This document shows, in pieces, positions 1 through 64,000 of a DNA stretch of 64,000 bases; position 1 is the stretch's first letter, and the number at the start of each line of letters is the position of its first letter. The notes beneath the pieces are model-generated. The model did not search any database, was not told the DNA's origin, and saw only the letters and a program-made list of their open reading frames with translations. The stretch is from Streptomyces spinosus (GTDB taxonomy: Bacteria > Actinomycetota > Actinomycetes > Streptomycetales > Streptomycetaceae). Where the stretch lies: contig NZ_JAINRC010000028.1 of NCBI RefSeq assembly GCF_020400655.1, positions 1 through 64,000 of the forward strand. Direction: 5' to 3'. A program made the position numbers and the translations under genes.

Positions 1-1484
1 TTGTCAGGCACGTAACCGACGCCCTCGAAGCCCAGGTTGGCGTCGTCCTTGCTGCCGGTGTCGAGCTGGGGGAACTGCGACGTCATGTCCCACTGGTGGA
101 CCGGCGTCAGGGTCGGTCCGGTCGCGGCCGGGTCGAACTCCATGATCGTGTCCTTGGGAACCGTGTTGTCGGCGTTGTCACGCTCGGACGTCACGTAGAC
201 GTGACCGTTGCCGCCGACCGTCAGGCCCTCGGAGTCCGGCTGGCCCGAGCCGCCCGCGAAACGGATCTGTTTGCCGGTCGCGCTCCACGACGGGTCCGGG
301 ACCCACTTGCCGTTGCTCTTGACCAGCTTGTACAGCCAGTTCTTGTTCTTGGCGGCCCACAGCACCGACGGGTTCGCCGGATCGAACGCCAGCCCGCTCA
401 CGTCGCGGCCCTCCGGACCGGTGGACGTGGTGAACGCGCAGACGTTGTCGGTGATCGTGACGTCCAGGCCGCCCGGCCACGCCGATGTACCCGTCGGAGC
501 GGAGCCCGTGCCGGAGGGCGCCTCAGGGGTGCAGCCACTGGTCAGCGAGCCCCCGCCGCCCAGCAGATGGCCGGTCTGACCGCCGCCGCTGCCCCCGCCG
601 GAGCAGGAGTTGGCGCTGCCGAACGTCACGGTCGTGGAGGTCTGGAACCAGCCGGTGCCGTTCGTGCAGCGCTCGTAAGACGGCTTGGCGCCGTCGGTGG
701 CCCAGGTCACCGAGTCCACCGTGGTGCCGTTGCCGTCGAGGAGGAAGAGCGAGTCGTCGTCGCCCAGACCGAGCGCGGAGCCGAACGTGGCGTAGCCGTG
801 CGCCGGGATGCTCGTCGCGCTCGGAGAGGAGGACGAGACCGAGACCGGCGAGTGACTGGTGTCGTTGTCGACGTACTTCCACGACCCGATGCCGACCGCG
901 CTCGTTCCGCCGTTGTACAGCTCCACGGTGTCCGAGCCGTCGGAGGAGACCTCGTTGATCCGCACCTGGCTCGCCGACGGGATCGACGACGGGCAGGCCG
1001 AGGCGTTCGCGGCACCGAACGTGGACGCGGTGGTCGCGGTCACCCACGCGCCGGTGCCGTCGCCCCCACAGCGTGCCATCGCCGGTTTCGCCTTGCCGGT
1101 GGCCCACTCGACGCGGTCGACCACCGCGCCGCCGGCCGTGTAGATCACCACCTTGTCCGAGTCACCGAGTCCCTTGGGCGAGTTGAAGGTGACGAAGCCG
1201 CCGGGAGTGATCGTGGTGGCGGACGGGGTGAACGACTGCGGCGAGAAGCCGTCGTCGGACATCTTCCAGCCGCTGAGGCTCACGGCGGTGGAGCCGGAGT
1301 TGTACAGCTCCACGGTGTCGTTGTTCGAGGAGGTGACCTCGTTGATGCGAACGTTCTGGTAACCGGCGGGATCGGCGGCAGCCGCGGGCTGAGCCGCGAG
1401 CAGCCCGGTGGCGATCAGCCCTGAGAACGCCAGGGTCGCGGCGCATACCGAGGCGACGCCGACGCGTGAGTGTGAGGTAGGCAC
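1..1484 (-). CDS. Secreted lamin-tail-domain protein with esterase/phytase-like C-terminal domain (3' end outside window)
   Basis: The reading frame starts at a GTG at 1484 and runs off the left edge of the window, so about 494 residues are visible and the C-terminus is missing. Residues 1-36 form a signal peptide: a basic start, a hydrophobic core and an AAA-type cleavage site. Two lamin-tail-like beta domains follow at roughly 40-150 and 165-290, each opening with an RINEV motif and containing DTVELYN. After a Gly/Ser-rich linker, the segment from about 330 onward (GLAFDPANPSVLWAAKN, DSEGLTVGGNGHVYV) looks like a beta-propeller of the esterase-like or SdiA-regulated type found in secreted phytases and phosphoesterases. 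Lamin-tail domains are common in secreted actinobacterial nucleases and phosphatases, probably for surface attachment. The exact enzymatic activity is not visible because the end of the gene is absent. Confidence 0.8.
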   Translation of the reverse strand, partial: MPTSHSRVGVASVCAATLAFSGLIATGLLAAQPAAAADPAGYQNVRINEVTSSNNDTVELYNSGSTAVSLSGWKMSDDGFSPQSFTPSATTITPGGFVTFNSPKGLGDSDKVVIYTAGGAVVDRVEWATGKAKPAMARCGGDGTGAWVTATTASTFGAANASACPSSIPSASQVRINEVSSDGSDTVELYNGGTSAVGIGSWKYVDNDTSHSPVSVSSSSPSATSIPAHGYATFGSALGLGDDDSLFLLDGNGTTVDSVTWATDGAKPSYERCTNGTGWFQTSTTVTFGSANSCSGGGSGGGQTGHLLGGGGSLTSGCTPEAPSGTGSAPTGTSAWPGGLDVTITDNVCAFTTSTGPEGRDVSGLAFDPANPSVLWAAKNKNWLYKLVKSNGKWVPDPSWSATGKQIRFAGGSGQPDSEGLTVGGNGHVYVTSERDNADNTVPKDTIMEFDPAATGPTLTPVHQWDMTSQFPQLDTGSKDDANLGFEGVGYVPD

Positions 1485-1686
1485 GAGGCGGAACTCTGGT
1501 GAAACGACGTTGAAACGGCGTGTACTTCGGCTGAATGCCACCTGCTGACCACCGGAACGTCAGGCGCGCGTCGCCGTCACACCGGGGCGACGGCTCCGCC
1601 GAAGAGGGCCGGAACACCGGCCCGGCCCACACGGCCGGCGCAAAGGTATGGGGACGTCCGGCGTCACACTGCGGATACGGACGCAG

Positions 1687-1720
1687 CGACCGGCGCACGC
1701 GTTTCCGCGTGCGCCGGTCG
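1687..1720 (-). terminator. Strong hairpin terminator downstream of the amidase gene
   Basis: A perfect 15-bp stem (1687-1701 pairing with 1706-1720) closes a 4-nt loop, 33 nt beyond the stop of the amidase gene. There is no T-tract, as usual for Streptomyces terminators. It lies between two minus-strand genes. Confidence 0.7.
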
Positions 1721-1752
1721 GTAGGGCGTGCCGCAACCCCGCGGCCGGCGGG

Positions 1753-4071
1753 TTACTTGATGTAGACGAGGCCGTCGGTGGTGACGGTGGGACGGCCGCT
1801 GGTGCCGACCACGACGATCTTGACCGTGTGCTTGGCGCTGCCGGACCAGGTCTTGGTCCAGATGGCCTGCCGGTACGACGTGGTGGAGGACTTCAGGTCG
1901 ACGGTGGAGACCTTGGTGCCGTCGACGTAGACGTAGGCCTGACCGGAGCTGGTGGCCCGGGAGACCACCCAGGCCACCGAGCGGCCGGTGAACGTCCAGG
2001 TGAGGGCGGCCCCCTTGGAGGCGCTGGAGTACGACTTGCCGCCGAGGTAGCTGGTGGAGGAGCGGGTGCTCCAGGTGCCGGACCTGGTGGCGGAGCTCTC
2101 CTGGAGGATCATCGGGGTGTACGCGGGGGAGGACGTGCGGTAGTTGCCGGCGTAGTCGTAGGCACGCATCGACCAGGTGGTGGCGGTGCCGGACTTGGCG
2201 GTTGTGTTGTAGCCGGTCGTGGCGGGGGTGAAGGTGCCGGTGGTGGGGGACAGCAGCTTCACGTAACGAAGGGCCTTGTCGTCGGTGGCCTTCCAGCCGA
2301 GGGCGACCGGGACGGCGGTGGTGCTGACGGTTCCGGTCCGCAGGGACAGCTTCGGCGTGGTGGTGAACGTCGGCGCGGTCGTCTCCGCGACGACGGGCAG
2401 TGCGGCGCTGGTCGCTGTCTTGCCGGACTGGTGCACGGCCCGGACGGCGACGCTGTGGCTGCCCACGGCCAGGGTGGTGGTGGCGGAGGTGGCACTGCCG
2501 GACGTCGTGGCGACGGTCTTGCCGTCGACCAGCAGCTCGAACTTCGAGATCAGCGAAGCCGGCGTGGTGGCCGTCCACTTCACCGTGAGGGCGCCCTTGG
2601 TGTAGTACGTCGAGCCGGAAAGGGTGGCGCCGCTCACCGAGGTGACCTTCAGACCCTGGACCGGGCCGGCCGCCCAGGTGCGGATGGTCGGCAGCTGGTC
2701 GTAGAGCAGGCCGCCGGGGCACTCGGTGTTGTAGCCGTCGCGGTGACCGGAGATCCGCTGGAACGTGTACGTGCCGCCGGCGGTGAAGCCGGTGCCGGCA
2801 AGGTTCTTCTGGGTGGCACCGGCAGTCAGCTCGGTTGTGCCGGTGGGCTGGGCGCCGTACTGGCCGAGCTTCCAGGCCGCGAGGCGGGCGATCGAGGCCA
2901 GCGCGGCGTCGGAGGCGCTGGTGGTGGTGTAGTCACCGAGCACCGCGACGGCGGTGGACTCCCGGTTCCAGCCGTAAGTGTGGGCGCCGAACACCGGCAG
3001 GTCGACCCCGCCCTTGCGCCCCTCGAAGAGGGTGCCGCACTTGTCGACGAGGAAGTTGTAGCCGATGTCCTTCCAGCCGCTGACCTGCACGTGGTACGCG
3101 TAGATGCTCCGCACGATCGACGCCGAGTCGGCGCAGGAGTAGTCGTTCGCCCCGTCGGTGTGGTGGACGAACACGGCCTTGACGTCGTTGTTGTACTCGG
3201 GTGCTTCCGGGCTGATCGACTCGTCCGCGCCCCAGCCGGCACGTGTGACGATCGGCGGCCGCGGCACGGTCGAAGGCGGCGCGGACGGCGGGGTGGCCGA
3301 CGGGCTCGTGGACGTGCTCGTCGACGGCGACGCGGAAACCGAGCCGGTGGGGCCGGGATCGGACGTGGTGCCGGTCGGCGCGGGAGCCGTGGTGGTCTGC
3401 CCGTCCGTGGGCGTGGCGTCGGCGCTGTCGCTCGACGTGGGCGATTCGGTGGGCGCCCCGGAGTCGGCCGGCGAGCTGCTGGCGTCCGTGGTCTCCGCGG
3501 GGACGGCGAATCCGGCCGGTTCGGCCGGAGCACCGCTCGCCTTCGTCTCGGCGGTGGACACCACACCCGGGTCGACCAGGTTGACCTCGAGCCCACCGGG
3601 CAGCCTGCCGGCGTGGCCGTTCTCGTGGACGACCCGCACCTGCACGCCGTTCGAGGGTCCGACCCACAACGGTTCCGAGGCGCCACGCACGCGCCGGCCC
3701 GGCTTCTCCAGCGGGTCGACGTTCACTTCGAGCTTCCGCCAGGCACTCCATTCGCCGGTCCCAAGGCTGTGGGTGCGCACCCGCACCGTGCCCTCCAGAC
3801 GCTTGGCGGCACCCGTCCAGGAGACGCCGAGCAGGGAGAACTCCTCGGTGTCCTCGCGCGTGAGCTCCCGTCTGTCCTGCGAACTGCCCGCCAGCGACAG
3901 GTCGTAGACCTTCGCCGGTCGCTTGGCGCGTTCGGCGCCCGGACCCCCGGACGGGCTGGCGACCGCATAGGTCACGATCCCTCCCCCGCCCAGCACCACG
4001 GCACCGAGCGTCAACCACGCCCGTCGCCTGAAGCTCAGCGGTCTGTACGCATGCGACGTACGACGGCTCAC
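1753..4071 (-). CDS. Membrane-anchored or secreted N-acetylmuramoyl-L-alanine amidase (PGRP/Amidase_2 family)
   Basis: The protein is 772 residues from the GTG at 4071, which follows a purine-rich GGGGTGGA; the longer upstream frame has no hydrophobic or conserved content. A basic stretch and a hydrophobic segment at about 15-40 act as signal or anchor. A beta-type domain spans about 50-180 and a Pro/Ser/Thr linker about 185-270. The peptidoglycan-recognition amidase domain spans about 275-450, with TRAGWGADES at its start, the FVHHTDG zinc-ligand motif, and SGHRDGYNTECPG supplying the second His and the Cys. Ig-like repeats follow, and a C-terminal beta domain at about 655-772 resembles a carbohydrate-binding module. 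The expected reaction is cleavage of the amide bond between muramic acid and L-alanine in peptidoglycan outside the membrane. The zinc ligands are intact, so an active enzyme is likely; its role could be wall remodelling or attack on competitors. Confidence 0.9.
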   Translation of the reverse strand: MSRRTSHAYRPLSFRRRAWLTLGAVVLGGGGIVTYAVASPSGGPGAERAKRPAKVYDLSLAGSSQDRRELTREDTEEFSLLGVSWTGAAKRLEGTVRVRTHSLGTGEWSAWRKLEVNVDPLEKPGRRVRGASEPLWVGPSNGVQVRVVHENGHAGRLPGGLEVNLVDPGVVSTAETKASGAPAEPAGFAVPAETTDASSSPADSGAPTESPTSSDSADATPTDGQTTTAPAPTGTTSDPGPTGSVSASPSTSTSTSPSATPPSAPPSTVPRPPIVTRAGWGADESISPEAPEYNNDVKAVFVHHTDGANDYSCADSASIVRSIYAYHVQVSGWKDIGYNFLVDKCGTLFEGRKGGVDLPVFGAHTYGWNRESTAVAVLGDYTTTSASDAALASIARLAAWKLGQYGAQPTGTTELTAGATQKNLAGTGFTAGGTYTFQRISGHRDGYNTECPGGLLYDQLPTIRTWAAGPVQGLKVTSVSGATLSGSTYYTKGALTVKWTATTPASLISKFELLVDGKTVATTSGSATSATTTLAVGSHSVAVRAVHQSGKTATSAALPVVAETTAPTFTTTPKLSLRTGTVSTTAVPVALGWKATDDKALRYVKLLSPTTGTFTPATTGYNTTAKSGTATTWSMRAYDYAGNYRTSSPAYTPMILQESSATRSGTWSTRSSTSYLGGKSYSSASKGAALTWTFTGRSVAWVVSRATSSGQAYVYVDGTKVSTVDLKSSTTSYRQAIWTKTWSGSAKHTVKIVVVGTSGRPTVTTDGLVYIK

Positions 4072-4344
4072 GACGTATCCACCCCACAGAAGGCCAGCAA
4101 CGGCCACAGAAGAAAGACAGATCGGCACACCCGTCACACGGGTGACCCGTTCTCCCAGCGGACGCCGGCCGGCAAACGTCACAGACGAACGAGGGACAGC
4201 GACGCGGATCACAGCGATCGATGAGGTGCGGGGGCGCTGGCGCCTTGGAGTGCGGTTCCTCGCGGACCCGGGCGCGCTCAGGGGCACCGCCACGGTGCGT
4301 TCACCACGGACTCCATGACCGTCTGCCGTTCCTCTTGCATGTTC

Positions 4345-4360
4345 TATGGCATACCCCATA
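4345..4360. promoter_or_regulatory. Candidate operator upstream of the TetR gene
   Basis: An inverted repeat TATGG-N6-CCATA lies in a locally AT-rich patch 66 nt upstream of the chosen TetR start. Its position between the amidase and the tetR-hydratase unit fits an autoregulatory site. This is inferred from symmetry only. Confidence 0.4.
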
Positions 4361-4425
4361 AGTTACTGTCGAGTAGATCGGGTGGCCCGGTGGGCCGTAC
4401 GGCCGTTGGGAAGGTGGTTGAGCGG

Positions 4426-5037
4426 ATGAGCCCGCGCAGGAGTGACAGCCGTGAACGCATGATCCTCAGTGCTGCCGCTCTGCTGCGTGAGTACGGCGCG
4501 AGCGCGACCAGCATCGACCGGGTGCTCGCCCACAGCGGAACTCCCCGAGGCTCGGTGTACCACCACTTCCCCGGCGGGCGCGCCCAGCTCATCGACGAAG
4601 CGGTGGCGCTGGCGGGGGACTTCATCGCGGGGCTGATCGACGCCGCCACGCAGGCGGACGATCCCGTGGCGGCCGTCGACGCGTTCTTCCTGCTGTGGCG
4701 TGACCGGCTCGAGGAGAGCGGCTTCCGGGCCGGCTGCCCGATCGTGGCGGTGGCCGTGGAGACCAACGACGACGCGCCCCAGCTCGCCCGTTCTGCCGCC
4801 GCGGTCTTCGCCCGCTGGCAGGAGGCCCTCGCGGCCCTCCTCCTGAGGCACGGCCTGAGCGAGGAACGCAGCCGCAGGCTCGGTGCCTTCATCATCGCCG
4901 CGGTCGAAGGCGCGGTGATCATGTGCCGGGCCGAACAGAGCACCGCCCCGATCGAGGCCGCCGCCGCCGAGATCCACGACCTGCTCCGCCACGCCCTGCG
5001 CGACCGCCCCGGCGCCGAACCAGGTCCCCGGCCGTAA
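4426..5037 (+). CDS. TetR/AcrR family transcriptional regulator
   Basis: This 203-residue protein starts at the ATG at 4426, preceded by AAGGTGG; an in-frame ATG at 4315 would add 37 residues with no family similarity. The N-terminal helix-turn-helix is clear (ALLREYGASATSIDRVLAH followed by GTPRGSVYHHFPGGRAQLI). The C-terminal part, with GFRAGCPIVAVAVE, resembles the YxaF/LmrA subgroup of TetR repressors, which bind small ligands. It lies 46 nt upstream of an enoyl-CoA hydratase gene on the same strand and probably controls that gene and itself. An inverted repeat at 4345-4360 is a plausible operator. Confidence 0.9.
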   Translation: MSPRRSDSRERMILSAAALLREYGASATSIDRVLAHSGTPRGSVYHHFPGGRAQLIDEAVALAGDFIAGLIDAATQADDPVAAVDAFFLLWRDRLEESGFRAGCPIVAVAVETNDDAPQLARSAAAVFARWQEALAALLLRHGLSEERSRRLGAFIIAAVEGAVIMCRAEQSTAPIEAAAAEIHDLLRHALRDRPGAEPGPRP

Positions 5038-5083
5038 CCCGCGGCCACCCGGCGCATCACCCGCATACCCCGAAGGAGTCGTC

Positions 5084-5755
5084 ATGCCCTCGCTCGACCG
5101 TCAGGACAACGTCTTCGTCCTCGACCTCGGAGACGGCGAGAACCGCTTCCACCCCGACTGGCTCACCGCCGTCAGCGCCGCGCTCGACGAGGTGGCGAAG
5201 GCGGAAGGCCCCCGCGCCCTGGTCACCGCCGCCACCGGCAAGTTCTACTCCAACGGGCTCGACCTGGAGTGGCTGTTCGCCCACGCCGACCAGCACCAGG
5301 ACTACGTCGTCTCCGTCCACGAGCTGTTCGCGCGGATGCTGTCGCTGCCGGTCGTCACGGTGGCCGCGCTGCAGGGGCACACCTTCGCCGCCGGCGCGAT
5401 GTTCTCCCTCGCTCACGACTTCCGCGTCATGCGCGCCGACCGCGGCTACTGGTGCCTGCCCGAAGCGGACATCAACATCCCCTTCACCCCCGGCATGACC
5501 GCCCTCATCCAGTCCCGGCTCGCCCCGCGGACCGCGCACGAGGCCATGCTCACCGCCCGCCGCTACGGCGGCACCGACGCCGCGGCCGCCGGCATCGTCG
5601 ACCGAGCGGTCGATGAGGACGCCGTGCGCTCCACCGCCATCGAGATCGCCCAGGCTCAGGTGAACAAGGCCGGCGACACCCTCGGCACCATCAAGGCCCG
5701 CATGTACGCACCGGCCCTGGCCACCCTGCGCGACACCGCCGACCCGCTCGGCTGA
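5084..5755 (+). CDS. Enoyl-CoA hydratase/isomerase family protein
   Basis: The protein has 223 residues and an AAGGAG ribosome binding site. It has the crotonase fold signatures: FYSNGLDLEWL in the position of the first oxyanion-hole segment and LQGHTFAAGAMFSLAHDFRVM in the second. It is a little shorter than typical crotonases (about 255 residues). The acidic catalytic residues of true hydratases are not obvious, so an isomerase or other acyl-CoA reaction is possible. The substrate is unknown. The gene follows the tetR gene in the same direction and is probably its target. Confidence 0.88.
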   Translation: MPSLDRQDNVFVLDLGDGENRFHPDWLTAVSAALDEVAKAEGPRALVTAATGKFYSNGLDLEWLFAHADQHQDYVVSVHELFARMLSLPVVTVAALQGHTFAAGAMFSLAHDFRVMRADRGYWCLPEADINIPFTPGMTALIQSRLAPRTAHEAMLTARRYGGTDAAAAGIVDRAVDEDAVRSTAIEIAQAQVNKAGDTLGTIKARMYAPALATLRDTADPLG

Positions 5756-5838
5756 CCAGTACCCCACCGACCGCACCGAGCCGCGCCCCGGACGAGCCCC
5801 TGGCCGTCCGACGAACGCCGCGTCCGTAGGGTTCCCGT

Positions 5839-6204
5839 ATGACGGATGAGAATGAGCGGGCCGTGCGGGCGGCCATCGACGGGGAGATGCGGCTTCTTGA
5901 TCCCGATGTACGTGCTTCCCCGGCGCGCGTCCTTGAGCTTCTGGATCCGGACTTCACCGAGATCGGGGCTTCGGGACGCCGGTGGGACGTCGAGACCGTC
6001 CTCGCGGTGACGAGTGGCGGCTCGGTGTCCCAGGAGTCTCCGGTCGAGGTCGGCGAGATGTCCGGAGTCGTCCTTGCTCCGGGCGTCGTTCACCTGACGT
6101 ACTTCGCCGACAACCAGGGCCGTCGCGCATGGCGGAGCTCTCTGTGGCGGCTGACGGAGACGGGCTGGCGGATGTACTTCCACCAGGGCACTTCGGCCGG
6201 CTGA
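5839..6204 (+). CDS. DUF4440 / SnoaL-like NTF2-fold protein
   Basis: A 121-residue protein begins at the ATG at 5839. The pattern of an N-terminal helix (AVRAAIDGEMRLLDPDVRA), then LLDPDFTEIGASGRRWD, HLTYFADNQGRRAWRSSLWRL and a final GWRMYFHQGT is typical of DUF4440 proteins, which adopt the NTF2/SnoaL cone fold. Members include small enzymes and ligand-binding proteins, and the ligand here cannot be told. It stands alone, 84 nt after the hydratase, and could be part of that unit or separate. Confidence 0.8.
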   Translation: MTDENERAVRAAIDGEMRLLDPDVRASPARVLELLDPDFTEIGASGRRWDVETVLAVTSGGSVSQESPVEVGEMSGVVLAPGVVHLTYFADNQGRRAWRSSLWRLTETGWRMYFHQGTSAG

Positions 6205-6367
6205 GCGTATGGGCCCGGACCGGGCCCGGCTTGTTCACGGCGAGGGTGACAGAGGAGGAGACGCAGGCGCGGGCCACCAAGGCGTCGAGGGCCTCCTGGG
6301 GTAAGCGGGCCTTGCGCGCAGGAGCCGGCCCACGACGGCGCTCCGCCCCGGGCTCGGACCCGCGGAA

Positions 6368-6398
6368 GGGGGCTCCGCGCCGGATGCGCGAAGCCCCC
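6368..6398 (-). terminator. Hairpin terminator after the protease gene
   Basis: The arms GGGGGCT (6368-6374) and AGCCCCC (6392-6398), extended inward by imperfect CGCGC/GCGCG pairing, form a stem-loop 25 nt beyond the protease stop. It may also serve the convergent gene ending at 6204. Confidence 0.6.
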
Positions 6399-6422
6399 GG
6401 GCCGGTCGGCCGGTGCGTGCGG

Positions 6423-7601
6423 TCAGTAGGTGTGGAGAGTCAGACCGTACCGGTTGAGGATCTCGTTGACCGGCTGGAACCAGGTCTCGCCGCCGCTGGA
6501 GCAGTTGCCCCAGCCGCCGGAGGTGACGCCCTGTGCCTGGTCTCCGGTGATGAAGGAGCCGCCTGAGTCCCCGGGTTCGGCGCAGGCGCTGGTCTTGGTG
6601 AGCTGGTGCACCGCACCTTGGCTGTAGTTGACGGTCTCGTTCAGCGCCAGCACCGTGCCGCAGTGCCAGTGCGAGGTGGAGCCGGAACGGCAGACCGAGG
6701 AGCCGACGGGTGCGACGGCCGAGCCGCGTACGAGCTGGTCCGGCACCGTGCCCCAGCCGAGCACCACCGGTACCGTCCACCAGCCGCTGCCCACGCTGAC
6801 CCAGGCGTAGTCGTTGTCCGGGAACGAGGAGCCCTGGAAGGTGCCGATGTAGGAGCCGTCCCAGCCGCTGACCGCGGCGCCGGGCTGTGCGCAGTGCCCG
6901 GCGGTGACGAAGCCGCCGTACACCGAGAAGCCGATGGAGCAGCGGACGTTGCCGGTGTAGTACGGGTCGCCGCCAACGGTGCCCGCCGCGAGGGTTCTCG
7001 GGGCCGAGGTCGCCGCGATGGTGACGGGCCCGGTCCGGCGCGCCTGGGACAGGAAGCGCCGGACATCGTTGTCAGCCTGCTTGCCGCGCACGATCTCGAC
7101 GACGACCGCCCCGGCCTTGGGGTCGACGTACCAGCCGGTGACTCCCGAGGGCGCGGTCAACCGGTCGATCCGCGCCTTGGCGGCGTCCAGTTGCCGGGCG
7201 CTGTGATCGGCGGTGCGGACGACGGCCCCGGAGCGCTCGATCGTCCGCCGGGTGGCGGGCGGGGCGTCCGGAGTGAGGGCGACGGTCAGGCGTCCGCTCG
7301 GTGCGTCGAACCAGGAGCCCGCGTAGGCGGCGCCGGCCGTGCGGCGTGCCTTGGGGGCGAGGTCGGCGGCGGCCTTCTCGGCCGCGAGCCGGGCCACCGC
7401 CTGGGTGCGGGTCAGGCCGAGGTCGCGTTGCATGGCGTTCACGATGCCGTCGGCGGCGGGCGCGGTGGATGTGGTGGGTGCGGTGGATGCGGCGGTTGTC
7501 CCGGAGCCGGCCGCGGAGGCGGGGAAGGCGCCGGCCGCGCCCAGTCCGCCGAGGACGAGGAGTGCGGCTGAGACCGCGTGAGCGAGCCTGGTGCGTCTCA
7601 T
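6423..7601 (-). CDS. Secreted S1-family serine protease, streptogrisin/alpha-lytic type with pro-domain
   Basis: The ATG at 7601, after a GAAGGG site, gives a 392-residue preproprotein. Residues 1-31 are a signal peptide ending in PASA. A pro-region (about 60-200) of the alpha-lytic protease type precedes the mature chymotrypsin-fold domain, which begins near GGDPYYTGN (about residue 210). The catalytic triad is visible: His in TAGHCAQPG (about 231), Asp in FPDNDYAWV (about 261) and Ser in EPGDSGGSF (about 346). Cysteines flank the His and Ser as in streptogrisins. It is an extracellular endopeptidase, folded with help from its pro-domain and then autoprocessed. It is transcribed alone. Confidence 0.93.
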   Translation of the reverse strand: MRRTRLAHAVSAALLVLGGLGAAGAFPASAAGSGTTAASTAPTTSTAPAADGIVNAMQRDLGLTRTQAVARLAAEKAAADLAPKARRTAGAAYAGSWFDAPSGRLTVALTPDAPPATRRTIERSGAVVRTADHSARQLDAAKARIDRLTAPSGVTGWYVDPKAGAVVVEIVRGKQADNDVRRFLSQARRTGPVTIAATSAPRTLAAGTVGGDPYYTGNVRCSIGFSVYGGFVTAGHCAQPGAAVSGWDGSYIGTFQGSSFPDNDYAWVSVGSGWWTVPVVLGWGTVPDQLVRGSAVAPVGSSVCRSGSTSHWHCGTVLALNETVNYSQGAVHQLTKTSACAEPGDSGGSFITGDQAQGVTSGGWGNCSSGGETWFQPVNEILNRYGLTLHTY

Positions 7602-7913
7602 GGGGGTTGCCCTTCGTCGTTCCAGTAGTGGGGGTGGAACAGCCGATGGTGAGAGCGCTCTCAATCGTGGCGCCGCAGAGCCTAGTACGGACTTTGAGTC
7701 AGGTCCATGCCAATGCGTGGACCGATTCGCGACGGGAGGGCGCCGGGGTGGGTTGCCGACGGCGGCGCGCGGGCGGAGGACCACGGGATTCGACGGAAGG
7801 CGTACACGCCGGTCGGACAGATGCCATGATCACTCGGCGGCCTCGCACCTCCTCATGCCGTCCGCCGGTGCCGGGCCGTAGCGCGACAGCGTGACCAACG
7901 GAGGGAACCCGGA
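7602..7913. other. Intergenic region upstream of the protease and reductase genes
   Basis: About 310 nt between divergent genes. It contains GAGAGCGCTCTC, a perfect 12-bp palindrome near 7651, which resembles the central-CG operators of LacI-family repressors and lies about 50 nt upstream of the protease start. No gene is supported. Confidence 0.5.
7651..7662. promoter_or_regulatory. LacI-like palindromic operator upstream of the streptogrisin gene
   Basis: The palindrome GAGAGCGCTCTC has a central GC step and lies about 50 nt upstream of the protease start codon. Its symmetry resembles operators of LacI-family repressors that control secreted hydrolases in Streptomyces. The regulator is not adjacent, so this is an inference from shape and position. 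Confidence 0.45.
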
Positions 7914-8510
7914 ATGCGCAGACTCGTCCACTACGTCGCCACCACTCTCGACGGCTTCATCGCGGGCCCCGGCGGCGGGGACCCCACCGGTCCCGACGGC
8001 TTCTGGCCCATACCGGGGGACTACATACAGCACCTCGTGGCGGAGTACCCGGAGACGCTGCCCGTCCAGGCCCGGCAGGCCCTGTCCGTCACGGCGGAGG
8101 GCACGCACTTCGACACCGTGCTGGAGGGGCGGCGCAGCTACGAGATCGGCCTCGCGGCCGGCATCACCGACGCCTATCCCCACCTGCGACACCTCGTGTT
8201 CTCCCGGACCCTGACCGAGAGCCCGGCCCCGGCCGTCGAATTGGTGGCCGACGACCCGGTGGCGACCGTGCGCGAGCTGAAGCGACAGGACGGCAAGGAC
8301 ATCTGGCTACTGGGCGGCGCCGAGCTCGCGGGCTCCCTGTACGCCGAGATCGACACGCTCGTCCTCAAAGCCAGCCCGCTGACCATCGGAGACGGCATCC
8401 CGCTGTTCTCCCGCAAGGCCGCCTTCGACCCGCGCACCTGGACACTCGCGGACCACACCGTCCTCAAGAGCGGCGCGGTGTTCCTCACCTATATGCGCGT
8501 CGGCAGCTGA
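7914..8510 (+). CDS. Dihydrofolate reductase / RibD C-terminal domain family protein
   Basis: This 198-residue protein has a good CGGAGGGAA ribosome binding site. It begins like other members of the family (RRLVHYVATTLDGFIAGPGG). It carries LVFSRTL and the nucleotide-binding segment DIWLLGGAELAGSLYAEIDTL. The family comprises NADPH-dependent reductases with the DHFR fold, many of unknown substrate and not involved in folate metabolism. It is followed by a strong hairpin and appears monocistronic. Length and motifs look complete. Confidence 0.88.
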   Translation: MRRLVHYVATTLDGFIAGPGGGDPTGPDGFWPIPGDYIQHLVAEYPETLPVQARQALSVTAEGTHFDTVLEGRRSYEIGLAAGITDAYPHLRHLVFSRTLTESPAPAVELVADDPVATVRELKRQDGKDIWLLGGAELAGSLYAEIDTLVLKASPLTIGDGIPLFSRKAAFDPRTWTLADHTVLKSGAVFLTYMRVGS

Positions 8511-8522
8511 ACGCCCCGGACG

Positions 8523-8579
8523 GGCGGCGCTTGCGCGGGCCGGGCGCGACCGCGCTCAGCGGGCCACGCAAGCGCCGCC
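8523..8579 (+). terminator. Terminator after the DHFR-family gene
   Basis: A perfect 13-bp GC-rich stem (8523-8535 with 8567-8579) and a 31-nt loop start 12 nt after the stop codon. Confidence 0.65.
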
Positions 8580-8739
8580 GTGCCCCACGCGCAGCCGGAG
8601 CGGCGGAGCGGCGGAGCGCCGTAGCCGGGGCGTCGGAGAGCACGTGCGGCCCCTCGGCCTGACCTCACGTCAAGTCCGCTCGGTGCACCGAGCCACCGCG
8701 TCACAGCCGGCAGACGAACCCGGCACCGGCCGGGCACCA

Positions 8740-8818
8740 GATGCACACGGCCCGCGCCACCCGCCAGTCTTCGCGACGCGTCCCTGTGCTGGTGGGCGCG
8801 AACGACCGTGGCGTCCAT
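8740..8818 (-). pseudogene. Fragment of an IS5-like transposase
   Basis: On the minus strand, an in-frame segment reads DATVVRAHQH followed by DASRRL. This matches the DDE-region signature typical of IS5-family transposases of actinomycetes (DATxVRAHQHAAG). Only about 25 residues are recognisable and no terminal inverted repeats are visible, so this is a decayed scrap. The call rests on one motif. Confidence 0.35.
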
Positions 8819-9298
8819 CGTGAACGACCGTGGAGTTCGTCGCGAACGACCGGTCCGCGTGACCGACCGGTCCGCCTGACCAACCCAGTGAGCGGGGGTC
8901 CAGGCGGGCGGCAGCCGCCTTGGCGGAACGCGCCGCCGCCCGAGCGGGCAGGGCCTCGGCCGGAGGCTGAGGCGTGGCTGATCACGGCTTCGTAAAGGAT
9001 CACCGTGGGAGCTGTGCGTCTTCCGTGGAGGACGAGTGGGGAGCCGATGTCTGATCAGCGGTCATGTGTCCGGTTCGGCTTGGTGATCACATGACGGTCG
9101 CTTGGGGAGACGCATAATCTCGCCGGTCATGAGCAAGTCAAAACAGGTCCGGCGCAAGGGACTTGAGCGGGATCTGAGGAAGCGTTCTCCCTGCTCAGAG
9201 GCGGCCTCGTTCACCTGGGAGACATGTGGCTCCCTTTCTCTCACCTCCTGATCGGGGGTCGCATCCGTGCCCCCGACCGGCTTGACGGAGGGGCGTTG

Positions 9299-12200
9299 AT
9301 GAGAAACAGGCCGTGGCGGTCGGGACCGCCACGCGGAGGTAGCCGGCTGAGACGGACCGCGCTCGCGGTGGCCGCGGTGCTGGCGGCGGAAACCGCGTTG
9401 ATGTCGCTGGGCACGGGGGTCGGCTTCGCGACCGCTTCCGGTGCGGCGCGGACAGTCAAGGCGTCCGACGTCAAGTCGGCCGCCACGTCCGCGGACTCGG
9501 TGGCGTCGGCGCTGCTGACGGCGCGGACGCTCAACCGGAAGATCGAGGTGCTGTCGGAACGGACGGAGGATTCGACGACCTTCGCGCTACCGAGCGGCGA
9601 ACTGCGGACGGAGGCGTACGCCGGGCCGGTCCGGGTGAAGCAGGACGGCACGTGGAAGGACATCGACACCTCGCTGTCCGACGCCGGCCCCGACCTGGCA
9701 CCGGTCGCCGCGGCGGCGGACATCGCGGTGTCCGATGGCGGGGACAAGCAGCTCGCCTCGGTGGCCAAGGGCGACGAGACCTTCGGGCTGCGCTGGGAGA
9801 ACAACCTGCCGAGCCCGACCGTCAAGGACAACACCGCCTCCTACGACCTGGGCAGCGGACAGACCCTTTCGGTCACCGCGCTGGCGCAGGGCTTCTCGGA
9901 GGCCATCAAACTCACCCAGCGGCCGGGCGACGACACGGTCTCCTACCGGATTCCGCTCGACCTGGACGGCCTGAAGCTGTCCCAGGCCGCCTCCGGGCAC
10001 CTGCTGCTGAAGAACAGCGACGGCCACCTGGTGGCCGAGGCGCCCGCCCCGATGATGTGGGACGCCTCCAAGGACCCCGCATCCGGCGAGTCCGCGCACC
10101 AGCAGCAGGTCAAGACGGAGATCGAGACGGCCTCCGACGGCGCCCAGACCCTGGTGCTCACCCCGGACCAGGACTTCCTGGCCACGGCCACCTACCCGGT
10201 GACCGTGGATCCGACCACCACGCTGGCGGTCACCACCGACACCTGGGTGCAGAACCCCGACTACCCCGACTCCCAGATCTCCTCCCAGGAGCTGAAGTCG
10301 GGCACGTACGACGCGGGCACCGACGTGGCACGTTCGTATCTGAAGTTCGACGTCTCCCAGTTCACCGGCAAGCACATCACCGGTGCGACGATGTCGCTGT
10401 ACAACTACTACTCGGCGACCTGCTCCACCGCCGGGGCGGCCACCGTGGCGAAGCGGATCACCTCCGGCTGGTCGTCGTCCTCGATCACCTGGGGCGTACA
10501 GCCGTCCACCACGACCACGGGTATGTCCTCCAACACCGGTCACTGGGGCTACGACTCCAGTTGCCCGGCGAACTGGTCGCACTGGAACCTGCAGTCGATC
10601 GCGCAGTCGTGGGCCGACGGCGCCCCGAACTACGGTCTGCAGATCCGCGGCGACGACGAGAAGGACGCCACCACCTGGCGGCGCTTCCGCTCGGCGAACT
10701 ACACCACCCCCGGCTACGCGCCGAAGCTGACGGTGACCTACAACTCGTACCCGGCTGTGCCGAGTTCGCCGGTGATCTCGCCCTCCCAGGTCAACGCCTA
10801 CAGCGGAACCCGGTACGTCACCTCGCTCACGCCGACCCTGTCGGCGAAGACGACCGACCCGGACGGGGCCACCACCAAGGGACAGTTCGAGGTGACCGCG
10901 GACCCGGCGTACGCGGACACCACCTACTCCTACACCGGCACCTCCGCCTCGGTGGCCTCCGGTTCCACGGCCCAGCTGACCATCCCGTCCGCCTCCGCCC
11001 TGCCGGCGGGCAAGCACCTGCGCTACCGCGTGCGGGCCTATGACGGCACCGACTACGGCCCCTGGTCCGGCTACACCACGTTCACGCTGAACACGGACGC
11101 GCCCGCGGCGCCGGCCGTCAGCTGTGACACGTACGAGGAGAACGGCTGGAACGCGAAGGCGGCCGACGCGGTCTCGTGCACGCTCGACACCTCCTCGTCG
11201 GACGGCGCCGGCTACTCCTGGGGCCTGGACGACTCCTCGGCGCCGAACAAGAAGCAGGACACCACCGACGGCACCGGCGGTGACGCACAGACCGTCAGCA
11301 TCGCCCCGGCGAACGGCTGGCACACGCTGTACGCACGCACCGTCGACGCCGCCGGAAACCTCTCCGCCACCACCACGTACTCCTTCGGCGTCGGCGCGGA
11401 GGGCGCGGCGGTCATCGCCCCGAAGGACGGTGACACCACCGCGCGTCGGCTGACGCTGGCGGCCAGGGGCCTGACCAGCTACACCGGGGTGACCTGGGAG
11501 TACCGGCGCGGCGAGACGGACGGCTGGCACACCGTGCCCGTGGGCGACGTCACCGCGTCCGGCGACGCCGTGCCCGCCTGGCCGGTCGCCGTCAGCGACG
11601 GCAACGCCACCAAGCTGGTGTGGAACACCGTCGGATCGCTGGCCGAGGACGGTGTGATCCAGCTGCGGGCCGTGTTCACGGACGGCATCAGCACCGGCCA
11701 CTCGCAGACCGTCGCCGTCACCCTCGACCGTGACGCCGGTACCGCGCCGACCGCGGACGTCGGCCCTGGCACGGTCAACGAACTCACCGGTGACTACACC
11801 CTGTCGGCCACGGACGCCTCCGCCTTCGCCGCGGATGTGGAGCGCACGTACTCGTCGCGCGCCAACGACACGGACAAGGAGGGCCAGGCGGAGATCTTCG
11901 GCCCCGGCTGGACCTCCGCCATCGCCGCCGCGGGCAGCGACTACACGCAGATCCGCAGGACTTCCGCCACCTCGGTGGAACTCCTCGCGGCGGACGGCGG
12001 CACCATCGCCTTCACCGCGACCTCGGGTGGCGGCTGGCAGCCGGAGACCGGCGCCGAGGGCGTGACACTGAAGGGCACCCTGTCCGGCACGACGTTCACG
12101 CTGACCGACACGGACGCCGACACCACGGTGTTCACGAAGACGGCCTCCTCGCTCCCGACCTGGACCCTGTCCTCGTCGGCCACCGCCGTGTCCGACTCCA

Positions 12201-15200
12201 CCGTCACGACGGTCTCCGAGACCGACGACACGGGCAAGCTGGCCCGCCCGAAGTACGTGATCTCCCCGACCGCCGGAGTTCCGGCCGCCACCTGCCAGAG
12301 CGCCCCCGCGACGAAGGGCTGCCGGGTCCTGGAGTTCGTCTACGCGGACTCCACCACGGGCACCGACTCCGCCCCCGGCGACCACCGGGGTCAGGTCAAG
12401 GCGATCAGGCTGTGGGCCACCGACCCCGGTGCCTCCGCCGCCACGGCCGAGACCGTCGCCTCCTACGGCTACGACGCAGCCGGCCGGCTTCGCCAGGTGT
12501 GGGATCCGCGTATCACCCCCGCGCTGAAGACGCAGTACACGTACGACTCCAACGGCCGGGTCGCCACCCTCACCAAGCCCGGTGAGCTGCCCTGGACCTT
12601 CGCCTACGGCAAGGCCGGCTCCGCCCTGACCGCGGGCGCGGGCATGCTGTTGAGCGCCTCGCGGCCCGCGCTGGCCGAGGGCAGCGCGAACACCACCTCC
12701 GGTGAGGCGACCACGACCGTGGTGTACGACGTGCCGTTGTCCGGTACGGGCGCCCCGCACCAGACGGACGCCGGCACGGTTGCCACCTGGGGTCAGGACG
12801 AGGCACCGACCGACGCCACCGCGGTCTTCCCGGCCGACAGCGTCCCCGCCTCCAGCACCGGGAGCGACCTGACCGCCGGCGACTACACCCGCGCCACCGT
12901 CACCTACATCAACGCCGACGGCGAGCAGACCGACCTGGCGACGCCCGGCGGCGCCATGGCCGTCACCGGCCACGACGAGTACGGCCACGAAGTCACGAAC
13001 CTGACGGCCGCCAACCGGGCCCTCGCGCTCGGCACGGGCCAGGGAGCCGCCGAGAAGCTCTCCGCCCTCGGCCTGACCGACCTGCCGACCGCGGACCGGG
13101 CCCGCCGGCTCAGCACCGTCCGGGTGTACTCCGCCGACGGCGAGCGGCTGCTCGACGAGTACGGCCCGCTGCACCAGATCACCCTCGCGACCGAACTCAA
13201 GGGCACCGGCACGCTGGCCGCCGGCAGCGCGGTCCCGGCCCGGTCGCACACGTCGTACACCTACGACGAGAACCGGCCCGCCGACGCGGCGGTCTCGAAC
13301 CTGGTCACCACCACGGTGATCGGGGCCGCGGTCGCCGGATACGCCACGGACGGCGACACCACGACCGTCACCACCACTTATGACTGGTCGACCGGCCGGC
13401 AGAAGGCCACCCGGGGCGGTGCCACCGACGGCACCGTGACGTCGTACGACAGCGCCGGCCGGGTGGCTTCGACACGCACCGCCGGGTCGTCCGGCTCCGA
13501 CGCGGACACCCTGCTCTCCACCTACTACACCGCGGACGGCTCCGGCACCTGCGGCGCCCGCCCCGAATGGGCCGGACTCCTGTGCAGGACGGCGCCGGCG
13601 GCCGCCATCACGAACGGCGGCGGCAACCCCACCGAGGCGGTCACCACCGTCTACACCTACGACCGCTGGGGCCAGACGGCCACCAAGGCCGAGACCGCGA
13701 ACGGCGTGACCCGCACCACGACCATCACCGCGGACGACGCCGGCCGCGGTGTCAAAAGCGCCGTCTCCGGCGGCACCGGCACGCAGACCCCTGCGACCAC
13801 CATCGGCTACGACCCGCGCAACGGCCAGATCGCGACCCAGTCCACGGGCGGCCAGACCATCGCGTACACCTACGACGACCTGGGCCGGCTCCTGTCGTAC
13901 AACGACGGCGCGGGCAACACCGCCACCCGGGCCTACGACATCCTCGGCCGGACCGTCAGGACCACCGACTCGGCCCCCTCCACCGTGACGTACGCCTACG
14001 ACACGGCGGAGAACGTCAGGACGCTGACGGACTCGGTCGCGGGCACCTTCACCGGCACTTACGACGCCGACGGCTCCCTCCTGTCCGAAAGCCTGCCCGG
14101 CGGCTACAGCCTGGCCGTCAGCACCGACCCGGCGGGCAACCAGACCGGCCGTGAGTACACGACGTCCGACGGCACCCCCGTCGCCTCCGACACGGCCGAG
14201 TACTCCACGAGCGGGCAGCAGCTCGGTCACACCCAGACCGACGGCCCGAGCATCGACACCGCCTACACCTACGACGCCGCCGGGCGCCTCACCCAGGCCA
14301 CCGACACCACCGGCACCGGCTGCACCACCCGTTCCTACGGCTTCGACGCGAACAGCAACCGCGACTCGCTCAAGACCACGTCGGACGACTGCGACGACAG
14401 CACCGCCGACGCCACCACGACCACCTCGTCCCACAGTTACGACTCGGCTGACCGGCTGACCGACCCCGGCTACGCCTACGATGCCTTCGGGCGCACCACC
14501 ACCAGCGGCGGCACGGCCCTGTCGTACTACACCAACGACCTCGTCGCCTCGGAGACGGTGGGCTCCACGCGCACCGCGTGGAGCCTTGACGCCGCCTATC
14601 GGCTCGCCGTCCAGACCACCCAGACGAAGGACGCGAGCGGCACCTGGAGTGACACCGCGACCGTCACCAACCACTACGGCTGCGCCTGTGACAGCCCCAC
14701 CTGGAGCGCCTCCGGCAAGGCCATCAGCCGTGACGTCCGGGACCTGGAGGACGGTCTGGCGGCCACCACCTCGGCCGGCGGTGACGTCGTGCTGCAGTTC
14801 ACCGACGTGCACGGCGACGTCAGCGTCCGCCAGCCGCTGGACGCCGGAGCCGCCGCCGTCGTCCAGCACTTCGACGAGTACGGCAACTCACTGGACGCGA
14901 CCGCCGGCAGCACCTACGGATGGCTCGGCCGATACCAGCGGCCGGCCGACGCGCTCGGCAGCGTGATGCAGATGGGGGTCCGGCTCTACTCCCCGGCCAC
15001 CGGCCGGTTCCTGAGCACCGACCCGGTGTACGGCGGCAACTCCGACGCCTACACCTACCCCGGCGACCCGGTGAACGATCTCGATCTGACCGGACGCCTG
15101 CGCTTCTCCTGGCACTACTACGGTCTGCGCATCCGCTTCAACAAGCACGAGACAGCGCAGGCGGAGAGCTGGGCCGGGCTGAGCGGCAAGGCGGGCACCA

Positions 15201-15385
15201 TCGCCTCACTGCTGAAGATCGCCAAGGCCACGGCGCTCAACTACCTGTCCATCGACGCCTACTTCATCGAGAAGAAGGCGAAGTGGGCACAGAAGGTACA
15301 TCACTGCCTCGAACTTCAGTGGTGGTGGCTGTACCCGGGCTTCATTCCCTACACCTACTGGGGCAAGGCCAACGGCTGCAAGTAG
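9299..15385 (+). CDS. Secreted RHS/YD-repeat protein with DNRLRE domain and a short variable C-terminal tail (probable polymorphic toxin)
   Basis: The ATG at 9299, after GGAGGGGCG, gives 2028 residues; an upstream in-frame ATG at 9224 lacks a ribosome binding site. Residues 1-50 are a Tat- or Sec-like signal (RLRRTALAVAAVLAAETAL). A DNRLRE-type beta domain lies at about 300-480 (TWVQNPDYPDSQ, ARSYLKFDVSQF), followed by Fn3-like modules. RHS repeats run from about 820 (GTVNELTGDYTLSATDASAF) to 1880 with many YTYD/YGYDAAGRL units. The RHS-associated core at about 1880-1930 reads MGVRLYSPATGRFLSTDPV and ends with DPVNDLDLTG. The last 98 residues, beginning at about 15091, differ in character: aromatic and basic (HYYGLRIRFNKHET), an amphipathic helical middle, and an aromatic end with two Cys. 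In RHS proteins the shell encloses and releases such a C-terminal toxin. The tail family is not one I can name. A small membrane protein gene follows at 15459. Confidence 0.9.
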   Translation: MRNRPWRSGPPRGGSRLRRTALAVAAVLAAETALMSLGTGVGFATASGAARTVKASDVKSAATSADSVASALLTARTLNRKIEVLSERTEDSTTFALPSGELRTEAYAGPVRVKQDGTWKDIDTSLSDAGPDLAPVAAAADIAVSDGGDKQLASVAKGDETFGLRWENNLPSPTVKDNTASYDLGSGQTLSVTALAQGFSEAIKLTQRPGDDTVSYRIPLDLDGLKLSQAASGHLLLKNSDGHLVAEAPAPMMWDASKDPASGESAHQQQVKTEIETASDGAQTLVLTPDQDFLATATYPVTVDPTTTLAVTTDTWVQNPDYPDSQISSQELKSGTYDAGTDVARSYLKFDVSQFTGKHITGATMSLYNYYSATCSTAGAATVAKRITSGWSSSSITWGVQPSTTTTGMSSNTGHWGYDSSCPANWSHWNLQSIAQSWADGAPNYGLQIRGDDEKDATTWRRFRSANYTTPGYAPKLTVTYNSYPAVPSSPVISPSQVNAYSGTRYVTSLTPTLSAKTTDPDGATTKGQFEVTADPAYADTTYSYTGTSASVASGSTAQLTIPSASALPAGKHLRYRVRAYDGTDYGPWSGYTTFTLNTDAPAAPAVSCDTYEENGWNAKAADAVSCTLDTSSSDGAGYSWGLDDSSAPNKKQDTTDGTGGDAQTVSIAPANGWHTLYARTVDAAGNLSATTTYSFGVGAEGAAVIAPKDGDTTARRLTLAARGLTSYTGVTWEYRRGETDGWHTVPVGDVTASGDAVPAWPVAVSDGNATKLVWNTVGSLAEDGVIQLRAVFTDGISTGHSQTVAVTLDRDAGTAPTADVGPGTVNELTGDYTLSATDASAFAADVERTYSSRANDTDKEGQAEIFGPGWTSAIAAAGSDYTQIRRTSATSVELLAADGGTIAFTATSGGGWQPETGAEGVTLKGTLSGTTFTLTDTDADTTVFTKTASSLPTWTLSSSATAVSDSTVTTVSETDDTGKLARPKYVISPTAGVPAATCQSAPATKGCRVLEFVYADSTTGTDSAPGDHRGQVKAIRLWATDPGASAATAETVASYGYDAAGRLRQVWDPRITPALKTQYTYDSNGRVATLTKPGELPWTFAYGKAGSALTAGAGMLLSASRPALAEGSANTTSGEATTTVVYDVPLSGTGAPHQTDAGTVATWGQDEAPTDATAVFPADSVPASSTGSDLTAGDYTRATVTYINADGEQTDLATPGGAMAVTGHDEYGHEVTNLTAANRALALGTGQGAAEKLSALGLTDLPTADRARRLSTVRVYSADGERLLDEYGPLHQITLATELKGTGTLAAGSAVPARSHTSYTYDENRPADAAVSNLVTTTVIGAAVAGYATDGDTTTVTTTYDWSTGRQKATRGGATDGTVTSYDSAGRVASTRTAGSSGSDADTLLSTYYTADGSGTCGARPEWAGLLCRTAPAAAITNGGGNPTEAVTTVYTYDRWGQTATKAETANGVTRTTTITADDAGRGVKSAVSGGTGTQTPATTIGYDPRNGQIATQSTGGQTIAYTYDDLGRLLSYNDGAGNTATRAYDILGRTVRTTDSAPSTVTYAYDTAENVRTLTDSVAGTFTGTYDADGSLLSESLPGGYSLAVSTDPAGNQTGREYTTSDGTPVASDTAEYSTSGQQLGHTQTDGPSIDTAYTYDAAGRLTQATDTTGTGCTTRSYGFDANSNRDSLKTTSDDCDDSTADATTTTSSHSYDSADRLTDPGYAYDAFGRTTTSGGTALSYYTNDLVASETVGSTRTAWSLDAAYRLAVQTTQTKDASGTWSDTATVTNHYGCACDSPTWSASGKAISRDVRDLEDGLAATTSAGGDVVLQFTDVHGDVSVRQPLDAGAAAVVQHFDEYGNSLDATAGSTYGWLGRYQRPADALGSVMQMGVRLYSPATGRFLSTDPVYGGNSDAYTYPGDPVNDLDLTGRLRFSWHYYGLRIRFNKHETAQAESWAGLSGKAGTIASLLKIAKATALNYLSIDAYFIEKKAKWAQKVHHCLELQWWWLYPGFIPYTYWGKANGCK

Positions 15386-15458
15386 GCCGAACCGACAGCC
15401 GGCGGGTGGCGGCCGGGCACACACCCGGCCGCCACCCGCCCGTACGAGAGAGACAGTC

Positions 15459-15746
15459 GTGTTGATCGTCGAAGTACTGCAAGTCGTGCTGGTCATCGCC
15501 GTCCTGGTCCTGGCGACAGGCAGACAGACGCCGAACCCCCTCCTGCTCTGGACCGCCGTGGGCTTCGGAACGAGCCAGGTCATCACCGCGCTGGACGGGA
15601 ACCTGGCCGACACCTTCTTCCGGCTCTTCGTAGCCGTGTTCGCCACGCTCGTGATGGACAGATGGCGTACCGAGCATGCGGTCACCGCGTGGCTGGCGGG
15701 CCCCGCGGCTCTGCTCTCAGGACTGCTGATCGGCTGGGTGGCCTGA
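15459..15746 (+). CDS. Small hydrophobic membrane protein, candidate immunity protein for the RHS tail
   Basis: A 95-residue frame starts at the GTG at 15459, 73 nt after the RHS stop, with GAGAGAGAC upstream. Three to four hydrophobic segments are visible (residues 3-22, about 28-45, 52-68 and 74-94), separated by short loops such as DRWRTEH. I do not recognise a family. Its location directly behind the variable tail of an RHS protein is the standard position of an immunity gene. A multi-pass membrane protein fits immunity to a membrane-acting toxin. It could also be an unrelated small membrane protein. Confidence 0.65.
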   Translation: MLIVEVLQVVLVIAVLVLATGRQTPNPLLLWTAVGFGTSQVITALDGNLADTFFRLFVAVFATLVMDRWRTEHAVTAWLAGPAALLSGLLIGWVA

Positions 15747-15881
15747 GCCGCTGCCGCGTGCGGGGAATGATCACCGGATGCGGGCGCCGTCGATCAGAAC
15801 CGCTCCCAGCCGGCCTGGCGGCCTTCTCCGGGGCGCGGACAGCCCACCTCGGGACAGCGCGAGGCCGAAGCACGGCGAGGA

Positions 15882-16711
15882 TCAGGCGTCGAAACCGGTC
15901 AGCCGGGCCCGCTCCTCCCACGCGGCGACGTCCTCGCGGACCTGATCGAGGTGGGCGAGGACCGCGCTCACCCCGTCCTCGCCGAGCGGCAGCCGCAGTG
16001 GAGTGCGCTCGGCCTCCAGCGCGGCCAGGATGAGGGCGGCCGCCTTCGCGGGATCACCGGGCTGGGTGCCGTGGCCGCCGGCGACGAGGCCGCGGGTCTC
16101 GGCGACCTTGTCGTACGCACCGGTGTCGGAGCTGGCCCCGGCCCGTTCGCCCTCGAACAACGAGGTCCGGAAGGCCCCGGGCTCGACGACCAGCACCTTG
16201 ATGCCGTACTCGCGCACCTCGTCCGCGAGCGCCTCGGACAGGCCCTCCAGGGCGAACTTGGTCGCGCTGTAGGCGCCGAAGCCCGCGAACGACATCTGCC
16301 CGCCCATGCTGCTCATCTGCACGATCGCACCGCCGCGCCCTGCCGCATGTGTGGCAGCACCGCCCGCACCAGGGCGGCCGGACCGAAGAAGTGCAGGTCG
16401 AACAGGCCGCGCAGCTCGTCGTCGGTGGTCTCCTCGACGGCGCCGACGTGGGTGCGCCCCGCGTTGTTGACCAGCACGTCGATCCGCCCGTGCCGGCTCA
16501 CGACATCCCGCACGGCCTCCTCGGCCGAGGCCGGGTCGGTGACGTCGAGCCGGAGCGCCTCCACCTGGTCGGGGTGGGCGGCCACCAGGTCCTCCAGGGC
16601 CTGTGGACGCCGGGCCGCTCCGACCACCACGTCACCGCCGGCCACGGCCGCCTCGGTGATCGCCCGCCCGAACCCGCTGCTCGCCCCGGTCACCAGCCAC
16701 ACCTTGTTCAT
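15882..16711 (-). pseudogene. Short-chain dehydrogenase/reductase gene broken by a single-base frameshift
   Basis: The N-terminal half begins at the ATG at 16711 and shows the Rossmann motif TGASSGFG and LVNNAGRTHVG. Its frame breaks near 16340 (after LPHMRQ) and runs to a premature TGA near 16313. The C-terminal half continues in another frame from about 16335 to 15882 with QMSSMGGQMSFAGFGAYSATK, including the catalytic Ser and the YxxxK pair. The two halves join into a normal 276-residue classical SDR if one base is added at the junction (the total span is 830 nt). It is either a recent frameshift mutation or a sequencing error. The gene is divergent from the LysR gene at 16811, its likely regulator. 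Confidence 0.85.
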
Positions 16712-16797
16712 CAGCACTCCCCGCACCGTCGTCGTCCGCGTACCGGACACGAACAAGACTGCTGCGGCGCGCCGTTGCCAGTCCAAGACCCATGGTG

Positions 16798-16812
16798 ATA
16801 ACCATCGGTTAT
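16798..16812. promoter_or_regulatory. LysR-type operator (T-N11-A) between the SDR and LysR genes
   Basis: ATAACC-ATC-GGTTAT is a perfect 15-bp palindrome that fits the T-N11-A LysR box. It lies in the intergenic region of a divergent SDR/LysR pair and overlaps the first bases of the lysR start codon at 16811, which suggests direct autorepression. Confidence 0.7.
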
Positions 16813-17710
16813 GGCGAACGACGTCCACGTCCGGGACCTGCGCTACTTCGTCGCGGTCGCCGAGGAACTGCACTTCACGCGCGCCGCGGAGCGTCTCTAC
16901 GTCTCGCAGCCCGCGCTGAGCAAGCAGATCAGGGCGCTGGAGCGGCAGCTGGGGGCGGACCTGTTCCGGCGGGACCGGCACCGCGTCGCGCTCACGGCTG
17001 CCGGGGAGGCACTGCTGCCGCATGCCAGGCAGACGCTGGCCGCCTGGGACGCGGGGGCGGCGGCCGTGGAGGCGGTCGAGGCGGCCCAGCGCAGCACGCT
17101 GGTCGTGGGCATGAGCACGAGCCTGGGCCGGGGCGGGCTGCTGCCGGCCATCCGTTCCCGGTTCACCGCCGCGCATCCTCAGGTCACGGTCCGGCTGCGC
17201 CAGATGAGCTGGGACGATCCGACGGCCGGTCTGGCGGACGGGACGGCCGACGTCGCCTTCGTCTGGCTGCCGCTGCCCGACGAGGAACGCTACGACTGGA
17301 CGGTGGTCGCCGAGGAACCCCGGCTGCTCGCCCTGCCCGAGTCGCATCCGCTGGCCGACCACGCCGAGGTCGACTTCGCCGCCCTTCAGGACGAGCCGTT
17401 CCTTGCCCTCCCCAAGAGCGCGGGCCGGCTGCGGGACCACTGGCTCGCCCTGGACGCCCGCGCCGGCCGCCCACCCCGGATCGGCGCGGAGATATCCGGC
17501 GCCGAGGAGACGTACGAGGCCCTGGTCGCGGGCCTCGGCATCTGCCTGGTGGCCGAGGGCAACGCGCCCCTGATCACCCTGGGCGGAGTCACCACCCGCC
17601 CAGTGCGCGGCCTGGGACCCAGTAGGTATGCGCTGGCCTGGCGGAGACAGGACGCGCACCGGCCACTGATACGGGCGTATGCGCAAGCGTGCCGGGAGCG
17701 CGCGGCGTGA
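16811..17710 (+). CDS. LysR family transcriptional regulator
   Basis: The protein has 299 residues. The N-terminal winged helix is typical (DLRYFVAVAEELHFTRAAERLYVSQPALSKQIRALERQLG, read in segments), and a periplasmic-binding-like effector domain runs from about residue 90 to 290 (STLVVGMSTSLGRGGLLPAI). It is divergent from the frameshifted SDR gene, with a LysR box in between. The ATG at 16811 overlaps that palindrome and has only a weak ribosome binding site, so a leaderless transcript or a start a few codons downstream is possible. The pair suggests an effector that is a substrate or product of the SDR. Confidence 0.9.
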   Translation: MANDVHVRDLRYFVAVAEELHFTRAAERLYVSQPALSKQIRALERQLGADLFRRDRHRVALTAAGEALLPHARQTLAAWDAGAAAVEAVEAAQRSTLVVGMSTSLGRGGLLPAIRSRFTAAHPQVTVRLRQMSWDDPTAGLADGTADVAFVWLPLPDEERYDWTVVAEEPRLLALPESHPLADHAEVDFAALQDEPFLALPKSAGRLRDHWLALDARAGRPPRIGAEISGAEETYEALVAGLGICLVAEGNAPLITLGGVTTRPVRGLGPSRYALAWRRQDAHRPLIRAYAQACRERAA

Positions 17711-17738
17711 GGAACCGCGCGGCCGGCCACGATGAGCG

Positions 17739-18620
17739 TCATGGAGCCGCGGGACCGAGGGCCAGCAGGGCCCGCAGTGGCCGGGTGGGCTGCGGTGCGC
17801 CCCGCCAGATCAGTGCCTTGCGGTAAGCGAGGGAGGGGCTGACCGGGACGGCACTGACGCGGGGGTTGCCGGTGAGAGCCCGGTCGGTGCCCACCGTCAG
17901 GGAGACGCCGATGCCGGCCTCCACCAGGGCGACGTGGAGGGCCGCGTCGTTGGTCGCGTACCGGGTGGCGAAGTCGATGCCTGCGGCATCGAACGCGGAC
18001 TGCAGCCATGGCCGCAGTCCGCTGTCCTGGCCGTAACTGATCAGGGTCTTTCCGGACAGCAGCTCGATGGGGATGCTCGTGCGACCTGCCAGAGGGGAGT
18101 CCGCCGGGACGACGGCCACGATCTCGTCTTCGAGCATGACCACGCTGCGCATGCCCTGGGGCAGGGGATGCTCCGGCAGGGCCACCACGGCGGCGTCCAG
18201 CTCGCCGTTCTCGACGCGCGAGATGAGCCCGGCGCTGCGCCCCTCGACGAGCTGCACGGTGACACCCGGGTACCGGCGGTGGAAGGCTCCGAGGAGCGCG
18301 GGCAGACGGGTGTGCTGGACCCCGTCCACGGTGCCCAGGAGGAGGGTGCCGGTGACCAGCGCGGTGCGGGAGGCGAACTCCGCGGTCACCCTGTCGGCAT
18401 CGGCGAGGGTCTGGTTGGCCAGGGGAAGCAGCACCCGGCCGGCCTCGGTCAGGCGGACGCTGCGTGGATTGCGTTCGAAGAGCGCTTCCCCGAGTTCCCT
18501 CTCCAGGGAGCGGATCTGGTGACTCACGGCGGGCTGTGCGACGGACAGCCGGTCGGCGGCGCGCGTGAAGCTCTGTTCCTCGGCCACGGCGACGAAGAAC
18601 CGCAGCGTTCTCAGCTCCAC
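17739..18620 (-). CDS. LysR family transcriptional regulator
   Basis: The GTG at 18620 gives a canonical LysR start (ELRTLRFFVAVAEEQSF) with GAGGTG eight bases upstream; an ATG at 18626 in the same frame is the alternative. About 293 residues: the DNA-binding domain covers 1-65 (LSVAQPAVSHQIRSLE) and the ligand-binding domain about 90-290 (LLLGTVDGVQHTRLPALLGAF). It is divergently oriented to the operon starting at 19134, and the stretch between them holds an inverted repeat (18647-18673). It is a likely regulator of that stress-type operon. Confidence 0.9.
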   Translation of the reverse strand: MELRTLRFFVAVAEEQSFTRAADRLSVAQPAVSHQIRSLERELGEALFERNPRSVRLTEAGRVLLPLANQTLADADRVTAEFASRTALVTGTLLLGTVDGVQHTRLPALLGAFHRRYPGVTVQLVEGRSAGLISRVENGELDAAVVALPEHPLPQGMRSVVMLEDEIVAVVPADSPLAGRTSIPIELLSGKTLISYGQDSGLRPWLQSAFDAAGIDFATRYATNDAALHVALVEAGIGVSLTVGTDRALTGNPRVSAVPVSPSLAYRKALIWRGAPQPTRPLRALLALGPAAP

Positions 18621-18646
18621 GATCATTCACCTCACTTATTGCTGGC

Positions 18647-18673
18647 ATCGAAAAATGGTCTTTGACCTCGATG
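18647..18673. promoter_or_regulatory. Inverted repeat upstream of the LysR gene
   Basis: CATCGA (18647-18652) and TCGATG (18668-18673) form an inverted repeat around a 15-nt spacer, 27 nt upstream of the lysR start in an AT-rich patch that probably also holds the promoter. The spacing is longer than a classical LysR box, so the exact site is uncertain. Confidence 0.35.
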
Positions 18674-19133
18674 TTGTTTATCTTCACCCTAGAGGCATGG
18701 CGGAGGTGAGACAGGCGTCCGAGCGCCTCGACAGGGTTGGTCCGATACCGCGCTTCGCAGCCGCTGCTGCGACCGCCGGCCACCTCGTCGCGGTCACCGG
18801 CGCACTCGCCGGGCTGCTGCCGCTGATCAGTGGGCCGCTGATCAGTGCGTCGCGGCGACATCGGCGGTGCGCTGACGGACAAACGCCGCGGTTCCGCCGG
18901 TTCTAGGGTTGCGGCATCCGAAGTCACCGAACCGACAGCATGGCGCCGGTGATCCCGGTGCCGGAACCCGCGGCGACGGCCCCGGCCCGCACGACCTCCT
19001 CACCCCGCCCCGTCCTGGACCGCAGAAGCGGTCGACGGATGACCGGGGGCGGTCGAACCGGCAGTGTCCGGTCGGCCTACCCCTGCACAAGCCGGCCCGG
19101 TTCCCGCCGTGGCCCTCACTGAAGGAGTGAACA
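18674..19133. other. Leader region upstream of the unknown/CMD/MFS/USP/YdeP operon
   Basis: About 460 nt. A frame at 18697-18906 (ATG preceded by no clear ribosome binding site) is open but shows no recognisable family. A 13-nt direct repeat containing the palindrome CTGATCAG occurs at 18820-18832 and 18835-18847. No other gene is supported. Confidence 0.45.
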
Positions 19134-19688
19134 ATGAGTGATCCGAAGAAGGTCCTGACCGATCTGGTCCTGTCCAGCTCGACGGAGCACGCGCCGCTCG
19201 ACGCGCCCTGGGACGCGATCGACATCGCCGACTGGCTGCTGAACCTCCCGGACAAGGAGTACCAGCGCTGCGCGCCGCCCGACCACAAGGCGGCGGGTTA
19301 CACCACGACCGACGACGGCAGGCCGATGTCGATCAACGTGGAGATGATCGGCACCGGACTGGTGATCCAGCACTACGTCGCCGAGATCGCCGAGAAGCAC
19401 CACTGCCACATGGTGTCCACCTCCGATGTGCTCACCCCGCACGGCTGGACGTCGGTCCAGGTGATCTGGGACCTGTCGGCCAAGGACAACGGCGACGGCA
19501 CCGTCACCTACACCAACCAGGTCACCAGTCACCCCACCCAGGAGTTCCTGGAGTTCAACGAGAAGAACGGCATCACCTTCGAGCAGGCCGCCGCCGCACG
19601 GCAGGCAGCCTCCGGTGACCACAACCGGCGGGAAACCCCGCTGTTCGCCGCGAGCATCGCGCGCCACGCCCTCGCTCGGAGTTCGTGA
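19134..19688 (+). CDS. Conserved-looking protein of unknown function, first gene of a five-gene operon
   Basis: A 184-residue soluble protein with a very good ribosome binding site (GAAGGAG). I do not recognise a named family. The alternation of predicted strands (PMSINVEMIGTGLVIQHYVAEI, then HCHMVSTSDVLTPHGWTSVQVIWDL, then DGTVTYTNQVTSHPTQEFLEF, read as separate segments) and the C-terminal helix would fit a START/SRPBCC-like ligand-binding fold. That is only an impression. The stop overlaps the start of the next gene (TGATG), so the two are translationally coupled. Confidence 0.75.
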   Translation: MSDPKKVLTDLVLSSSTEHAPLDAPWDAIDIADWLLNLPDKEYQRCAPPDHKAAGYTTTDDGRPMSINVEMIGTGLVIQHYVAEIAEKHHCHMVSTSDVLTPHGWTSVQVIWDLSAKDNGDGTVTYTNQVTSHPTQEFLEFNEKNGITFEQAAAARQAASGDHNRRETPLFAASIARHALARSS

Positions 19689-20023
19689 TGACCACGCGGT
19701 CCGAGACGCCTTCCACGCCCTTGTCGCCGCGCGAGATGGCCCGCGCCTTCACGCCGGCCCTGACCGAGCTGGTCGAGGACCCTCTGTACAGCGAGGTCTG
19801 GGCGGATCCCGCCCTCAGCCCGCGGGACCGCAGCATCGCCACCGTCGCCGCGGTCGTGGCGCTGTACCGCCCCGAAGAACTGCCCGCGCAGTTGCGGCGC
19901 GCCGTCGACAACGGGGTGACCCGGGCCGAACTCGGCGCGCTCATCACACAGATCGCGTTCTACGCGGGCTTCCCCGCGGCCATCAGCGCCTCGGCCATCG
20001 CCGCCCGCACCCTCCCGGACTGA
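19688..20023 (+). CDS. Carboxymuconolactone decarboxylase (CMD) family protein
   Basis: A 111-residue protein begins at the ATG at 19688, overlapping the stop of the previous gene; a GTG one codon upstream is an alternative. The order LSPREMARAFTPAL, LSPRDRSIATVAAVVALYRPEELPAQ and ELGALITQIAFYAGFPAAI is typical of the small CMD fold. The usual C-x2-C redox pair of AhpD-type members is absent, so a peroxidase-like role is unlikely. The function may be lactone or carboxylate chemistry. Confidence 0.85.
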   Translation: MTTRSETPSTPLSPREMARAFTPALTELVEDPLYSEVWADPALSPRDRSIATVAAVVALYRPEELPAQLRRAVDNGVTRAELGALITQIAFYAGFPAAISASAIAARTLPD

Positions 20024-20119
20024 GAACGCACACCGCGGGTCTGCCGGGCCGCCGCCCGTTCCCGTCTTCCCCCGTACGTCGAGGACCGCACCAGCGCGTC
20101 CCGCGCAACAGGAGGTCCG

Positions 20120-21472
20120 ATGACGACAGACGAGGAACGGGCGGCCGGCCCCTGCCGGCGGTTGGCCCCCCGGCAGGCGTTCTGTCTCCAGGCCTCGGTC
20201 GTGGTGTTCTTCCTCGCCGGGGCAAGCGCACCCACTCCGCTCTACGCCACCTACCAGCAGCGGTGGCACTTCTCGCCGATCACCACCACGGTGATCTTCG
20301 GCGTGTACGCGATCGCGGTCCTGCTCGCCCTGCTCATCGTCGGCTCGCTCTCCGACCATGTCGGTCGCCGGCCGGTGATCTTCGGCTCCCTCGTGGTCCA
20401 GGCGGCAGCGGTGGTCGTCTTCGCCGGCGCCGACGGAGTGCCCGATCTGGTGTGCGGCAGGATTCTCCAGGGGCTCGCGACCGGCACGGTCGTGGGTGCC
20501 GTGGGCGCCGGCATGATCGACGTCAGCCGCTCGGCGGGAACCCTCGCCAACGCGGTGACGCCGGCCGCGGGTACCGCTGTGGGCGCCATGGGATCGGGGC
20601 TCCTGGTGACCTACGCGCCCCAGCCCACGCACCTCGTCTACGACGTTCTTCTGGTCGTCTACGTACTGCAGGCCGTCGGCGTGCTCCTCATGGCCGAGAC
20701 CGCTGCCCGTACCCCGGGCGCGCTGCGCTCACTGCGCGTGAGCTGGACCCTGCCGGCGCGGGCACGCGGTCCGCTGGTGAGGGCCGCGCCAGTGGTGCTG
20801 GCCGTCTGGGCGCTGGCCGGCTTCTACGGCTCCCTGGGCCCGGCACTGGTCCATCGCGTCGTCCCCGGTCAGGGCGCGCTGCTGGGCGGACTCGCCCTGT
20901 TCACGCTCACGGCCTGCGGTGCCCTGACCGTCCTCGTGCTGCGCGACGCCGCCCCCGTCACCACCATGCAGGTGGGGGCCCTGGCTCTCATCGGTGGTGT
21001 GGGGATCACCCTGGTGTCTGTCGCGCTCGGTTCCGCCGGACTGTTCTTCGTGGGCACGGGGATCGCCGGTGTCGGATTCGGGGCCGGCTTCCAGGGCGGC
21101 GTCCGCACGGTGGTACCGCTCGCCGAACCGCACGAGCGGTCGGGACTGCTGTCGGTCATGTACCTGATCTCGTATCTCGGCTTCGGCCTGCCGACGATCG
21201 TCGCAGGAGTGATCGTCGTGTACGGCGGCGGCGTGGCAAGGGCTGCCTACGAGTACGGCACAGCCGTGATGCTGTCGGCCGCGGTGGCTTTCGCCGGCAC
21301 TCTCGGACGCCGGTCCGCCCAGGTCTCGTCCGCTCCCGCGGTGCCCGTGTCCAGCCGCCCCGACACCGCGGTCGACGTGTGCGCCGACGGCAGCCGGCCC
21401 CGTGCCGCGCGCGGGCACCGTTCCTCCTCGCACGGCGGCGTTCCGGCACCCAAGGGAGACCAACCGTCATGA
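20120..21472 (+). CDS. MFS transporter
   Basis: This 450-residue membrane protein has about 12 hydrophobic segments. The loop 2-3 signature is present as GSLSDHVGRRPVI. The last 45 residues are a hydrophilic, low-complexity cytoplasmic tail. The ribosome binding site is AGGAGG. The stop overlaps the universal stress protein start (ATGA). Substrate cannot be predicted; the family includes many efflux pumps, and the operon context (stress protein, molybdoenzyme) suggests export of an inhibitory or acidic compound. Confidence 0.88.
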   Translation: MTTDEERAAGPCRRLAPRQAFCLQASVVVFFLAGASAPTPLYATYQQRWHFSPITTTVIFGVYAIAVLLALLIVGSLSDHVGRRPVIFGSLVVQAAAVVVFAGADGVPDLVCGRILQGLATGTVVGAVGAGMIDVSRSAGTLANAVTPAAGTAVGAMGSGLLVTYAPQPTHLVYDVLLVVYVLQAVGVLLMAETAARTPGALRSLRVSWTLPARARGPLVRAAPVVLAVWALAGFYGSLGPALVHRVVPGQGALLGGLALFTLTACGALTVLVLRDAAPVTTMQVGALALIGGVGITLVSVALGSAGLFFVGTGIAGVGFGAGFQGGVRTVVPLAEPHERSGLLSVMYLISYLGFGLPTIVAGVIVVYGGGVARAAYEYGTAVMLSAAVAFAGTLGRRSAQVSSAPAVPVSSRPDTAVDVCADGSRPRAARGHRSSSHGGVPAPKGDQPS

Positions 21473-21978
21473 ACCAGCCGACGCCTGGCACGGCCCCGCG
21501 GATCGTCGTGGGCGTCGACGGCTCACCCTCGTCGAAACGGGCTCTGGCCTGGGGCGGTTACCTGACCGCCACGATGGGAGGGGTGCTGGAGGCCGTGACC
21601 GCGTGGCAGGACCCCCCTTCCTGGACCGGCGTGGCCGACGACTGGGACCCCGCCGCCGACGCCGGCGCCATGCTGTCCGCCTGCTGCGCCGAGGTGTTCG
21701 GCGACGCCCCGCCCGGGGACCTGCGGACCACGGTTCGAGAGGGCGCCGCCGCGGCCGTCCTGCTCAGCGTGAGCGCGGGAGCCCGGATGCTCGTACTCGG
21801 CAGCAGAGGCCACGGCGGTTTCGCGGGTCTGCTGCTGGGATCGGTCAGTGCCGCATGTGCCGAGCACGCTCCCTGTCCTGCCTTGATCATCCACGGCGAC
21901 GGCCTGCCGCCGGCCGCCGCCGTCGCGTCCGGCACGGGCCGGAACACCCCCGCAGCGACGACGAAGGGAACACGATGA
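21469..21978 (+). CDS. Universal stress protein (UspA family)
   Basis: The ATG at 21469 overlaps the transporter stop by 4 nt, and the stop at 21978 overlaps the next start by 4 nt. The 169-residue protein begins RIVVGVDGSPSSKRALAWG. It contains the ATP-binding signature GSRGHGGFAGLLLGSVS (G-x2-G-x9-G-S), so it belongs to the ATP-binding subgroup. It has a single domain, unlike the tandem USPs common in actinobacteria. It presumably senses the energy or stress state for the operon. Confidence 0.9.
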   Translation: MNQPTPGTAPRIVVGVDGSPSSKRALAWGGYLTATMGGVLEAVTAWQDPPSWTGVADDWDPAADAGAMLSACCAEVFGDAPPGDLRTTVREGAAAAVLLSVSAGARMLVLGSRGHGGFAGLLLGSVSAACAEHAPCPALIIHGDGLPPAAAVASGTGRNTPAATTKGTR

Positions 21979-24269
21979 CCGCACACGAAGAAGCCCGGAG
22001 CGGGAGGAAGGCTCCGAAGTCCAGCCCCTACCGGCATCCCGCAGCCGGATGGGGCGCGGCGAAGAGCGTCGCCGAGTTCCTCGTGCGCGAGCGCAGCCTG
22101 GTGTCCGGCACACGTGCCATCCAGCGCATGAACCACGAGAACGGCGGATTCGACTGTCCGGGCTGCGCCTGGCCCGACGACCGCAAAGGGCTGCACCTCG
22201 ACATCTGCGAGAACGGCATCAAGCACGTCACGTGGGAGATGACCCGCAAGCGGGTCGGCCGCGACTTCTTCGCGGCGCACACGGTGACGGAACTCATGGA
22301 GTGGTCCGACTTCGACCTCGAGAACCAGGGCCGCCTCACCGAGCCGATGGTCTACGACCAGGCGAGCGACAGGTACCTCCCCATCACCTGGGACGACGCC
22401 TTCGCCATGGTCGGACGGGCGCTGCGCTCGCTGGACGACCCCGACCAGGCATCCTTCTACACCTCGGGACGACTGAGCAACGAAGGCACGTTCCTCTACC
22501 AGCTGCTGGCCCGGGAACTGGGCACCAACAACCTGCCGGACTGCTCCAACATGTGCCACGAAGCCAGCGGCAGGGCACTCCAGGCGTCCATCGGGACCGG
22601 TAAGGGCACCGTGGACGTCAACGACTGGCAGGCGGCCGACGCCCTGTTCGTCTTCGGGGTGAACGCGGCCTCCAACGCTCCGCGCATGCTGACCGCCCTG
22701 GCCGAGGCGTACCGGCGCGGAACACAGATCGTGCACATCAATCCGATGGTCGAGGCCGCGGCCCGCGACACCATCGTTCCGCACGAGTTCGTCGAGATGG
22801 CCCGCTTCCACGCCACCCCGACCAGCACCCTGAACCTTCAGCCACGCATCGGCGGAGACATGGCTCTGCTGCGTGGCATGGCGAAGGCCCTGCTGGAAGC
22901 CTCACGCACGGACCCCGATGCCGTGGACCGCGAGTTCCTCGGTCGGTACACGCACGGTTACGCGGCCTGCCGCCAGGTGTGCGAGGACACCTCCTGGGAG
23001 ACGATCGAACACCAGTCGGGAGTGGCGAAGCGGGACATCCTCAAGGCGGCCGACATCTACCGCGCCGCGGACCGCACCATCATCAGCTGGTGTCTCGGTC
23101 TCACCCAGCACGAACACGGCGTGGACACCGTCCGGGAGATCGTCAACCTGCTCCTGCTCCGCGGGAACATCGGCCGCGAGGGCGCGGGCCCGTCCCCGGT
23201 ACGCGGCCACAGCAACGTGCAGGGCAACCGCACCTGCGGCATCGACCACCGCCCCGCCCCAGCCTTCCTCGACCGCCTCCAGGAGGTGTGCGGCTTCGCT
23301 CCGCCCCGCGCTCACGGGCTGGACACAGTGCGCACGATCGAGGCCATGAACAGCGGGCGGGTGAAGGTCTTCGTCGGCATGGGCGGCAACTTCGCCCTGG
23401 CCGCTCCCGACACCGCGTACACCTACTCCGGACTGCGCAACTGCGACCTGACGGTCCAGGTCAGCACCAAACTCAACCGCAGCCACCTCGTCCACGGGCG
23501 ACAGGCGCTCATCCTGCCCTGCCTCGGACGCACCGAGAAGGACCACCAGCGCGGCGGGTTGCAGTCCGTGTCCGTCGAGGACGCCATGAGCATGGTGCAC
23601 CTCTCCAAGGGCATGAAGCGTCCGGCCTCAACCGAGTTGAAGTCCGAACCCGCGATCATCGCCGGGATGGCCCGCGCGGCGCTCCCGGACAGTGCCACCC
23701 CCTGGGAAGCCTACGTGGACGACTACGACCGCATCCGCGACACCATGGCCCAGGTGCTGGAGGGCTTCGACGACTTCAACCGGCGCGTACGCCGGCCATT
23801 GGGCTTCCGCATCCACCAGCCCGCCCGGGAACGGGTGTTCCTCACCCCGTCCGGACGGGCCGAATTCTCCCACGCCGGGCTGCCCGACGTCCTCAACGCC
23901 GACGGCACGCTGACCCTCGCCACGATCCGGTCGCACGACCAGTGGAACACCACCGTCTATTCCGACAACGACCGTTACCGCGGCATCAAGAACCTGCGCA
24001 CGCTCGTCTTCATGAACGACGAGGACATGCGGGAGCGCGGCATCGGCACGTTCGATCCGGTCGACATCGTCAGCACCGCGAAGGACGGCAGCAAGCGCCG
24101 CCTGGACGGCTTCCTGGCGGTCCCCTACGACATTCCCCCCGGCTGCGCGGCCGGTTACATGCCGGAAATGAACGTGCTGTGCGCGATCGGCGACTACAGC
24201 ACACAGAGCGACCAGCCCCTCATGAAGCACGTGAAGGTGACCGTGACACCGGCCACGCCCGCACCCTGA
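21975..24269 (+). CDS. FdhF/YdeP family molybdopterin-dependent oxidoreductase
   Basis: The start at 21975 overlaps the universal stress protein stop (ATGA) and gives 764 residues, the usual length for YdeP-type proteins. Family features include [12 protein letters not shown] near residue 60, then [53 protein letters not shown] and a C-terminal MopB-ligand-binding domain with [15 protein letters not shown]. YdeP of E. coli is linked to acid resistance and is related to formate dehydrogenase H, but the physiological substrate is not established. The N-terminal Cys pair is not a full 4Fe-4S CxxC-type set. It is the last gene of the operon, with a hairpin immediately after. Confidence 0.9.
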
Positions 24270-24296
24270 CCACCGGCCCGCGGCGCGTGCCGGTGG
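24270..24296 (+). terminator. Hairpin after the FdhF/YdeP-type gene
   Basis: CCACCGGC (24270-24277) pairs with GCCGGTGG (24289-24296) directly at the stop codon. It suggests that the mfnB-type operon that follows has its own promoter, within about 24300-24530. Confidence 0.55.
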
Positions 24297-24537
24297 CCCG
24301 GGACGGACCGGTCGCCACCCCTTCCACGAGCGGTTCGCGACGGTGCGGATCGTGCTTGCGGGACGGTTCGCTCCGATATGTCCGGCGCACTGCATGGGCC
24401 ATGAGCACCTTATGAGTGCGTGTGCGCCCTTCCGGTTCCCCCTGGGGGACGGAAATGATGAGCGCACCGCACATGAGCCAGGTGATCCGCGGTCCCCTGT
24501 CCCTCGGCCGGGCGGACCGGCGGTGAAGGAGGTCAGG

Positions 24538-25293
24538 GTGTTGCTTCTCATCTCCCCGGACGGTGTCGAGGAGGCTCTCGAATGCGCGAAGGCGGCGGAG
24601 CATCTCGACATCGTCGACGTCAAGAAGCCTGACGAGGGCTCTCTGGGCGCGAACTTCCCCTGGGTCATCAGGGAGATCCGCGACGCGGTCCCGGCGGACA
24701 AGCCGGTGTCCGCGACCGTGGGTGACGTCCCCTACAAGCCCGGCACGGTGGCTCAGGCCGCGCTCGGCGCGGTCGTCTCCGGGGCCACGTACATCAAGGT
24801 CGGCCTCTATGGATGCACCACGCCCGACCAGGCCATCGAGGTCATGCGCGCGGTCGTCCGGGCGGTGAAGGACCACCGCCCGGACGCGCTCGTCGTCGCC
24901 TCGGGCTATGCCGACGCCCACCGGATCGGCTGCGTCAATCCGCTCGCCGTGCCCGACGTCGCCGCCCGCTCCGGCGCCGACGCGGCCATGCTCGACACCG
25001 CCGTCAAGGACGGGACCCGGCTGTTCGACCACGTTCCGCCGGACGTCTGCGCCGAGTTCGTCCGGCTGACCCACGCATCCGGCCGACTGGCGGCTCTCGC
25101 GGGCAGTGTCACCCAGGCCGACCTCGGCCCGCTGACCCGCATCGGTACGGACATCGTGGGCGTACGGGGAGCGGTCTGTGAGGGCGGTGACCGCAACGCC
25201 GGAAGGATCCAGCCACACCTGGTCGCCGCCTTCCGGGCGGAGATGGACCGGCAGGCCCGGGAGCACGCCGCCGGCGTCCCGGCCGTGAACTGA
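24538..25293 (+). CDS. mfnB: (5-formylfuran-3-yl)methyl phosphate synthase, MfnB family
   Basis: The GTG at 24538 lies 7 nt after AAGGAGG and gives 251 residues; the 65-residue upstream extension has no domain. The sequence follows archaeal MfnB closely: [65 protein letters not shown]. Lys29, Lys87, Asp153 and Lys157 correspond, with a constant offset of two, to the catalytic residues reported for the Methanocaldococcus enzyme. MfnB condenses two glyceraldehyde 3-phosphates into a phosphorylated furan aldehyde, the first step to the furan of methanofuran in archaea. Here it heads an operon with an aldehyde dehydrogenase, an alcohol dehydrogenase and a methyltransferase, so a bacterial furan metabolite is likely. 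The product is unknown. Confidence 0.88.
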
Positions 25294-25301
25294 CCACCGG
25301 G

Positions 25302-26705
25302 ATGCCGACACCGGAAGCCGGCCGCACCCCCGGACACCGTGCCTCGCGCCTCGCCGTCGTGGACCCGGCCACCGGGGATGCCTTCGACGAGGCCCCCGAC
25401 CAGCAGCCGGACGAGCTGGACGCCGTGGTCGACCGGGCCCGGCGTGCCTGGACCGGATGGCGCGCCGATCCGGCCGCCCGCGCCACCGGGCTGCGCGCCG
25501 CCGCCGACGCCGTGGAGGCGGCCGGGGACGACCTCGCTCCGCTGCTCACCCGGGAACAGGGCAAGCCCCTGGCCGAGTCGTACGCCGAGGTCGCCCGCAC
25601 GGCGGCCCGGCTGCGCTACTTCGCCGGCCTGGCCCCCCGCACCCGCCCGGTCGACGACGGCCGGCCCGTGCGCGGCGAGATCCGCTGGCGTCCCCTTGGA
25701 CCCGTCGGCGCGATCGTGCCGTGGAACTTCCCCCTCCAGATCGCGGCGGCGAAGTTCGCGCCCGCACTCGCGGCCGGCAACACCGTGGTCCTCAAACCGT
25801 CCCCGTACACCCCTCTCGCCACCCGGCTGCTCGGTTCCGTCCTCGCCACGGCCCTGCCCCAGGACGTCCTGACCGTCGTCACCGGTCGTGAACCCCTCGG
25901 TGCCCGCCTCGCCTCCCATCCGGGAATCCGCCATGTCACCTTCACCGGCTCGGTGCCGACCGGGCGGGCCGTCGCCGGAGCGGCGGCGTCCTCGCTCGCC
26001 CGGGTCACCCTGGAACTGGGCGGCAACGACGCGGCCGTCCTCCTGGACGACGTCGACGTGGACCGGATCGCGGACCGGCTGTTCTGGGCCGCCTTCCGTA
26101 ACTGCGGGCAGGTCTGCATGGCCGTCAAACGCGTCTACGCCCCGGCCCGGCTCCACGCCGAGGTCGTCGAGGCCCTCGCCCACCGGGCGAAGACCGTCGT
26201 CGTCGGACCCGGACTCGACCCGGACACCCGGCTCGGGCCGGTCAACAACGCTCCCCAGCTGGCCCGGGTCGAGCGGGTCACCCGGCAGGCCCTGGCGGCA
26301 GGCGCCCGGGCGGCGGCCGGCGGTCACCGGCTTGACGGACCCGGCCACTTCTTCGCGCCCACCATCCTCACCGACGTGCCTGCCGACGACCCGGTGGTGA
26401 CCGGGGAACAGTTCGGACCGGTCCTGCCGGTGCTGCCGTACCGGGACCTCGACGAAGCCGTCGAAGCGGCCAACGGCACCGACTTCGGGCTGGGCGGCTC
26501 CGTGTGGGGCACCGACCTCGACCGGGCGGAGGCCGTGGCCGACCGGCTCGACTGTGGCACGGCCTGGATCAATCACCATGCCGAACTGTCCCTCGCCCAG
26601 CCCTTCGCCGGCGTCAAGAACAGCGGTGTCGGCGTCGCAGGTGGGCCGTGGGGCCTCTACGGCAACCTCCGGCCGTTCGTGGTCCACCGTCCGCAGGAGG
26701 CGTGA
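25302..26705 (+). CDS. NAD(P)-dependent aldehyde dehydrogenase
   Basis: The protein has 467 residues, and its start lies 8 nt after the mfnB stop. It shows the ALDH family motifs: PWNFPLQIAAAKFAPALAAGN, the general-base Glu in TLELGGND (about residue 238), and the catalytic Cys in RNCGQVCMAVKR (about 273). The C-terminal AGVKNSGVGVAGG completes the fold. It is a little shorter than typical ALDHs at the N-terminus. As the second gene of the furan-synthase operon, it could oxidise the formyl group of the MfnB product to a carboxylate; this is inferred from context. Confidence 0.92.
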   Translation: MPTPEAGRTPGHRASRLAVVDPATGDAFDEAPDQQPDELDAVVDRARRAWTGWRADPAARATGLRAAADAVEAAGDDLAPLLTREQGKPLAESYAEVARTAARLRYFAGLAPRTRPVDDGRPVRGEIRWRPLGPVGAIVPWNFPLQIAAAKFAPALAAGNTVVLKPSPYTPLATRLLGSVLATALPQDVLTVVTGREPLGARLASHPGIRHVTFTGSVPTGRAVAGAAASSLARVTLELGGNDAAVLLDDVDVDRIADRLFWAAFRNCGQVCMAVKRVYAPARLHAEVVEALAHRAKTVVVGPGLDPDTRLGPVNNAPQLARVERVTRQALAAGARAAAGGHRLDGPGHFFAPTILTDVPADDPVVTGEQFGPVLPVLPYRDLDEAVEAANGTDFGLGGSVWGTDLDRAEAVADRLDCGTAWINHHAELSLAQPFAGVKNSGVGVAGGPWGLYGNLRPFVVHRPQEA

Positions 26706-26707
26706 CG

Positions 26708-27814
26708 ATGAGGTTGCGGGCAGCTGTACTGCGCTCCTACGAGGGCCCGTTCACGGTGGAGGAGGTGACCCTGCGCACAGAGCCCGGCGCCGGCGAAATC
26801 CTGGTCGAGATCGCGGGCTGCGGAATGTGCCGGACCGATCTCGCGGTCCGGCGATCGGCCGGCCGCAGCCCGTTGCCGGCGGTGCTCGGCCACGAGGGGG
26901 CCGGGGTCGTGGTGGCGACGGGCGACGGCTCGGACGGCGCGATCGGCGTCGGTGACCACGTCGTGCTGAGCTTCGACTCCTGCGGGCGCTGCCGGACCTG
27001 TCTCGGCGCGGCCCCCGCCTACTGCGACTCCTTCGCCTCCCTCAACCTCTTCGGAGGACGCAAGGAGGACGCGCCGCGGCTCACCGACGCGACCGGGGAA
27101 GCGCTGGCCCCCCGCTGGTTCGGCCAGTCCTCGTTCGCCGAGTACGCGCTCGTCCCGGCCCGCAACGCCGTCCGGGTCGACCCCGCCCTGCCCCTCGAAC
27201 TGCTCGGGCCACTCGGCTGCGGGTTCCTCACCGGCGCCGGGGCCGTGCTGAACACCTTCGGCATCGTCCCCGGCGACACCCTCGCCGTCTTCGGCGCGGG
27301 AGCCGTGGGCCTGGCCGCCGTGCTGGCGGCCACCGCCGCCGGCGCCCTGACCGTGGCCGTCGACCGGCACCCCCAACGGCTGACCCTGGCCGAACGGTTC
27401 GGTGCGGTCCCGCTGCCCGCGGCAACGGCCGGACTGCCCGAGCAGATCCGGCACCTGACCGACGGCGGCGTGCAGTACGCACTGGACACCACGGCCTCGC
27501 CGCCGCTCATCAACGACGCGCTCCGGGCACTGCGCCCCACCGGCACCCTCGGCCTGGTGGCACGGCTCCACACCGCGCTGCCGCTCGAACCGGGCACCTT
27601 GGACCGAGGCCGCAGCATCCGCCACATCTGCGAAGGGGACGCCCTGCCCGGACTGCTGATACCCCGATTGACCGGGCTGTGGCAGGCCGGACGCTTCCCC
27701 TTCGACCAGCTGATCCGCACCTATCCACTAGCCGACATCAACGAGGCCGAACGCGACTGCGAAGCGGGCCGCGTGGTCAAACCCGTCCTGCTCCTGGAGC
27801 GAAGCAGCCGATGA
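26708..27814 (+). CDS. Zinc-dependent alcohol dehydrogenase (MDR family, aryl-alcohol type)
   Basis: The ATG at 26708 follows GGAGGCGTGACG and is 2 nt beyond the ALDH stop, giving 368 residues. The catalytic zinc site is visible as GCGMCRTD and GHEGAG. The structural zinc loop is CGRCRTCLGAAPAYC (C-x2-C-x2-C-x7-C). The Rossmann motif is VFGAGAVGLAAVLAA. The organisation resembles aryl-alcohol (benzyl alcohol) dehydrogenases, fitting an aromatic furanyl-methanol substrate. In the operon it may interconvert the hydroxymethyl and formyl groups of the furan. Its stop overlaps the next start (ATGA). Confidence 0.92.
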   Translation: MRLRAAVLRSYEGPFTVEEVTLRTEPGAGEILVEIAGCGMCRTDLAVRRSAGRSPLPAVLGHEGAGVVVATGDGSDGAIGVGDHVVLSFDSCGRCRTCLGAAPAYCDSFASLNLFGGRKEDAPRLTDATGEALAPRWFGQSSFAEYALVPARNAVRVDPALPLELLGPLGCGFLTGAGAVLNTFGIVPGDTLAVFGAGAVGLAAVLAATAAGALTVAVDRHPQRLTLAERFGAVPLPAATAGLPEQIRHLTDGGVQYALDTTASPPLINDALRALRPTGTLGLVARLHTALPLEPGTLDRGRSIRHICEGDALPGLLIPRLTGLWQAGRFPFDQLIRTYPLADINEAERDCEAGRVVKPVLLLERSSR

Positions 27815-28800
27815 GCGAGGCATACAGCACCGCAGACCCAGCGCATCCGACCGGCGGACCCCCCGCGGTCCCCACTCCCGCCAACGGAGGACACATGGCC
27901 GGCACGGCCCCGCAGCACACGGACGTGGAAGGTGTGGACGCAGGGGTCGGTCTGACCGCCCTCCTGGTCGCCGCGGCCCGGGCGATCGAGACCCACCGCC
28001 ACGACAGCCTGGCCCAGGACGCCTACGCGGAGCACTTCGTGCGCGCCGCCCCGGCGTGCGCGGACTGGCCGGTGCGCATCGAGCAGGTCCCGGACGGGGA
28101 CGGCAACCCGCTATGGGGGCGGTTCGCACGCTACTTCGGCCTGAGGACCCGGGTCCTCGACGACTTCCTCCTCCGGTCGGTCCGTACAAGCGCTCGCCAA
28201 GTCGTCCTGCTGGGAGCCGGGTTGGACACCCGCGCCTTCCGACTCGACTGGCCCTCCGGCTGCGTCGTCTTCGAGATCGACCGGGCGGGCGTGCTGGCGT
28301 TCAAACACCGGGTGCTCACGGACCTGACAGCCACCCCGACGGTGGAGCGCGTCCCCGTACCGATCGACCTGCGCGGCGACTGGGTCACCGCGCTGACCAC
28401 CGCCGGCTTCGACCCGGCCGCACCGAGCGCCTGGCTGGCCGAGGGACTCCTCTTCTACCTGCCGAGCCCCGCCGAGACGTACCTCATCGACACGGTGGAC
28501 CGGCTGACCACCCGGGGCAGCACACTGGCCTTCGAGGCCAAGCTGGAGAAGGACCTGCTGGCGTACCGCGACAGCCCGATCTACACCGCGACGCGGGAGC
28601 AGACCGGCATCGACCTGCTCCAGCTCTTCGACAAGGGACCCCGGCCCGACTCCGCGGGCGACCTGACGGCCAAGGGCTGGTCCACCTCGATGCACACGCC
28701 CTTCGACTTCAGCCGCCGGCACCGACGTGGCCCCCTGCCCGAGCCCAACGACGCACTGGAGGGGAACCGGTGGGTGTTCGCCCACAAACCCACGCCCTGA
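27811..28800 (+). CDS. Class I SAM-dependent methyltransferase, TIGR00027 / leucine carboxyl methyltransferase-like
   Basis: The start at 27811 overlaps the ADH stop by 4 nt and gives 329 residues. An internal ATG at 27895 has a stronger GGAGG and begins just before the conserved domain, so either is possible. Family motifs are GVGLTALLVAAARAIET, the SAM-binding LLGAGLDTRAFRLDWP, VFEIDRAGVLAFK and WLAEGLLFYLPSP. Proteins of this group are related to leucine carboxyl methyltransferases, which esterify carboxylates. As the last gene in the furan operon it could methylate a furan carboxylate made by the aldehyde dehydrogenase. That role is inference. Confidence 0.9.
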   Translation: MSEAYSTADPAHPTGGPPAVPTPANGGHMAGTAPQHTDVEGVDAGVGLTALLVAAARAIETHRHDSLAQDAYAEHFVRAAPACADWPVRIEQVPDGDGNPLWGRFARYFGLRTRVLDDFLLRSVRTSARQVVLLGAGLDTRAFRLDWPSGCVVFEIDRAGVLAFKHRVLTDLTATPTVERVPVPIDLRGDWVTALTTAGFDPAAPSAWLAEGLLFYLPSPAETYLIDTVDRLTTRGSTLAFEAKLEKDLLAYRDSPIYTATREQTGIDLLQLFDKGPRPDSAGDLTAKGWSTSMHTPFDFSRRHRRGPLPEPNDALEGNRWVFAHKPTP

Positions 28801-28870
28801 CCCGCGCACCGCTCACGCCGACGTCCGCCCGGACGCTCAGGGCCCCTCGATCGACACGGAAGACCCTGGG

Positions 28871-28896
28871 GCGGGGCCCGGGGTCGCAGGCCCCGC
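28871..28896 (+). terminator. Hairpin after the furan operon
   Basis: GCGGGGCC (28871-28878) pairs with GGCCCCGC (28889-28896). It lies between the convergent methyltransferase and EF-hand genes and could terminate both. Confidence 0.5.
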
Positions 28897-28982
28897 TCGC
28901 CGGGACGCGTCCCGAGGGATGCGGCAGCCCGGTCACGTCCAGCGGTGCCGTCCACGGCCGGGAGAGCCGCTGACGGACCGAG

Positions 28983-29516
28983 TCAGGCGGCCCGGGCAGC
29001 CACCAGCCGGTCGCCTGGGATACCGGCCATGTCCGGCGCGTAGTAGTCCTTGATGCCGGCCTCCCACGTGGCCACGGTGATGCGGTCCTCGGCGTCCGGA
29101 CCGAAGGCGTCGAAGAGTGCGTGGATGTTCGCCTCCTCGAAGCCGATCGCCGTCATCAGCGATACGAAGAGGGGGCGCTCGATCAGACCGTCCCCGTCGG
29201 GGTCGCCGAGTGCGGAGAGGGCCTCGGCGAACTCGGCGATCGTGGGACCGAAACGCTCGGGGTCGAGCACGAACGGACGGAACTCGTCCATGGTGATCAC
29301 ACCGTCGCCGTCGGCGTCCAGTTCAGTGGCCAGCGTCGTCCAGTAGCGGCGGAACGCGGCCCGGATGGCGGCCTTGGCGCCGTCGTCCGAAGCGACCGCC
29401 GCTTCCAGCACACGGCTCGCCATCAGATCGAAGTCGTCGGAGTCGACGACTCCGTTGGCGTTGGTGTCGAAGAGGGAGAAGACCAGCTCGACCCGCTTGG
29501 CGGCCTCGTCTCGCAT
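28983..29516 (-). CDS. EF-hand calcium-binding protein (calerythrin/SCP-like)
   Basis: The protein has 177 residues. Three EF-hand loops are canonical or nearly so: DTNANGVVDSDDF (about residue 17), DADGDGVITMDEF (about 67) and DPDGDGLIERPLF (about 104). A fourth degenerate one includes GPDAEDRITVATW (about 140). Length and four-hand layout match the actinobacterial calerythrin-like sarcoplasmic calcium-binding proteins, which buffer or sense cytoplasmic calcium. There is no signal peptide. It is transcribed alone, convergent to the furan operon. Confidence 0.92.
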   Translation of the reverse strand: MRDEAAKRVELVFSLFDTNANGVVDSDDFDLMASRVLEAAVASDDGAKAAIRAAFRRYWTTLATELDADGDGVITMDEFRPFVLDPERFGPTIAEFAEALSALGDPDGDGLIERPLFVSLMTAIGFEEANIHALFDAFGPDAEDRITVATWEAGIKDYYAPDMAGIPGDRLVAARAA

Positions 29517-30261
29517 TTCCCATCACCTGTCTTCCGCGACCCGAAGATTCCGGGCCTGGGCCAATGAGGGCCTCTACTCGACCGCGTCGGGACACACCGG
29601 ACCCCGATGTCAGCGACCTCGGCTGCCCTCGGCCCAGCGCGCGTAACGGCCATGACCATGGAACCGTCCTGGCGAGCCGCGGGCTTGCGATCTTCGCTTC
29701 TGGTGACAGAAAGAATGCAGAGCGAGCATATGTGACGTTTCGGATGCCCTGCCTGTGCAAACCAGACCGCTTCGACCTGTCCCGACGCTCACCTGGCCGA
29801 CGGACAGACCACATCTGGGCGGGATCGTCGTAGCGGGAGAAGACCCCGACCTGGACGCCCGCGCCGGTGGCGGGGTCGAAGTCCCGCAGCAGGGCGCCGC
29901 CGCTAGGACGCCGCCCCGACTCCGCGCCCGAGCGTCGCGAACGGCGGCAACCAGCCCACGTCGGCCCGCGCGTCGCGCCGTGAGCGACACCTTCTGGATC
30001 CGCATCGACGCCTACCGCAGCGGAAAGGTCACCCTCCGCGGGGACAACAGCCGACGACGCCACGCCCCCGCCCAGGAACGTGAGGCCTACGCCAACCATC
30101 TCGGTGACACGGGCGGCCGGCCCTTCTCGCGTGCCCGTCCGCGTTGATCCAACGCCGCGGATCGGGGTAGATGCTGAGGACGTGCGCGGTGACCTGCGTC
30201 GTCGGACGGATGCGTGGGTGCGGTGACGTTGTCGTGGCAGCAACCGGAAGGGGCGGACCGT
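29517..30261. other. Gene-poor region with traces of former coding sequence
   Basis: No intact gene is supported. On the minus strand at about 29815-29905 there is a 30-codon segment with clear coding bias (LRDFDPATGAGVQVGVF, then SRYDDPAQMW) that is interrupted on both sides. On the plus strand a 55-codon GTG frame at 29980-30147 has no ribosome binding site. The stretch 29690-29760 is AT-richer than its surroundings. Confidence 0.45.
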
Positions 30262-30978
30262 ATGGCGCGTACGCGTGCGGATGCAAGGACCCGGCATCCT
30301 CGGCATGAGCGCAGGGGCGAGGCACGGTTGCCGGCAGTGGTGGCGACGCTTGCCGCGATCGCCCTGTACCTGTTCCTGCCGCAGCGGTTGCTGATCGCTC
30401 CGCGTTATGTGCTCCCCGCCCTGGAATGTCTGCTGCTCATTCCGCTCATCGCGATCAACCCCAAACGTCTGACCCGGCAGACGAAGGCCTTCCGGGTGCT
30501 CTCGCTGACGCTCGTGGCCGTCATCGCCGTCAGCAATCTCGTGGCGCTGACCATCCTGATCCACGAGCTGGTGTACGCCGGAGTGAAGGACGGCCGTGCA
30601 CTGTTGGTGGCTGCGCTCCAGGTCTGGCTCACCAACATCATCGTCTTCGGGCTGGCCTACTGGGAGCTGGACCGGGGCGGCCCGGTCAGCCGCACCCAGG
30701 TGCCCCGCTCCGCCCTGCCCCTGGCGGACTTCCGTTTCTCACAGGACGAGAACGACGACGCCGTCCAAGAAGTCGCCGACGGCGCCAGCGGCGCCTCGGA
30801 CTGGGTTCCCACCCTGGCGGACTACCTGTACGTGTCGCTCACCAACTCCACGGCCTTCAGCCCGACCGACACCATGCCGCTGTCGACCCGCGCCAAGGCC
30901 ATGATGAGCGTGCAGAGCGTCTCCGCCCTCGTGACGTCGCTGCTGGTGATCGCACGAGCCGTGAGCATCCTGCACTGA
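30262..30978 (+). CDS. Integral membrane protein, DUF1345-like
   Basis: The ATG at 30262 follows GGAAGGGG, giving 238 residues. Two hydrophobic segments lie at about 25-65, two more at about 80-105 and 115-140, and one at the C-terminus (about 215-238). The segment LADYLYVSLTNSTAFSPTDTMPLS before the last helix resembles the re-entrant, channel-like region seen in DUF1345 and small ion-channel proteins. No enzymatic motif is visible. The gene is monocistronic. Function unknown; an ion-channel role is speculative. Confidence 0.75.
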   Translation: MARTRADARTRHPRHERRGEARLPAVVATLAAIALYLFLPQRLLIAPRYVLPALECLLLIPLIAINPKRLTRQTKAFRVLSLTLVAVIAVSNLVALTILIHELVYAGVKDGRALLVAALQVWLTNIIVFGLAYWELDRGGPVSRTQVPRSALPLADFRFSQDENDDAVQEVADGASGASDWVPTLADYLYVSLTNSTAFSPTDTMPLSTRAKAMMSVQSVSALVTSLLVIARAVSILH

Positions 30979-31290
30979 CCGGCGTTCACGGCGAGGGGTG
31001 CGGGTCCTGCGGGGCGTGGAAGCCGGGGGAGCGGCGGGCGACTTCGTGCGGGACGTCCTCGCTGACACCGTCGAGCCCGTAGGAGTCGAGCTTGCCGATC
31101 GCATCACCGGCCGGACGCATGGGGCGACGACCTCGGCCTCATGCGACCGCAAGAGGCGGGCGGCACCGCCTGAGCTCTGCCCTCGTCCCACGGCTTCGGA
31201 CCACCACCCCGGGCGCGCGGCCGGGAAAGCCTGTACCTGGCGCTGGCACCCGGCACCCGGCACCCGGCACGCCGCGCCGCCGACCGCCCG
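30979..31290. other. Convergent intergenic region
   Basis: Between the membrane protein and PhzF genes, with no gene seen. It contains a short tandem repeat, three copies of GGCACCC plus a partial fourth at 31245-31270. Confidence 0.5.
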
Positions 31291-32241
31291 TCAGCGGGGG
31301 AGGAGCACGGCCGCGCCGGTGACCCGTACCCGGGCGTCCTCGGGCGTCACACCGATGACGAGGTCGCTCGGGCGGCCCATGTCCTCGCCCTGCCGCACCG
31401 CGATGTCCGCGGGCTCGGTGACCAGCCCGAGGGCGCGGAGGTAGCCGCCGAACGCGGCCGCCGCCGCGCCCGTCGCCGGGTCCTCCACGACACCGCCGAC
31501 GGGGAACGGGTTGCGGGCGTGGAAACGGCGCGGCGACTCGCACCACACCAGGTCGACGGTGGTCCAGCCGTAGCGGCGCATGACGTCGGCGAGCGCGTCG
31601 AAGTCGTAGTCGAGCGCGGCGAGCCGCTCGCGGGAGGCCGCAGCCAGCACCAGGTGGTCGTTGCCGCCGAAGGCGACGTGCGGCGGCAGCGCGGGGTCGA
31701 GGTCCGACGCGCTCCAGCCGAGGGCCGTGAGGGCGGCCTCCAGCTCGCCGGCGAGCGCCTGGCGGGACCGGGTCGGCACGCTGGTGAGCGTCGCCTGCAC
31801 CGCCCCCGTGCCGTCGGTGGCGGTCGTCACCGCGATGGTGCCCGCCGGAGTGTCCAGGGCGAGGTCGCCGGGGCCCAGCCGGTCGGCGAGGGCGACGGCC
31901 AGGGCCACCGTCGCGTGCCCGCAGAAGGCCACCTCGGCCAGCGGGCTGAAGTAGCGCACCGTGAAGCGCCGGGCGTCCTGATCGGCGGCGGTGACGAAGG
32001 CGGTCTCCGAGTAGCCCACCTCGGCGGCGACGGCGAGCATGGCCGCCGCGTCCATCCCGGAGGCGTCGAGCACGACCCCGGCGGGGTTGCCGCCGTCCGG
32101 TGTGCGGGTGAACGCGGAGTAGCGCAGGATCTCGGGGGCCGCGCCGGAGCCGCCGCGGGCCGGGGTGGTGGTCGCGGTGTCACCGGCGGAGGCGGCCGTG
32201 TGGTTGGCGGCGACGGCGGCGGTCGTGTCGTTGGTCGTCAT
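31291..32241 (-). CDS. PhzF family phenazine-biosynthesis-like isomerase
   Basis: The ATG at 32241 gives 316 residues. The first 40 are a low-complexity Thr/Ala stretch, so a later start close to EILRYSAFTRTPDGGNPAGVV is possible. Family hallmarks are GNPAGVVLDASGM, the catalytic Glu region GYSETAFV, FSPLAEVAFCGHAT and VVEDPATGAAAAAFGGYL. PhzF proteins form a duplicated diaminopimelate-epimerase fold and catalyse proton shifts. Outside phenazine clusters their substrates are mostly unknown, and no other phenazine genes are here. It is divergent from a LysR gene with an inverted repeat between them. Confidence 0.9.
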   Translation of the reverse strand: MTTNDTTAAVAANHTAASAGDTATTTPARGGSGAAPEILRYSAFTRTPDGGNPAGVVLDASGMDAAAMLAVAAEVGYSETAFVTAADQDARRFTVRYFSPLAEVAFCGHATVALAVALADRLGPGDLALDTPAGTIAVTTATDGTGAVQATLTSVPTRSRQALAGELEAALTALGWSASDLDPALPPHVAFGGNDHLVLAAASRERLAALDYDFDALADVMRRYGWTTVDLVWCESPRRFHARNPFPVGGVVEDPATGAAAAAFGGYLRALGLVTEPADIAVRQGEDMGRPSDLVIGVTPEDARVRVTGAAVLLPR

Positions 32242-32278
32242 GGTGAAACCCTGGCACCCCGGACGCCATCGCGTCCAA

Positions 32279-32303
32279 CGATGGATCGTGATGCACACCA
32301 TCG
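32279..32303. promoter_or_regulatory. Probable LysR-binding inverted repeat between phzF-like and lysR genes
   Basis: CGATGG (32279-32284) and CCATCG (32298-32303) form an inverted repeat around 13 nt in the 84-nt divergent promoter region. Confidence 0.5.
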
Positions 32304-32325
32304 ACTTTCCGCATATGCTGCGCGG

Positions 32326-33327
32326 GTGGACACGCGACTGCTGACGACCTTCACCACGCTCGCCCGCACCGGCAGCTTCACCGCCGCCGCGGCCGCACTC
32401 CACCTCGCGCAGTCCACCGTCACCGTGCACATCCGCACCCTCGAACGCGACCTCGGCGTCCCACTGTTCGACCGGCTGCCCACCGGCGCCCCGCTCACCG
32501 AGGCCGGCCGACGGCTCCTCGCGGAGGCCGAGGAGGTGCTCGACGCCGTGGCCCGACTGCGCTCCGCGGCCGGCGAGGACGGGCCCGTCGCCGGCCGGGT
32601 GGTGGTCGGCACGCCGGAATCGCTGTGCGCCACCCGGCTGCCGGCCGTGATCGCCGCCCTGCGCACCGAACACCCCGACGTGGACGTCGACCTGCACGCG
32701 GCCGGCACCGAGGAGTGCGTACAAGGACTGCGCTCCGGCGACCTCGACCTGGCGCTGCTGATGAACGAGGACGCCGAGTCCCCCGAGATCGCCACCGAAC
32801 CGGTCGCCCGCGAGGCCCTCACCCTCGTCGCCGCCCCCGGCCACCCGCTGGCCGGCCGTGACCGCCCGGCGGCCTGGGGCGATCTGGCGGCCGAGCACTT
32901 CTTCCTCCTCGAGGAGGGCTGCGCCTACAGCGACGCCTTCGAACAGCGGCTGCGTGCCGCGCCCGGCGCGAACCCGCGCCTCACCCGGTTCGGCAGCGTG
33001 GACGCGGCCCGCTCCTGCGCCGCGGCGGGCCTGGGCCTGACCCTGCTGCCGGCGACGACCGTCGCCGAGCACCTGCGCGACGGACGGCTGCGCGCGATCG
33101 CCCTCGACGGCCCGCCCCTGCCCGACGTACCCGTACGACTGGCCCGGCACCGCCGGCGCTGGGCGGCGCCCGCCGCGCGCGAGGTCGCCCGCGCCCTCGT
33201 CCGGCACCTCGCGCGGGCCGGGAACGGGGACGGCGGGCCGGGAACGGGCACGGCGGGCACCAAGCGGCCGACGAGCCCCCGGTCCGACGGGCCGGCCGAC
33301 GGCGGAACCCCGGGCGATCGCCGGTAG
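32326..33327 (+). CDS. LysR family transcriptional regulator
   Basis: The GTG at 32326 gives 333 residues starting DTRLLTTFTTLARTGSF, the typical LysR opening. The helix-turn-helix is in AAAALHLAQSTVTVHIRTLE. The effector domain covers about 90-290 (VVVGTPESLCATRLPAVIAAL). The last 40 residues are a Gly/Thr/Pro-rich extension beyond the usual LysR length. It is divergent from the phzF-like gene and probably controls it. The downstream gene begins 9 nt after its stop. Confidence 0.9.
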   Translation: MDTRLLTTFTTLARTGSFTAAAAALHLAQSTVTVHIRTLERDLGVPLFDRLPTGAPLTEAGRRLLAEAEEVLDAVARLRSAAGEDGPVAGRVVVGTPESLCATRLPAVIAALRTEHPDVDVDLHAAGTEECVQGLRSGDLDLALLMNEDAESPEIATEPVAREALTLVAAPGHPLAGRDRPAAWGDLAAEHFFLLEEGCAYSDAFEQRLRAAPGANPRLTRFGSVDAARSCAAAGLGLTLLPATTVAEHLRDGRLRAIALDGPPLPDVPVRLARHRRRWAAPAAREVARALVRHLARAGNGDGGPGTGTAGTKRPTSPRSDGPADGGTPGDRR

Positions 33328-33336
33328 GCTGCGGCG

Positions 33337-33870
33337 GTGCGCACGGTCGAACTCCTGTTGGACGAGGCGGCGGATGAGGCGGTCAGGCAGGCCTGGCGGC
33401 GGCTGGCGGACGCGGGGCTGCCCAGTCAGGCACGCCACCGCTCACCGACCAACAGCCCCCACCTCACCCTGACCACCTGCCCGGAACTCACCCCTGCGAT
33501 CCGCTGGGAACTCGCCGAAGCGGCCGCCGCCCTGCCGCTGCCGGTGCGGTGCACCGGCGTGGTCCGCTTCGAGCGGCCCACCTCGGTACTGGCCTGGGCG
33601 CTGGACCTCGACTGCGCACTGGCCGGGTTGCACCGCTGGGTGTGGGACGCGGTGGCCTCCGACAGTCCGCCCGAGACCCTCAACCCCTTGCACGCACCTG
33701 GGCGCTGGAGCCCGCACATCACCCTCGGCCGGACCCGACGGGCCGGTGCCTTCGCCGACCGACGGGTTCCCGAGCTGCTGCCGTCGCCGCCGCTGTCGCT
33801 CCGGCTCACCACCCTGCGCAGCTACGACACCCGGACCGGCGCCCTGGAAGTGCTGGTGCCCCGCTCCTGA
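33337..33870 (+). CDS. 2'-5' RNA ligase family protein (2H phosphoesterase fold)
   Basis: A GTG at 33337, 9 nt after the LysR stop, gives 177 residues. The two 2H motifs are present as HLTLT (about residue 42) and HITLG (about 128), consistent with the LigT/2H phosphoesterase superfamily, which hydrolyses or ligates 2'-phosphodiester or cyclic phosphodiester bonds. A real RNA ligase activity is not implied. It is probably cotranscribed with the LysR gene. Confidence 0.85.
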   Translation: MRTVELLLDEAADEAVRQAWRRLADAGLPSQARHRSPTNSPHLTLTTCPELTPAIRWELAEAAAALPLPVRCTGVVRFERPTSVLAWALDLDCALAGLHRWVWDAVASDSPPETLNPLHAPGRWSPHITLGRTRRAGAFADRRVPELLPSPPLSLRLTTLRSYDTRTGALEVLVPRS

Positions 33871-34347
33871 GCGCACCCGTCGTGACGCCGCGCCTCCTCC
33901 GCCTGCCGCTGACCGCACCGCTGACCGCGGCCGCGCCTCCTCCGCCTGCGAGGCCCGCAGGCAGGCCGCCGGGGCCGCGGCGGCGGCCGGTGCGACGGGT
34001 GGCAGGCCCAGCCTGCCGCCGTCCGCGGCTGCGCCGCATCCGGTTCGCCGGCGCCCGCGAGGCGGACCGAGTGCCGCGCGCCGCGCGCCTCGCCCGCGGG
34101 TGCGCCGGCCACGGTCGGCCAGGAGGCGGCGTCTCGCGCACGCGGCCTGCACCAGGGACGTGCGCGGGCCGGCAACGGTACCTAGGCTGGAGAGCGCAGT
34201 TCCGGGACACATCCTGGAACGAGTGACGAAGCAGGAAGACGCGCGACGCAGGGCCCGGTCCGCTGCGGCCAGGCCGCGACGGGAGGCGACCGGCACGGGC
34301 AGGCGCGCCGTCGAGGGCCGGGTATGGGCCGAGGGTGGTTCCGAACC
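33871..34347. other. GC-rich intergenic region upstream of the GAF-LytTR regulator
   Basis: About 475 nt with extreme GC content, especially 33890-34130. I see no gene, repeat or clear terminator. Its last part should carry the promoter of the regulator. Confidence 0.5.
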
Positions 34348-38024
<3,677 letters not shown>

Positions 38025-38131
38025 CCGAAGCGGCGCGGTGCGACTCGGCCGGTCTCAACGGCGGCACATCGGTTACCAACGGCGGAAGTTCGCGGACGAA
38101 CGGCGTGATTCGCGCCGGAACAGGACGCACC

Positions 38132-38160
38132 TTGTCGGTGTGATCCGTCCGGCGTAGCGT
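38132..38160 (+). promoter_or_regulatory. Candidate promoter of the PQQ dehydrogenase block
   Basis: TTGTCG (38132-38137), a 17-nt spacer and TAGCGT (38155-38160) resemble a vegetative Streptomyces promoter. It lies in the 274-nt gap between katG and the PQQ-associated gene, which is notably AT-richer than the genes around it. Confidence 0.45.
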
Positions 38161-38298
38161 GTTTACCGACTGCAGATATCACATCCTTTCCGCTGTTATT
38201 CATTCGGCGCGGCGCGCTCCTGGAGTACCGATTACAAGCGGGCCCAGGCGACGCGAAGAAGGAAATACAGGGAATCGGATGAGGGGAGAGAAGCCCCG

Positions 38299-38763
38299 AT
38301 GACGACGACCGCGCACGAGCGGGCCGACCTGCTGGACAAGCTCGGGTTGGCCACACAGAACAAAGCAGCGCTGGGTCAGGTGCTGGGAACCGGAAGCATC
38401 GGGCAGGCAACCGAGGAACCGGACGGCCGTATGAAGGCCACCATTCGCATCCATCCGGACGAGCTGACCTGGGATCCCTCCATTCTGGTCATGCCGCACG
38501 GAGGCGATATCGAGTTGGAGCTCGTCAACGACGACAAGAACACGCACTGCGCACTTCTGCCGAGCAATGGCGACAGGAAGTTCATCTGGCTGGTGAACCA
38601 TTCGCACGGGCATGCGCACCTCAACCTCGACGGTCCGGGCTACTACTGGTTCGGCTCGCCCACGGGCAATGACGAGGGCCGGGGGCTGACCGGGTCCATC
38701 GTGGTCCTGGGAGACGCTCCGCCGGAGGCCCGCCTCGACCGTCCCGAACAGCCGCGGCCGTAG
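38299..38763 (+). CDS. MSMEG_3727-type PQQ-associated cupredoxin-like protein
   Basis: The protein has 154 residues, without a signal peptide. After a 50-residue N-terminus there is a cupredoxin-like beta domain (IRIHPDELTWDPSILVMPHGG, ELVNDDKNTHCALLPSNGD, FIWLVNHSHGHAHLNLDGPG, read as separate strands). His and Cys residues (DDKNTHC, NHSHGHAH) could bind copper or haem-like ligands. Its place 22 nt before a PQQ dehydrogenase matches the actinobacterial PQQ-associated protein family named after MSMEG_3727. It may be the electron acceptor or a partner of the dehydrogenase; the exact role is not known to me. Confidence 0.75.
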   Translation: MTTTAHERADLLDKLGLATQNKAALGQVLGTGSIGQATEEPDGRMKATIRIHPDELTWDPSILVMPHGGDIELELVNDDKNTHCALLPSNGDRKFIWLVNHSHGHAHLNLDGPGYYWFGSPTGNDEGRGLTGSIVVLGDAPPEARLDRPEQPRP

Positions 38764-38785
38764 GCAGAAGCAGGAGGTGGAGGAA

Positions 38786-40495
38786 ATGACCGTCGACTAC
38801 GCCGACTACGTCGACGCGGGTGAGGCCGTCGACCAGGGAACCCTGAATTACAAGACCCCTGGCGGAGACGTCGCGCCGCCGGTAGTGGCCGGTGTCGACT
38901 ACGAGCGCATACTCAACGCGCGCCAGGAACCCCAGAACTGGCTCACCTACTACGGCGCCTACAACGGGCAGCGCTACAGCCCGCTGGACCAGATCAACAC
39001 GGACAACGTCAAGCGCATGGTCCCCGCCTGGGTCTTCCAGGCCGGCACGACCGGACTGATCGCGGGCGCGTCGACCTACTCGTTCGAGGCCGCCCCGATC
39101 GTCGTCGACGGGGTCATGTTCCTCTCCGGCTGGGACGGCTGGGTATGGGCCCTAGACGCGAAGACGGGCGTGGAGATCTGGCGGTACAAGCACGCGGTCC
39201 CCTTCGACGTGTCCTTGTGCTGCGGGAACGTGAACCGCGGGGTCGCCGTGGCCCAGGGGAAGGTCTTCTTCGTCACGGCGAACGCCCGGGTGCTGGCGCT
39301 CGACGCCACCACCGGCAGGCGGGTCTGGGACAAGACCTACGGCGACGTCCGGGCGGGGGAGAGCGCCACGCTCGCCCCTCTCGTCGTGAAGAACATGGTC
39401 ATCGTCGGAAGTTCCGGCGGCGAGTTCGGCGTACGCGGCCACCTCGACGCGTTCGATCTCGAAACCGGCGAGCACCAGTGGCGCTGCTACACGGTTCCCA
39501 AGCCCGGGGAGCCCGGCTCGGAGACCTGGCCCGCCGACGGCGAGGCCTGGGCACGGGGCGGGGCGAACTGCTGGATCACCGGCACCTTCGACCCGGAGAC
39601 GAACCTGCTGTACGTGGGCACCGGCAACCCGGCGCCCGACTTCGACGGAGAGGTCCGCGAGGGCGACAACCTCTTCACCGACAGCATCATCGCCGTGGAC
39701 GTGGACAGCGGTCAGATCCGCTGGCACTACCAGTGCACCCCGCACGACGTGTGGGACTACGACAGCATCGGCGAGTGCATCCTGTTCGAGCAGGACGGCC
39801 GCAAACTGCTCGGTCACTTCGACAAGAACGGCTACTTCTTCGTCCTCGACCGCACGAACGGCGCGAGGGTCGGGATCACCCCCTTCGTCGACCGCATCAC
39901 CTGGGGGGCGATCACGAGGGACGGCCAGGTGACGGCCAAGGTGTACCCGGACAAGGAGGGAGAACCGGTCCACTTCTACCCCGGTCCGGCCGGTGCCAAG
40001 GAATGGACCCATGCGGCCTACAGTCCGAAGACCGGACTGTTCTACGTCCCGGTCCAGGACACCGGTGCCACGGCCACCCGGCGGCGGCGGGAGTTCAAGG
40101 AGAGCATTCCGTACTGGGGTGCGGGCGTTCAGGTGGACATCGGGGACATGGCGGGGTCCATCAGCGCCTTCGACGCCGCCGGCGAGGAGAAGTGGCGCTG
40201 GCGCAACGACCTCCCGATGTGCGCTTCGACGCTGGCCACCGGCGGTGACCTGGTGTTCGCCGGTGAGCCCTCCGGGGAGTTCAACGCACTCGACGCCCGC
40301 ACCGGGGAGCTGCTGTGGCAGTTCCAGTGCGGAAGCGGCCACCACAGCAGCCCGACCACCTACATGGTCGACGGCAGGCAGTACGTGGCCGTGCCCGTCG
40401 GCTGGGGCGGATGGGCCGAGGGATTCCTCCCCGGCATGCTCGGCGCGGGGCACGGAAGCGCCCTGATCGTCTTCGCCCTTCCGGAACCGTCGTAG
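38786..40495 (+). CDS. PQQ-dependent alcohol dehydrogenase (quinoprotein, predicted lanthanide type)
   Basis: The ATG at 38786 follows AGGAGGTGGAGG and gives 569 residues. The eight-bladed propeller with W-motifs is evident (SGWDGWVWALDAKTG, GDLVFAGEPSGEFNALDA). The adjacent cysteines SLCCGNVNRG (about residue 144) form the vicinal disulfide of quinoprotein alcohol dehydrogenases. The catalytic Asp is in TPHDVWDYDS (about 321). A second Asp two residues later gives the D-x-D arrangement that marks lanthanide-dependent XoxF/PedH/ExaF enzymes; calcium enzymes have Ala or Ser there. No signal peptide is visible, which is odd because classical members work outside the membrane. Alcohol or aldehyde substrate unknown. 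It precedes the pqq genes that make its cofactor. Confidence 0.93.
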   Translation: MTVDYADYVDAGEAVDQGTLNYKTPGGDVAPPVVAGVDYERILNARQEPQNWLTYYGAYNGQRYSPLDQINTDNVKRMVPAWVFQAGTTGLIAGASTYSFEAAPIVVDGVMFLSGWDGWVWALDAKTGVEIWRYKHAVPFDVSLCCGNVNRGVAVAQGKVFFVTANARVLALDATTGRRVWDKTYGDVRAGESATLAPLVVKNMVIVGSSGGEFGVRGHLDAFDLETGEHQWRCYTVPKPGEPGSETWPADGEAWARGGANCWITGTFDPETNLLYVGTGNPAPDFDGEVREGDNLFTDSIIAVDVDSGQIRWHYQCTPHDVWDYDSIGECILFEQDGRKLLGHFDKNGYFFVLDRTNGARVGITPFVDRITWGAITRDGQVTAKVYPDKEGEPVHFYPGPAGAKEWTHAAYSPKTGLFYVPVQDTGATATRRRREFKESIPYWGAGVQVDIGDMAGSISAFDAAGEEKWRWRNDLPMCASTLATGGDLVFAGEPSGEFNALDARTGELLWQFQCGSGHHSSPTTYMVDGRQYVAVPVGWGGWAEGFLPGMLGAGHGSALIVFALPEPS

Positions 40496-40543
40496 CGCGT
40501 GACCGGAGCCTGCCGTGATTCCCGGCGGAGAGGAGGTGGATCC

Positions 40544-40639
40544 ATGGAGTCTCAGCTCGCCGTGTGGGAGACGCCCGATTTCGACGAGGTCGCAGTCGCG
40601 GCCGAGGTGACCATGTACCTTGCCCGGTTGGAGGACTAG
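40544..40639 (+). CDS. pqqA: PQQ precursor peptide PqqA
   Basis: A 31-codon gene begins with the ATG at 40544 and has a very strong ribosome binding site (AGAGGAGGTGG). The peptide contains Glu21 and Tyr25 in the E-x3-Y spacing (EVTMY) that PqqE cross-links during PQQ biosynthesis, and the family-typical WETPDF near its N-terminus. It lies 48 nt after the PQQ dehydrogenase and upstream of pqqC, pqqD and pqqE. Confidence 0.93.
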   Translation: MESQLAVWETPDFDEVAVAAEVTMYLARLED

Positions 40640-40945
40640 CGGATGATGGGCGGCACCGGACCTGGTCCGGCGTCGCCCGACGGTTCGGGAGGCCGCGGCC
40701 GGCCGACACGCACGCACTCGTGCGGCCCGGTCCGGCCGGCGAGACGCCGCGGGTCATGGGCCGCCTTCCATCGACGGCCCGGACTGAAGCCTGACGCGGG
40801 TCCCCTTCGCCCGATGAGGGCGGACGATCCGCGTGCACACGAACAACGCCGCCCCGGTCCCCGTGGAGGACACGCCCGAGCGGCGTTCCCTGGAGGAGCG
40901 GCATGGAAGGGGCCAGGAACGGCCTCGAGGTCCAGGTGTACAGCC
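40640..40945. other. Spacer between pqqA and pqqC
   Basis: About 305 nt, unusually long inside a pqq operon. No gene with a recognisable family is present; pqqB, which is commonly found at this place, is absent. A 38-codon GTG frame starts near 40831 but shows no PqqA-like E-x3-Y motif. Confidence 0.55.
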
Positions 40946-41644
40946 GTGACGACGACAACCATCACAACCGGCGCCGACGGTTTCGTGGAGACGCTGCGGG
41001 CCCACTCGCGGCGCTACCACGACCAGCACCCGTTCCACGTCCGGATGAACGCCGGCCGGCTGAGCCGTCGCCAGATCCGGGGCTGGGTGGCCAACCGCTT
41101 CTACTACCAGGAGAACATCCCCCGCAAGGACGCCGCGATCCTTTCCAACTGCCCCGACGTGGAGGTCCGTCGCCGCTGGATCCGGCGGATCGTCGAGCAC
41201 GACGGCACGGCCGCGGGCGAGGGCGGCATCGAGGCATGGCTGCGCCTCGCCGAGGCCGCCGGGCTGACCCGTGAGGAGGTCCGGGACCACCGGCACCTGG
41301 TACCGGGGGTGCGGTTCGCCGTCGACGCCTACGTGAACTTCGCCCGGACCCGCCCGTGGGTGGAGGCGGTGGCGTCCTCGCTCACGGAGCTGTTCGCGCC
41401 CGACCTGATGGCGGCGCGGCTCGCCGCGTTCGAGCGGTGGTACCCGTGGATCGCCCCCGAGGGCCTCGCCTACTTCCGCGCCCGCCTGGAGCAGGCCCCC
41501 CGCGACTGCGAGCACGCCCTGGAGGTGGTCACCGCGCACTGCCTCTCCGCCGAGTCCCAGGCGCGCGCCGTCGACGCGCTGTCGTTCAAGTGCGATGTCC
41601 TGTGGAGCCTCATGGACGCCATCGACCAGGCCTACCCGGAGTGA
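40946..41644 (+). CDS. pqqC: Pyrroloquinoline-quinone synthase PqqC
   Basis: The GTG at 40946 gives 232 residues, the normal PqqC length. Typical motifs include [60 protein letters not shown] and [19 protein letters not shown]. PqqC catalyses the final ring closure and eight-electron oxidation to PQQ, consuming molecular oxygen and releasing hydrogen peroxide. The following gene begins at or over its stop codon (GTGA). Confidence 0.93.
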
Positions 41645-41649
41645 CCACC

Positions 41650-41979
41650 ATGGACCCGACCCGTACCGGAACGACCCACAGCAGCAGCACGACCCGGCCC
41701 GGCGCCGGGGTGTCCGGCCTGGACCGGCCCCGGTTGGCTGCCCATGTCCGGCTCACCTTCTGCCGGACCAGGCAGCGCAAGGTCCTGCTGCACCCCGAGA
41801 CGGTCGTGGTTCTGAACGGCAGCGGCGCGGCCATCCTGGAGCTGTGCGACGGGCGGCACACCGTGGCCGAGATCGTGGACGAGCTGGGCGCCCGCTATCA
41901 GACCGTTCCCGAGGACGACGTCCGGCAGTTCCTGGCCCGGCTCGTCGCCCGGCGCTGGGTGGAGCTCACCGATGGATAG
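41650..41979 (+). CDS. pqqD: PQQ biosynthesis peptide chaperone PqqD
   Basis: The ATG at 41650 with GGAG eight bases upstream gives 109 residues; a GTG at 41641 overlapping the pqqC stop is an alternative. The C-terminal 85 residues show the RiPP-recognition-element fold typical of PqqD (RQRKVLLHPETVVVLNGSGA, ILELCDGRHTVAEIVDEL). PqqD presents PqqA to the radical SAM enzyme PqqE. Its end overlaps the pqqE start by 8 nt, indicating coupling. Confidence 0.93.
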   Translation: MDPTRTGTTHSSSTTRPGAGVSGLDRPRLAAHVRLTFCRTRQRKVLLHPETVVVLNGSGAAILELCDGRHTVAEIVDELGARYQTVPEDDVRQFLARLVARRWVELTDG

Positions 41980-43075
41980 CCCCTTCGGGCTGCTCGCCGA
42001 GCTGACCTACCGCTGCCCGCTGGCCTGCCCCTACTGCTCCAACCCGCTGAACCTGGCCGGCTACCAGGACGAGCTGACCACCGACGAGTGGCTGCGGGTG
42101 CTGACCGAGGCCGAGGACCTGGGAGTCTTGCAGTGCCACCTGTCCGGCGGGGAACCGCTGCTGCGGCGCGACCTCGTGGAGCTCGTGACGCACGCCCATG
42201 CGCTCGGCCTCTACACCAACCTCATCACCAGCGCGCTCGGGCTCTCGCGTCCGAGGGCCGAGCAGTTGCGGGCCGCCGGTTTGGACCACGTACAGATCAG
42301 CGTCCAGGCCGACGAACCGGCCGTGTCCGACCGGATCGCCGGGGTCCCCTCCTTCCGGCGCAAGATCGAGGCGATGGGTGTGGTCAAGGAGCTGGGCTGG
42401 CCGCTCACGGTGAACGTGGTGCTGCACCGGCACAACATCGACCGCGTCGCCGACCTGCTCGCTCTGGCCGAGGAGGTGGGCGCGGACCGGGTGGAGCTGG
42501 CCAACACCCAGTACTACGGCTGGGCCTGGCGAAACCGTGCCGCGCTGCTGCCGAGCCGGGCCCAGCTCGAAGCGGCCGAGGCCGTCGTACGGGCCGCCGT
42601 CGAGCGGTCGCGGGACCACATGGACATAATCTGGGTCATCCCGGACTATTACAGCCGTTATCCGAAGCCTTGCATGGGCGGTTGGGCCTCCCGGCAGCTG
42701 ACCGTGACGCCGAACGGCGACGTCCTGCCCTGCCCGGCCGCCCAGCCCCTGCCGTTGCCACGGGCCAGTGTGCGGGAGGAACCGCTGGATCGGATCTGGG
42801 CCGAGGCGCCCGTGATGACCGCGTTCCGCGGGACCGACTGGATGCCGGAACCCTGCCGGAGCTGCCCCCGGCGGGAGGTGGACTTCGGCGGGTGCCGCTG
42901 CCAGGCGTTCCTGCTCACCGGCGACGCCGCCCGCACTGACCCGGTCTGCTACCTGTCGCCCGACCACGACCTGGTCGCCCGGGCGGTCGAGGCCGCCAAC
43001 GCCGACTCGCGGGACGACGACCCTCCGCTGGTCCCCCGACCGCACCGCCCGGCTCCGCCACCCGTCGCCCGGTAG
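41972..43075 (+). CDS. pqqE: PqqA peptide cyclase PqqE (radical SAM/SPASM)
   Basis: This 367-residue radical SAM enzyme has the CxxxCxxC cluster motif at Cys15, Cys19 and Cys22 (CPLACPYC). HLSGGEPLLRRDL supplies the SAM-binding GGEP. The C-terminal SPASM domain has Cys-rich motifs (KPCMGGWAS, LPCPAAQP, EPCRSCPRREVDFGGCRCQ). It cross-links Glu21 and Tyr25 of PqqA in the first step of PQQ synthesis. The last 30 residues are a Pro/Arg-rich tail. A 35-nt piece of its 3' end (42979-43013) is repeated just after the gene at 43088-43122. Confidence 0.94.
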   Translation: MDSPFGLLAELTYRCPLACPYCSNPLNLAGYQDELTTDEWLRVLTEAEDLGVLQCHLSGGEPLLRRDLVELVTHAHALGLYTNLITSALGLSRPRAEQLRAAGLDHVQISVQADEPAVSDRIAGVPSFRRKIEAMGVVKELGWPLTVNVVLHRHNIDRVADLLALAEEVGADRVELANTQYYGWAWRNRAALLPSRAQLEAAEAVVRAAVERSRDHMDIIWVIPDYYSRYPKPCMGGWASRQLTVTPNGDVLPCPAAQPLPLPRASVREEPLDRIWAEAPVMTAFRGTDWMPEPCRSCPRREVDFGGCRCQAFLLTGDAARTDPVCYLSPDHDLVARAVEAANADSRDDDPPLVPRPHRPAPPPVAR

Positions 43076-43122
43076 CGACCCGATGGACCGGGCGGTCGAG
43101 GCCGCCAACGCCGACTCGCGGG
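42979..43122 (+). repeat. 35-bp direct repeat of the pqqE 3' end
   Basis: The sequence at 42979-43013, inside pqqE, recurs identically at 43088-43122, 13 nt past the stop codon. This indicates a partial duplication of the gene end, with a changed C-terminus between the copies. Confidence 0.8.
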
Positions 43123-43138
43123 CCTGCGGCCTTGCGCC

Positions 43139-43176
43139 GCTCCTCGGCTCGCGGGCCGGCCCGCGAGCCGAGGAGC
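43139..43176. terminator. Perfect 38-nt palindrome, bidirectional terminator of pqqE and the MntP-like gene
   Basis: Two 19-nt arms (43139-43157 and 43158-43176) are exactly complementary with no loop. The palindrome lies between the convergent pqqE (ends 43075) and the pump gene (ends 43180). Confidence 0.75.
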
Positions 43177-43179
43177 GGG

Positions 43180-43719
43180 TCAGTCGCCGAACCACAGGGG
43201 CAGCGTACCGGCGGCGATGATCAGGACGAGTCCGCTCATCAGGTCCGAGCGGATCCGGACGAGACGCGCCGCGGCCCGCCCGAGTTGCAGCCCGACCAGC
43301 GACAACACTGCCGTCATGCCGCCGAAGACGGCGGCCGAGAACCACGGTGAGAACCCGAGGACCCCCAGGCTCGCCCCGGCGAGCAAGTTGTCCAGGCTCA
43401 GCGTCAACGGGATGCCGAACAGCGCCCACGGGTGGTCCAACTCGTCCGGCTCAGGGTTCCGGAGGGACGAGATGACGAGGTAGAGACCGTACCCGCCGAG
43501 CGCGGTCGCGCCCACCACACCGGCGACGTCCCCGACGGACTCCCCGATCCGTTGACCGATCAATATCCCGACCAGGGGCATGACCGCGTCCCACAGCCCG
43601 AAGGTGAGCGCCACCTGCACCGCGCGCTTCAAACCGAACGGGACCGTGCCGAGCGCGATCGATACTCGGAGATTGTCGAGACTGAGCAGGAAACCCAGGC
43701 CAATTGTTTCCCAGATCAT
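43180..43719 (-). CDS. Manganese efflux pump, MntP-like family
   Basis: The protein has 179 residues and six hydrophobic segments in two repeats. Each repeat carries the family motif with Asp-Asn: LGFLLSLDNLRVSIALG near residue 8 and IPLTLSLDNLLAGASLG near residue 102. This duplicated arrangement is characteristic of MntP/DUF204 proteins, which export manganese. Specificity in actinobacteria is not established. The gene is separated from pqqE by a palindrome and is probably independent of the pqq block. No clear manganese riboswitch is visible in the 90-nt leader. Confidence 0.85.
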   Translation of the reverse strand: MIWETIGLGFLLSLDNLRVSIALGTVPFGLKRAVQVALTFGLWDAVMPLVGILIGQRIGESVGDVAGVVGATALGGYGLYLVISSLRNPEPDELDHPWALFGIPLTLSLDNLLAGASLGVLGFSPWFSAAVFGGMTAVLSLVGLQLGRAAARLVRIRSDLMSGLVLIIAAGTLPLWFGD

Positions 43720-43803
43720 GGTGACGCGGCTGCCCGATGACGGCCGGCGTCGACGGAAACGACTCTGCCGGGTTCAACATTCCCCATAATCCTCAAGAAT
43801 ATC

Positions 43804-43992
43804 TCAGACGGTGCGCGAAATAAACCTGGAAAAGTCGAAGTCCGGATCATTTTCATTGAGTGTCAATTCCGTCCGGCACGCTATGGTGCCGTCCTTCGGA
43901 CCGGCGAGGTGGACGTCGCCCGGACACCGGCGGCACCGACCGAACGCCCCAGGCGCCGCCCGGCCGGCCTCGGTTGCCGCGTCAATCACCAC
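43804..43992 (-). CDS. Small Cys-containing protein at the end of the P450 operon
   Basis: A GTG at 43992 overlaps the last 11 nt of the P450 gene and gives 62 residues; a second GTG at 43989 is equally possible. The centre has CRRCPGDVHLAGPKDGTIAC, with a C-x2-C pair and a third Cys, so metal binding is conceivable. The acidic C-terminus is ENDPDFDFSRFISRTV. The codon GC bias falls in the last third. I do not recognise a family. Overlap with the P450 argues that it is real and translationally coupled; it could be a P450 partner or a small regulator. Confidence 0.55.
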   Translation of the reverse strand: MVIDAATEAGRAAPGAFGRCRRCPGDVHLAGPKDGTIACRTELTLNENDPDFDFSRFISRTV

Positions 43993-45202
43993 CTTGCTCG
44001 ACGTCCAGATGGACCGGCCCCCGGAGAACGGGGCTGGGCCGGTACGGCGGCGGATCGGCGACCAGCCTGGGGCGGTCGAGTCGGCGTACCAGCTCGGTCA
44101 GCGCGATCTGGGTTTCCCGCCGGGCCAGCGCGGCGCCGAAACAGGAGTGGATGCCGCTGCCGAAGCCCAGGTGCTGGTTGTCACGCCGATCCGGGTCGAA
44201 GCGGTCGGGATCGTGGAAGCGGTTCGGATCGCGGTTGCCGGAGGCCAGCATGAGCATGATCTGCGAGCCTTTGGGGATGACGGTGTCGGCCACGGTGATG
44301 TCGCTGTAGGCCGCCCGCCAGGGAACGATGTGCACGGGTGGCTCGTAGCGCAGTAGTTCCTCGACCAGTGGTACGACGAGGTCGGGTTGGTGACGCAGTC
44401 GTCGCAGCACCTGCGGGTGGCGCAGCAGCGTCAGCATGCCGTTGGCGATGAGGTTGACGATCGTCTCGTGGCCGGCGATGAGCAGCAGTTTGGCGGTGGC
44501 GGCGATTTCTGCGTCGGTCATCCGGCCGTCGGGCCCGTCATCGTTGGCCAGCCGGGCCAGCAGACCGTCGCCGGGCCGGCCGTGGCGCTGTTCCACCAGC
44601 CCGCCGAGGTGCCGGCGCAGGTCCTTGCGCGCCTGTACACCCTTGTCCAGCCTCTCCTTGGGGTCGGTCTCGGGGTCGTAGTCGACCGAGTTCATGATGT
44701 CGTTCACCCAGCGGTGGAACCGCCGTTCGTCCTCACGTGGAACGCCGAGCAGGTGGCAGGTCACGGTCACGGGCAACCGGCAGGCGAAATCGTCGACGAC
44801 GTCGATCCGCTCCTTGCCCGCGAAATCGTCGATCAGGCTGTTCACCGTGGAGGTCAGGTCGCCTTCCATGCCGGCCACCAGCCCCGGGGTGTGCGGGGGG
44901 CCGAAGTGGCGCATCGCCATACGCCGCAGGCGATCGTGCTCGGGCGGGTCCTTCTTGATGAACGCCGTCGTGACGCCTTCCTCGAGCGCGGGCATCGGAC
45001 GCGACAGGTTGCGCACGTCGGAGCTCAGGCGCGGGTCGTGCAGCAGGTCGGTGATCTCGTGATAGGTGCTGACGACGTAGCCGGCGTCCTCGTGCACCGC
45101 CACCGGGTTCTGGCGCAACTCGGCATACAGCGGGTACGGGTCGGCCCGCGCGGAGTAGTCGAAGATCCGTCGCAAGGTACCGTGCGTCCGGGCCGTGGTC
45201 AT
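43982..45202 (-). CDS. Cytochrome P450
   Basis: The ATG at 45202, with GGGAGGAGGG upstream, gives 406 residues, the usual bacterial P450 length. The I-helix motif is LLIAGHETIVN (about residue 243). The ExxR motif is VEELLRYEPP (about 281). The haem-thiolate loop is LGFGSGIHSCFGAALARRE with the Cys at about 351. It is a class I soluble bacterial P450. Its start overlaps the stop of the ferredoxin reductase gene (ATGA), and the ferredoxin gene is just upstream, so its redox partners are encoded together. Substrate unknown; such orphan P450 units hydroxylate terpenoids, fatty acids or xenobiotics. Confidence 0.95.
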   Translation of the reverse strand: MTTARTHGTLRRIFDYSARADPYPLYAELRQNPVAVHEDAGYVVSTYHEITDLLHDPRLSSDVRNLSRPMPALEEGVTTAFIKKDPPEHDRLRRMAMRHFGPPHTPGLVAGMEGDLTSTVNSLIDDFAGKERIDVVDDFACRLPVTVTCHLLGVPREDERRFHRWVNDIMNSVDYDPETDPKERLDKGVQARKDLRRHLGGLVEQRHGRPGDGLLARLANDDGPDGRMTDAEIAATAKLLLIAGHETIVNLIANGMLTLLRHPQVLRRLRHQPDLVVPLVEELLRYEPPVHIVPWRAAYSDITVADTVIPKGSQIMLMLASGNRDPNRFHDPDRFDPDRRDNQHLGFGSGIHSCFGAALARRETQIALTELVRRLDRPRLVADPPPYRPSPVLRGPVHLDVEQGGD

Positions 45203-46605
45203 CCGGCCCTCCTCCCGCCGGTACCGGTGCACGGCCCTGACGCGGCGCTCACCCGGGTCCGGCCGGTGACGACCGCGGTGGCGCCCTGGGCGAGCAGGCC
45301 GGGGCCGGGCAGGCCGACCGGTACCGGTCGTGCGTCGGCCGGCTGGTCCGGCATGGGACAGCGTGGCGGGAAAGGCGCGGCCGTCTCGATCAACCGCCGA
45401 TAGTGGTGCAGCCACTTGGCGCTGTCGAAGCTCACGGCGGCCGTGACGCGGCCCCGACAGCCGTATGCGGCGACGAACCGGTGGTCGTCCACCGATCCCT
45501 GGGTCACGACCACCTCGTCGGCGAAGGTCGGCACGCCGACGGACTTGATGTTGACGCCGAACTGGATCGACCAGAACACCGGGATCGAAAGACACGGCCG
45601 GCGGTCCGCCTCGGCGCTGACCATGTTGTGTGCCGCGACCTCGGCCTGCTCCACGGCGTTGGCCCAGTGCTCCAGTGAGATGAGCCGGTCCTCGTAGAGG
45701 GGATGCGGGCAACGTGCCACGTCCCCCGCGGCGAAGACGTCCTCGGTGGCTCGGCCACTGACATCGAGGGCGCGGCAGCCCGTGTCGCAGGCGACTCCCC
45801 ACACGCCCGCCGCCAGTCCCGACCCTCGTAGCCACTCGGTGTTGCGGATGCTTCCGAGTGCCACTACCGCCACATCGGCGTCGACCGTACCGCCGTCGCC
45901 GAAGTGAGCACGGCGGAACCGCCCCCGCGCGTCGCCCTCAAGCCGGGTGACCTCGACACCGCACCGCAGGTCGACACCATGAGTGCGCTGCAAGTCGGCC
46001 GCGACGTCACCGATCACGGCACCCAGCGCCCCGGTCAGCGGTGCCGCTGCGAGTTCGGCGACCGTCACCGGCAGGCCCCGCTCACGGCAGGCGGAGGCGA
46101 TCTCGCAGCCGGTGAATCCGGCCCCGATGATCAGGACGCGGGAAGGCCCGGCGGCGAGGGCTCGCCGCAGGCTCTCGGCATGCTCGCGCGTGCGCACCAC
46201 GAACACCCCGTCCAGCGCCGCCTCGGACTCGACGGACCACGGCCGGGCCCGTACTCCGGTGGCGATCAGTACCCGGTCGAAGGGGACGCAGCGTCCGTCG
46301 GCGAGTCGCACGTGTTTCGTCGCGAGGTCCAGCCCGCCGGCGGGCACACCCAGCAGCCACTCCGCGTCGAGGCCGCGACGGCGGGGCAACGTGGTGCCCC
46401 CGGCCCGCACCCACCCGGTCAGTACCTGCTTGGACAGGGGAGGCCGGTCGTAGGGCTCGCCCAACTCGTCACCGATCATGGTCAACGATCCTGTGAAACC
46501 CTCGGCGCGCAGGGCCTCCGCAGCCCGCAGTCCCGCCAGTGACGCGCCGACGACCACGACGCGGCCATCGCGCTTGAACGCCCGCGGAGTGCCGGCACTG
46601 GTCAC
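45199..46605 (-). CDS. FAD-dependent ferredoxin reductase for the P450
   Basis: The GTG at 46605 overlaps the stop of the ferredoxin gene (GTGA) and gives 468 residues. Two dinucleotide-binding motifs are visible: VVVGASLAGLRAAEALRAEG (FAD, near residue 16) and LIIGAGFTGCEIASACRERG (NAD(P)H, near 155). The second FAD motif is ATEDVFAAGDVARCPHP. The C-terminal reductase domain contains FWSIQFGVNIKSVG. This matches putidaredoxin reductase-type proteins. The C-terminal 60 residues are Pro/Gly-rich beyond the usual length. It transfers electrons from NAD(P)H to the ferredoxin. Confidence 0.93.
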   Translation of the reverse strand: MTSAGTPRAFKRDGRVVVVGASLAGLRAAEALRAEGFTGSLTMIGDELGEPYDRPPLSKQVLTGWVRAGGTTLPRRRGLDAEWLLGVPAGGLDLATKHVRLADGRCVPFDRVLIATGVRARPWSVESEAALDGVFVVRTREHAESLRRALAAGPSRVLIIGAGFTGCEIASACRERGLPVTVAELAAAPLTGALGAVIGDVAADLQRTHGVDLRCGVEVTRLEGDARGRFRRAHFGDGGTVDADVAVVALGSIRNTEWLRGSGLAAGVWGVACDTGCRALDVSGRATEDVFAAGDVARCPHPLYEDRLISLEHWANAVEQAEVAAHNMVSAEADRRPCLSIPVFWSIQFGVNIKSVGVPTFADEVVVTQGSVDDHRFVAAYGCRGRVTAAVSFDSAKWLHHYRRLIETAAPFPPRCPMPDQPADARPVPVGLPGPGLLAQGATAVVTGRTRVSAASGPCTGTGGRRAG

Positions 46606-46829
46606 GGCGCCGACGCCTCCACCGGGGCGTCCCGTTCCTCCAGCCGGTCGACCAGAATCGCTTGGACCGGGCAGGCCGCCGCGGCGCGCAGCACAGGGCC
46701 GCGCTGGGTGTCGTCGGGGCCCGGGTCGTACATCAGCGCCTCCTCGCCGTGCATCCGGAACGCCTCCGGAGCCAGGAAGGCGCACTGTGCGTACCCTTCA
46801 CACCGGGAAAGATCAACGACCACTCTCAT
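46602..46829 (-). CDS. 3Fe-4S-type ferredoxin
   Basis: The ATG at 46829, after GGAGATCGGG, gives 75 residues; an ATG at 46841 adds four. Cysteines are spaced C-x5-C (RCEGYAQCAFLAPEAF) with a distal C-P (AAACPVQAI), which is the pattern of 3Fe-4S ferredoxins serving actinobacterial P450s. It leads the ferredoxin, reductase, P450 operon. Confidence 0.92.
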   Translation of the reverse strand: MRVVVDLSRCEGYAQCAFLAPEAFRMHGEEALMYDPGPDDTQRGPVLRAAAACPVQAILVDRLEERDAPVEASAP

Positions 46830-47396
46830 CCCGATCTCCACGGGGGAGTGCGAACTTCAGACCCTCGAACCGGCGCCGCTCCGGCCCGAGACAAGCCTCG
46901 AAAGAGCTATGCGGTCGCCGCCTGCCGCTGCGAAGTGCGAGGGGCACCGAACTCGTCGGTCTCCAGGCAAAGACCGGACCATCGCACTTGCGGCGATCGA
47001 CGTCGGAAAGACTCCACGACACTCATGTTAGGTCCCAAAACCCGCGGGGGAAGGGCGGCCTGCTCACTGGTGTCGAAGCCACGGACCATTGAAGCCCGGC
47101 GACGTACGGCTCGGTCGGTGGCCGGGGCGGGAGTCGGCGTGGCGCAGCACGGCGGAAAGGTGGCAGACCGGCTCGCGGCCCGCGGCGGACGCCCCCGCCG
47201 GCCGGCGCACCCCGGCCGCCGCATGGTTGCGCCGGACCGCACGCTGCCGTACACGCGCGGCCAGAAGGAGCGCATGGATGGCTCAACAGCTACTTGTGAC
47301 GCCCCCTGCACGGCTGCCAACCTCCCGATGGGCCACTGCGGTAGCTGTGTGTCAGCGCATCGTGACATCTCGCAGTCGGCAGGAACGGCAGATGTG
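46830..47396. other. Divergent intergenic region
   Basis: About 565 nt between the ferredoxin operon and a secreted protein gene. It must contain both promoters, but I cannot point to one. Open frames here show no recognisable family. Confidence 0.45.
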
Positions 47397-47876
47397 ATGG
47401 CAAAGACCCCACGGATCATCACCACCGCACTCGTCGCCGCAACCATGCTGATCGCCGCGCCGACGGCGACCGCGGCAACACCCCACGTACAGCACCCGGC
47501 CGAGGCTGCGGCCGACACCTGCGGCCCCAGCGTCGATCCCAACACCTACATCCCGAGCAGCCGCCGCCACACCGGGCCCACCGCGAAGGCCGGAAGCGCC
47601 CGCATCCAGGTGCGCTACGGCAACAAGAAGGCCGGAGCGCCCTACTACGTGTGGGCGTCCATCACCGGCGCGAGGAGGGGCGACCCGGTCCAACTCCGGT
47701 GGGACATCGACTACGGTTCCTGGGAGGACTACGGAGTCTGTGCGGCAACGGTGCACTCCGGTACCTCGCAGAACACACGAGCCGTGAAGTACCGGCACGG
47801 CAGTGGCTGGCACCTTGAAGCCCAGGCCTGGGGCAAGCACGCGGGCCACAAGGGTTCCACCGCCTACTGGCCCTGA
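47397..47876 (+). CDS. Small secreted protein of unknown function
   Basis: The ATG at 47397 gives 159 residues. Residues 1-27 are a signal peptide (KTPRIITTALVAATMLIAAP and an ATA-type cleavage site). The mature part is about 130 residues of beta-rich, aromatic sequence (YYVWASITGARRGDPVQLRW, GSGWHLEAQAWGKHAGHKG) with two Cys (TCGPS and GVCAAT) that probably form a disulfide. I recognise no family. Such proteins are common in the Streptomyces secretome. Confidence 0.75.
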   Translation: MAKTPRIITTALVAATMLIAAPTATAATPHVQHPAEAAADTCGPSVDPNTYIPSSRRHTGPTAKAGSARIQVRYGNKKAGAPYYVWASITGARRGDPVQLRWDIDYGSWEDYGVCAATVHSGTSQNTRAVKYRHGSGWHLEAQAWGKHAGHKGSTAYWP

Positions 47877-48530
47877 TCGGACAACGGGCTGGCCGGCGGA
47901 GCTGGACGCCGACGAGGGCTACGACCACGACCACCCGCGCCGATGGCTCCGTCGGCGAAGCACGGCGCCGGGACCACGCGGGAGCGGATGGGCGGGATGC
48001 CGCGCACGAGCGGCTCCGGGCCCGTCGCGGTGCCGGCGGGTTTGCCGACCGACCAGGGCATCGACACCCCAGCCACCGCCATCCAGATGTCGGCGCCCGC
48101 TTTCCGCAGCAGGGCGAGGAGGGACAGTGCGTCGTCGGCCGTCATCACCCCGCGCAGGCCAGCGTCGGTCATTCGGGCCGGCGAATGGATTCGCTGACTT
48201 TCACCAGGGCGACCAGGCGCATGCTACGGATCATCCGAGGCCCGGCTCCGCCCGGCTTTCGTCCCCTCGGCGTCCATCACGTGCGGGTTGGCCTTCGGCC
48301 ATGCCTCGCGTTCAGACACCGCTGCGACACGGCCCAGGAGGCGGGGTGCAGCGGGACGGGGGGCCGCACGCCGCCCGCACGGCGCGCACGTACGGCACGC
48401 GGGGCTTTCCGATGAGGTTGGATGCGCGCCGCCCGTGCTTCCGCGCGCCCCTACTGGCCGGAACAGGAAGCTGCCACCATCGCCCTGCGCGGCTCGGCAC
48501 CGCGGCCACGGACACGGCGACGGGGGACGC
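47877..48530. other. Gene-poor stretch with a nucleotidyltransferase remnant
   Basis: Apart from the remnant on the minus strand, I find no gene. The region 48240-48520 has open frames on both strands without family similarity. Confidence 0.45.
47990..48172 (-). pseudogene. Frameshifted remnant of a nucleotidyltransferase-domain protein (aminoglycoside/lincosamide type)
   Basis: Reading from the ATG at 48172: MTADDALSLLALLRKAGADIW, the typical start of this family (written in its first part only). After a one-base shift, GGWGVDALVGRQTRRH follows in the second frame. GGWGVDALVG is the nucleotide-binding signature of LinB/AadA2-type nucleotidyltransferases. After that the similarity decays, so the gene is a remnant that is both frameshifted and truncated. 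Confidence 0.6.
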
Positions 48531-49397
48531 ATGACGCGGCGATGGCTGGTGACAGGATGCTCTTCAGGGCTCGGGCGGGCGCTGGCGGGCGCCGCCGCCC
48601 AGGCCGGCGACCTGGTGATCGCCACCGCCCGCAGGCCCGCCAGCCTGAACGACCTGGCCGACCGGTACCCGGACCGGGTGTCGGCGGTGGCGTTGGACGT
48701 GTGCGACGCCGAGCAGTGCGAAGCGGCGGTCGCCCACGCGGTCGATCGCTTCGGCGGCGTCGACGTGCTGGTGAACAACGCCGGGGCAGGACTGTTCGGC
48801 GCGGTCGAAGAGGTATCCGACGAGGAACTACGGGCGCAACTCGAGGTGCTGACTGTCGCGCCGTGGCGACTCACCCGCCTGGTCCTCCCCCTGATGCGCC
48901 GTCAGGGTCACGGACACGTCGTCAACGTCTCCTCGATCGCCGGACGGATGGGGCTGCCGGGCCTGTCGGCGTATGTGACGGGCAAGTACGCGCTGGAAGG
49001 GATGAGTCAGGCCCTGGCGGCGGAAGTCGCGCCCTTCGGCATCCGGGTGCACGCCGTCGAGCCCGGCGGATTCGCCACCCGCTACGGCACCTCGCTGACC
49101 GAGGCCGCCGGCCGCATCGAGGCCTATGCGCAGAGCACGGGAGAGGTCGAGGCAGGCCTGCGGGGCATGCCAGGCAACCCCGGGCTGAGCCGGCCCGCAG
49201 TCTTCGCCCGCCACGTCCTGCGCCTGGTGGCGTCGCCCACGGCACCACTGCGCGTACCGATCGGCGCGGACGCCTACGACTTCCTTGAGGCGGTCGAGGC
49301 CGCGGCCCGCGCCGAGTTGGCGGCCGCGCACGCCTTCGTCCACGACCCCGCCGAGCGCGCGGGGGAAGACGCCGCACCCGTGACGCCCACCGGGTGA
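48531..49397 (+). CDS. SDR family oxidoreductase
   Basis: The ATG at 48531 with GGGGGAC upstream gives 288 residues. Classical SDR motifs are TGCSSGLGRALAGAAAQAG for cofactor binding, LVNNAGAGLFG, VNVSSIAGRMG with the catalytic Ser, and the YVTGKYALEG active-site Tyr and Lys. Its overall type resembles the same SDR subgroup as the broken gene at 15882-16711 (both end by a long C-terminal helix after residue 240). No neighbour in the same direction. Substrate unknown. Confidence 0.92.
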   Translation: MTRRWLVTGCSSGLGRALAGAAAQAGDLVIATARRPASLNDLADRYPDRVSAVALDVCDAEQCEAAVAHAVDRFGGVDVLVNNAGAGLFGAVEEVSDEELRAQLEVLTVAPWRLTRLVLPLMRRQGHGHVVNVSSIAGRMGLPGLSAYVTGKYALEGMSQALAAEVAPFGIRVHAVEPGGFATRYGTSLTEAAGRIEAYAQSTGEVEAGLRGMPGNPGLSRPAVFARHVLRLVASPTAPLRVPIGADAYDFLEAVEAAARAELAAAHAFVHDPAERAGEDAAPVTPTG

Positions 49398-49445
49398 CGA
49401 CGGTGCCCGGTGAGTGGTGCGATCGGGTGGTCCGCGGGCGGTCGT

Positions 49446-50243
49446 TCAGAGCGTGAGCACCGGTCGCGTGGAGAAGTCCTCGTACATGTCCTCTCCGTCC
49501 GGCCCGTACACGAACTCGGCCATGCCGGGGTTGCGGTTGGCGGTCGCCAGGGGAAGCCAGGCCAGTAGGTGGCCGTAGCCGCCACACACCGACTCGCCCC
49601 CGTCGCCGCCGTGGACTGCGGTGACATCGCTGGTCAGTTCGGCGCGGTAGGTGTCGTAGGCGATGTGCAGACCGAAGGCGTTCAGCTCGTTGTGCGGGCC
49701 GGTGTCGTCCCCGTAGGGGATGCGGTCGAGGGCACAGTCGTCGCCCCACCGGAACAGGGTGTCCGACCCGGCGCCGCAGGCGTGCTCCCACTCGTCGGAG
49801 CTCGGCATCCGCAGACCACGGACGGAGAGGGCAGCCGGCATGTCGGCCGGCGGTTCCGTCAGGTTCTCGTCCTCCACGGCCATGAGGACGGTGGCCAGGT
49901 GAACGCTGCGGCGAGCGCTGAGGGTCCGCTCGAGGTGGGTGCGCAGATCGGGCCCGTAACCGTAGCCCTGCTCCAGGCTCCCGGCGTAGTCGGCGGCCTG
50001 CCGCGCGGTCGGCTTCCAGGTATCGGCGTCGAAGCCCAGGGACACCCGGCCTCCGGGTATCAGGGCGAACTCCTGCCCTTCCCGCTCGATCCGGACGCGG
50101 TGCAGCGGGGCACCGAGATGTTCCGTGGCCTCGACGAGCGACACCCGGCCGCCCACGTGGTCGGCGGCATTCTGGGCGATCCGCCGGGCGGTGACCTCGT
50201 CGAAGGTCCGCCACAGGTCGAGAGTGAGATCAGCGAGCGACAT
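49446..50243 (-). CDS. FGE-sulfatase/SUMF1-fold protein, divergent
   Basis: The ATG at 50243 gives 265 residues. The N-terminal 75 residues are predicted helical (LADLTLDLWRTFDEVTARR). From about 140 the sequence has features of the SUMF1/formylglycine-generating-enzyme fold: RGLRMPSSDEWEHACGAGSD, LFRWGDDC and NAFGLHIAYDTYRAELTSD. These correspond to the LPTEAEWEYA and NAFGLYDMxGNVWEWTSD motifs. The two catalytic Cys of true FGEs are not clearly conserved (a Cys occurs in GGESVCGGYG), so the protein is probably a non-canonical member. Confidence 0.65.
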   Translation of the reverse strand: MSLADLTLDLWRTFDEVTARRIAQNAADHVGGRVSLVEATEHLGAPLHRVRIEREGQEFALIPGGRVSLGFDADTWKPTARQAADYAGSLEQGYGYGPDLRTHLERTLSARRSVHLATVLMAVEDENLTEPPADMPAALSVRGLRMPSSDEWEHACGAGSDTLFRWGDDCALDRIPYGDDTGPHNELNAFGLHIAYDTYRAELTSDVTAVHGGDGGESVCGGYGHLLAWLPLATANRNPGMAEFVYGPDGEDMYEDFSTRPVLTL

Positions 50244-50660
50244 GGCCGGCAGTCTGGCACGCGCCACTGACAGCAACGCGGGCAGACGGCCGCGTTTGGC
50301 CGGGCAGGACAGGACGGTAACGCCTCAGGTGTTCTACGCCGGCCCCGGGCGCAAGAGACTCATGACGAAGAGCGTCGAGGACGGCCTCTCCGCCCATGCC
50401 CGAGCCGTCGGCGGACCGCTCGCTCACCAGCGTGAAGCTCGGCGACTGGCCGGCCCGCGAGCTCACCGTGCCGGTCGAAGAGGCTCACTGACGAGGACCG
50501 GCGTGGGATGGCCGTTTTGTGCGGTCCGGCCCCGCTGCATCGCGTTGATCCCGATGCACCCTCGCCGTCGACGATGTGAGCGAAGGTGGACTCGACGGGA
50601 GTCGAGGCCGGCCGTGGAAGTTAGGTGGGTGGTCACGGGCGCGATGGGCTGCCTCATGTC
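50244..50660. other. Intergenic region with a coding-like scrap
   Basis: Between two minus-strand genes. On the plus strand at about 50400-50490 there is a short segment ending KLGDWPARELTVPVEEAH and a stop, which looks like the C-terminus of a lost gene. No complete gene is supported. Confidence 0.4.
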
Positions 50661-51299
50661 TCAGGCGCCGTGAGTCCCGTCCGCGCCGTATCGGGCCAGC
50701 ATGGTCAGCACCGCTTGGTCGACCGCGTTGGCGATGGCGGAGTCGTCGGGCTCCCACCGTGCGAGCAGCATGCGCGGCCAGAACACGTAGTTGGAGATCA
50801 TCCCGAGGAACTGGGTCGCCGCCGTCTCCGCGTCGTCAAGCCGGGCTGTGCCGGCGGCGTTCTCCGCCGCCAGGTAGCGGCGGACCGATTCGAAGTAGGG
50901 CATCTTGCCGAGCTTGAACTGGGTCTCGCCGAGCTCGGGGAAGCGCGGTACCTCGGCGATGACGATGCGGAAGAGGGCGGCCATGCCGGGCTGGGTGAGA
51001 AGCGCCACGTATCGGTGTCCGATGGTCTCGAGCCCCGCGCGGAGGTTTCCCGGTTCCGGGAGAGGCGCCTCCCCGTCGTCGACCTTCCAGTATTCGGTGA
51101 CGATCGCCTCGAACAGGGCCGCCTTGGTGGAGAACTGCTTGAAAAGCGTCGCCCTCGACACTCCGGCCGCCTCGGCGATGCGGGCCAGCGAGGTGCCGTC
51201 GTAGCCGGAGTCGAGGAACAGCTTCGTCGCTGCCTCGATGATGGAGGTCCGCTTCTGCGCTGCCACGCGCCGGTGGTATTCCGAAGGCTGTGCCGTCAT
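50661..51299 (-). CDS. TetR/AcrR family transcriptional regulator
   Basis: The ATG at 51299, with GGAGGG upstream, gives 212 residues. The N-terminal DNA-binding domain is typical (IIEAATKLFLDSGYDGTSLA, then GVSRATLFKQFSTKAALFEA). The C-terminal domain resembles AefR-like TetR members (ALFRIVIAEVPRFPELGETQ). The gene is divergent from an SDR gene, with two matching palindromes between them, so it most likely represses itself and the SDR. Confidence 0.93.
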   Translation of the reverse strand: MTAQPSEYHRRVAAQKRTSIIEAATKLFLDSGYDGTSLARIAEAAGVSRATLFKQFSTKAALFEAIVTEYWKVDDGEAPLPEPGNLRAGLETIGHRYVALLTQPGMAALFRIVIAEVPRFPELGETQFKLGKMPYFESVRRYLAAENAAGTARLDDAETAATQFLGMISNYVFWPRMLLARWEPDDSAIANAVDQAVLTMLARYGADGTHGA

Positions 51300-51323
51300 G
51301 CCCTCCAGTATGCCTCCCGCAGC

Positions 51324-51347
51324 GAGGTGAGTCACTTGACTCACCTC
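51324..51347. promoter_or_regulatory. TetR operator 1
   Basis: A perfect 24-bp palindrome with arms GAGGTGAGTCA and TGACTCACCTC around CT, 25 nt upstream of the tetR start. Confidence 0.75.
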
Positions 51348-51374
51348 AGCTCCGCCGCCTACCTTGAGAGAGGA

Positions 51375-51394
51375 GGTGAGTCACTCGGCTCACC
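51375..51394. promoter_or_regulatory. TetR operator 2
   Basis: An imperfect copy of the same operator (GGTGAGTCACTCGGCTCACC), 28 nt before the SDR start. The two sites are 51 bp apart, about five helical turns. Confidence 0.7.
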
Positions 51395-51421
51395 ATCAAG
51401 GCGAGCCTGGAAGGATGCACC

Positions 51422-52210
51422 ATGGGACGCTTCGAGGGTCAGACCGTCCTCGTCACGGGCGGCAGTGGGGGCATGGGCAGTAGTCATGTGAGGGGCTACC
51501 ACGCCGAGGGGGCGAACGTCGTCATCGCCGGCCGCGACGACGACGCAGGCCGCGATCTCGCCGCTCAGCTCGATCACCGGGCTCTGTCCGTTCACCTGGA
51601 TGTCGCCAGCGAGGACGACTGGGCGGCGGTGGTGCGAGAAGTCGAAGGCCGCTTCGGGCCGATCACCATCCTGGTCAACAACGCGGGCGTCCAGAACCCG
51701 GCGGCCCCCATCGAGCACACCGAACTCCGCATCTGGGAGCACACCTTCAGCGTCAACGTCACCGGCCAGTTCCTCGGCATCAGGGCCGTGGCCCCATCGA
51801 TGCGCAGGGGCGGTGGCGGAACCATCGTCAACATCGCCTCGACCATGGCCCACGTCGGCACGGCCTTCTACGCTCCCTACACCGCCAGCAAGTGGGCCGT
51901 GCGCGGGCTGACCAGGACGGCCGCGCTGGAGCTGGGGCGGGACAACATCCGGGTCAACTCCATCCACCCCGGCGTCGTCTCCACACCGCTGATCAACGAG
52001 CCCACCGTCGCGGGTCAGCCGGCCGTCGCCGACTTCTACTCACCTGATCCCTTCGCCATCCCCCGCCTCGCCGAACCCGACGAGATCACCCGCCTGTTGC
52101 TCTTCATCACCTCCCAGGACGCGTCTTTCGCCACGGGCTCGGAATTCGTCCTGGACGGGGGCCTGCTGCTCGGCCCCGCACTCCAACCCGAAGTCGGCAC
52201 CGCAGCTTGA
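51422..52210 (+). CDS. SDR family oxidoreductase (glucose 1-dehydrogenase-like)
   Basis: The protein has 262 residues. Motifs are TGGSGGMGSSHVRGY for the cofactor, HLDVASEDDW, ILVNNAGVQNP, NIASTMAHVG with Ser, and YTASKWAVRGLTRTAALELG with the Tyr-Lys pair. The C-terminus has the family's ATGSEFVLDGG. It resembles 3-oxoacyl reductase or glucose-dehydrogenase-like SDRs; the actual substrate is unknown. It is regulated by the divergent TetR gene at 50661. Confidence 0.93.
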   Translation: MGRFEGQTVLVTGGSGGMGSSHVRGYHAEGANVVIAGRDDDAGRDLAAQLDHRALSVHLDVASEDDWAAVVREVEGRFGPITILVNNAGVQNPAAPIEHTELRIWEHTFSVNVTGQFLGIRAVAPSMRRGGGGTIVNIASTMAHVGTAFYAPYTASKWAVRGLTRTAALELGRDNIRVNSIHPGVVSTPLINEPTVAGQPAVADFYSPDPFAIPRLAEPDEITRLLLFITSQDASFATGSEFVLDGGLLLGPALQPEVGTAA

Positions 52211-52826
52211 GCCGGCATCGCGGTACGGAGTGCGCAGTCGCGGGCGCCCATCTTGTTCGAGGCGGAAGCGATCCTGCCTTGCGATGATGACGGGCTGTGG
52301 CAGTCGTGAGCACGACGTCCGAGCCGTCCTGGACAGCTCCGTTCACCGGGCTGAGCCCGCGCTGCTTCGGCAGGCCGGTGACCGTGTCGCGACGGGAGAG
52401 CGGATGCGGCGCGGCGGGGCCGTCCGTGGACTCCACCGCCGGAAGACCGCACGCCGCTCGTGACAACGTAGCGGCGATCCGGGGCCCCACCTCGCCGCCC
52501 CCGCTCTGCCCGAGCAGGGACAACCGCTCCGGTGCCACCTCGGGCCGCTGCCGGAGCAGCAGGACCGCGGCGAGTACCTGCCCCAGGCACTCGCCGCGGT
52601 CCTGGTGAAGTCCGATGGCAGACGATCCGGGTGCGCGAAGGTGGCTTCGTCGAAGCGCCACACGGTCACCTGTCGGGAGGCGAGCCCCCAGGCGAGGTCC
52701 GTGTGGCGCTCGCTGGGCGCCGGTGTCGTGGTTCCGCTGGAGCGCCGGGGCGGGTATGACCTGGCACGCCGGCCTTTCGGGCCGGCGGCCGGCTTGCGGG
52801 TTCGGCCGGCACACAGGCCCTGGCGT
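52211..52826. other. Region with a decayed alpha/beta hydrolase
   Basis: Aside from the hydrolase remnant on the minus strand, no gene is supported. The region sits between two genes whose 3' ends converge. Confidence 0.45.
52330..52730 (-). pseudogene. Frameshifted remnant of an alpha/beta hydrolase
   Basis: On the minus strand one frame reads HTDLAWGLASRQVTVWRFDE, and a second frame continues LGQVLAAVLLLRQRPEVAPE followed by RLSLLGQSGGGEVGPRIAA. Joined, these match the order strand, helix and nucleophile elbow (GQSGGG replacing GHSxGG) of serine alpha/beta hydrolases of the dipeptidyl-peptidase-like group. The two ends are missing. Confidence 0.5.
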
Positions 52827-53948
52827 TCAGAGGGCCGCGAACCCCTGCCGCGCGAGGTCGACTGCCGTGCGGACGCCGGTGGCGTACTCCGACGGGCACT
52901 CCCAGGCCGCGAAGTGACCACCGGCCGCCTCCTCGGTCCAGGAGCGGACGTCGAAGAAGCGTGCCGCGAACTCGCGCGGGGCGTTGACCAGGTCCTTCGG
53001 GAAGATCGTGAACGCCGTCGGGACGTCGATGCGTCCGGTCGGTTTCTCCGCGCTCTCGGCGTACGGGGTGAAGGAGGTGCCGATGGCGCCGCTGACCCAG
53101 TACGCGGTGATCCAGGTGAGCAATTCGTCCCGGTCGAACACCGCTTCCACATCACCGCCGCAGTCGGTCCACGCCCGCAGTTTCTCCAGGATCCAGGCCG
53201 CCAAGCCCGCGGGCGAGTCACCGAGCGCCACCGCCAACGTGTGCGGTCTGGTGGCCTGTTCGTGCATGTAGCCGCCCTCCGTGGCTTGCCAGTGATGACC
53301 GCGCCGGACGTAGGCCCGCTCCGCGTCGGACAGGTCCTGCGGCGGGTCCACCAGGAAGCGGTACTGCGACACATCGGTCAGGTGCAGGGCGGCCACGCGG
53401 TCGGGGTGCGCAGCGGCCAGCGCCTCGGCGACATCACAGCCCACATCGCCCGCGGACACGACGTACCGTTCGTAGCCGAGCTCGGTCATCGCGTTCGCGA
53501 TCGCTTCGGCCATGTCCCCGGACGACATGCCCCGGGCGGCCACGGGCGCGGCGAACGGAAAGCCCGGCAGGGCCGGGACGATCACGTGGAGGTCGGACAG
53601 CAGGGGCCAGACCTTCTCGAACCGCAGGACGGAGTCGGGCCAGCCGTGGAGGAGCACCACCGCCACCGCGTCGGTGCGCGCCGCTCGCAGATGGACCGCC
53701 CGCACCGGTGCGTCGGCCCGGCCGGCCAGGGCCCAGGGCAGGCTGCGGATCCGGGCTTCGTGCGTGCGCCAGTCGTAGGAGCGGGCCCAATAAGAGATCA
53801 GGTCCGCGAGGGGGTCGCCGTCGACACCGCGCGCCCATCCGAACCCGGCGGGGACGTCGATCCGGCGGTAGCTGCGCAGGCGCGCGCGCAGATCCTCGAG
53901 TACCGACTCCTCCACGACTGGTGGAGTGGCGTGCTCCGTGCTGATCAT
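52827..53948 (-). CDS. Epoxide hydrolase (alpha/beta hydrolase with EHN domain)
   Basis: The ATG at 53948 with GAGGA upstream gives 373 residues. The N-terminal 90 residues form the epoxide-hydrolase N-domain (LRARLRSYRRIDVPAGFGWA, then SYDWRTHEARI). HGWPDSVLRFEKVWPLL is the oxyanion segment. VSAGDVGCDVAEALAAAHPD contains the probable nucleophile Asp (usual form GGDWG). AAGGHFAAWECP provides the C-terminal catalytic His. These enzymes open epoxides to diols through an ester intermediate. The replacement of Trp in the nucleophile loop (GDVG) is unusual. The epoxide substrate is unknown. Confidence 0.9.
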   Translation of the reverse strand: MISTEHATPPVVEESVLEDLRARLRSYRRIDVPAGFGWARGVDGDPLADLISYWARSYDWRTHEARIRSLPWALAGRADAPVRAVHLRAARTDAVAVVLLHGWPDSVLRFEKVWPLLSDLHVIVPALPGFPFAAPVAARGMSSGDMAEAIANAMTELGYERYVVSAGDVGCDVAEALAAAHPDRVAALHLTDVSQYRFLVDPPQDLSDAERAYVRRGHHWQATEGGYMHEQATRPHTLAVALGDSPAGLAAWILEKLRAWTDCGGDVEAVFDRDELLTWITAYWVSGAIGTSFTPYAESAEKPTGRIDVPTAFTIFPKDLVNAPREFAARFFDVRSWTEEAAGGHFAAWECPSEYATGVRTAVDLARQGFAAL

Positions 53949-54585
53949 GCCCGGTCGTCCTCTCGTTCGTCCGAAACGACAGTGGTGGCCGCATCCCGGC
54001 GATGTTCCCGGGACGCCTTTCCCAGGACAACTACCCGCAGGGCGTGAACGGTGACGAACGACCTCCCCGGCGCGGACCGTGACCTTGGGGGACCGACCAG
54101 TTCGGGTGGGGTAAACGAGTCCGGGCCGAGGTGGAAACCCGGTGACCACCGCAACGGACATGCCCCGCCGGCCACATCCCGCCACCGGACGGCCAGGAGC
54201 TCGCGTCCGCGCTACCGGACGGCCTACAGCTCGCGTTCGCGGTGGCCCCGGGGCGCCGGACGGCCTACAGCTCGCGTTCGCGGTGGCCCCGGGGCGCCGG
54301 ACGGCCTACAGCTCGCGTTCGCGGTGGCCCCGGGGCGCTACAGGTCGTCCACGCCGCACGCCGGGCCAGGGCACGCCTTCCGCACTCGACACACGGTGTC
54401 GTGCCGCGCTCGGCCCGCCGGGCACGGCACGCTCCCATACGTGTGCGGGTGACCGAACAAACCCCGGCCCCGCCCAGGGCCACACCCCCGGCTCAACCCG
54501 CGCCGTGTTAACACCAGTTATCCAAGGGCTTTACATGCCTGCCGGAAGATGGTCGGATGCCACCGATCACGATCATGGAGGACAT
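53949..54585. other. Intergenic region with 41-bp tandem repeats upstream of the subtilase gene
   Basis: Contains three perfect 41-bp repeats (54215-54337) and a degenerate fourth. The first 200 nt should hold the epoxide hydrolase promoter. A region of lower GC (54505-54540, with ACACCAGTTATCC) lies just before the subtilase start and could hold its promoter. No gene is supported. Confidence 0.5.
54215..54337. repeat. Three tandem 41-bp repeats
   Basis: Three identical copies start at 54215, 54256 and 54297 (beginning CCGGACGGCCTACAG). A degenerate partial copy lies just before (about 54184-54211). The unit length is not a multiple of three, so it is unlikely to be coding. The repeats end 248 nt upstream of the subtilase start. 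Confidence 0.9.
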
Positions 54586-57500
54586 GTGCCCGTCCCTTTC
54601 TCCCGAATATGTACAACATCGGCCGCTGCGTTGCTCCTTGCCGCCCTCGGTGTGCCGACAGCAGCCCACGGCGCCGACCCCCCAGCCCCTGCCGCCGTCT
54701 CCCCGACGGAACACAGCGAGTCACACGGCGCGCCCCTCACCATCACGCTGATCACCGGCGACCGGATCACGGTGACCCGAGGACCGGGCAACGCCGTGTC
54801 GGTGCAAGGCGTCCAACGCCCACCGGGAGCCGCCGGCTCGGTGCGGGTCACCGTGGAGAACGGTGACACGTATGTGTACCCGGACGAAGCCATGGCCTAC
54901 ATCGCGACCGGCGGACTCGACCGGCAGCTCTTCAACGTCACCCAGCTGATCACCCAGGGCTACGACGACGCACACACCAGCGCCCTCCCCCTGATCATGA
55001 CCCGCGCGCAGGGCACCGCCACGGCCAGGACCGGCAGCGGCACCGGCCTGCCGGGCGCCCGGACCACCGCGCAACTCCCCGCCATCCGGGCGCAGGCCGT
55101 GCGCGCCCAGCGCACGAAGGCCGCCGCCTTCTGGACGGCCCTCACCGCCACCGCGAACCCCGACGCCCAGCGGTCCGCCGACGGCGGCGCCACCCCGTCG
55201 TTCACCGCCGGCGTCGGCAAGGTGTGGCTCGACGCCAAGGCCCACGCCGACCTGGCCGACACCACCGCACAGATCGGCGCTCCCCAGGCCTGGTCCGCCG
55301 GCGGCACCGGCGCCGGGGTGCGGGTCGCCGTACTGGACTCCGGCGTCGACACCACCCACCCCGACCTCGCCCCGCGCATCATCGGCACACGGAGCTTCGT
55401 CCCGGGTGAGGACGTCATCGACCACAACGGCCACGGCACCCACACCGCCTCCACCGTCGCCGGAACCGGCGCCGCGTCCGGCGGCAAGGAACGAGGCGTC
55501 GCCCCCGGCGCCGACCTGCTCGTCGGCAAGGTGCTCGACAACTCCGGCTCCGGCGCGATGTCACAGATCATCGCGGGCATGGAGTGGGCGGCCCGCACCG
55601 AGCACGCCAAGGTGATCAACATGAGCCTGGGCACACCGGTCTGGCACACCCAGGACGACCCCCTGAGCCAGGCGGTCAACCAGCTCAGCGCGGAGACCGG
55701 GGCCCTCTTCGTCATCGCCGCGGGCAACACCGGCAACAACCCCTACAGCGTGAGCTCACCGGGTACCGCCGACGCCGCCCTCACCGTCGGCGCGGTCGAC
55801 GCCTCCGACCAGCTCGCCGGGTTCTCCAGCACCGGCCCGCGGCAGAACGACGACGGCCTCAAGCCCGACATCACCGCACCCGGCGTCGACGTACTGGCCG
55901 CGCGGTCGCAGTACTCGCAAGGCGGCGAAGGCTACTACCGCACCGACAGCGGCACCTCCATGGCAGCCCCGCACGTCGCCGGCGCGGCCGTCCTGCTCGC
56001 CCAGAAACACCCGCAGTGGACCGGTGCGGACATCAAGAACGCGCTGATGAGCACCAGCACGCCGACCCCCGCCTACAGCCCCTACCAGGCAGGTGCCGGC
56101 CGTGTCGACGTCGCCGCCGCCTACCTGAACGACCACATCATCGCCAGCGGCTCGGTGGACGCCGGACTCGTCCGCTGGTCGGCGGACCACCAGCACGCGC
56201 CGGTCGAGCGGCACCTCACCTATCGCAACACCACCGGCCACGCCGTCACGCTCGCCCTCTCCGTCGACCCCGGCACCTCGCCCGCCGGAGTGTTCACACC
56301 GGCCGCCTCCCACGTCACCGTGCCGGCCCACGGCACCTCCACGGTCGGTCTCCTCGCCGACCCGAAGGGGCTGGCACCGGGACAGTACGGCGCACAGGTC
56401 GTCGCCCGCTCCGCGACGGGTGCCGTCCACACGGTCGTGGGCATGTCCGTCGAGTCCGAGAAGTACGACCTGACGGTCCACCTCAAGGACCGGCACGGCA
56501 AGCCCGTGGACAACGATGTCGAGATCACCGGCGCGGACGGACGCACCACCGTCATGTGGGTACCGCACGGAACGCTCACCACCCGCCTGGCCCCCGGCTC
56601 GTACACGATCGTCTCCACCCTGGACGTCGAGGGACGCCACGGCCCCCACTCCCTCGGCTACGCCGTGCTGACCGACCCCGAACTCGACCTGACCGGCGAC
56701 CGGGACGTCGTCCTCGACGCCTCCCGCATCCGCCGGATCAAGGTGGACACCCCCAAGCCCACATCCGTCACCACCAGCAGGATCGACCTGTTCCGCTCCT
56801 TCACCTCGAACACCCCGTCACCCGGCGACGGACAGGCCCTGCACGAGATCCTCATGCCCTCGGCCGCCTACGACAGCCTGTGGGCGCTGCCGACCAAGGG
56901 ACGGGTGAAGAAGGGCAGCTTCGTCTTCACCACCCGCATCCGCGCCGAACAGACCCCCCTGAGGATCACCTACCGCGGCGGGCACACCCTCGACGACACT
57001 CTGCTGACGCAACCCGGAAGCCACCCCTTCCCGGACGGCACCACCCACGTCGAAGCCGTCTTCGCCGGCACCGGCACGACCGCCGAGTACGCCGGCCTCG
57101 ACGCCCGCGGCAAGGCCGTCGTCGTCCGGCACAGCACCGAGGTGACCGCCACCGACCAGGCCGCCGCGGCACACACCGCGGGCGCGGCGATGCTCCTCGT
57201 CGTCAACGACGGCGACGGCCGCGGACTCGACTGGTACGGCGACCCGGACGGCAGGACGGCCGGACAGCTCCCCGTCACCTCGCTCACCCAGGACGAGGGC
57301 GAGGATCTGATCAGCGGCATCCACGACGCGGGCCGAAAGCGGCTGAAGCTGGCCGTCCAGGCACACCCGTCGCCCGCCTACCTGTACGACCTGGCCGACT
57401 ACCACCAGGGTGGCGTGCCGGACGACCCGTCCGCGAAGACCGATCCCGGCAGCCTCGCGCGCATCGACGACACCTTCGCCCCGCCGGCCGGCAAGCAGGT

Positions 57501-58392
57501 CACCGAGAGCCGCGAGGACAGCCCGCCGTACGAGTACTGGCCGGCCGCCTACCCCTACGCCGGGTTCGGCATGACACGCGTGCCGCCCTTCCCGCGCGAG
57601 CCGGTCGCCGCGGGCCACCGCACCGACTGGGTGTCCGCCGGGAACGGCGTCAAGTGGCAGCAGTACGCGGCCGTCGACGGCTGGTCGACCTTCACCGACG
57701 TCGTCGGCTACCGTCCGGGCAGCGTCCACGACGAGCACTGGTTCGGACCCGTCGTCCGGCCACGCATGGTCGGTTTCGAGGTGCCGCACCGGGTCGGCAA
57801 CGCCATGGGCGGCACGCTCGCGGGCTTCGGCGACGGAGGATCCGCCCACAGCGGCGACACCAGCCTGATGACACGCAGCTTCGCGCTCTACCAGGGGGAC
57901 ACCCTGCTGGTACGGAACGGAGCCCGGCCGGACTTCGGCGTGGGCGACCTGCCGCCGCAGACACTGCCGTACCGGCTCGTCGCCGACACCCGGTCCGACA
58001 GCGACGTCCTGCCGTACTCCAGGACCACCCACACCGAGTGGACCTTCCACTCCGGCACCGCCGACGACCAGGCCCTCCCACTCGTCCAGCTCGACTACGG
58101 CACGGACGTGGACCTCGCCGGGCGCGCCAAGCGCACCTCGCCGTTCTCCGTCCAGCCCGTCGTCCTCGGCGGCGCCGCCACCGACGACACCGTCACCACG
58201 GTCCGCCTCGACATCTCCTACGACGACGGGGCGACCTGGCACCGGCAGGAACTGAAGCGGAACAAGGACACCTGGCAGACCCTGCTGCACGCGCCGTCCC
58301 GGGCCGACTACGTGTCCTTCCGTGTCACCGCCGAGCAGCGCGACGGCGACGGCGTCACCCAGACCGTCATCCGTGCCCTCGGCCTCCGCTGA
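54586..58392 (+). CDS. Secreted S8-family serine peptidase (subtilase) with PA-like insert
   Basis: The GTG at 54586, with GGAGG upstream, gives 1268 residues; an ATG at 54535 is an alternative. Residues 1-32 are a signal peptide ending in TAAHGA. A pro-peptide covers about 45-220. The peptidase domain shows Asp in VAVLDSGVDTTHPD (about 251), His in NGHGTHTAST (about 282), the oxyanion Asn in IAAGNTGN (about 385) and Ser in GTSMAAPHVAGAA (about 457). The C-terminal 750 residues include beta modules and a protease-associated-like segment (about 810-910: ARGKAVVVRHSTEV, LLVVNDGDGRG). The expected role is extracellular protein breakdown. It is transcribed alone and ends with a hairpin. Confidence 0.94.
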   Translation: MPVPFSRICTTSAAALLLAALGVPTAAHGADPPAPAAVSPTEHSESHGAPLTITLITGDRITVTRGPGNAVSVQGVQRPPGAAGSVRVTVENGDTYVYPDEAMAYIATGGLDRQLFNVTQLITQGYDDAHTSALPLIMTRAQGTATARTGSGTGLPGARTTAQLPAIRAQAVRAQRTKAAAFWTALTATANPDAQRSADGGATPSFTAGVGKVWLDAKAHADLADTTAQIGAPQAWSAGGTGAGVRVAVLDSGVDTTHPDLAPRIIGTRSFVPGEDVIDHNGHGTHTASTVAGTGAASGGKERGVAPGADLLVGKVLDNSGSGAMSQIIAGMEWAARTEHAKVINMSLGTPVWHTQDDPLSQAVNQLSAETGALFVIAAGNTGNNPYSVSSPGTADAALTVGAVDASDQLAGFSSTGPRQNDDGLKPDITAPGVDVLAARSQYSQGGEGYYRTDSGTSMAAPHVAGAAVLLAQKHPQWTGADIKNALMSTSTPTPAYSPYQAGAGRVDVAAAYLNDHIIASGSVDAGLVRWSADHQHAPVERHLTYRNTTGHAVTLALSVDPGTSPAGVFTPAASHVTVPAHGTSTVGLLADPKGLAPGQYGAQVVARSATGAVHTVVGMSVESEKYDLTVHLKDRHGKPVDNDVEITGADGRTTVMWVPHGTLTTRLAPGSYTIVSTLDVEGRHGPHSLGYAVLTDPELDLTGDRDVVLDASRIRRIKVDTPKPTSVTTSRIDLFRSFTSNTPSPGDGQALHEILMPSAAYDSLWALPTKGRVKKGSFVFTTRIRAEQTPLRITYRGGHTLDDTLLTQPGSHPFPDGTTHVEAVFAGTGTTAEYAGLDARGKAVVVRHSTEVTATDQAAAAHTAGAAMLLVVNDGDGRGLDWYGDPDGRTAGQLPVTSLTQDEGEDLISGIHDAGRKRLKLAVQAHPSPAYLYDLADYHQGGVPDDPSAKTDPGSLARIDDTFAPPAGKQVTESREDSPPYEYWPAAYPYAGFGMTRVPPFPREPVAAGHRTDWVSAGNGVKWQQYAAVDGWSTFTDVVGYRPGSVHDEHWFGPVVRPRMVGFEVPHRVGNAMGGTLAGFGDGGSAHSGDTSLMTRSFALYQGDTLLVRNGARPDFGVGDLPPQTLPYRLVADTRSDSDVLPYSRTTHTEWTFHSGTADDQALPLVQLDYGTDVDLAGRAKRTSPFSVQPVVLGGAATDDTVTTVRLDISYDDGATWHRQELKRNKDTWQTLLHAPSRADYVSFRVTAEQRDGDGVTQTVIRALGLR

Positions 58393-58409
58393 CCCCCATG
58401 CCACGGCCC

Positions 58410-58437
58410 GTGCCCCACGCCCCCCGGCGTGGGGCAC
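58410..58437 (+). terminator. Terminator after the subtilase gene
   Basis: A perfect 12-bp stem, GTGCCCCACGCC with its complement, closes a 4-nt loop, 17 nt past the stop codon. Confidence 0.75.
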
Positions 58438-58587
58438 CAGCGGAACGCGCCGCGGCGGTCGTGTGTCCCTTCGTCCGGATGCGACGAGCGACGGCGACAC
58501 GTCCGGACGGGGGTGCCGCTCCTGCGTCCGCGAACCCTGGTGTCCGCGCTGGGGGTTGAGCGGACCGACGACGGCAAAGTGAGCTGA

Positions 58588-59232
58588 TCACTCGCCGGGA
58601 GCGGCAGGCATGCGGCGCTGGGCGTCGGATGCGGAGGTCCCCACACTCAGCGCGACCCGCTTCACCTCCGGATCGGCGTCTGCCTTCCGCACGCTCGTCG
58701 CGAGCATCCGTTTCTGCTTGAGGTGCTCACCCAGCGCGGACCGCAGAAGGCGGTCGAACCGCGAGCCACGGGCGGTCTCCAGCGCCCGCAGCTCGCGTGC
58801 GCTGACCATGCCCGGCATCTCGTGACCCGCGTGGGGGTTGTCGTCGGGTATGCCGGCTTTGGCCAACAAGGCCCGCTGGGTGCCGAGTTCGGCGCGGTGA
58901 CCCTCGGCGGTGTCGTCCGCCCAGTCCAGCAGGCCCTTGTCGGCGGTCCGGCCCCGTGCCAGCCGCAGGATGTGGTGCGCTTGATCGTCCATGGCGATCA
59001 TCAGCTGGATCCAGCCGATGTCCGTGGCGTTGAGGCCGCCGTCAGCGGTGGCGGCGCCGCCCTGGTTCTGCCCGGCTCCGTGAGCCGAGGCATGCGGTGC
59101 GGCGGTCGTCGTCGCGCTCGCGGGCGGGACGGGCGGCTGTGGGGAACCGGTGCACCCCGGCACGGTCAGAGCGCACAGCAGAGCCGCGGCGAGCAACGTC
59201 GCCCTCGGTGCGCCGGCCGCGGCATCTGCCAT
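58588..59232 (-). CDS. DUF305 family lipoprotein
   Basis: The protein has 214 residues and a lipoprotein signal: a hydrophobic core LLAAALLCALTV and a PGC lipobox with Cys at about residue 27. After a Pro/Ala/His-rich linker, the DUF305 domain spans about 70-205. It has the family's helical start (DIGWIQLMIAMDDQAHHILRLA, in parts) and a His/Met-rich loop (NPHAGHEMPGM). DUF305 proteins are ferritin-like helical bundles often near metal-handling genes; His and Met residues suggest copper. It is 54 nt after the DUF1996 gene on the same strand and probably cotranscribed with it. Confidence 0.85.
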   Translation of the reverse strand: MADAAAGAPRATLLAAALLCALTVPGCTGSPQPPVPPASATTTAAPHASAHGAGQNQGGAATADGGLNATDIGWIQLMIAMDDQAHHILRLARGRTADKGLLDWADDTAEGHRAELGTQRALLAKAGIPDDNPHAGHEMPGMVSARELRALETARGSRFDRLLRSALGEHLKQKRMLATSVRKADADPEVKRVALSVGTSASDAQRRMPAAPGE

Positions 59233-59286
59233 GTCTGCTCCTCTACCTCATCACTGTGGGACGGTCGGTGCGTGAGCGGTCAGCGG

Positions 59287-60222
59287 TCAGGACGGATTGC
59301 CGTCCGCTCCGCACTTGACGATGGCGTTGATGCAGTTGGCGACCCTGCGGGCGAGCTCGTTCTCGGGCCAGGCGTTGAAGAAGTCGCCGTGCATGGTGTA
59401 GCCGGGTCCGGAGGCCAGTCGCAGGCCCTGGGTGCTTCCGGAGACGGGATAGCGCAGGACCTGGCGGAGCTTGGGCACGGGCACCGGGTGGCTGGCCGGG
59501 CACGCGCCGTTGACCGGGTAGGCCATGTGGCTCTTGTGGTCGGCGGAGTCGAGGTCCTTGCCGTTCCAGCACTGCGGGAAGTCGAGGTACGACTCCAGCA
59601 TCGAGCCCGCGGGGCAGGTGACGAAGTCCTTGGAGGGGTTGACCTCACCGTGGTGCAGGCAGGACCAGCGGGCCACCGACGTGGGGTCGTCGATGCCTGT
59701 GGCCTTGGCGTTGCCGGCCACGATCCGCAGGCCTTGCGGGAAGGGCCGGATGCGCTGGATGACGTCGTCCCGCACCCCTTCGCCGAGGTAGTAGAAGGTG
59801 GTGCCGGTGGGCTCGACGGGCTGGTCGTCGCGGTACATCGTCGGGACCCAGTACGACGACGAGTCGATAGCCGGGTTGCAGGTGGAGGAGGAGCCCAGCA
59901 GATCGGTCACGTCGGTGTGCGCGTTCGTCACATGGCTGCCGAAGAAGCTGTGCATGTGGGAGGCGCCGGGCAGGCCGGGGAAGACGATCGGGTCGTCCGG
60001 GAGCCGGTGACTGTACGGGCACTCCGCGAGGAACTCCGCGACACGGACCACCTGGGCGCCCTGGGGAGCGGCCTCGATCTTCGTGGTCTGCGGTCCGTTG
60101 GCGGTGGAGGCGGTGCCGCTGTACCAGGTGGCGAGTATGAGGCCGAGTGCTGCCAGGGCAGTCAAGCAGGCGCTTCGTGCACGGGAACGCCCTGTGGGCG
60201 GGGAAGGGGAACGGTTGAGCAC
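59287..60222 (-). CDS. DUF1996 domain secreted protein
   Basis: A GTG at 60222 with an AGGAGG site gives 311 residues. Residues 1-45 contain a signal peptide (CLTALAALGLILATWYSG). The DUF1996 domain spans about 65-290, with the recognisable ECPYSHRLPDDPIVFPGLPG, SHMHSFFGS (His-rich), STCNPAIDSSSYWVPTMYRD and AYPVNGACPASHPVPVPKLR. The family is widespread in fungi and actinomycetes as extracellular proteins of unknown function. A long palindrome lies 38 nt upstream, and a LacI-type regulator gene is divergent. Confidence 0.88.
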   Translation of the reverse strand: MLNRSPSPPTGRSRARSACLTALAALGLILATWYSGTASTANGPQTTKIEAAPQGAQVVRVAEFLAECPYSHRLPDDPIVFPGLPGASHMHSFFGSHVTNAHTDVTDLLGSSSTCNPAIDSSSYWVPTMYRDDQPVEPTGTTFYYLGEGVRDDVIQRIRPFPQGLRIVAGNAKATGIDDPTSVARWSCLHHGEVNPSKDFVTCPAGSMLESYLDFPQCWNGKDLDSADHKSHMAYPVNGACPASHPVPVPKLRQVLRYPVSGSTQGLRLASGPGYTMHGDFFNAWPENELARRVANCINAIVKCGADGNPS

Positions 60223-60552
60223 GGCATTCCTCCTAGGGAAGCGGTGGGGGTGCTCTGTTCCGGGACCGGTTCCGGAACCGGTCCCGGTCCTTACCGTGAG
60301 TGAAGCGACGTGTCATGGTGCCGTCAATACTTCGCGCAATCCGGGATCCGGCGAGCTTCACCGCCTTCAGGAGTTGACGGGTCCGTCGTCCCCCGGGTCA
60401 TGGTCGCCGGACGCCCGTCGGGGCCGGGCACCGTCCGGGCCTGGTCCGCGACGTCAGGGTGTTGACATCGCGGCGACGCCGCTGTTTCACTCGGCGTCAC
60501 ACGGGTGGTCCTGCTGCCGGTCACGGCGTGTCCCGCGCGGCGGAGGTGTGCG
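60223..60552. other. Divergent promoter region between DUF1996 and LacI genes
   Basis: About 330 nt holding the 28-bp palindrome at 60260-60287. No gene seen. Confidence 0.5.
60260..60287. promoter_or_regulatory. 28-bp perfect palindrome, candidate LacI operator
   Basis: Arms of 14 nt (60260-60273 and 60274-60287) around the centre GGTTCCGGAACC, with the repeated element ACCGGT in each half. It sits 38 nt upstream of the DUF1996 start codon and in the gap shared with the LacI gene at 60553. Confidence 0.6.
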
Positions 60553-61554
<1,002 letters not shown>

Positions 61555-62221
61555 GCGCCGGCTACCGAACGGCCGCAACCGCTTCGGTCGTCGCCGGGAA
61601 GAAGCAAGAAGCCGACGTGGCCGGGCCGGCGCCCGCACACTGGCCCGGTGGTCGGGCGTCCCATGGGAGGTCGATGTGCTCGGCGAGGGCGCGGTCGACG
61701 GCCGTTCGGGGTTCGGGGACCGGGAGGAGGCGGCCCACCTTCCCTGATGCGCAGGGCGGCGAGCTGAGCGGCGGGCAGCCGCCCCACCGTGCGGCTGCCC
61801 GCCAGGCGTGCCGGCGCGGCGCCCCCGGCGGGGACGTTGCGACCGGACTCGGGGACCGGCCGCGACGCCCCTGCCCGGAGGACATGCACGACGGGCGTGA
61901 TCATGTGCGACTGCTTCCGCCGGCCGAATCGGCCCGGACGGTCGAGCCGCACCGGGAATGCCCGGCGGACAGGTGTGGTTGAACCGTGCGTCATGGTGAA
62001 GGGGACAGTGTCCCCGGGCCTCATCCATCGCATGCGAGGACGATCGTCCGGCTGAAGCCTCGCATTGCCTTTCGCCGCGTAGGCGACCGCCCTTCACCAT
62101 CACACCCCTTCGGGGGTTCCGCCCCGGCCGGCTCGCTGGCCGGGGTTCGGTGCGTCAGTCCCTTCTCGGCGGCACACCCGGCGGAGCGGGAGACGACGCG
62201 AGCGGGTGTGCCGTCCGGGTG
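61555..62221. other. Gene-poor stretch with a possible WhiB-like remnant
   Basis: Apart from the disrupted minus-strand frame, no gene is supported. Both flanking genes converge on this region. Confidence 0.45.
61562..61904 (-). pseudogene. Frameshifted, possibly WhiB-like protein remnant
   Basis: From the ATG at 61904 one frame runs through RLPAAQLAALRIREGG. The reading then moves to another frame, RLLPVPEPRTAVDRALAEHI, then DLPWDARPPGQCAGAGPATS and ASCFFPATTEAV. It stops early. The order W-x-A-x(n)-C-A-G-A-x-P-(x)-F-F-P resembles the first Cys region of WhiB proteins, but the remaining Cys triplet is absent. The codon bias supports former coding. The identity is a guess. Confidence 0.3.
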
Positions 62222-63016
62222 TCACGGGACGAGAGAGGTGAGGGTGCCTCCTTCGACCTTCAGTGCCGCGCCGGTGGTGGCCGAGGCCCGGTCGGAGCTG
62301 GTGAAGAGGATGAGGTCGGCGACCTCGGAGGGCTCGATCAGCCGCTGGATCAAGGACGTCGGGCGGAAGCGGGCGATGAACTCGCGCTGCGCGGCGTCGA
62401 AGGACTCCGCCTCGGGGATGAGGGCGGTGATGTATTCCTCGATGCCTTCGGTGTGGGTGGGTCCGGGCAGTACCGAGTTGACGGTGACACCGGTGCCAGC
62501 CGCGGCCTTGGCCAGGCCGCTGGCCACCGCCAGCAGGGCGGTCTTGGTCACGCCGTAGTGGACCATGTCCAGGGGTGTGTCGATGGCCGTCTCGCTGGAG
62601 ACGAACACGACGCGCCCGAAACCGCGCGCCATCATGCCCGGCATGTACTGGCGGGCCAGGCGTACGCCACTGAGGACGTTGACCTCGAAGAAGCGACGCC
62701 ACTCCTCGTCGGGGATCTCCAGAACCGGGGTCGAGGCGAAGATGCCGGTGTTGTTGACCAGGACATCAACCTGCGGGACCGCCTCCAGCAGCGCCTGAGC
62801 GCCTTCGGCGGTGGCGACGTCCGCGGCGGCGGTGACGATGTCGGCGCCGGGAACGCGCTCGCGGATGCCATCGGCCGCCGCCTCCAGGCGGGCCTTGTCG
62901 CGGCCGTTGAGGACCGTACGGGCCCCGGCCCGAGCGAACGCCTCAGCGGTGGCCAGGCCGATTCCCAGCGTCGATCCGGTGATCAAAGCGGTACGGCCGG
63001 TGAAGTCGATCTGCAT
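62222..63016 (-). CDS. SDR family oxidoreductase
   Basis: The ATG at 63016 with AGGGAAAC upstream gives 264 residues. Motifs are TGSTLGIGLATAEAFARAG, DVLVNNTGIFASTP (Thr replaces the usual Ala of NNAG), VFVSSETAIDTP with Ser, and the VHYGVTKTALLAVASGLA Tyr-Lys pair. The C-terminal ASATTGAALKVEGG is typical. It is divergent from a TetR gene with three operator copies between them. The substrate is unknown. Confidence 0.93.
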   Translation of the reverse strand: MQIDFTGRTALITGSTLGIGLATAEAFARAGARTVLNGRDKARLEAAADGIRERVPGADIVTAAADVATAEGAQALLEAVPQVDVLVNNTGIFASTPVLEIPDEEWRRFFEVNVLSGVRLARQYMPGMMARGFGRVVFVSSETAIDTPLDMVHYGVTKTALLAVASGLAKAAAGTGVTVNSVLPGPTHTEGIEEYITALIPEAESFDAAQREFIARFRPTSLIQRLIEPSEVADLILFTSSDRASATTGAALKVEGGTLTSLVP

Positions 63017-63074
63017 GGTGTTTCCCTGGATGAGTGCGGCGGTGGTCCGGTCGGGCAGACCAGCCGGACCAGAT

Positions 63075-63092
63075 TGAGACGGAACGTTCTCA
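63075..63092. promoter_or_regulatory. TetR operator copy A
   Basis: TGAGACGGAACGTTCTCA, a near-palindrome with AACGTT core, downstream of the SDR promoter -10 element. Confidence 0.7.
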
Positions 63093-63095
63093 CTC

Positions 63096-63124
63096 ACTAT
63101 GAGACGGAGCGTTCTCTCTGTCAA
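63096..63124 (-). promoter_or_regulatory. Promoter of the SDR gene with operator copy B in the spacer
   Basis: On the minus strand, TTGACA (63124-63119), a 17-nt spacer and CATAGT (63101-63096). Operator copy B, TGAGACGGAGCGTTCTCT (63100-63117), fills the spacer, so bound TetR would block RNA polymerase. Confidence 0.75.
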
Positions 63125-63127
63125 ACC

Positions 63128-63156
63128 TTGTTAGTGAGAACGTTCCGTCTCATAAT
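63128..63156 (+). promoter_or_regulatory. Promoter of the TetR gene with operator copy C in the spacer
   Basis: TTGTTA (63128-63133), a 17-nt spacer and CATAAT (63151-63156). The spacer contains TGAGAACGTTCCGTCTCA (63135-63152), the reverse complement of copy A. Confidence 0.8.
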
Positions 63157-63197
63157 GGTGGCGACCCCGTTCACCCCGACCTGAGGAGGACCTTCCC

Positions 63198-63779
63198 GTG
63201 GCGCGACGCTCGGCGGAGGAAACACGGCGACACATCCTGGAGATCGCGGGCGACCTCTTCTACACACGAGGCGTCCGCGCGGTCGGCATGGACCTGGTCA
63301 TCAGCAGCGCCCAGGTGGCCAACGCGACGCTCTATCGCCAGTTCGCGACCAAGGACGACCTGGTCACCGCCTACCTCGTCACCCGCAACGAGCACTGGTG
63401 GCAGCGCCTACGCGAAGCCGCCGCCGGCGCGCCGGACGCCCGGGCGAGGGTCCGGGCACTGTTCGACCTCATCCGCCAGGACATGGCCACCCCTGGCTAC
63501 CGCGGCTGCGCCACACTCAACATCACCAGCGAGTTCCCCGACGCGGACCACCCCGCCCACACCGCCGCCATCGCGCACAAGACCGAAGTACAGGCCTGGC
63601 TGCGCGACCAGCTCCGCGAGGCCGGCGACCCGGATCCCGATGACACGGCCGGCAAGCTCCTGGTCATCCTCGACGGCGCACAGGTCCTGGCAGCCGCCAT
63701 GGGGACCGACGCCCCCGGTGACCACATGATCCAGCTCGCCGAACAGCTCCTCGACACCCGGCTGCCCGCCACGCCCTGA
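63198..63779 (+). CDS. TetR/AcrR family transcriptional regulator
   Basis: A GTG at 63198 with GAGGAGGAC upstream gives 193 residues. The DNA-binding region is ILEIAGDLFYTRGVRAVGMD with NATLYRQFATKDDLVTAYL. The C-terminal domain contains GYRGCATLNITSEFPDADHP, a pattern of TetR proteins related to the YxaF/LmrA group. It is divergent from the SDR gene at 62222 and autoregulated through three copies of the same operator. Confidence 0.94.
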   Translation: MARRSAEETRRHILEIAGDLFYTRGVRAVGMDLVISSAQVANATLYRQFATKDDLVTAYLVTRNEHWWQRLREAAAGAPDARARVRALFDLIRQDMATPGYRGCATLNITSEFPDADHPAHTAAIAHKTEVQAWLRDQLREAGDPDPDDTAGKLLVILDGAQVLAAAMGTDAPGDHMIQLAEQLLDTRLPATP

Positions 63780-64000
63780 GCCCGCCGACTTGACCGGCGG
63801 TCTGCCAGACGGCCGTGTTTCGGCCTATCAGCGACTGGACCGTCGCCACCCCTGACCGCTCCCGGACCGGCTCGCCCGCCCTCCCGGTTCGGTGCGGGCG
63901 GGGAGGTGTGACCCGGGGCGCCGATGGTCGTGCACCTCGGCGTGCACCGGCCCTCCCTCTCGGGCGGCCGGAGAGTCACCAAGCACCGCCAGGACCACGA

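What the first reader, a model, noticed from the sequence alone, without database searches (positions are those of the whole stretch)
15091..15746. RHS protein with a novel-looking C-terminal tail and a downstream membrane immunity candidate
Seen: after the RHS core motif (ending DPVNDLDLTG) the last 98 residues change to an aromatic, basic and amphipathic sequence with Cys in VHHCLEL and at the extreme C-terminus. A 95-residue multi-pass membrane protein gene follows by 73 nt. Known: RHS proteins deliver C-terminal toxins whose immunity gene is next door. Inferred: the tail may be a membrane-active, bacteriocin-like toxin; the small membrane protein would protect the producer.
Basis: partly seen in the sequence, partly recalled or inferred. 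Interest (0 to 1): 0.75.

Follow-up and report, generated by a model that had tools for sequence, protein, structure and literature searches.

The report
Streptomyces RHS toxin with membrane-protein immunity

Summary
A secreted RHS protein of about 2,030 residues (window 9299-15385) ends its conserved core at DLTG. It carries a 97-residue tail, then a 73-nt gap, then a 95-residue multi-helix membrane protein. The tail is variable, not part of the shell: a shell 68% identical over about 1,480 residues (G232) carries a colicin-E3-type RNase there instead, with a truncated orphan copy of this tail downstream. The tail belongs to a family with no match in Pfam, NCBIfam, PADLOC, PHROGs or PDB sequences ([F/L]-N-K-x-E-T, hydrophobic or amphipathic helices, KC[LIV]x[LV], terminal Cys). 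The same family ends other RHS proteins and short Sec-type secreted proteins with an unrelated N-terminus. All 21 scorable members have a small TM-containing ORF within 150 nt downstream, against 2 of 18 RHS genes with other tails (13/13 against 2/18 after grouping relatives, p = 5e-7). Three later members also have one. Related tails carry related membrane proteins. Best reading: a polymorphic toxin/immunity pair of a new toxin family that acts at the target membrane. Toxicity, membrane action and protection are inferred, not shown.

The parts
9299..15385 (+). Secreted RHS/YD-repeat delivery protein (WapA-like): basic signal-like N-terminus, DNRLRE domain (about residues 314-481 of P0003), RHS repeats, RHS-associated core (about 1860-1933), core end DLTG
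   Evidence: NCBIfam NF033679 2.1e-33, TIGR03696 2.6e-10; Pfam RHS_repeat 5.9e-9, CBM96 7.7e-13; ORF
15092..15385 (+). C-terminal toxin-candidate tail (97 aa) with FNKHET motif, amphipathic helices, Cys72 and Cys96; lower G+C (0.616) than the shell (0.713)
15386..15458 (+). Intergenic stem-loop (about 17 perfect GC-rich pairs, 6-nt loop) between toxin and immunity gene, followed by a purine-rich GAGAGAGA stretch (likely ribosome-binding region)
   Evidence: fold energy -46.7 against -27.9 for shuffles, z -5.55; kept in L002-L004 with two compensated pairs
15459..15746 (+). Candidate immunity gene: 95-aa multi-helix membrane protein
   Evidence: 72-76% identical homologues (best local alignments) in the same place in L002-L004; dN/dS about 0.4; four helices predicted; no known family

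Best explanation
It is a WapA-like secreted RHS polymorphic toxin. The shell carries the producer's interchangeable C-terminal toxin; the 97-residue tail is that toxin and belongs to an uncatalogued actinobacterial toxin-domain family. After export by the general secretory route and release from the shell, the small cationic, aromatic domain, probably held by a Cys72-Cys96 disulfide, most likely acts on the cell membrane of a neighbouring actinobacterium from outside, by inserting helices and depolarising it or by blocking a membrane target. The adjacent membrane protein protects the producer from within the same membrane. Shown: the domain boundary, tail exchange, orphan displacement, family membership, and consistent linkage to (and co-variation with) a small membrane protein. 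Inferred: toxicity, disulfide, membrane site of action, and protection.
For: Tail exchange: G232 has a shell 68% identical over residues 463-1935 but with a PF09000 Cytotoxic (colicin E3 type) tail, E 3.9e-12, followed by a small ORF in the immunity position and then an orphan RHS-core fragment carrying a truncated copy of this tail. A shell 69% identical over its last 79 residues (L017) has an unrelated tail. Linkage: three homologous loci in other Streptomyces carry tail plus membrane protein (L002 93/73%, L003 94/75%, L004 82/71%), with different genes downstream. Family: a profile of the window set plus small secreted members finds held-out RHS tails at 2.9e-8, 4.5e-6 and 2.1e-5, while the best of 1,000 shuffles scores 0.086 and no control tail scores better. 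A downstream small TM ORF occurs in 21/21 members against 2/18 control RHS tails, Fisher p 4e-9; grouped 13/13 against 2/18, p 5e-7. Later-found members L065, L066 and L067 also have one. Tail and immunity similarity are correlated, Mantel r 0.24-0.32, p 0.02-0.0004. Several members have outright TM segments in the toxin (L031, L053, L054).
Against: No experiment. The window tail has no segment hydrophobic enough to be called transmembrane, and its structure model is poor (pLDDT 49). A membrane immunity protein could also guard against a toxin that blocks a membrane enzyme, or could act as a sequestering or export factor. The four closest loci share orthologous shells, so among them alone linkage could be common descent. 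Some members are singletons with weak scores (L059; L066 broken).
Confidence: 0.68

Rival explanations
1. A toxin/immunity pair as above, but the tail does not make pores: it binds and blocks a specific membrane protein or cell-wall precursor (bacteriocin-like receptor or lipid II blocker), and the immunity protein shields or mimics that target.
For: The window tail is amphipathic and aromatic rather than transmembrane; predicted beta-hairpin, helices, beta order (low confidence); conserved polar FNKxET motif and Cys pair suggest a folded binding surface; immunity proteins are very diverse between subgroups.
Against: Several members have long hydrophobic segments that look like membrane hairpins (L053, L031).
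Confidence: 0.22
2. The tail acts in the cytoplasm as an enzyme, and the membrane protein protects by blocking entry of the toxin.
For: Many RHS and WapA tails are nucleases; the tail holds conserved polar residues (N17, K18, E20, T21).
Against: No match to any enzyme family; the conserved residues cluster in one short motif plus cysteines; control RHS tails rarely have a small membrane protein next door (2/18).
Confidence: 0.06
3. The pair is not a weapon: the tail is a secreted signal or adhesion module and the membrane protein is its receptor or anchor.
For: Small secreted forms exist with a signal-peptide-like N-terminus (L012-L014, L061-L065), and a membrane partner would fit a receptor.
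Against: Exchange with a colicin-E3-type tail on the same shell and the orphan remnant are marks of polymorphic toxins; distribution is sparse (2 of 392 genomes with the close tail, 15 of 199 with the family), with broken copies (L006, L008).
Confidence: 0.04

Closest known systems
WapA/WapI of Bacillus and Rhs/RhsI (PMC3967940)
   Same: Large secreted RHS-type shell, sequence-diverse C-terminal toxin after a conserved boundary, small downstream immunity gene, orphan toxin fragments downstream of a main gene
   Different: The tail matches no catalogued toxin family; the partner is an integral membrane protein
Tse5/Tsi5 of Pseudomonas aeruginosa (PMC10684867)
   Same: RHS shell delivering a C-terminal toxin that acts on the membrane
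   Different: T6SS delivery rather than Sec-type; 149-residue toxin fragment; no sequence similarity found in the PDB sequence search; the pore mechanism is shown for Tse5 and not here
Umbrella toxin UmbC2 4TM tox of Streptomyces coelicolor (PMC11062931)
   Same: Streptomyces secreted polymorphic toxin with a predicted membrane-acting C-terminal domain
   Different: ALF-repeat umbrella particle with lectins and a four-TM toxin; the window tail has no strong TM segment; sequences could not be compared here
Tox-WTIP of Zhang et al. 2012 (PMC3482391)
   Same: Small C-terminal domain of RHS-related proteins predicted to act as a membrane pore
   Different: Described there as restricted to proteobacteria, two TM helices with RxxR and W[ST]IP; the W[ST]IP signature is not in the window tail

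Membership tests
RHS/WapA polymorphic toxin | RHS/YD repeats and RHS-associated core in a secreted large protein | tested here: met
RHS/WapA polymorphic toxin | C-terminal domain that differs between related shells after a fixed boundary | tested here: met
RHS/WapA polymorphic toxin | Cognate small downstream gene that travels with the tail | tested here: met
RHS/WapA polymorphic toxin | Toxicity of the tail and specific neutralisation by the neighbour | not testable with these tools
   needs expression assays
RHS/WapA polymorphic toxin | Displaced orphan tails | tested here: met
   G232 orphan fragment with a truncated copy of this tail
Pore-forming RHS toxin (Tse5 type) | Sequence similarity to Tse5 or another solved toxin | tested here: not met
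   no PDB sequence match at E up to 10 with the four-sequence profile
Pore-forming RHS toxin (Tse5 type) | Forms pores or depolarises membranes | not testable with these tools
   only hydropathy available: 1.07 in the window tail, up to 2.8 in relatives
Catalogued toxin or bacteriocin families (Pfam, NCBIfam, PADLOC, PHROGs) | Match above the curated cut-off for the tail or the membrane protein | tested here: not met

The most novel reading that the evidence does not exclude
The tail defines a new, widely used actinobacterial toxin superfamily with a conserved FNKxET head and a two-Cys tail that attacks the membrane through a new mechanism, deployed both on giant RHS shells and on minimal Sec-secreted proteins, each subgroup with its own small membrane immunity protein.
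Probability: 0.45. Interest if true: 0.72.

Novelty: new member of a known kind. Interest (0 to 1): 0.55.

Why it matters
Streptomyces protein weapons were little known until the umbrella toxins. This gives a defined, testable family of small secreted toxin candidates, each with a ready-made immunity candidate, in the genus best known for small-molecule antibiotics. If membrane-active, it would add a Gram-positive counterpart to the pore-forming RHS toxins and a set of naturally paired toxin and protector proteins.

Tried and rejected
Homology of the small secreted members' N-terminus to the RHS N-terminus: none found, so these are two unrelated carriers. Plasmid and phage searches with the window tail: no credible match. 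Viral contigs: none. L007 (E 0.0018, a 21-residue match whose frame overlaps a rhomboid-like ORF on the same strand), L058 and L060 were rejected as chance: different proteins without the motif. L069 and L070, weak hits of the membrane-protein profile, lie in long unrelated ORFs. Fold search of the tail was not run because the model is too poor (pLDDT 49). Rfam on the intergenic hairpin: only matches far below the gathering score. No T-rich terminator and no sigma-70-like promoter were found.

Full report
What is there. The window lies in a 9.17-Mb Streptomyces-type genome (the closest loci are all Streptomyces). An ORF on the + strand ends at 15385. Its likely start is ATG 9299, followed by a basic, then hydrophobic, signal-like stretch. 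The protein has a DNRLRE domain (NF033679, 2.1e-33), RHS repeats and an RHS-associated core (TIGR03696, 2.6e-10). After ...DPVNDLDLT come the last 97 residues, starting at the G of DLTG. A 73-nt gap follows, then a 95-residue hydrophobic ORF at 15459-15746. The next recognisable gene is on the opposite strand, so this ORF is the only co-directional close neighbour.

The tail is a swappable module. Three loci in other Streptomyces carry the same tail (93, 94 and 82% identity), with shells 83, 86 and 77% identical over the 1,430 residues available and a homologue of the membrane protein (73, 75 and 71%) 72-74 nt downstream. The genes beyond the pair differ in each. The test of variability comes from G232. 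There, a shell 68% identical over residues 463-1935 ends in a different tail, a PF09000 Cytotoxic domain (colicin E3 type, E 3.9e-12), followed by a 101-aa ORF in the immunity position. Directly after it lies a fragment of an RHS core that runs into the first residues of the window tail (GRLKFPWHYYGLRIRFNKHA...) and is cut off. This is the arrangement of main gene, immunity gene and displaced orphan known from Rhs loci (PMC3967940). Among relatives, the last 79 shell residues recur (up to 69% identity, L017) with many unrelated tails.

The tail has a wider family. A four-sequence profile found a distant, frameshifted copy in G257, which was searched as its two pieces joined by an X. The resulting profile found small secreted proteins of about 300 residues (L012-L014) ending, for L012, in DPKWTWGIISGTVYFNKKETA...KCVEVKV...YSGGYCK. 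A profile of these sets (AB) then recognised, without having been trained on them, three tails taken from the independent RHS-shell survey: L031 2.9e-8, L030 4.5e-6 and L023 2.1e-5. The best of 1,000 shuffles was 0.086, and none of the other RHS tails in the same database ranked above it. The family alignment then found more RHS tails and small secreted proteins: 15 of 199 Streptomyces-genus genomes had a match at E up to 0.01, of which L058 and L060 look like chance. Four of 113 class-level genomes matched, including one with two copies in another genus. Five plasmid matches are annotated as hypothetical proteins; four were opened and examined. Common features are [F/L]-N-K-x-E-T near the start, a helical middle that ranges from amphipathic to clearly transmembrane, A-x-x-A...(G)KC[LIV]x[LV], and a Cys at or near the C-terminus. 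Exceptions exist: L031 lacks the last Cys, and L053 and L059 deviate in the motif. Nothing matches Pfam, NCBIfam, PADLOC, PHROGs or PDB sequences (PADLOC, PHROGs and PDB were searched with the window tail or its close set, PHROGs also with one small secreted member). The small secreted carriers have an N-terminal part with no detectable similarity to the RHS N-terminus, so the domain sits on at least two unrelated carriers.

The neighbour. With one fixed rule (ORF of 45-125 aa, start -30 to +150 nt from the toxin stop, at least one 19-residue window with hydropathy 1.6 or more), 21 of 21 scorable family members have such a neighbour, against 2 of 18 RHS genes with other tails (p 4e-9). Counting obvious relatives once gives 13 of 13 against 2 of 18 (p 5e-7). 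Requiring two such windows gives 13 of 21 against 1 of 18 (p 3e-4). The rule was set after several of these cases had been seen. Three members found afterwards (L065, L066, L067) were therefore looked at as a fresh check, and all three have one. The membrane proteins are mostly unalignable between subgroups, yet related tails carry related ones (L030, L051 and L057; L052, L053 and L055; L012 and L014; L062-L064). Tail and neighbour similarity correlate (Mantel r 0.32, p 0.0004 with all 19; r 0.24, p 0.02 with 14 representatives). In the window group the membrane protein is under purifying selection (dN/dS 0.37-0.42) but evolves faster in amino acids than the tail.

How it probably works. Delivery: a Sec-type secreted RHS shell like WapA; this part follows from the family, and the locus was not searched in depth for an injection machine. 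Action: small cationic aromatic domain, Cys pair suited to the outside of the cell, membrane-embedded protector, and openly transmembrane versions in relatives. Together these point to the membrane of a neighbouring bacterium. Pore formation, as shown for Tse5 (PMC10684867), is one option; blocking a membrane target is the main rival. The structure model is too poor (pLDDT 49) to decide. I put toxin/immunity pairing at about 0.85-0.9 and membrane action given a toxin at about 0.75-0.8.

An extra feature. The gap between toxin and immunity gene holds a near-perfect 17-pair GC stem-loop (z -5.55), kept in the three homologous loci with two compensated pairs (L003 is weaker). Long hairpins also lie in the gaps of L031 and L055. 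It lacks a T-run. It could end or stabilise the long toxin mRNA so that the immunity gene is set separately; this is a guess.

Novelty. The system type is known. The toxin domain family appears unnamed in the libraries searched, and no paper found in the held library describes it; that library lacks most subscription journals. The UmbC2 4TM domain of Streptomyces (PMC11062931) could not be compared by sequence.

Noticed in passing
window 15386-15458: Near-perfect 17-pair GC stem-loop in the toxin-immunity gap, conserved in three homologous loci with two compensated pairs; similar long hairpins in the gaps of L031 and L055.
   Followed up: partly
window 15882-16714, - strand: A short-chain dehydrogenase-like gene appears split between two frames near 16313-16345, suggesting a frameshift in the gene or the assembly.
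   Followed up: no
L009 (G232:C1:1226000-1244000), - strand: RHS gene with colicin-E3-type tail and a small ORF in the immunity position, followed by an orphan RHS-core fragment carrying a truncated copy of the window tail, with transposase-like sequence beside it.
   Followed up: yes
L019 (G043) and L035 (G792): Two control RHS genes with unrelated tails also have a small TM ORF downstream; the L019 tail is glycine-rich and hydrophobic and may be a different membrane-acting toxin family.
   Followed up: no
L061-L064 (Streptomyces plasmids): Family members on large Streptomyces plasmids annotated as hypothetical proteins; in L062 and L063 the downstream small membrane ORF is not in the gene table.
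   Followed up: partly

Follow-up and report, generated by a model that had tools for sequence, protein, structure and literature searches.

The DNA analyzed here (the window) is a 64,000-nucleotide stretch of the Streptomyces spinosus genome, positions 1 to 64,000 of the forward strand of contig NZ_JAINRC010000028.1 in assembly GCF_020400655.1. It carries a four-gene cassette on the plus strand, with a non-coding leader before the first gene and a convergent gene behind the last:

24418 to 24537, plus strand: non-coding leader of mfnB, ~120 nt, conserved across the aligned loci
24538 to 25293, plus strand: mfnB, predicted (5-formylfuran-3-yl)methyl phosphate synthase, GTG start, 251 aa (PF04476, NF002573)
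25302 to 26705, plus strand: aldh, aldehyde dehydrogenase (ALDH), 467 aa (PF00171)
26708 to 27814, plus strand: adh, zinc alcohol dehydrogenase (ADH) of the benzyl/aryl-alcohol type, 368 aa (ADH_N/ADH_zinc_N)
27895 to 28800, plus strand: LCM/TIGR00027 SAM-dependent carboxyl-methyltransferase-like protein, 301 aa when counted from the favored start codon (the ORF opens at 27811)
28983 to 29516, minus strand: Ca2+-binding EF-hand protein, whose gene travels with the cassette

The open reading frame (ORF) coordinates agree with the close spacing described in an earlier sequence-only reading of this DNA, with 8 nt between mfnB and aldh and 2 nt between aldh and adh. That reading also placed an ATGA overlap between adh and the methyltransferase gene, and an ORF does open at 27811, but the methyltransferase start is probably at 27895 and the overlap may therefore not be a real junction. 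A GGAGG Shine-Dalgarno sequence precedes the ATG at 27895, a start preceded by a Shine-Dalgarno sequence lies near the equivalent position in 63 of 83 loci, and the annotation of a plasmid homologue gives the identical length of 906 nt.

The mfnB product matches PF04476 at 264 bits (cut-off, 22.4) and NCBIfam NF002573 at 394.6 bits against a cut-off of 341, passing the equivalog threshold, and the NCBI pipeline already gives the Streptomyces protein its MfnB name. Over 229 residues it shares 59% identity with Methanocaldococcus jannaschii MJ1099, for which a structure is solved. The retention of Lys29, Lys87, Asp153, and Lys157 had been reported previously and holds; with Asp27, these residues are invariant across 125 loci and correspond to MJ1099 Lys27 (the Schiff base lysine), Lys85, Asp151, Lys155, and Asp25, respectively. 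The methanogen enzyme converts two molecules of glyceraldehyde 3-phosphate to (5-formylfuran-3-yl)methyl phosphate (PMC6604932), and family membership together with the active site suggests that MfnB condenses two D-glyceraldehyde 3-phosphates here too. The MfnB of the proteobacterium Azospirillum, which is located in an fhc gene cluster, shares ~34% identity with Streptomyces MfnB, compared with 59% for the archaeal enzyme; Streptomyces mfnB thus belongs to the archaeal type and was likely acquired laterally. We note also several weak PF04476 matches (profile positions 1 to 122) in G108, G228, G080, G853, and G869, in ORFs of ~480 to 590 aa that probably represent another TIM-barrel family rather than MfnB.

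A scan of genome contigs yielded 80 named mfnB loci, all from Streptomyces, Kitasatospora, and Actinacidiphila, and the genes recur there as a unit; adh adjoins mfnB in 80 of 80 and the methyltransferase accompanies them in 79, the exception (L065) running off a contig edge. Strong mfnB matches are present in 96 of 393 Streptomyces (three further matches are weak and resemble another family), and about one in four Streptomyces species carries the cassette. In a family-level sample of Streptomycetaceae, 8 of 17 genera have an mfnB match, and among 395 genomes sampled across the class, matches were found in Streptomyces only and in no other family; in the samples scanned, the cassette is restricted to Streptomycetaceae. 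Close ADH orthologues are present in 26 of 26 genomes with mfnB and in 0 of 25 without it (51 genomes; Fisher P of ~4e-15), as are methyltransferases of at least 70% identity (26/26 versus 0/25), substantiating the suggestion of a genuine co-inherited operon. Among pairs of loci, 1,813 of 1,830 (99%) share DNA within the cassette, compared with 18 in the left flank and 5 in the right (~1% or fewer). Furthermore, mfnB is found on thirteen streptomycete plasmid records, and the whole cassette is present in all four plasmid regions read, three of them on linear plasmids and one on a circular plasmid. Median dN/dS values of ~0.14 to 0.31 show purifying selection on the cassette genes, and the cassette is a co-inherited, horizontally mobile unit of the Streptomycetaceae.

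Besides the cassette and the EF-hand gene, no gene family recurs in eight or more of the 80 loci, as counted with a crude ORF caller, and the unit is therefore complete in itself. Membership in a larger cluster was rejected, since the EF-hand gene is the sole recurring neighbor. Control through TTA codons and bldA was likewise set aside because such codons are rare, as was carriage by phages, to which there was no match. The window also contains a PQQ cluster at 38299 to 43075 (an MSMEG_3727-like protein, a methanol/ethanol-type PQQ dehydrogenase, PqqC, and PqqE, with a probable PqqD recognized by eye at about 41650 to 41979) and, just 5' of the cassette at 21402 to 24269, a molybdopterin oxidoreductase of the FdhF/YdeP family. 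A relative of the latter lies near the cassette copies L068, L109, and L124 but is not general; neither the PQQ cluster nor the FdhF-like protein is considered a cassette part, as they are not generally recurrent across loci.

Between genera, and on plasmids too, the mfnB leader (24418 to 24537) is highly conserved, with a mean column identity of 76% (42 to 89 loci aligned), and it ends at the Shine-Dalgarno sequence; in the same alignments there is no clear conservation upstream of these ~120 nt. It contains CCGCA repeats, with three direct CCGC[A/G] copies and one inverted copy (TGCGG) just before the Shine-Dalgarno sequence. The leader is not an upstream ORF, as the frames are not maintained and stops occur in some loci. 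A hairpin before the Shine-Dalgarno sequence is usually kept (87% paired), but with few double changes and weak covariation, and a covarying RNA is not convincing; an alternative helix lacks support. The leader may accordingly act either as an operator or through RNA. The leader has no match in Rfam, no second copy was found in its own genome, and inspection by eye did not reveal it upstream of the second operon described below.

The alcohol dehydrogenase retains catalytic Cys41, His62, and Glu63, as well as the three structural-zinc cysteines checked (Cys92, Cys95, and Cys98), all invariant in 85 loci. Its relatives include benzyl alcohol dehydrogenase (PDB 1f8f; 263 bits), and the benzyl-alcohol type would be a fair match for a hydroxymethylfuran substrate. 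The adh gene is never lost from the cassette. The aldehyde dehydrogenase gene is present in the great majority of loci and is under purifying selection, with catalytic Cys272 and Glu238 kept in every sequence covering them, yet it is the dispensable member of the cassette. It is deleted in seven loci (L038, L055, L087, L100, L101, and those of G059 and G096 [L136 and L137]), and it scores as fragmentary in L139. The deletions fall at four or more positions in a FastTree phylogeny of mfnB and adh, and so in separate lineages, and the loci concerned keep both adh and the methyltransferase gene. Either a host ALDH substitutes in these strains, or the order of steps differs and the acid arises otherwise.

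The methyltransferase carries a PF04072 LCM domain (186 bits) and also matches TIGR00027. Its structure model has a mean pLDDT of 76 with a poor N terminus, and a Foldseek comparison gives Rv0731c and ML2640 as the best matches, followed by the carboxyl methyltransferases LCMT1, PPM1, and TYW4. From the fold, it may act on a carboxylate of the furan. The gene is retained in all complete loci, and in seven of 80 it is inverted yet still adjacent. The window's own genome encodes one more methyltransferase from this subfamily (L128; G000:C66:381142-381999; 60% identity), near a contig end and without recognized partners.

The EF-hand gene adjoins the cassette in 41 of 74 loci, lying downstream in 36 and divergently upstream in 5, the latter being a distinct paralogue. 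EF-hand and methyltransferase genes are also brought together in a second operon (for example, L126:7687-10962; also L125, L127, and L141 to L168), in which an EF-hand gene comes first and is followed by genes for an isocitrate-isopropylmalate-dehydrogenase-like (IDH-like) protein, an isochorismatase-like hydrolase, and an LCM methyltransferase of the cassette subfamily. The EF-hand and IDH-like genes overlap at their junction, and the four genes are adjacent in all 16 of the 16 Streptomyces (among 393) that have the operon. None of these 16 genomes carries mfnB (hypergeometric P of ~0.011, not corrected for kinship), and the second operon and the furan cassette are apparently mutually exclusive. 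The methyltransferase/EF-hand pair thus serves two different core pathways, an argument for a functional link of the EF-hand protein. We note that a conserved motif, GCCGATAGTGG, lies upstream of many second-operon copies. A lone EF-hand paralogue (~72% identical) occurs in a conserved chromosomal context in L130, L131, and L132 with no methyltransferase nearby, and two of these three genomes carry mfnB.

The product of the cassette is very probably a small furan that has not been described before, and not the coenzyme methanofuran. In keeping with the earlier remark that methanofuran genes are not visible in this DNA, neither of the two methanofuran markers searched for, MCH (PF02289) and MfnF (TIGR03123), is present in the whole 9.17-Mb host genome, and the absence of these two disfavors a cofactor pathway. 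In the best explanation, MfnB would form (5-formylfuran-3-yl)methyl phosphate from two molecules of D-glyceraldehyde 3-phosphate, a host phosphatase would presumably remove the phosphate, as the cassette encodes none, and ADH and ALDH (a host ALDH where aldh is lost) would set the oxidation state of both one-carbon arms to give a furan carboxylate. The LCM-type methyltransferase would then methylate the carboxylate, and methyl 4-(hydroxymethyl)- or 4-formyl-furan-2-carboxylate are the likely products. Control or sensing of this pathway is probably the task of the EF-hand protein and the conserved leader.

The combination of a benzyl-type ADH and a carboxyl-methyltransferase fold suggests a furan carboxylic methyl ester, and this part of the earlier proposal (interconversion of alcohol, aldehyde, and acid followed by methyl esterification) is partly supported. 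The acid step stands less securely than the earlier reading suggested, however, because aldh is deleted in at least four lineages while the methyltransferase is retained, and the lack of a cassette phosphatase also counts against the pathway. As a whole, a self-contained pathway ending in a small methyl ester of a 2,4-disubstituted furan is about evenly balanced between being right and being wrong. The same deletions, together with the constancy of adh, favor a scheme in which furan formation goes ahead with ALDH in an accessory role of detoxification or salvage, ADH acts reductively, and the product is an alcohol or aldehyde furan or is methylated elsewhere. The carboxyl type of the methyltransferase fold does not fit this well, nor do the purifying selection on aldh and the catalytic Cys and Glu kept in the great majority of its copies, and we regard it as somewhat unlikely.

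The other explanations carry less weight. One is that the cassette supplies a precursor of a bigger natural product or of a cofactor resembling methanofuran. MfnB has been characterized in the biosynthesis of methanofuran and methylofuran (PMC6604932, PMC8141765), which speaks for this, but no scaffold or ligase gene recurs beside the cassette, MCH and MfnF are absent, and the contexts on chromosomes and plasmids are unrelated, all of which make this improbable. We hold a similarly low opinion of the idea that Streptomyces MfnB has drifted to another aldolase or lyase reaction and that the furan prediction is wrong; furan catalysis in the streptomycete clade is indeed a prediction and the partners are unlike the archaeal ones, but the 59% identity to MJ1099, the Schiff base lysine and active site invariant in 125 loci, and a score above the NCBI equivalog cut-off argue for the original activity. 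Least probable, and very much so, is a sink or detoxification route for triose phosphate or aldehyde stress with no dedicated signaling product. A substrate from central metabolism, two dehydrogenases, and a mobile accessory distribution are consistent with such a role, although a SAM-dependent methyltransferase is a costly and dedicated activity to keep in all complete loci, and the association with an EF-hand protein does not favor it.

It is conceivable, albeit rather unlikely, that the cassette is a hormone-like mobile system of Streptomycetaceae, in which a methyl-esterified furan acts as a signal tied to the EF-hand protein and controlled through the leader, with the second operon employing its methyltransferase/EF-hand pair to cap another small acid as an alternative dialect. 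The five-part unit (MfnB, ALDH, ADH, LCM methyltransferase, and EF-hand protein) and its leader predict a definite small molecule. This would represent a new class of furans, and possibly a new signaling family, in the best-studied antibiotic producers, and biotechnology would gain access to 2,4-furan chemistry from a mesophilic bacterium. The pathway cassette is well supported and widespread, and it appears to be undescribed; in the open-access literature searched, no description was found of a Streptomyces MfnB pathway, its product, or the predicted furan esters.

Streptomyces MfnB resembles M. jannaschii MJ1099 (PDB 4RC1/4U9P) in family, length, and the five active-site residues, but its host is an aerobic actinomycete that lacks MfnF and MCH, and its partners are ALDH, ADH, and a methyltransferase. 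Bacterial use of MfnB is shared with the methylofuran pathway of methylotrophic proteobacteria (Orf22 and others; PMC8141765), although the proteobacterial gene lies in an archaeal-like fhc cluster, whereas the Streptomyces protein is closer to the archaeal enzyme. The methyltransferase shares its predicted fold and LCM domain with the mycobacterial proteins Rv0731c and ML2640, whose records name no substrate; LCMT1, PPM1, and TYW4 are similar in fold, but their substrates are protein or a tRNA base. Streptomyces also encodes CabC-type EF-hand proteins (reviewed in PMC5693915), which are likewise small and Ca2+ binding, whereas the cassette EF-hand protein belongs to a subfamily tied to the cassette and to the second methyltransferase operon. 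A functional analogy exists with the methylenomycin furans of Streptomyces coelicolor, small hydroxymethylfuran carboxylates that a few genes (MmfL, MmfH, and MmfP) build starting with triose phosphate (PMC6604932). These differ in the butenolide ring formation by MmfL, the alkyl beta-ketoacyl unit, and the substitution pattern, and neither an MmfL/AfsA-type enzyme nor a cognate TetR receptor is among the families recurring in at least 8 of the 80 loci; the predicted cassette product is not of the MmfL furan (AHFCA) type, and MfnB would form the ring instead. Signaling has been demonstrated for the methylenomycin furans, and a corresponding role for the cassette product is, at this stage, hypothetical.

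What the first reader, a model, noticed from the sequence alone, without database searches (positions are those of the whole stretch)
38786..40495. PQQ alcohol dehydrogenase with a lanthanide-type D-x-D motif and no visible signal peptide
Seen: the catalytic region TPHDVWDYDS has a second Asp two residues after the catalytic Asp, and the N-terminus is hydrophilic. Known: this extra Asp distinguishes lanthanide-dependent XoxF/PedH/ExaF enzymes from calcium-dependent ones, and such enzymes normally act outside the cytoplasmic membrane. Inferred: a rare-earth-dependent enzyme in an actinomycete, perhaps cytoplasmic or exported with the partner protein.
Basis: partly seen in the sequence, partly recalled or inferred. 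Interest (0 to 1): 0.7.

Follow-up and report, generated by a model that had tools for sequence, protein, structure and literature searches.

The report
Signal-less lanthanide-type quinoprotein alcohol dehydrogenase
A soil actinomycete carries an alcohol-oxidising enzyme with the full set of metal-binding residues seen in rare-earth-dependent enzymes, but, unlike its studied relatives, neither it nor its constant partner protein has an export signal, so it may work inside the cell.

Summary
The ORF (ATG 38786 to 40495, + strand) is a TIGR03075 PQQ-dependent dehydrogenase. It has the D-x-D (D324, D326), the other two metal ligands (E213, N281) and the Gly before that Glu seen in lanthanide enzymes; the calcium enzymes compared have A/S/T instead of D326. 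D-x-D alone is not proof: E. coli Gcd also has it. About 90 relatives across Actinomycetota keep it, and none has a signal peptide, whereas other actinobacterial PQQ enzymes do. The family is a separate clade, outside XoxF and PedH. It always lies next to the MSMEG_3727-family protein (80/80 named loci; same nine genomes of 199 in the genus). That partner is predicted to be a signal-less cupredoxin fold lacking type-1 copper ligands. "Exported with the partner" is not supported; a cytoplasmic quinoprotein is the simplest reading, unproven. A cation transporter (MntP-like or Na/Ca-exchanger-like) sits within 6 kb in 57/80 loci and KatG in 59/80. The operon's own pqqB is a relic here. The gene pair was already catalogued; the metal site, missing signal, partner fold and transporter link were not found described in the papers searched. 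New variant of a known kind.

The parts
34324..35742 (+). GAF-like (DhaR-type N-terminus) plus LytTR regulator, likely senses substrate
   Evidence: LytTR PF04397 and weak DhaR match; homologue near the ADH in 62 of 80 named loci
35784..38024 (+). catalase-peroxidase KatG, second copy in the genome
   Evidence: TIGR00198 1137 bits; other copy at G000:C77; near the ADH in 59 of 80 loci, moved to the other side in 4
38299..38763 (+). partner protein, TIGR04339/PF23509 (MSMEG_3727 family); cupredoxin fold lacking the Cys/His/Met copper loop; no signal peptide
38786..40495 (+). PQQ-dependent alcohol dehydrogenase, TIGR03075, no signal peptide
39218..39223 (+). vicinal cysteines C145-C146 of the quinoprotein fold
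   Evidence: invariant; also in the PDB relatives compared
39422..39424 (+). metal ligand E213, preceded by Gly212 (lanthanide-type; Ala or Asp in the calcium enzymes compared)
   Evidence: alignment to PedH, XoxF, ExaA, MxaF
39626..39628 (+). metal ligand N281
39755..39757 (+). catalytic D324
39761..39763 (+). extra D326 of D-x-D
40544..40639 (+). pqqA precursor peptide
   Evidence: TIGR02107
40717..40938 (+). relic of pqqB (C-terminal remnant with stops and frameshifts)
   Evidence: tblastn of a relative's pqqB, E 4e-12, 57% over 49 residues with stops
40976..41644 (+). pqqC (true start near here; the longer mechanical ORF from 40643 runs through the pqqB relic)
   Evidence: TIGR02111 matches residues 114-331 of the long ORF
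41650..41979 (+). pqqD
   Evidence: TIGR03859
41972..43075 (+). pqqE radical SAM enzyme
   Evidence: TIGR02109 517 bits
43180..43719 (-). MntP-like cation transporter, the only PF02659 member in the genome
   Evidence: PF02659, only hit in 9.17 Mb, near the ADH in 43 of 80 loci

Best explanation
It is the catalytic protein of an actinobacterial PQQ-dependent alcohol oxidation system with a lanthanide-type metal site, which most likely acts in the cytoplasm. Shown: the eight-bladed PQQ-dehydrogenase family, the complete E-N-D-D ligand set, Gly212, strict conservation, no export signal on enzyme or partner, the invariant partner, and the pqq genes in the operon. Inferred: PQQ made in the cytoplasm binds with a trivalent lanthanide (calcium perhaps as a poorer substitute), D324 acts as the base and D326 gives the extra carboxylate for the higher-charge ion; the enzyme oxidises an alcohol whose identity is unknown. 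Electrons leave through or with the help of the copper-less cupredoxin-like partner, not through a c-type cytochrome. The neighbouring cation transporter keeps the cell's Ca/Mn/Ln balance, and KatG removes peroxide if reduced PQQ leaks electrons to oxygen.
For: Metal site: all four ligands and Gly212 match lanthanide enzymes; the calcium enzymes in the same alignment differ at D326 (A/S/T) and Gly212 (A/D). Closest solved chain by sequence is lanthanide PedH, 388 bits against 323 and 319 for calcium enzymes; closest by fold also PedH, Z 42.4. Localisation: no signal in 89 ADH and 90 partner sequences, while more distant actinobacterial PQQ enzymes carry Tat, Sec or lipobox N-termini (L126, L125, L123, L128, L133). 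Partner obligatory: 80/80 loci, identical nine genomes of 199 in the genus. Transporter: MntP-like or Na/Ca-exchanger-like gene within 6 kb in 57/80 loci, nearly exclusive of each other (41 only, 14 only, 2 both).
Against: No activity, metal content or localisation has been measured. D-x-D occurs in Ca/Mg enzymes such as Gcd (PMC11996626). The vicinal cysteines, usually a disulphide of exported quinoproteins, are invariant. All characterised enzymes of the family that I know of are extracytoplasmic. The position equivalent to Arg331 is Lys, as in calcium quinohaemoprotein ADHs and unlike XoxF/PedH. The model's pLDDT near the metal site is low (blocks of 51-66 around E213, N281 and D324/D326). 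MntP and Na/Ca exchangers usually export cations.
Confidence: 0.5

Rival explanations
1. The enzyme uses calcium, or either metal, and the second Asp is not diagnostic in this clade.
For: E. coli Gcd has WDMD at the same place and m-GDH complexes with Ca, Mg, Zn, Sr although it carries the motif (PMC11996626). The clade is outside both proven lanthanide clades. Lys replaces the Arg of XoxF/PedH. Na/Ca exchangers are the neighbours in 14-16 loci.
Against: Gcd lacks the other two ligands in the alignment (N and V instead of E and N), whereas this clade has all four plus Gly212. Calcium enzymes nested in lanthanide clades (MxaF, ExaA) have A or S in place of the second Asp.
Confidence: 0.3
2. The protein is exported without a classical signal, for example by Tat as a folded hitchhiker on another protein.
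For: Known relatives work outside the membrane. The vicinal cysteines are kept. In one haloarchaeon the protein before a signal-less PQQ-ADH has a Tat-like RREFLKALG stretch (L165:3012-3950, weak Pfam E 0.03).
Against: The partner has no signal, and no signal was seen on the other conserved neighbours read. Three other haloarchaeal loci lack the Tat-like stretch. A carrier would have to be encoded elsewhere.
Confidence: 0.25
3. The cluster is decaying in this strain and the enzyme is not active.
For: pqqB of the operon is a relic.
Against: The ADH has dN/dS about 0.07-0.12. Two other pqqB genes and a second pqqE exist in the genome, with pqqB and pqqC side by side at C66.
Confidence: 0.05

Closest known systems
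PedH of Pseudomonas putida (PDB 6zcv/6zcw), lanthanide ethanol dehydrogenase
   Same: Fold (Z 42.4, rmsd 2.5, 41% identity over 521 residues); all four metal ligands and Gly before Glu; TPHDxWDxD motif
   Different: PedH is periplasmic (PMC6839425); it lies in a clade with ExaA apart from this family; WDFDG against WDYDS, Arg against Lys
XoxF methanol dehydrogenases (6oc5, 6dam, 4mae)
   Same: Same metal ligands and Gly
   Different: Separate clade; XoxF of S. meliloti has a hydrophobic N-terminal signal and c-type cytochrome neighbours
MSMEG_3721-3727 cluster of Mycobacterium smegmatis
   Same: Single PQQ-ADH in the pqq cassette, namesake of the TIGR04339 partner family (PMC3023750, PMC6529628)
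   Different: The passages read do not treat its metal, localisation or partner fold; I did not retrieve its sequence
Haloarchaeal PQQ-ADHs on plasmids (L160, L163, L164, L165)
   Same: HDxWDYDS site and no signal peptide; Na/Ca antiporter nearby in 2 of 4
   Different: Own clade; upstream partner of about 305 residues unrelated to TIGR04339 by blastp and hmmsearch

Membership tests
[quoted passage not shown]
   624.2 bits, cut-off 480.05, model positions 5-530 of 530
Lanthanide-dependent PQQ alcohol dehydrogenases | extra Asp two residues after the catalytic Asp | tested here: met
   D326 invariant
Lanthanide-dependent PQQ alcohol dehydrogenases | remaining ligands Glu, Asn, Asp and Gly before Glu | tested here: met
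   E213, N281, D324, G212
Lanthanide-dependent PQQ alcohol dehydrogenases | activity with Ln3+ and metal bound by D326 | not testable with these tools
   no assay; the tools gave no model coordinates and pLDDT is low there
Lanthanide-dependent PQQ alcohol dehydrogenases | exported by an N-terminal signal peptide | tested here: not met
   none in 89 homologues
XoxF methanol dehydrogenase | falls within the XoxF/MxaF clade | tested here: not met
   separate clade, 100/100 support
ExaF/PedH ethanol dehydrogenase | falls within the PedH/ExaA clade | tested here: not met
   separate clade; PedH groups with ExaA and a Methylorubrum protein at 100/100
TIGR04339 / PF23509 partner (MSMEG_3727 family) | score above cut-off, next to a PQQ-ADH | tested here: met
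   293 bits, cut-off 75; 80/80 loci
Type-1 copper protein (cupredoxin) | cupredoxin fold | tested here: met
   Z up to 13.6 to CopA/CupA metal-binding domains, 11.6 to nitrosocyanin; auracyanin best by Foldseek
Type-1 copper protein (cupredoxin) | His plus Cys-His-Met copper ligands | tested here: not met
   H83 kept, but the C-terminal loop is SxxGNDEGRGL in place of Cys/His/Met
MntP manganese exporter | Pfam PF02659 over cut-off | tested here: met
   90.5 bits
MntP manganese exporter | NCBIfam equivalog cut-off for MntP (PRK11469) | tested here: not met
   28.9 bits against 214, so the transported ion is open

The most novel reading that the evidence does not exclude
A cytoplasmic lanthanide-dependent quinoprotein in Gram-positive bacteria, paired with a cupredoxin that has lost its copper site and serves as a copper-free redox or metal-delivery partner, with a dedicated cation transporter.
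Probability: 0.35. Interest if true: 0.8.

Novelty: new variant of a known kind. Interest (0 to 1): 0.55.

Why it matters
Known lanthanide enzymes work outside the cytoplasmic membrane, and a survey of soil genomes took the absence of XoxF in Gram-positive genomes as expected because XoxF is periplasmic (PMC10875860). A conserved actinobacterial clade with the full lanthanide-type site and no export signal would extend rare-earth use to Gram-positives and to the cytoplasm. It would also raise the question of what takes the electrons there and how the metal gets in. [quoted passage not shown]

Tried and rejected
Export with the partner: rejected, as the partner has no signal. Homology of the haloarchaeal upstream protein to TIGR04339: no blastp or profile match. 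Haloarchaeal family as sister clade: not supported, it branches apart. P450 and ferredoxin reductase at 44.0-46.8 kb as part of the system: found near only 1 of 80 other loci. PqqB absent from the genome: rejected, two paralogues exist. Paper searches for cytoplasmic or Gram-positive lanthanide quinoproteins found no description of this family; subscription papers such as the classification by Keltjens et al. 2014 were not held. Several 'other actinobacterial' rows were mis-framed and were left out of the tree; one search reads them correctly.

Full report
Observation. The reading frame is real. ATG 38786 follows a strong ribosome-binding stretch; the GTG at 38777 lies inside it. The protein is over the curated cut-off of TIGR03075. 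Against solved structures the best sequence match is the lanthanide enzyme PedH (388 bits), ahead of the calcium enzymes qhADH (323) and ExaA (319).

Metal site. In an alignment with PedH, two XoxF, ExaA, two quinohaemoprotein ADHs and MxaF, the window protein has E213, N281, D324 and D326, plus Gly212 before the Glu. The three lanthanide enzymes have exactly these. The four calcium enzymes have Ser, Thr or Ala at D326 and Asp or Ala at Gly212 (ligand roles from PMC11845868). Gcd lacks the Glu and Asn ligands in this alignment, so the whole set is the better marker.

Family. A scan of genome contigs gave 80 relatives at 74-98% identity, in Streptomyces, Pseudonocardia, Amycolatopsis, Saccharopolyspora, Geodermatophilus, Rubrobacter, Solirubrobacter and others. 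WDYDS is conserved throughout. In a maximum-likelihood tree the family is one clade with full support, separate from XoxF/MxaF, PedH/ExaA, quinohaemoprotein ADHs and a haloarchaeal group. Calcium enzymes (MxaF, ExaA) sit next to lanthanide enzymes within clades, so clade position does not settle the metal; residues do.

No signal peptide. Over 89 ADH and 90 partner sequences no hydrophobic N-terminal stretch was found (maxima 1.47 and 1.33 on a 12-residue Kyte-Doolittle scale, against 1.97-2.52 for secreted references); no ADH has a twin Arg or an N-terminal Cys, and the few twin Args in partner sequences (3 of 90) come without a hydrophobic stretch. A control within the phylum: more distant actinobacterial PQQ enzymes do carry Tat (L126), Sec (L128) or lipobox (L123, L125, L133) N-termini, read by eye. 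The missing signal is thus a property of this family and not of the phylum or of start-codon choice.

Partner. The TIGR04339 protein lies beside the ADH in all 80 named loci. The same nine of 199 genus genomes hold both, and in 396 genomes of the phylum the sets agree except for incomplete contigs. Its predicted fold is a cupredoxin (pLDDT 80; Z 13.6 to a Cu(I)-binding domain, 11.6 to nitrosocyanin). An invariant His83-Cys84 remains, but the copper loop is replaced by GNDEGRGL. A cupredoxin without copper ligands and without a signal fits a cytoplasmic life; what it carries is unknown.

Neighbourhood. The order is regulator, katG, partner, ADH, pqqA, (pqqB), pqqC, pqqD, pqqE, with an MntP-like gene beyond. 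KatG is near the ADH in 59 of 80 loci and in four has moved to the other side while staying near. A cation transporter is within 6 kb in 57 of 80: MntP-like only in 41, Na/Ca-exchanger-like only in 14, both in 2. In this genome the MntP-like gene is the only member of its family in 9.17 Mb. Na/Ca antiporters also neighbour two of four haloarchaeal signal-less PQQ-ADHs. Loci are related by descent, so the counts are not independent, but changes of side, strand and transporter type argue for a functional tie.

pqqB relic. Most relatives have pqqB between pqqA and pqqC. In the window only a C-terminal remnant with stops is left (40717-40938), and the three nearest relatives lack it too. The genome has a second pqq cluster with pqqB, pqqC and pqqE on C66 and another pqqB on C4; both PqqB are only about 38-47% identical to the in-operon type.

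Mechanism. See Best explanation; family, ligands, conservation, partner and absence of signals are shown, while lanthanide use, cytoplasmic action, electron route and the roles of KatG and the transporter are inferred. Known beforehand: the M. smegmatis cluster and the family names (PMC3023750, PMC6529628). Not found in the papers searched: the lanthanide-type site, lack of export signal, partner fold or transporter link of this family.

Noticed in passing
window 40717-40938: Relic of pqqB with stops between pqqA and pqqC; relatives L033-L035 also lack pqqB there, while other Streptomyces keep it.
   Followed up: yes
L152 (G000:C66:75000-90000) and L153 (G000:C4:42000-58000): Second pqq cluster (pqqB, pqqC, pqqE) on C66 and a further pqqB on C4, both with PqqB only about 40% identical to the in-operon type; no other TIGR03075 enzyme in the genome over cut-off.
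   Followed up: partly
L160, L163, L164, L165: Haloarchaeal plasmids carry signal-less PQQ-ADHs with HDxWDYDS, each preceded by an unknown protein of about 305 residues; in L165 that protein has a Tat-like N-terminus, and Na/Ca antiporters are near in L163 and L165.
   Followed up: partly
L058, L079, L094-L096, L099-L101 and others, downstream of pqqE: A Na/Ca-exchanger-like gene takes the place of the MntP-like gene beside the pqq operon in 14 of 80 loci.
   Followed up: yes
window 35784-38024: KatG next to a PQQ dehydrogenase, a second copy besides one at G000:C77; it hints at peroxide made by the system.
   Followed up: partly
window 43982-46785, - strand: Cytochrome P450 and ferredoxin reductase; homologues near the ADH also in Solirubrobacter L089 only.
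   Followed up: partly
L127 (G167:C2): A PQQ-ADH 60% identical with WDFDG instead of WDYDS, interrupted by a TGA; possibly a sister subfamily.
   Followed up: no
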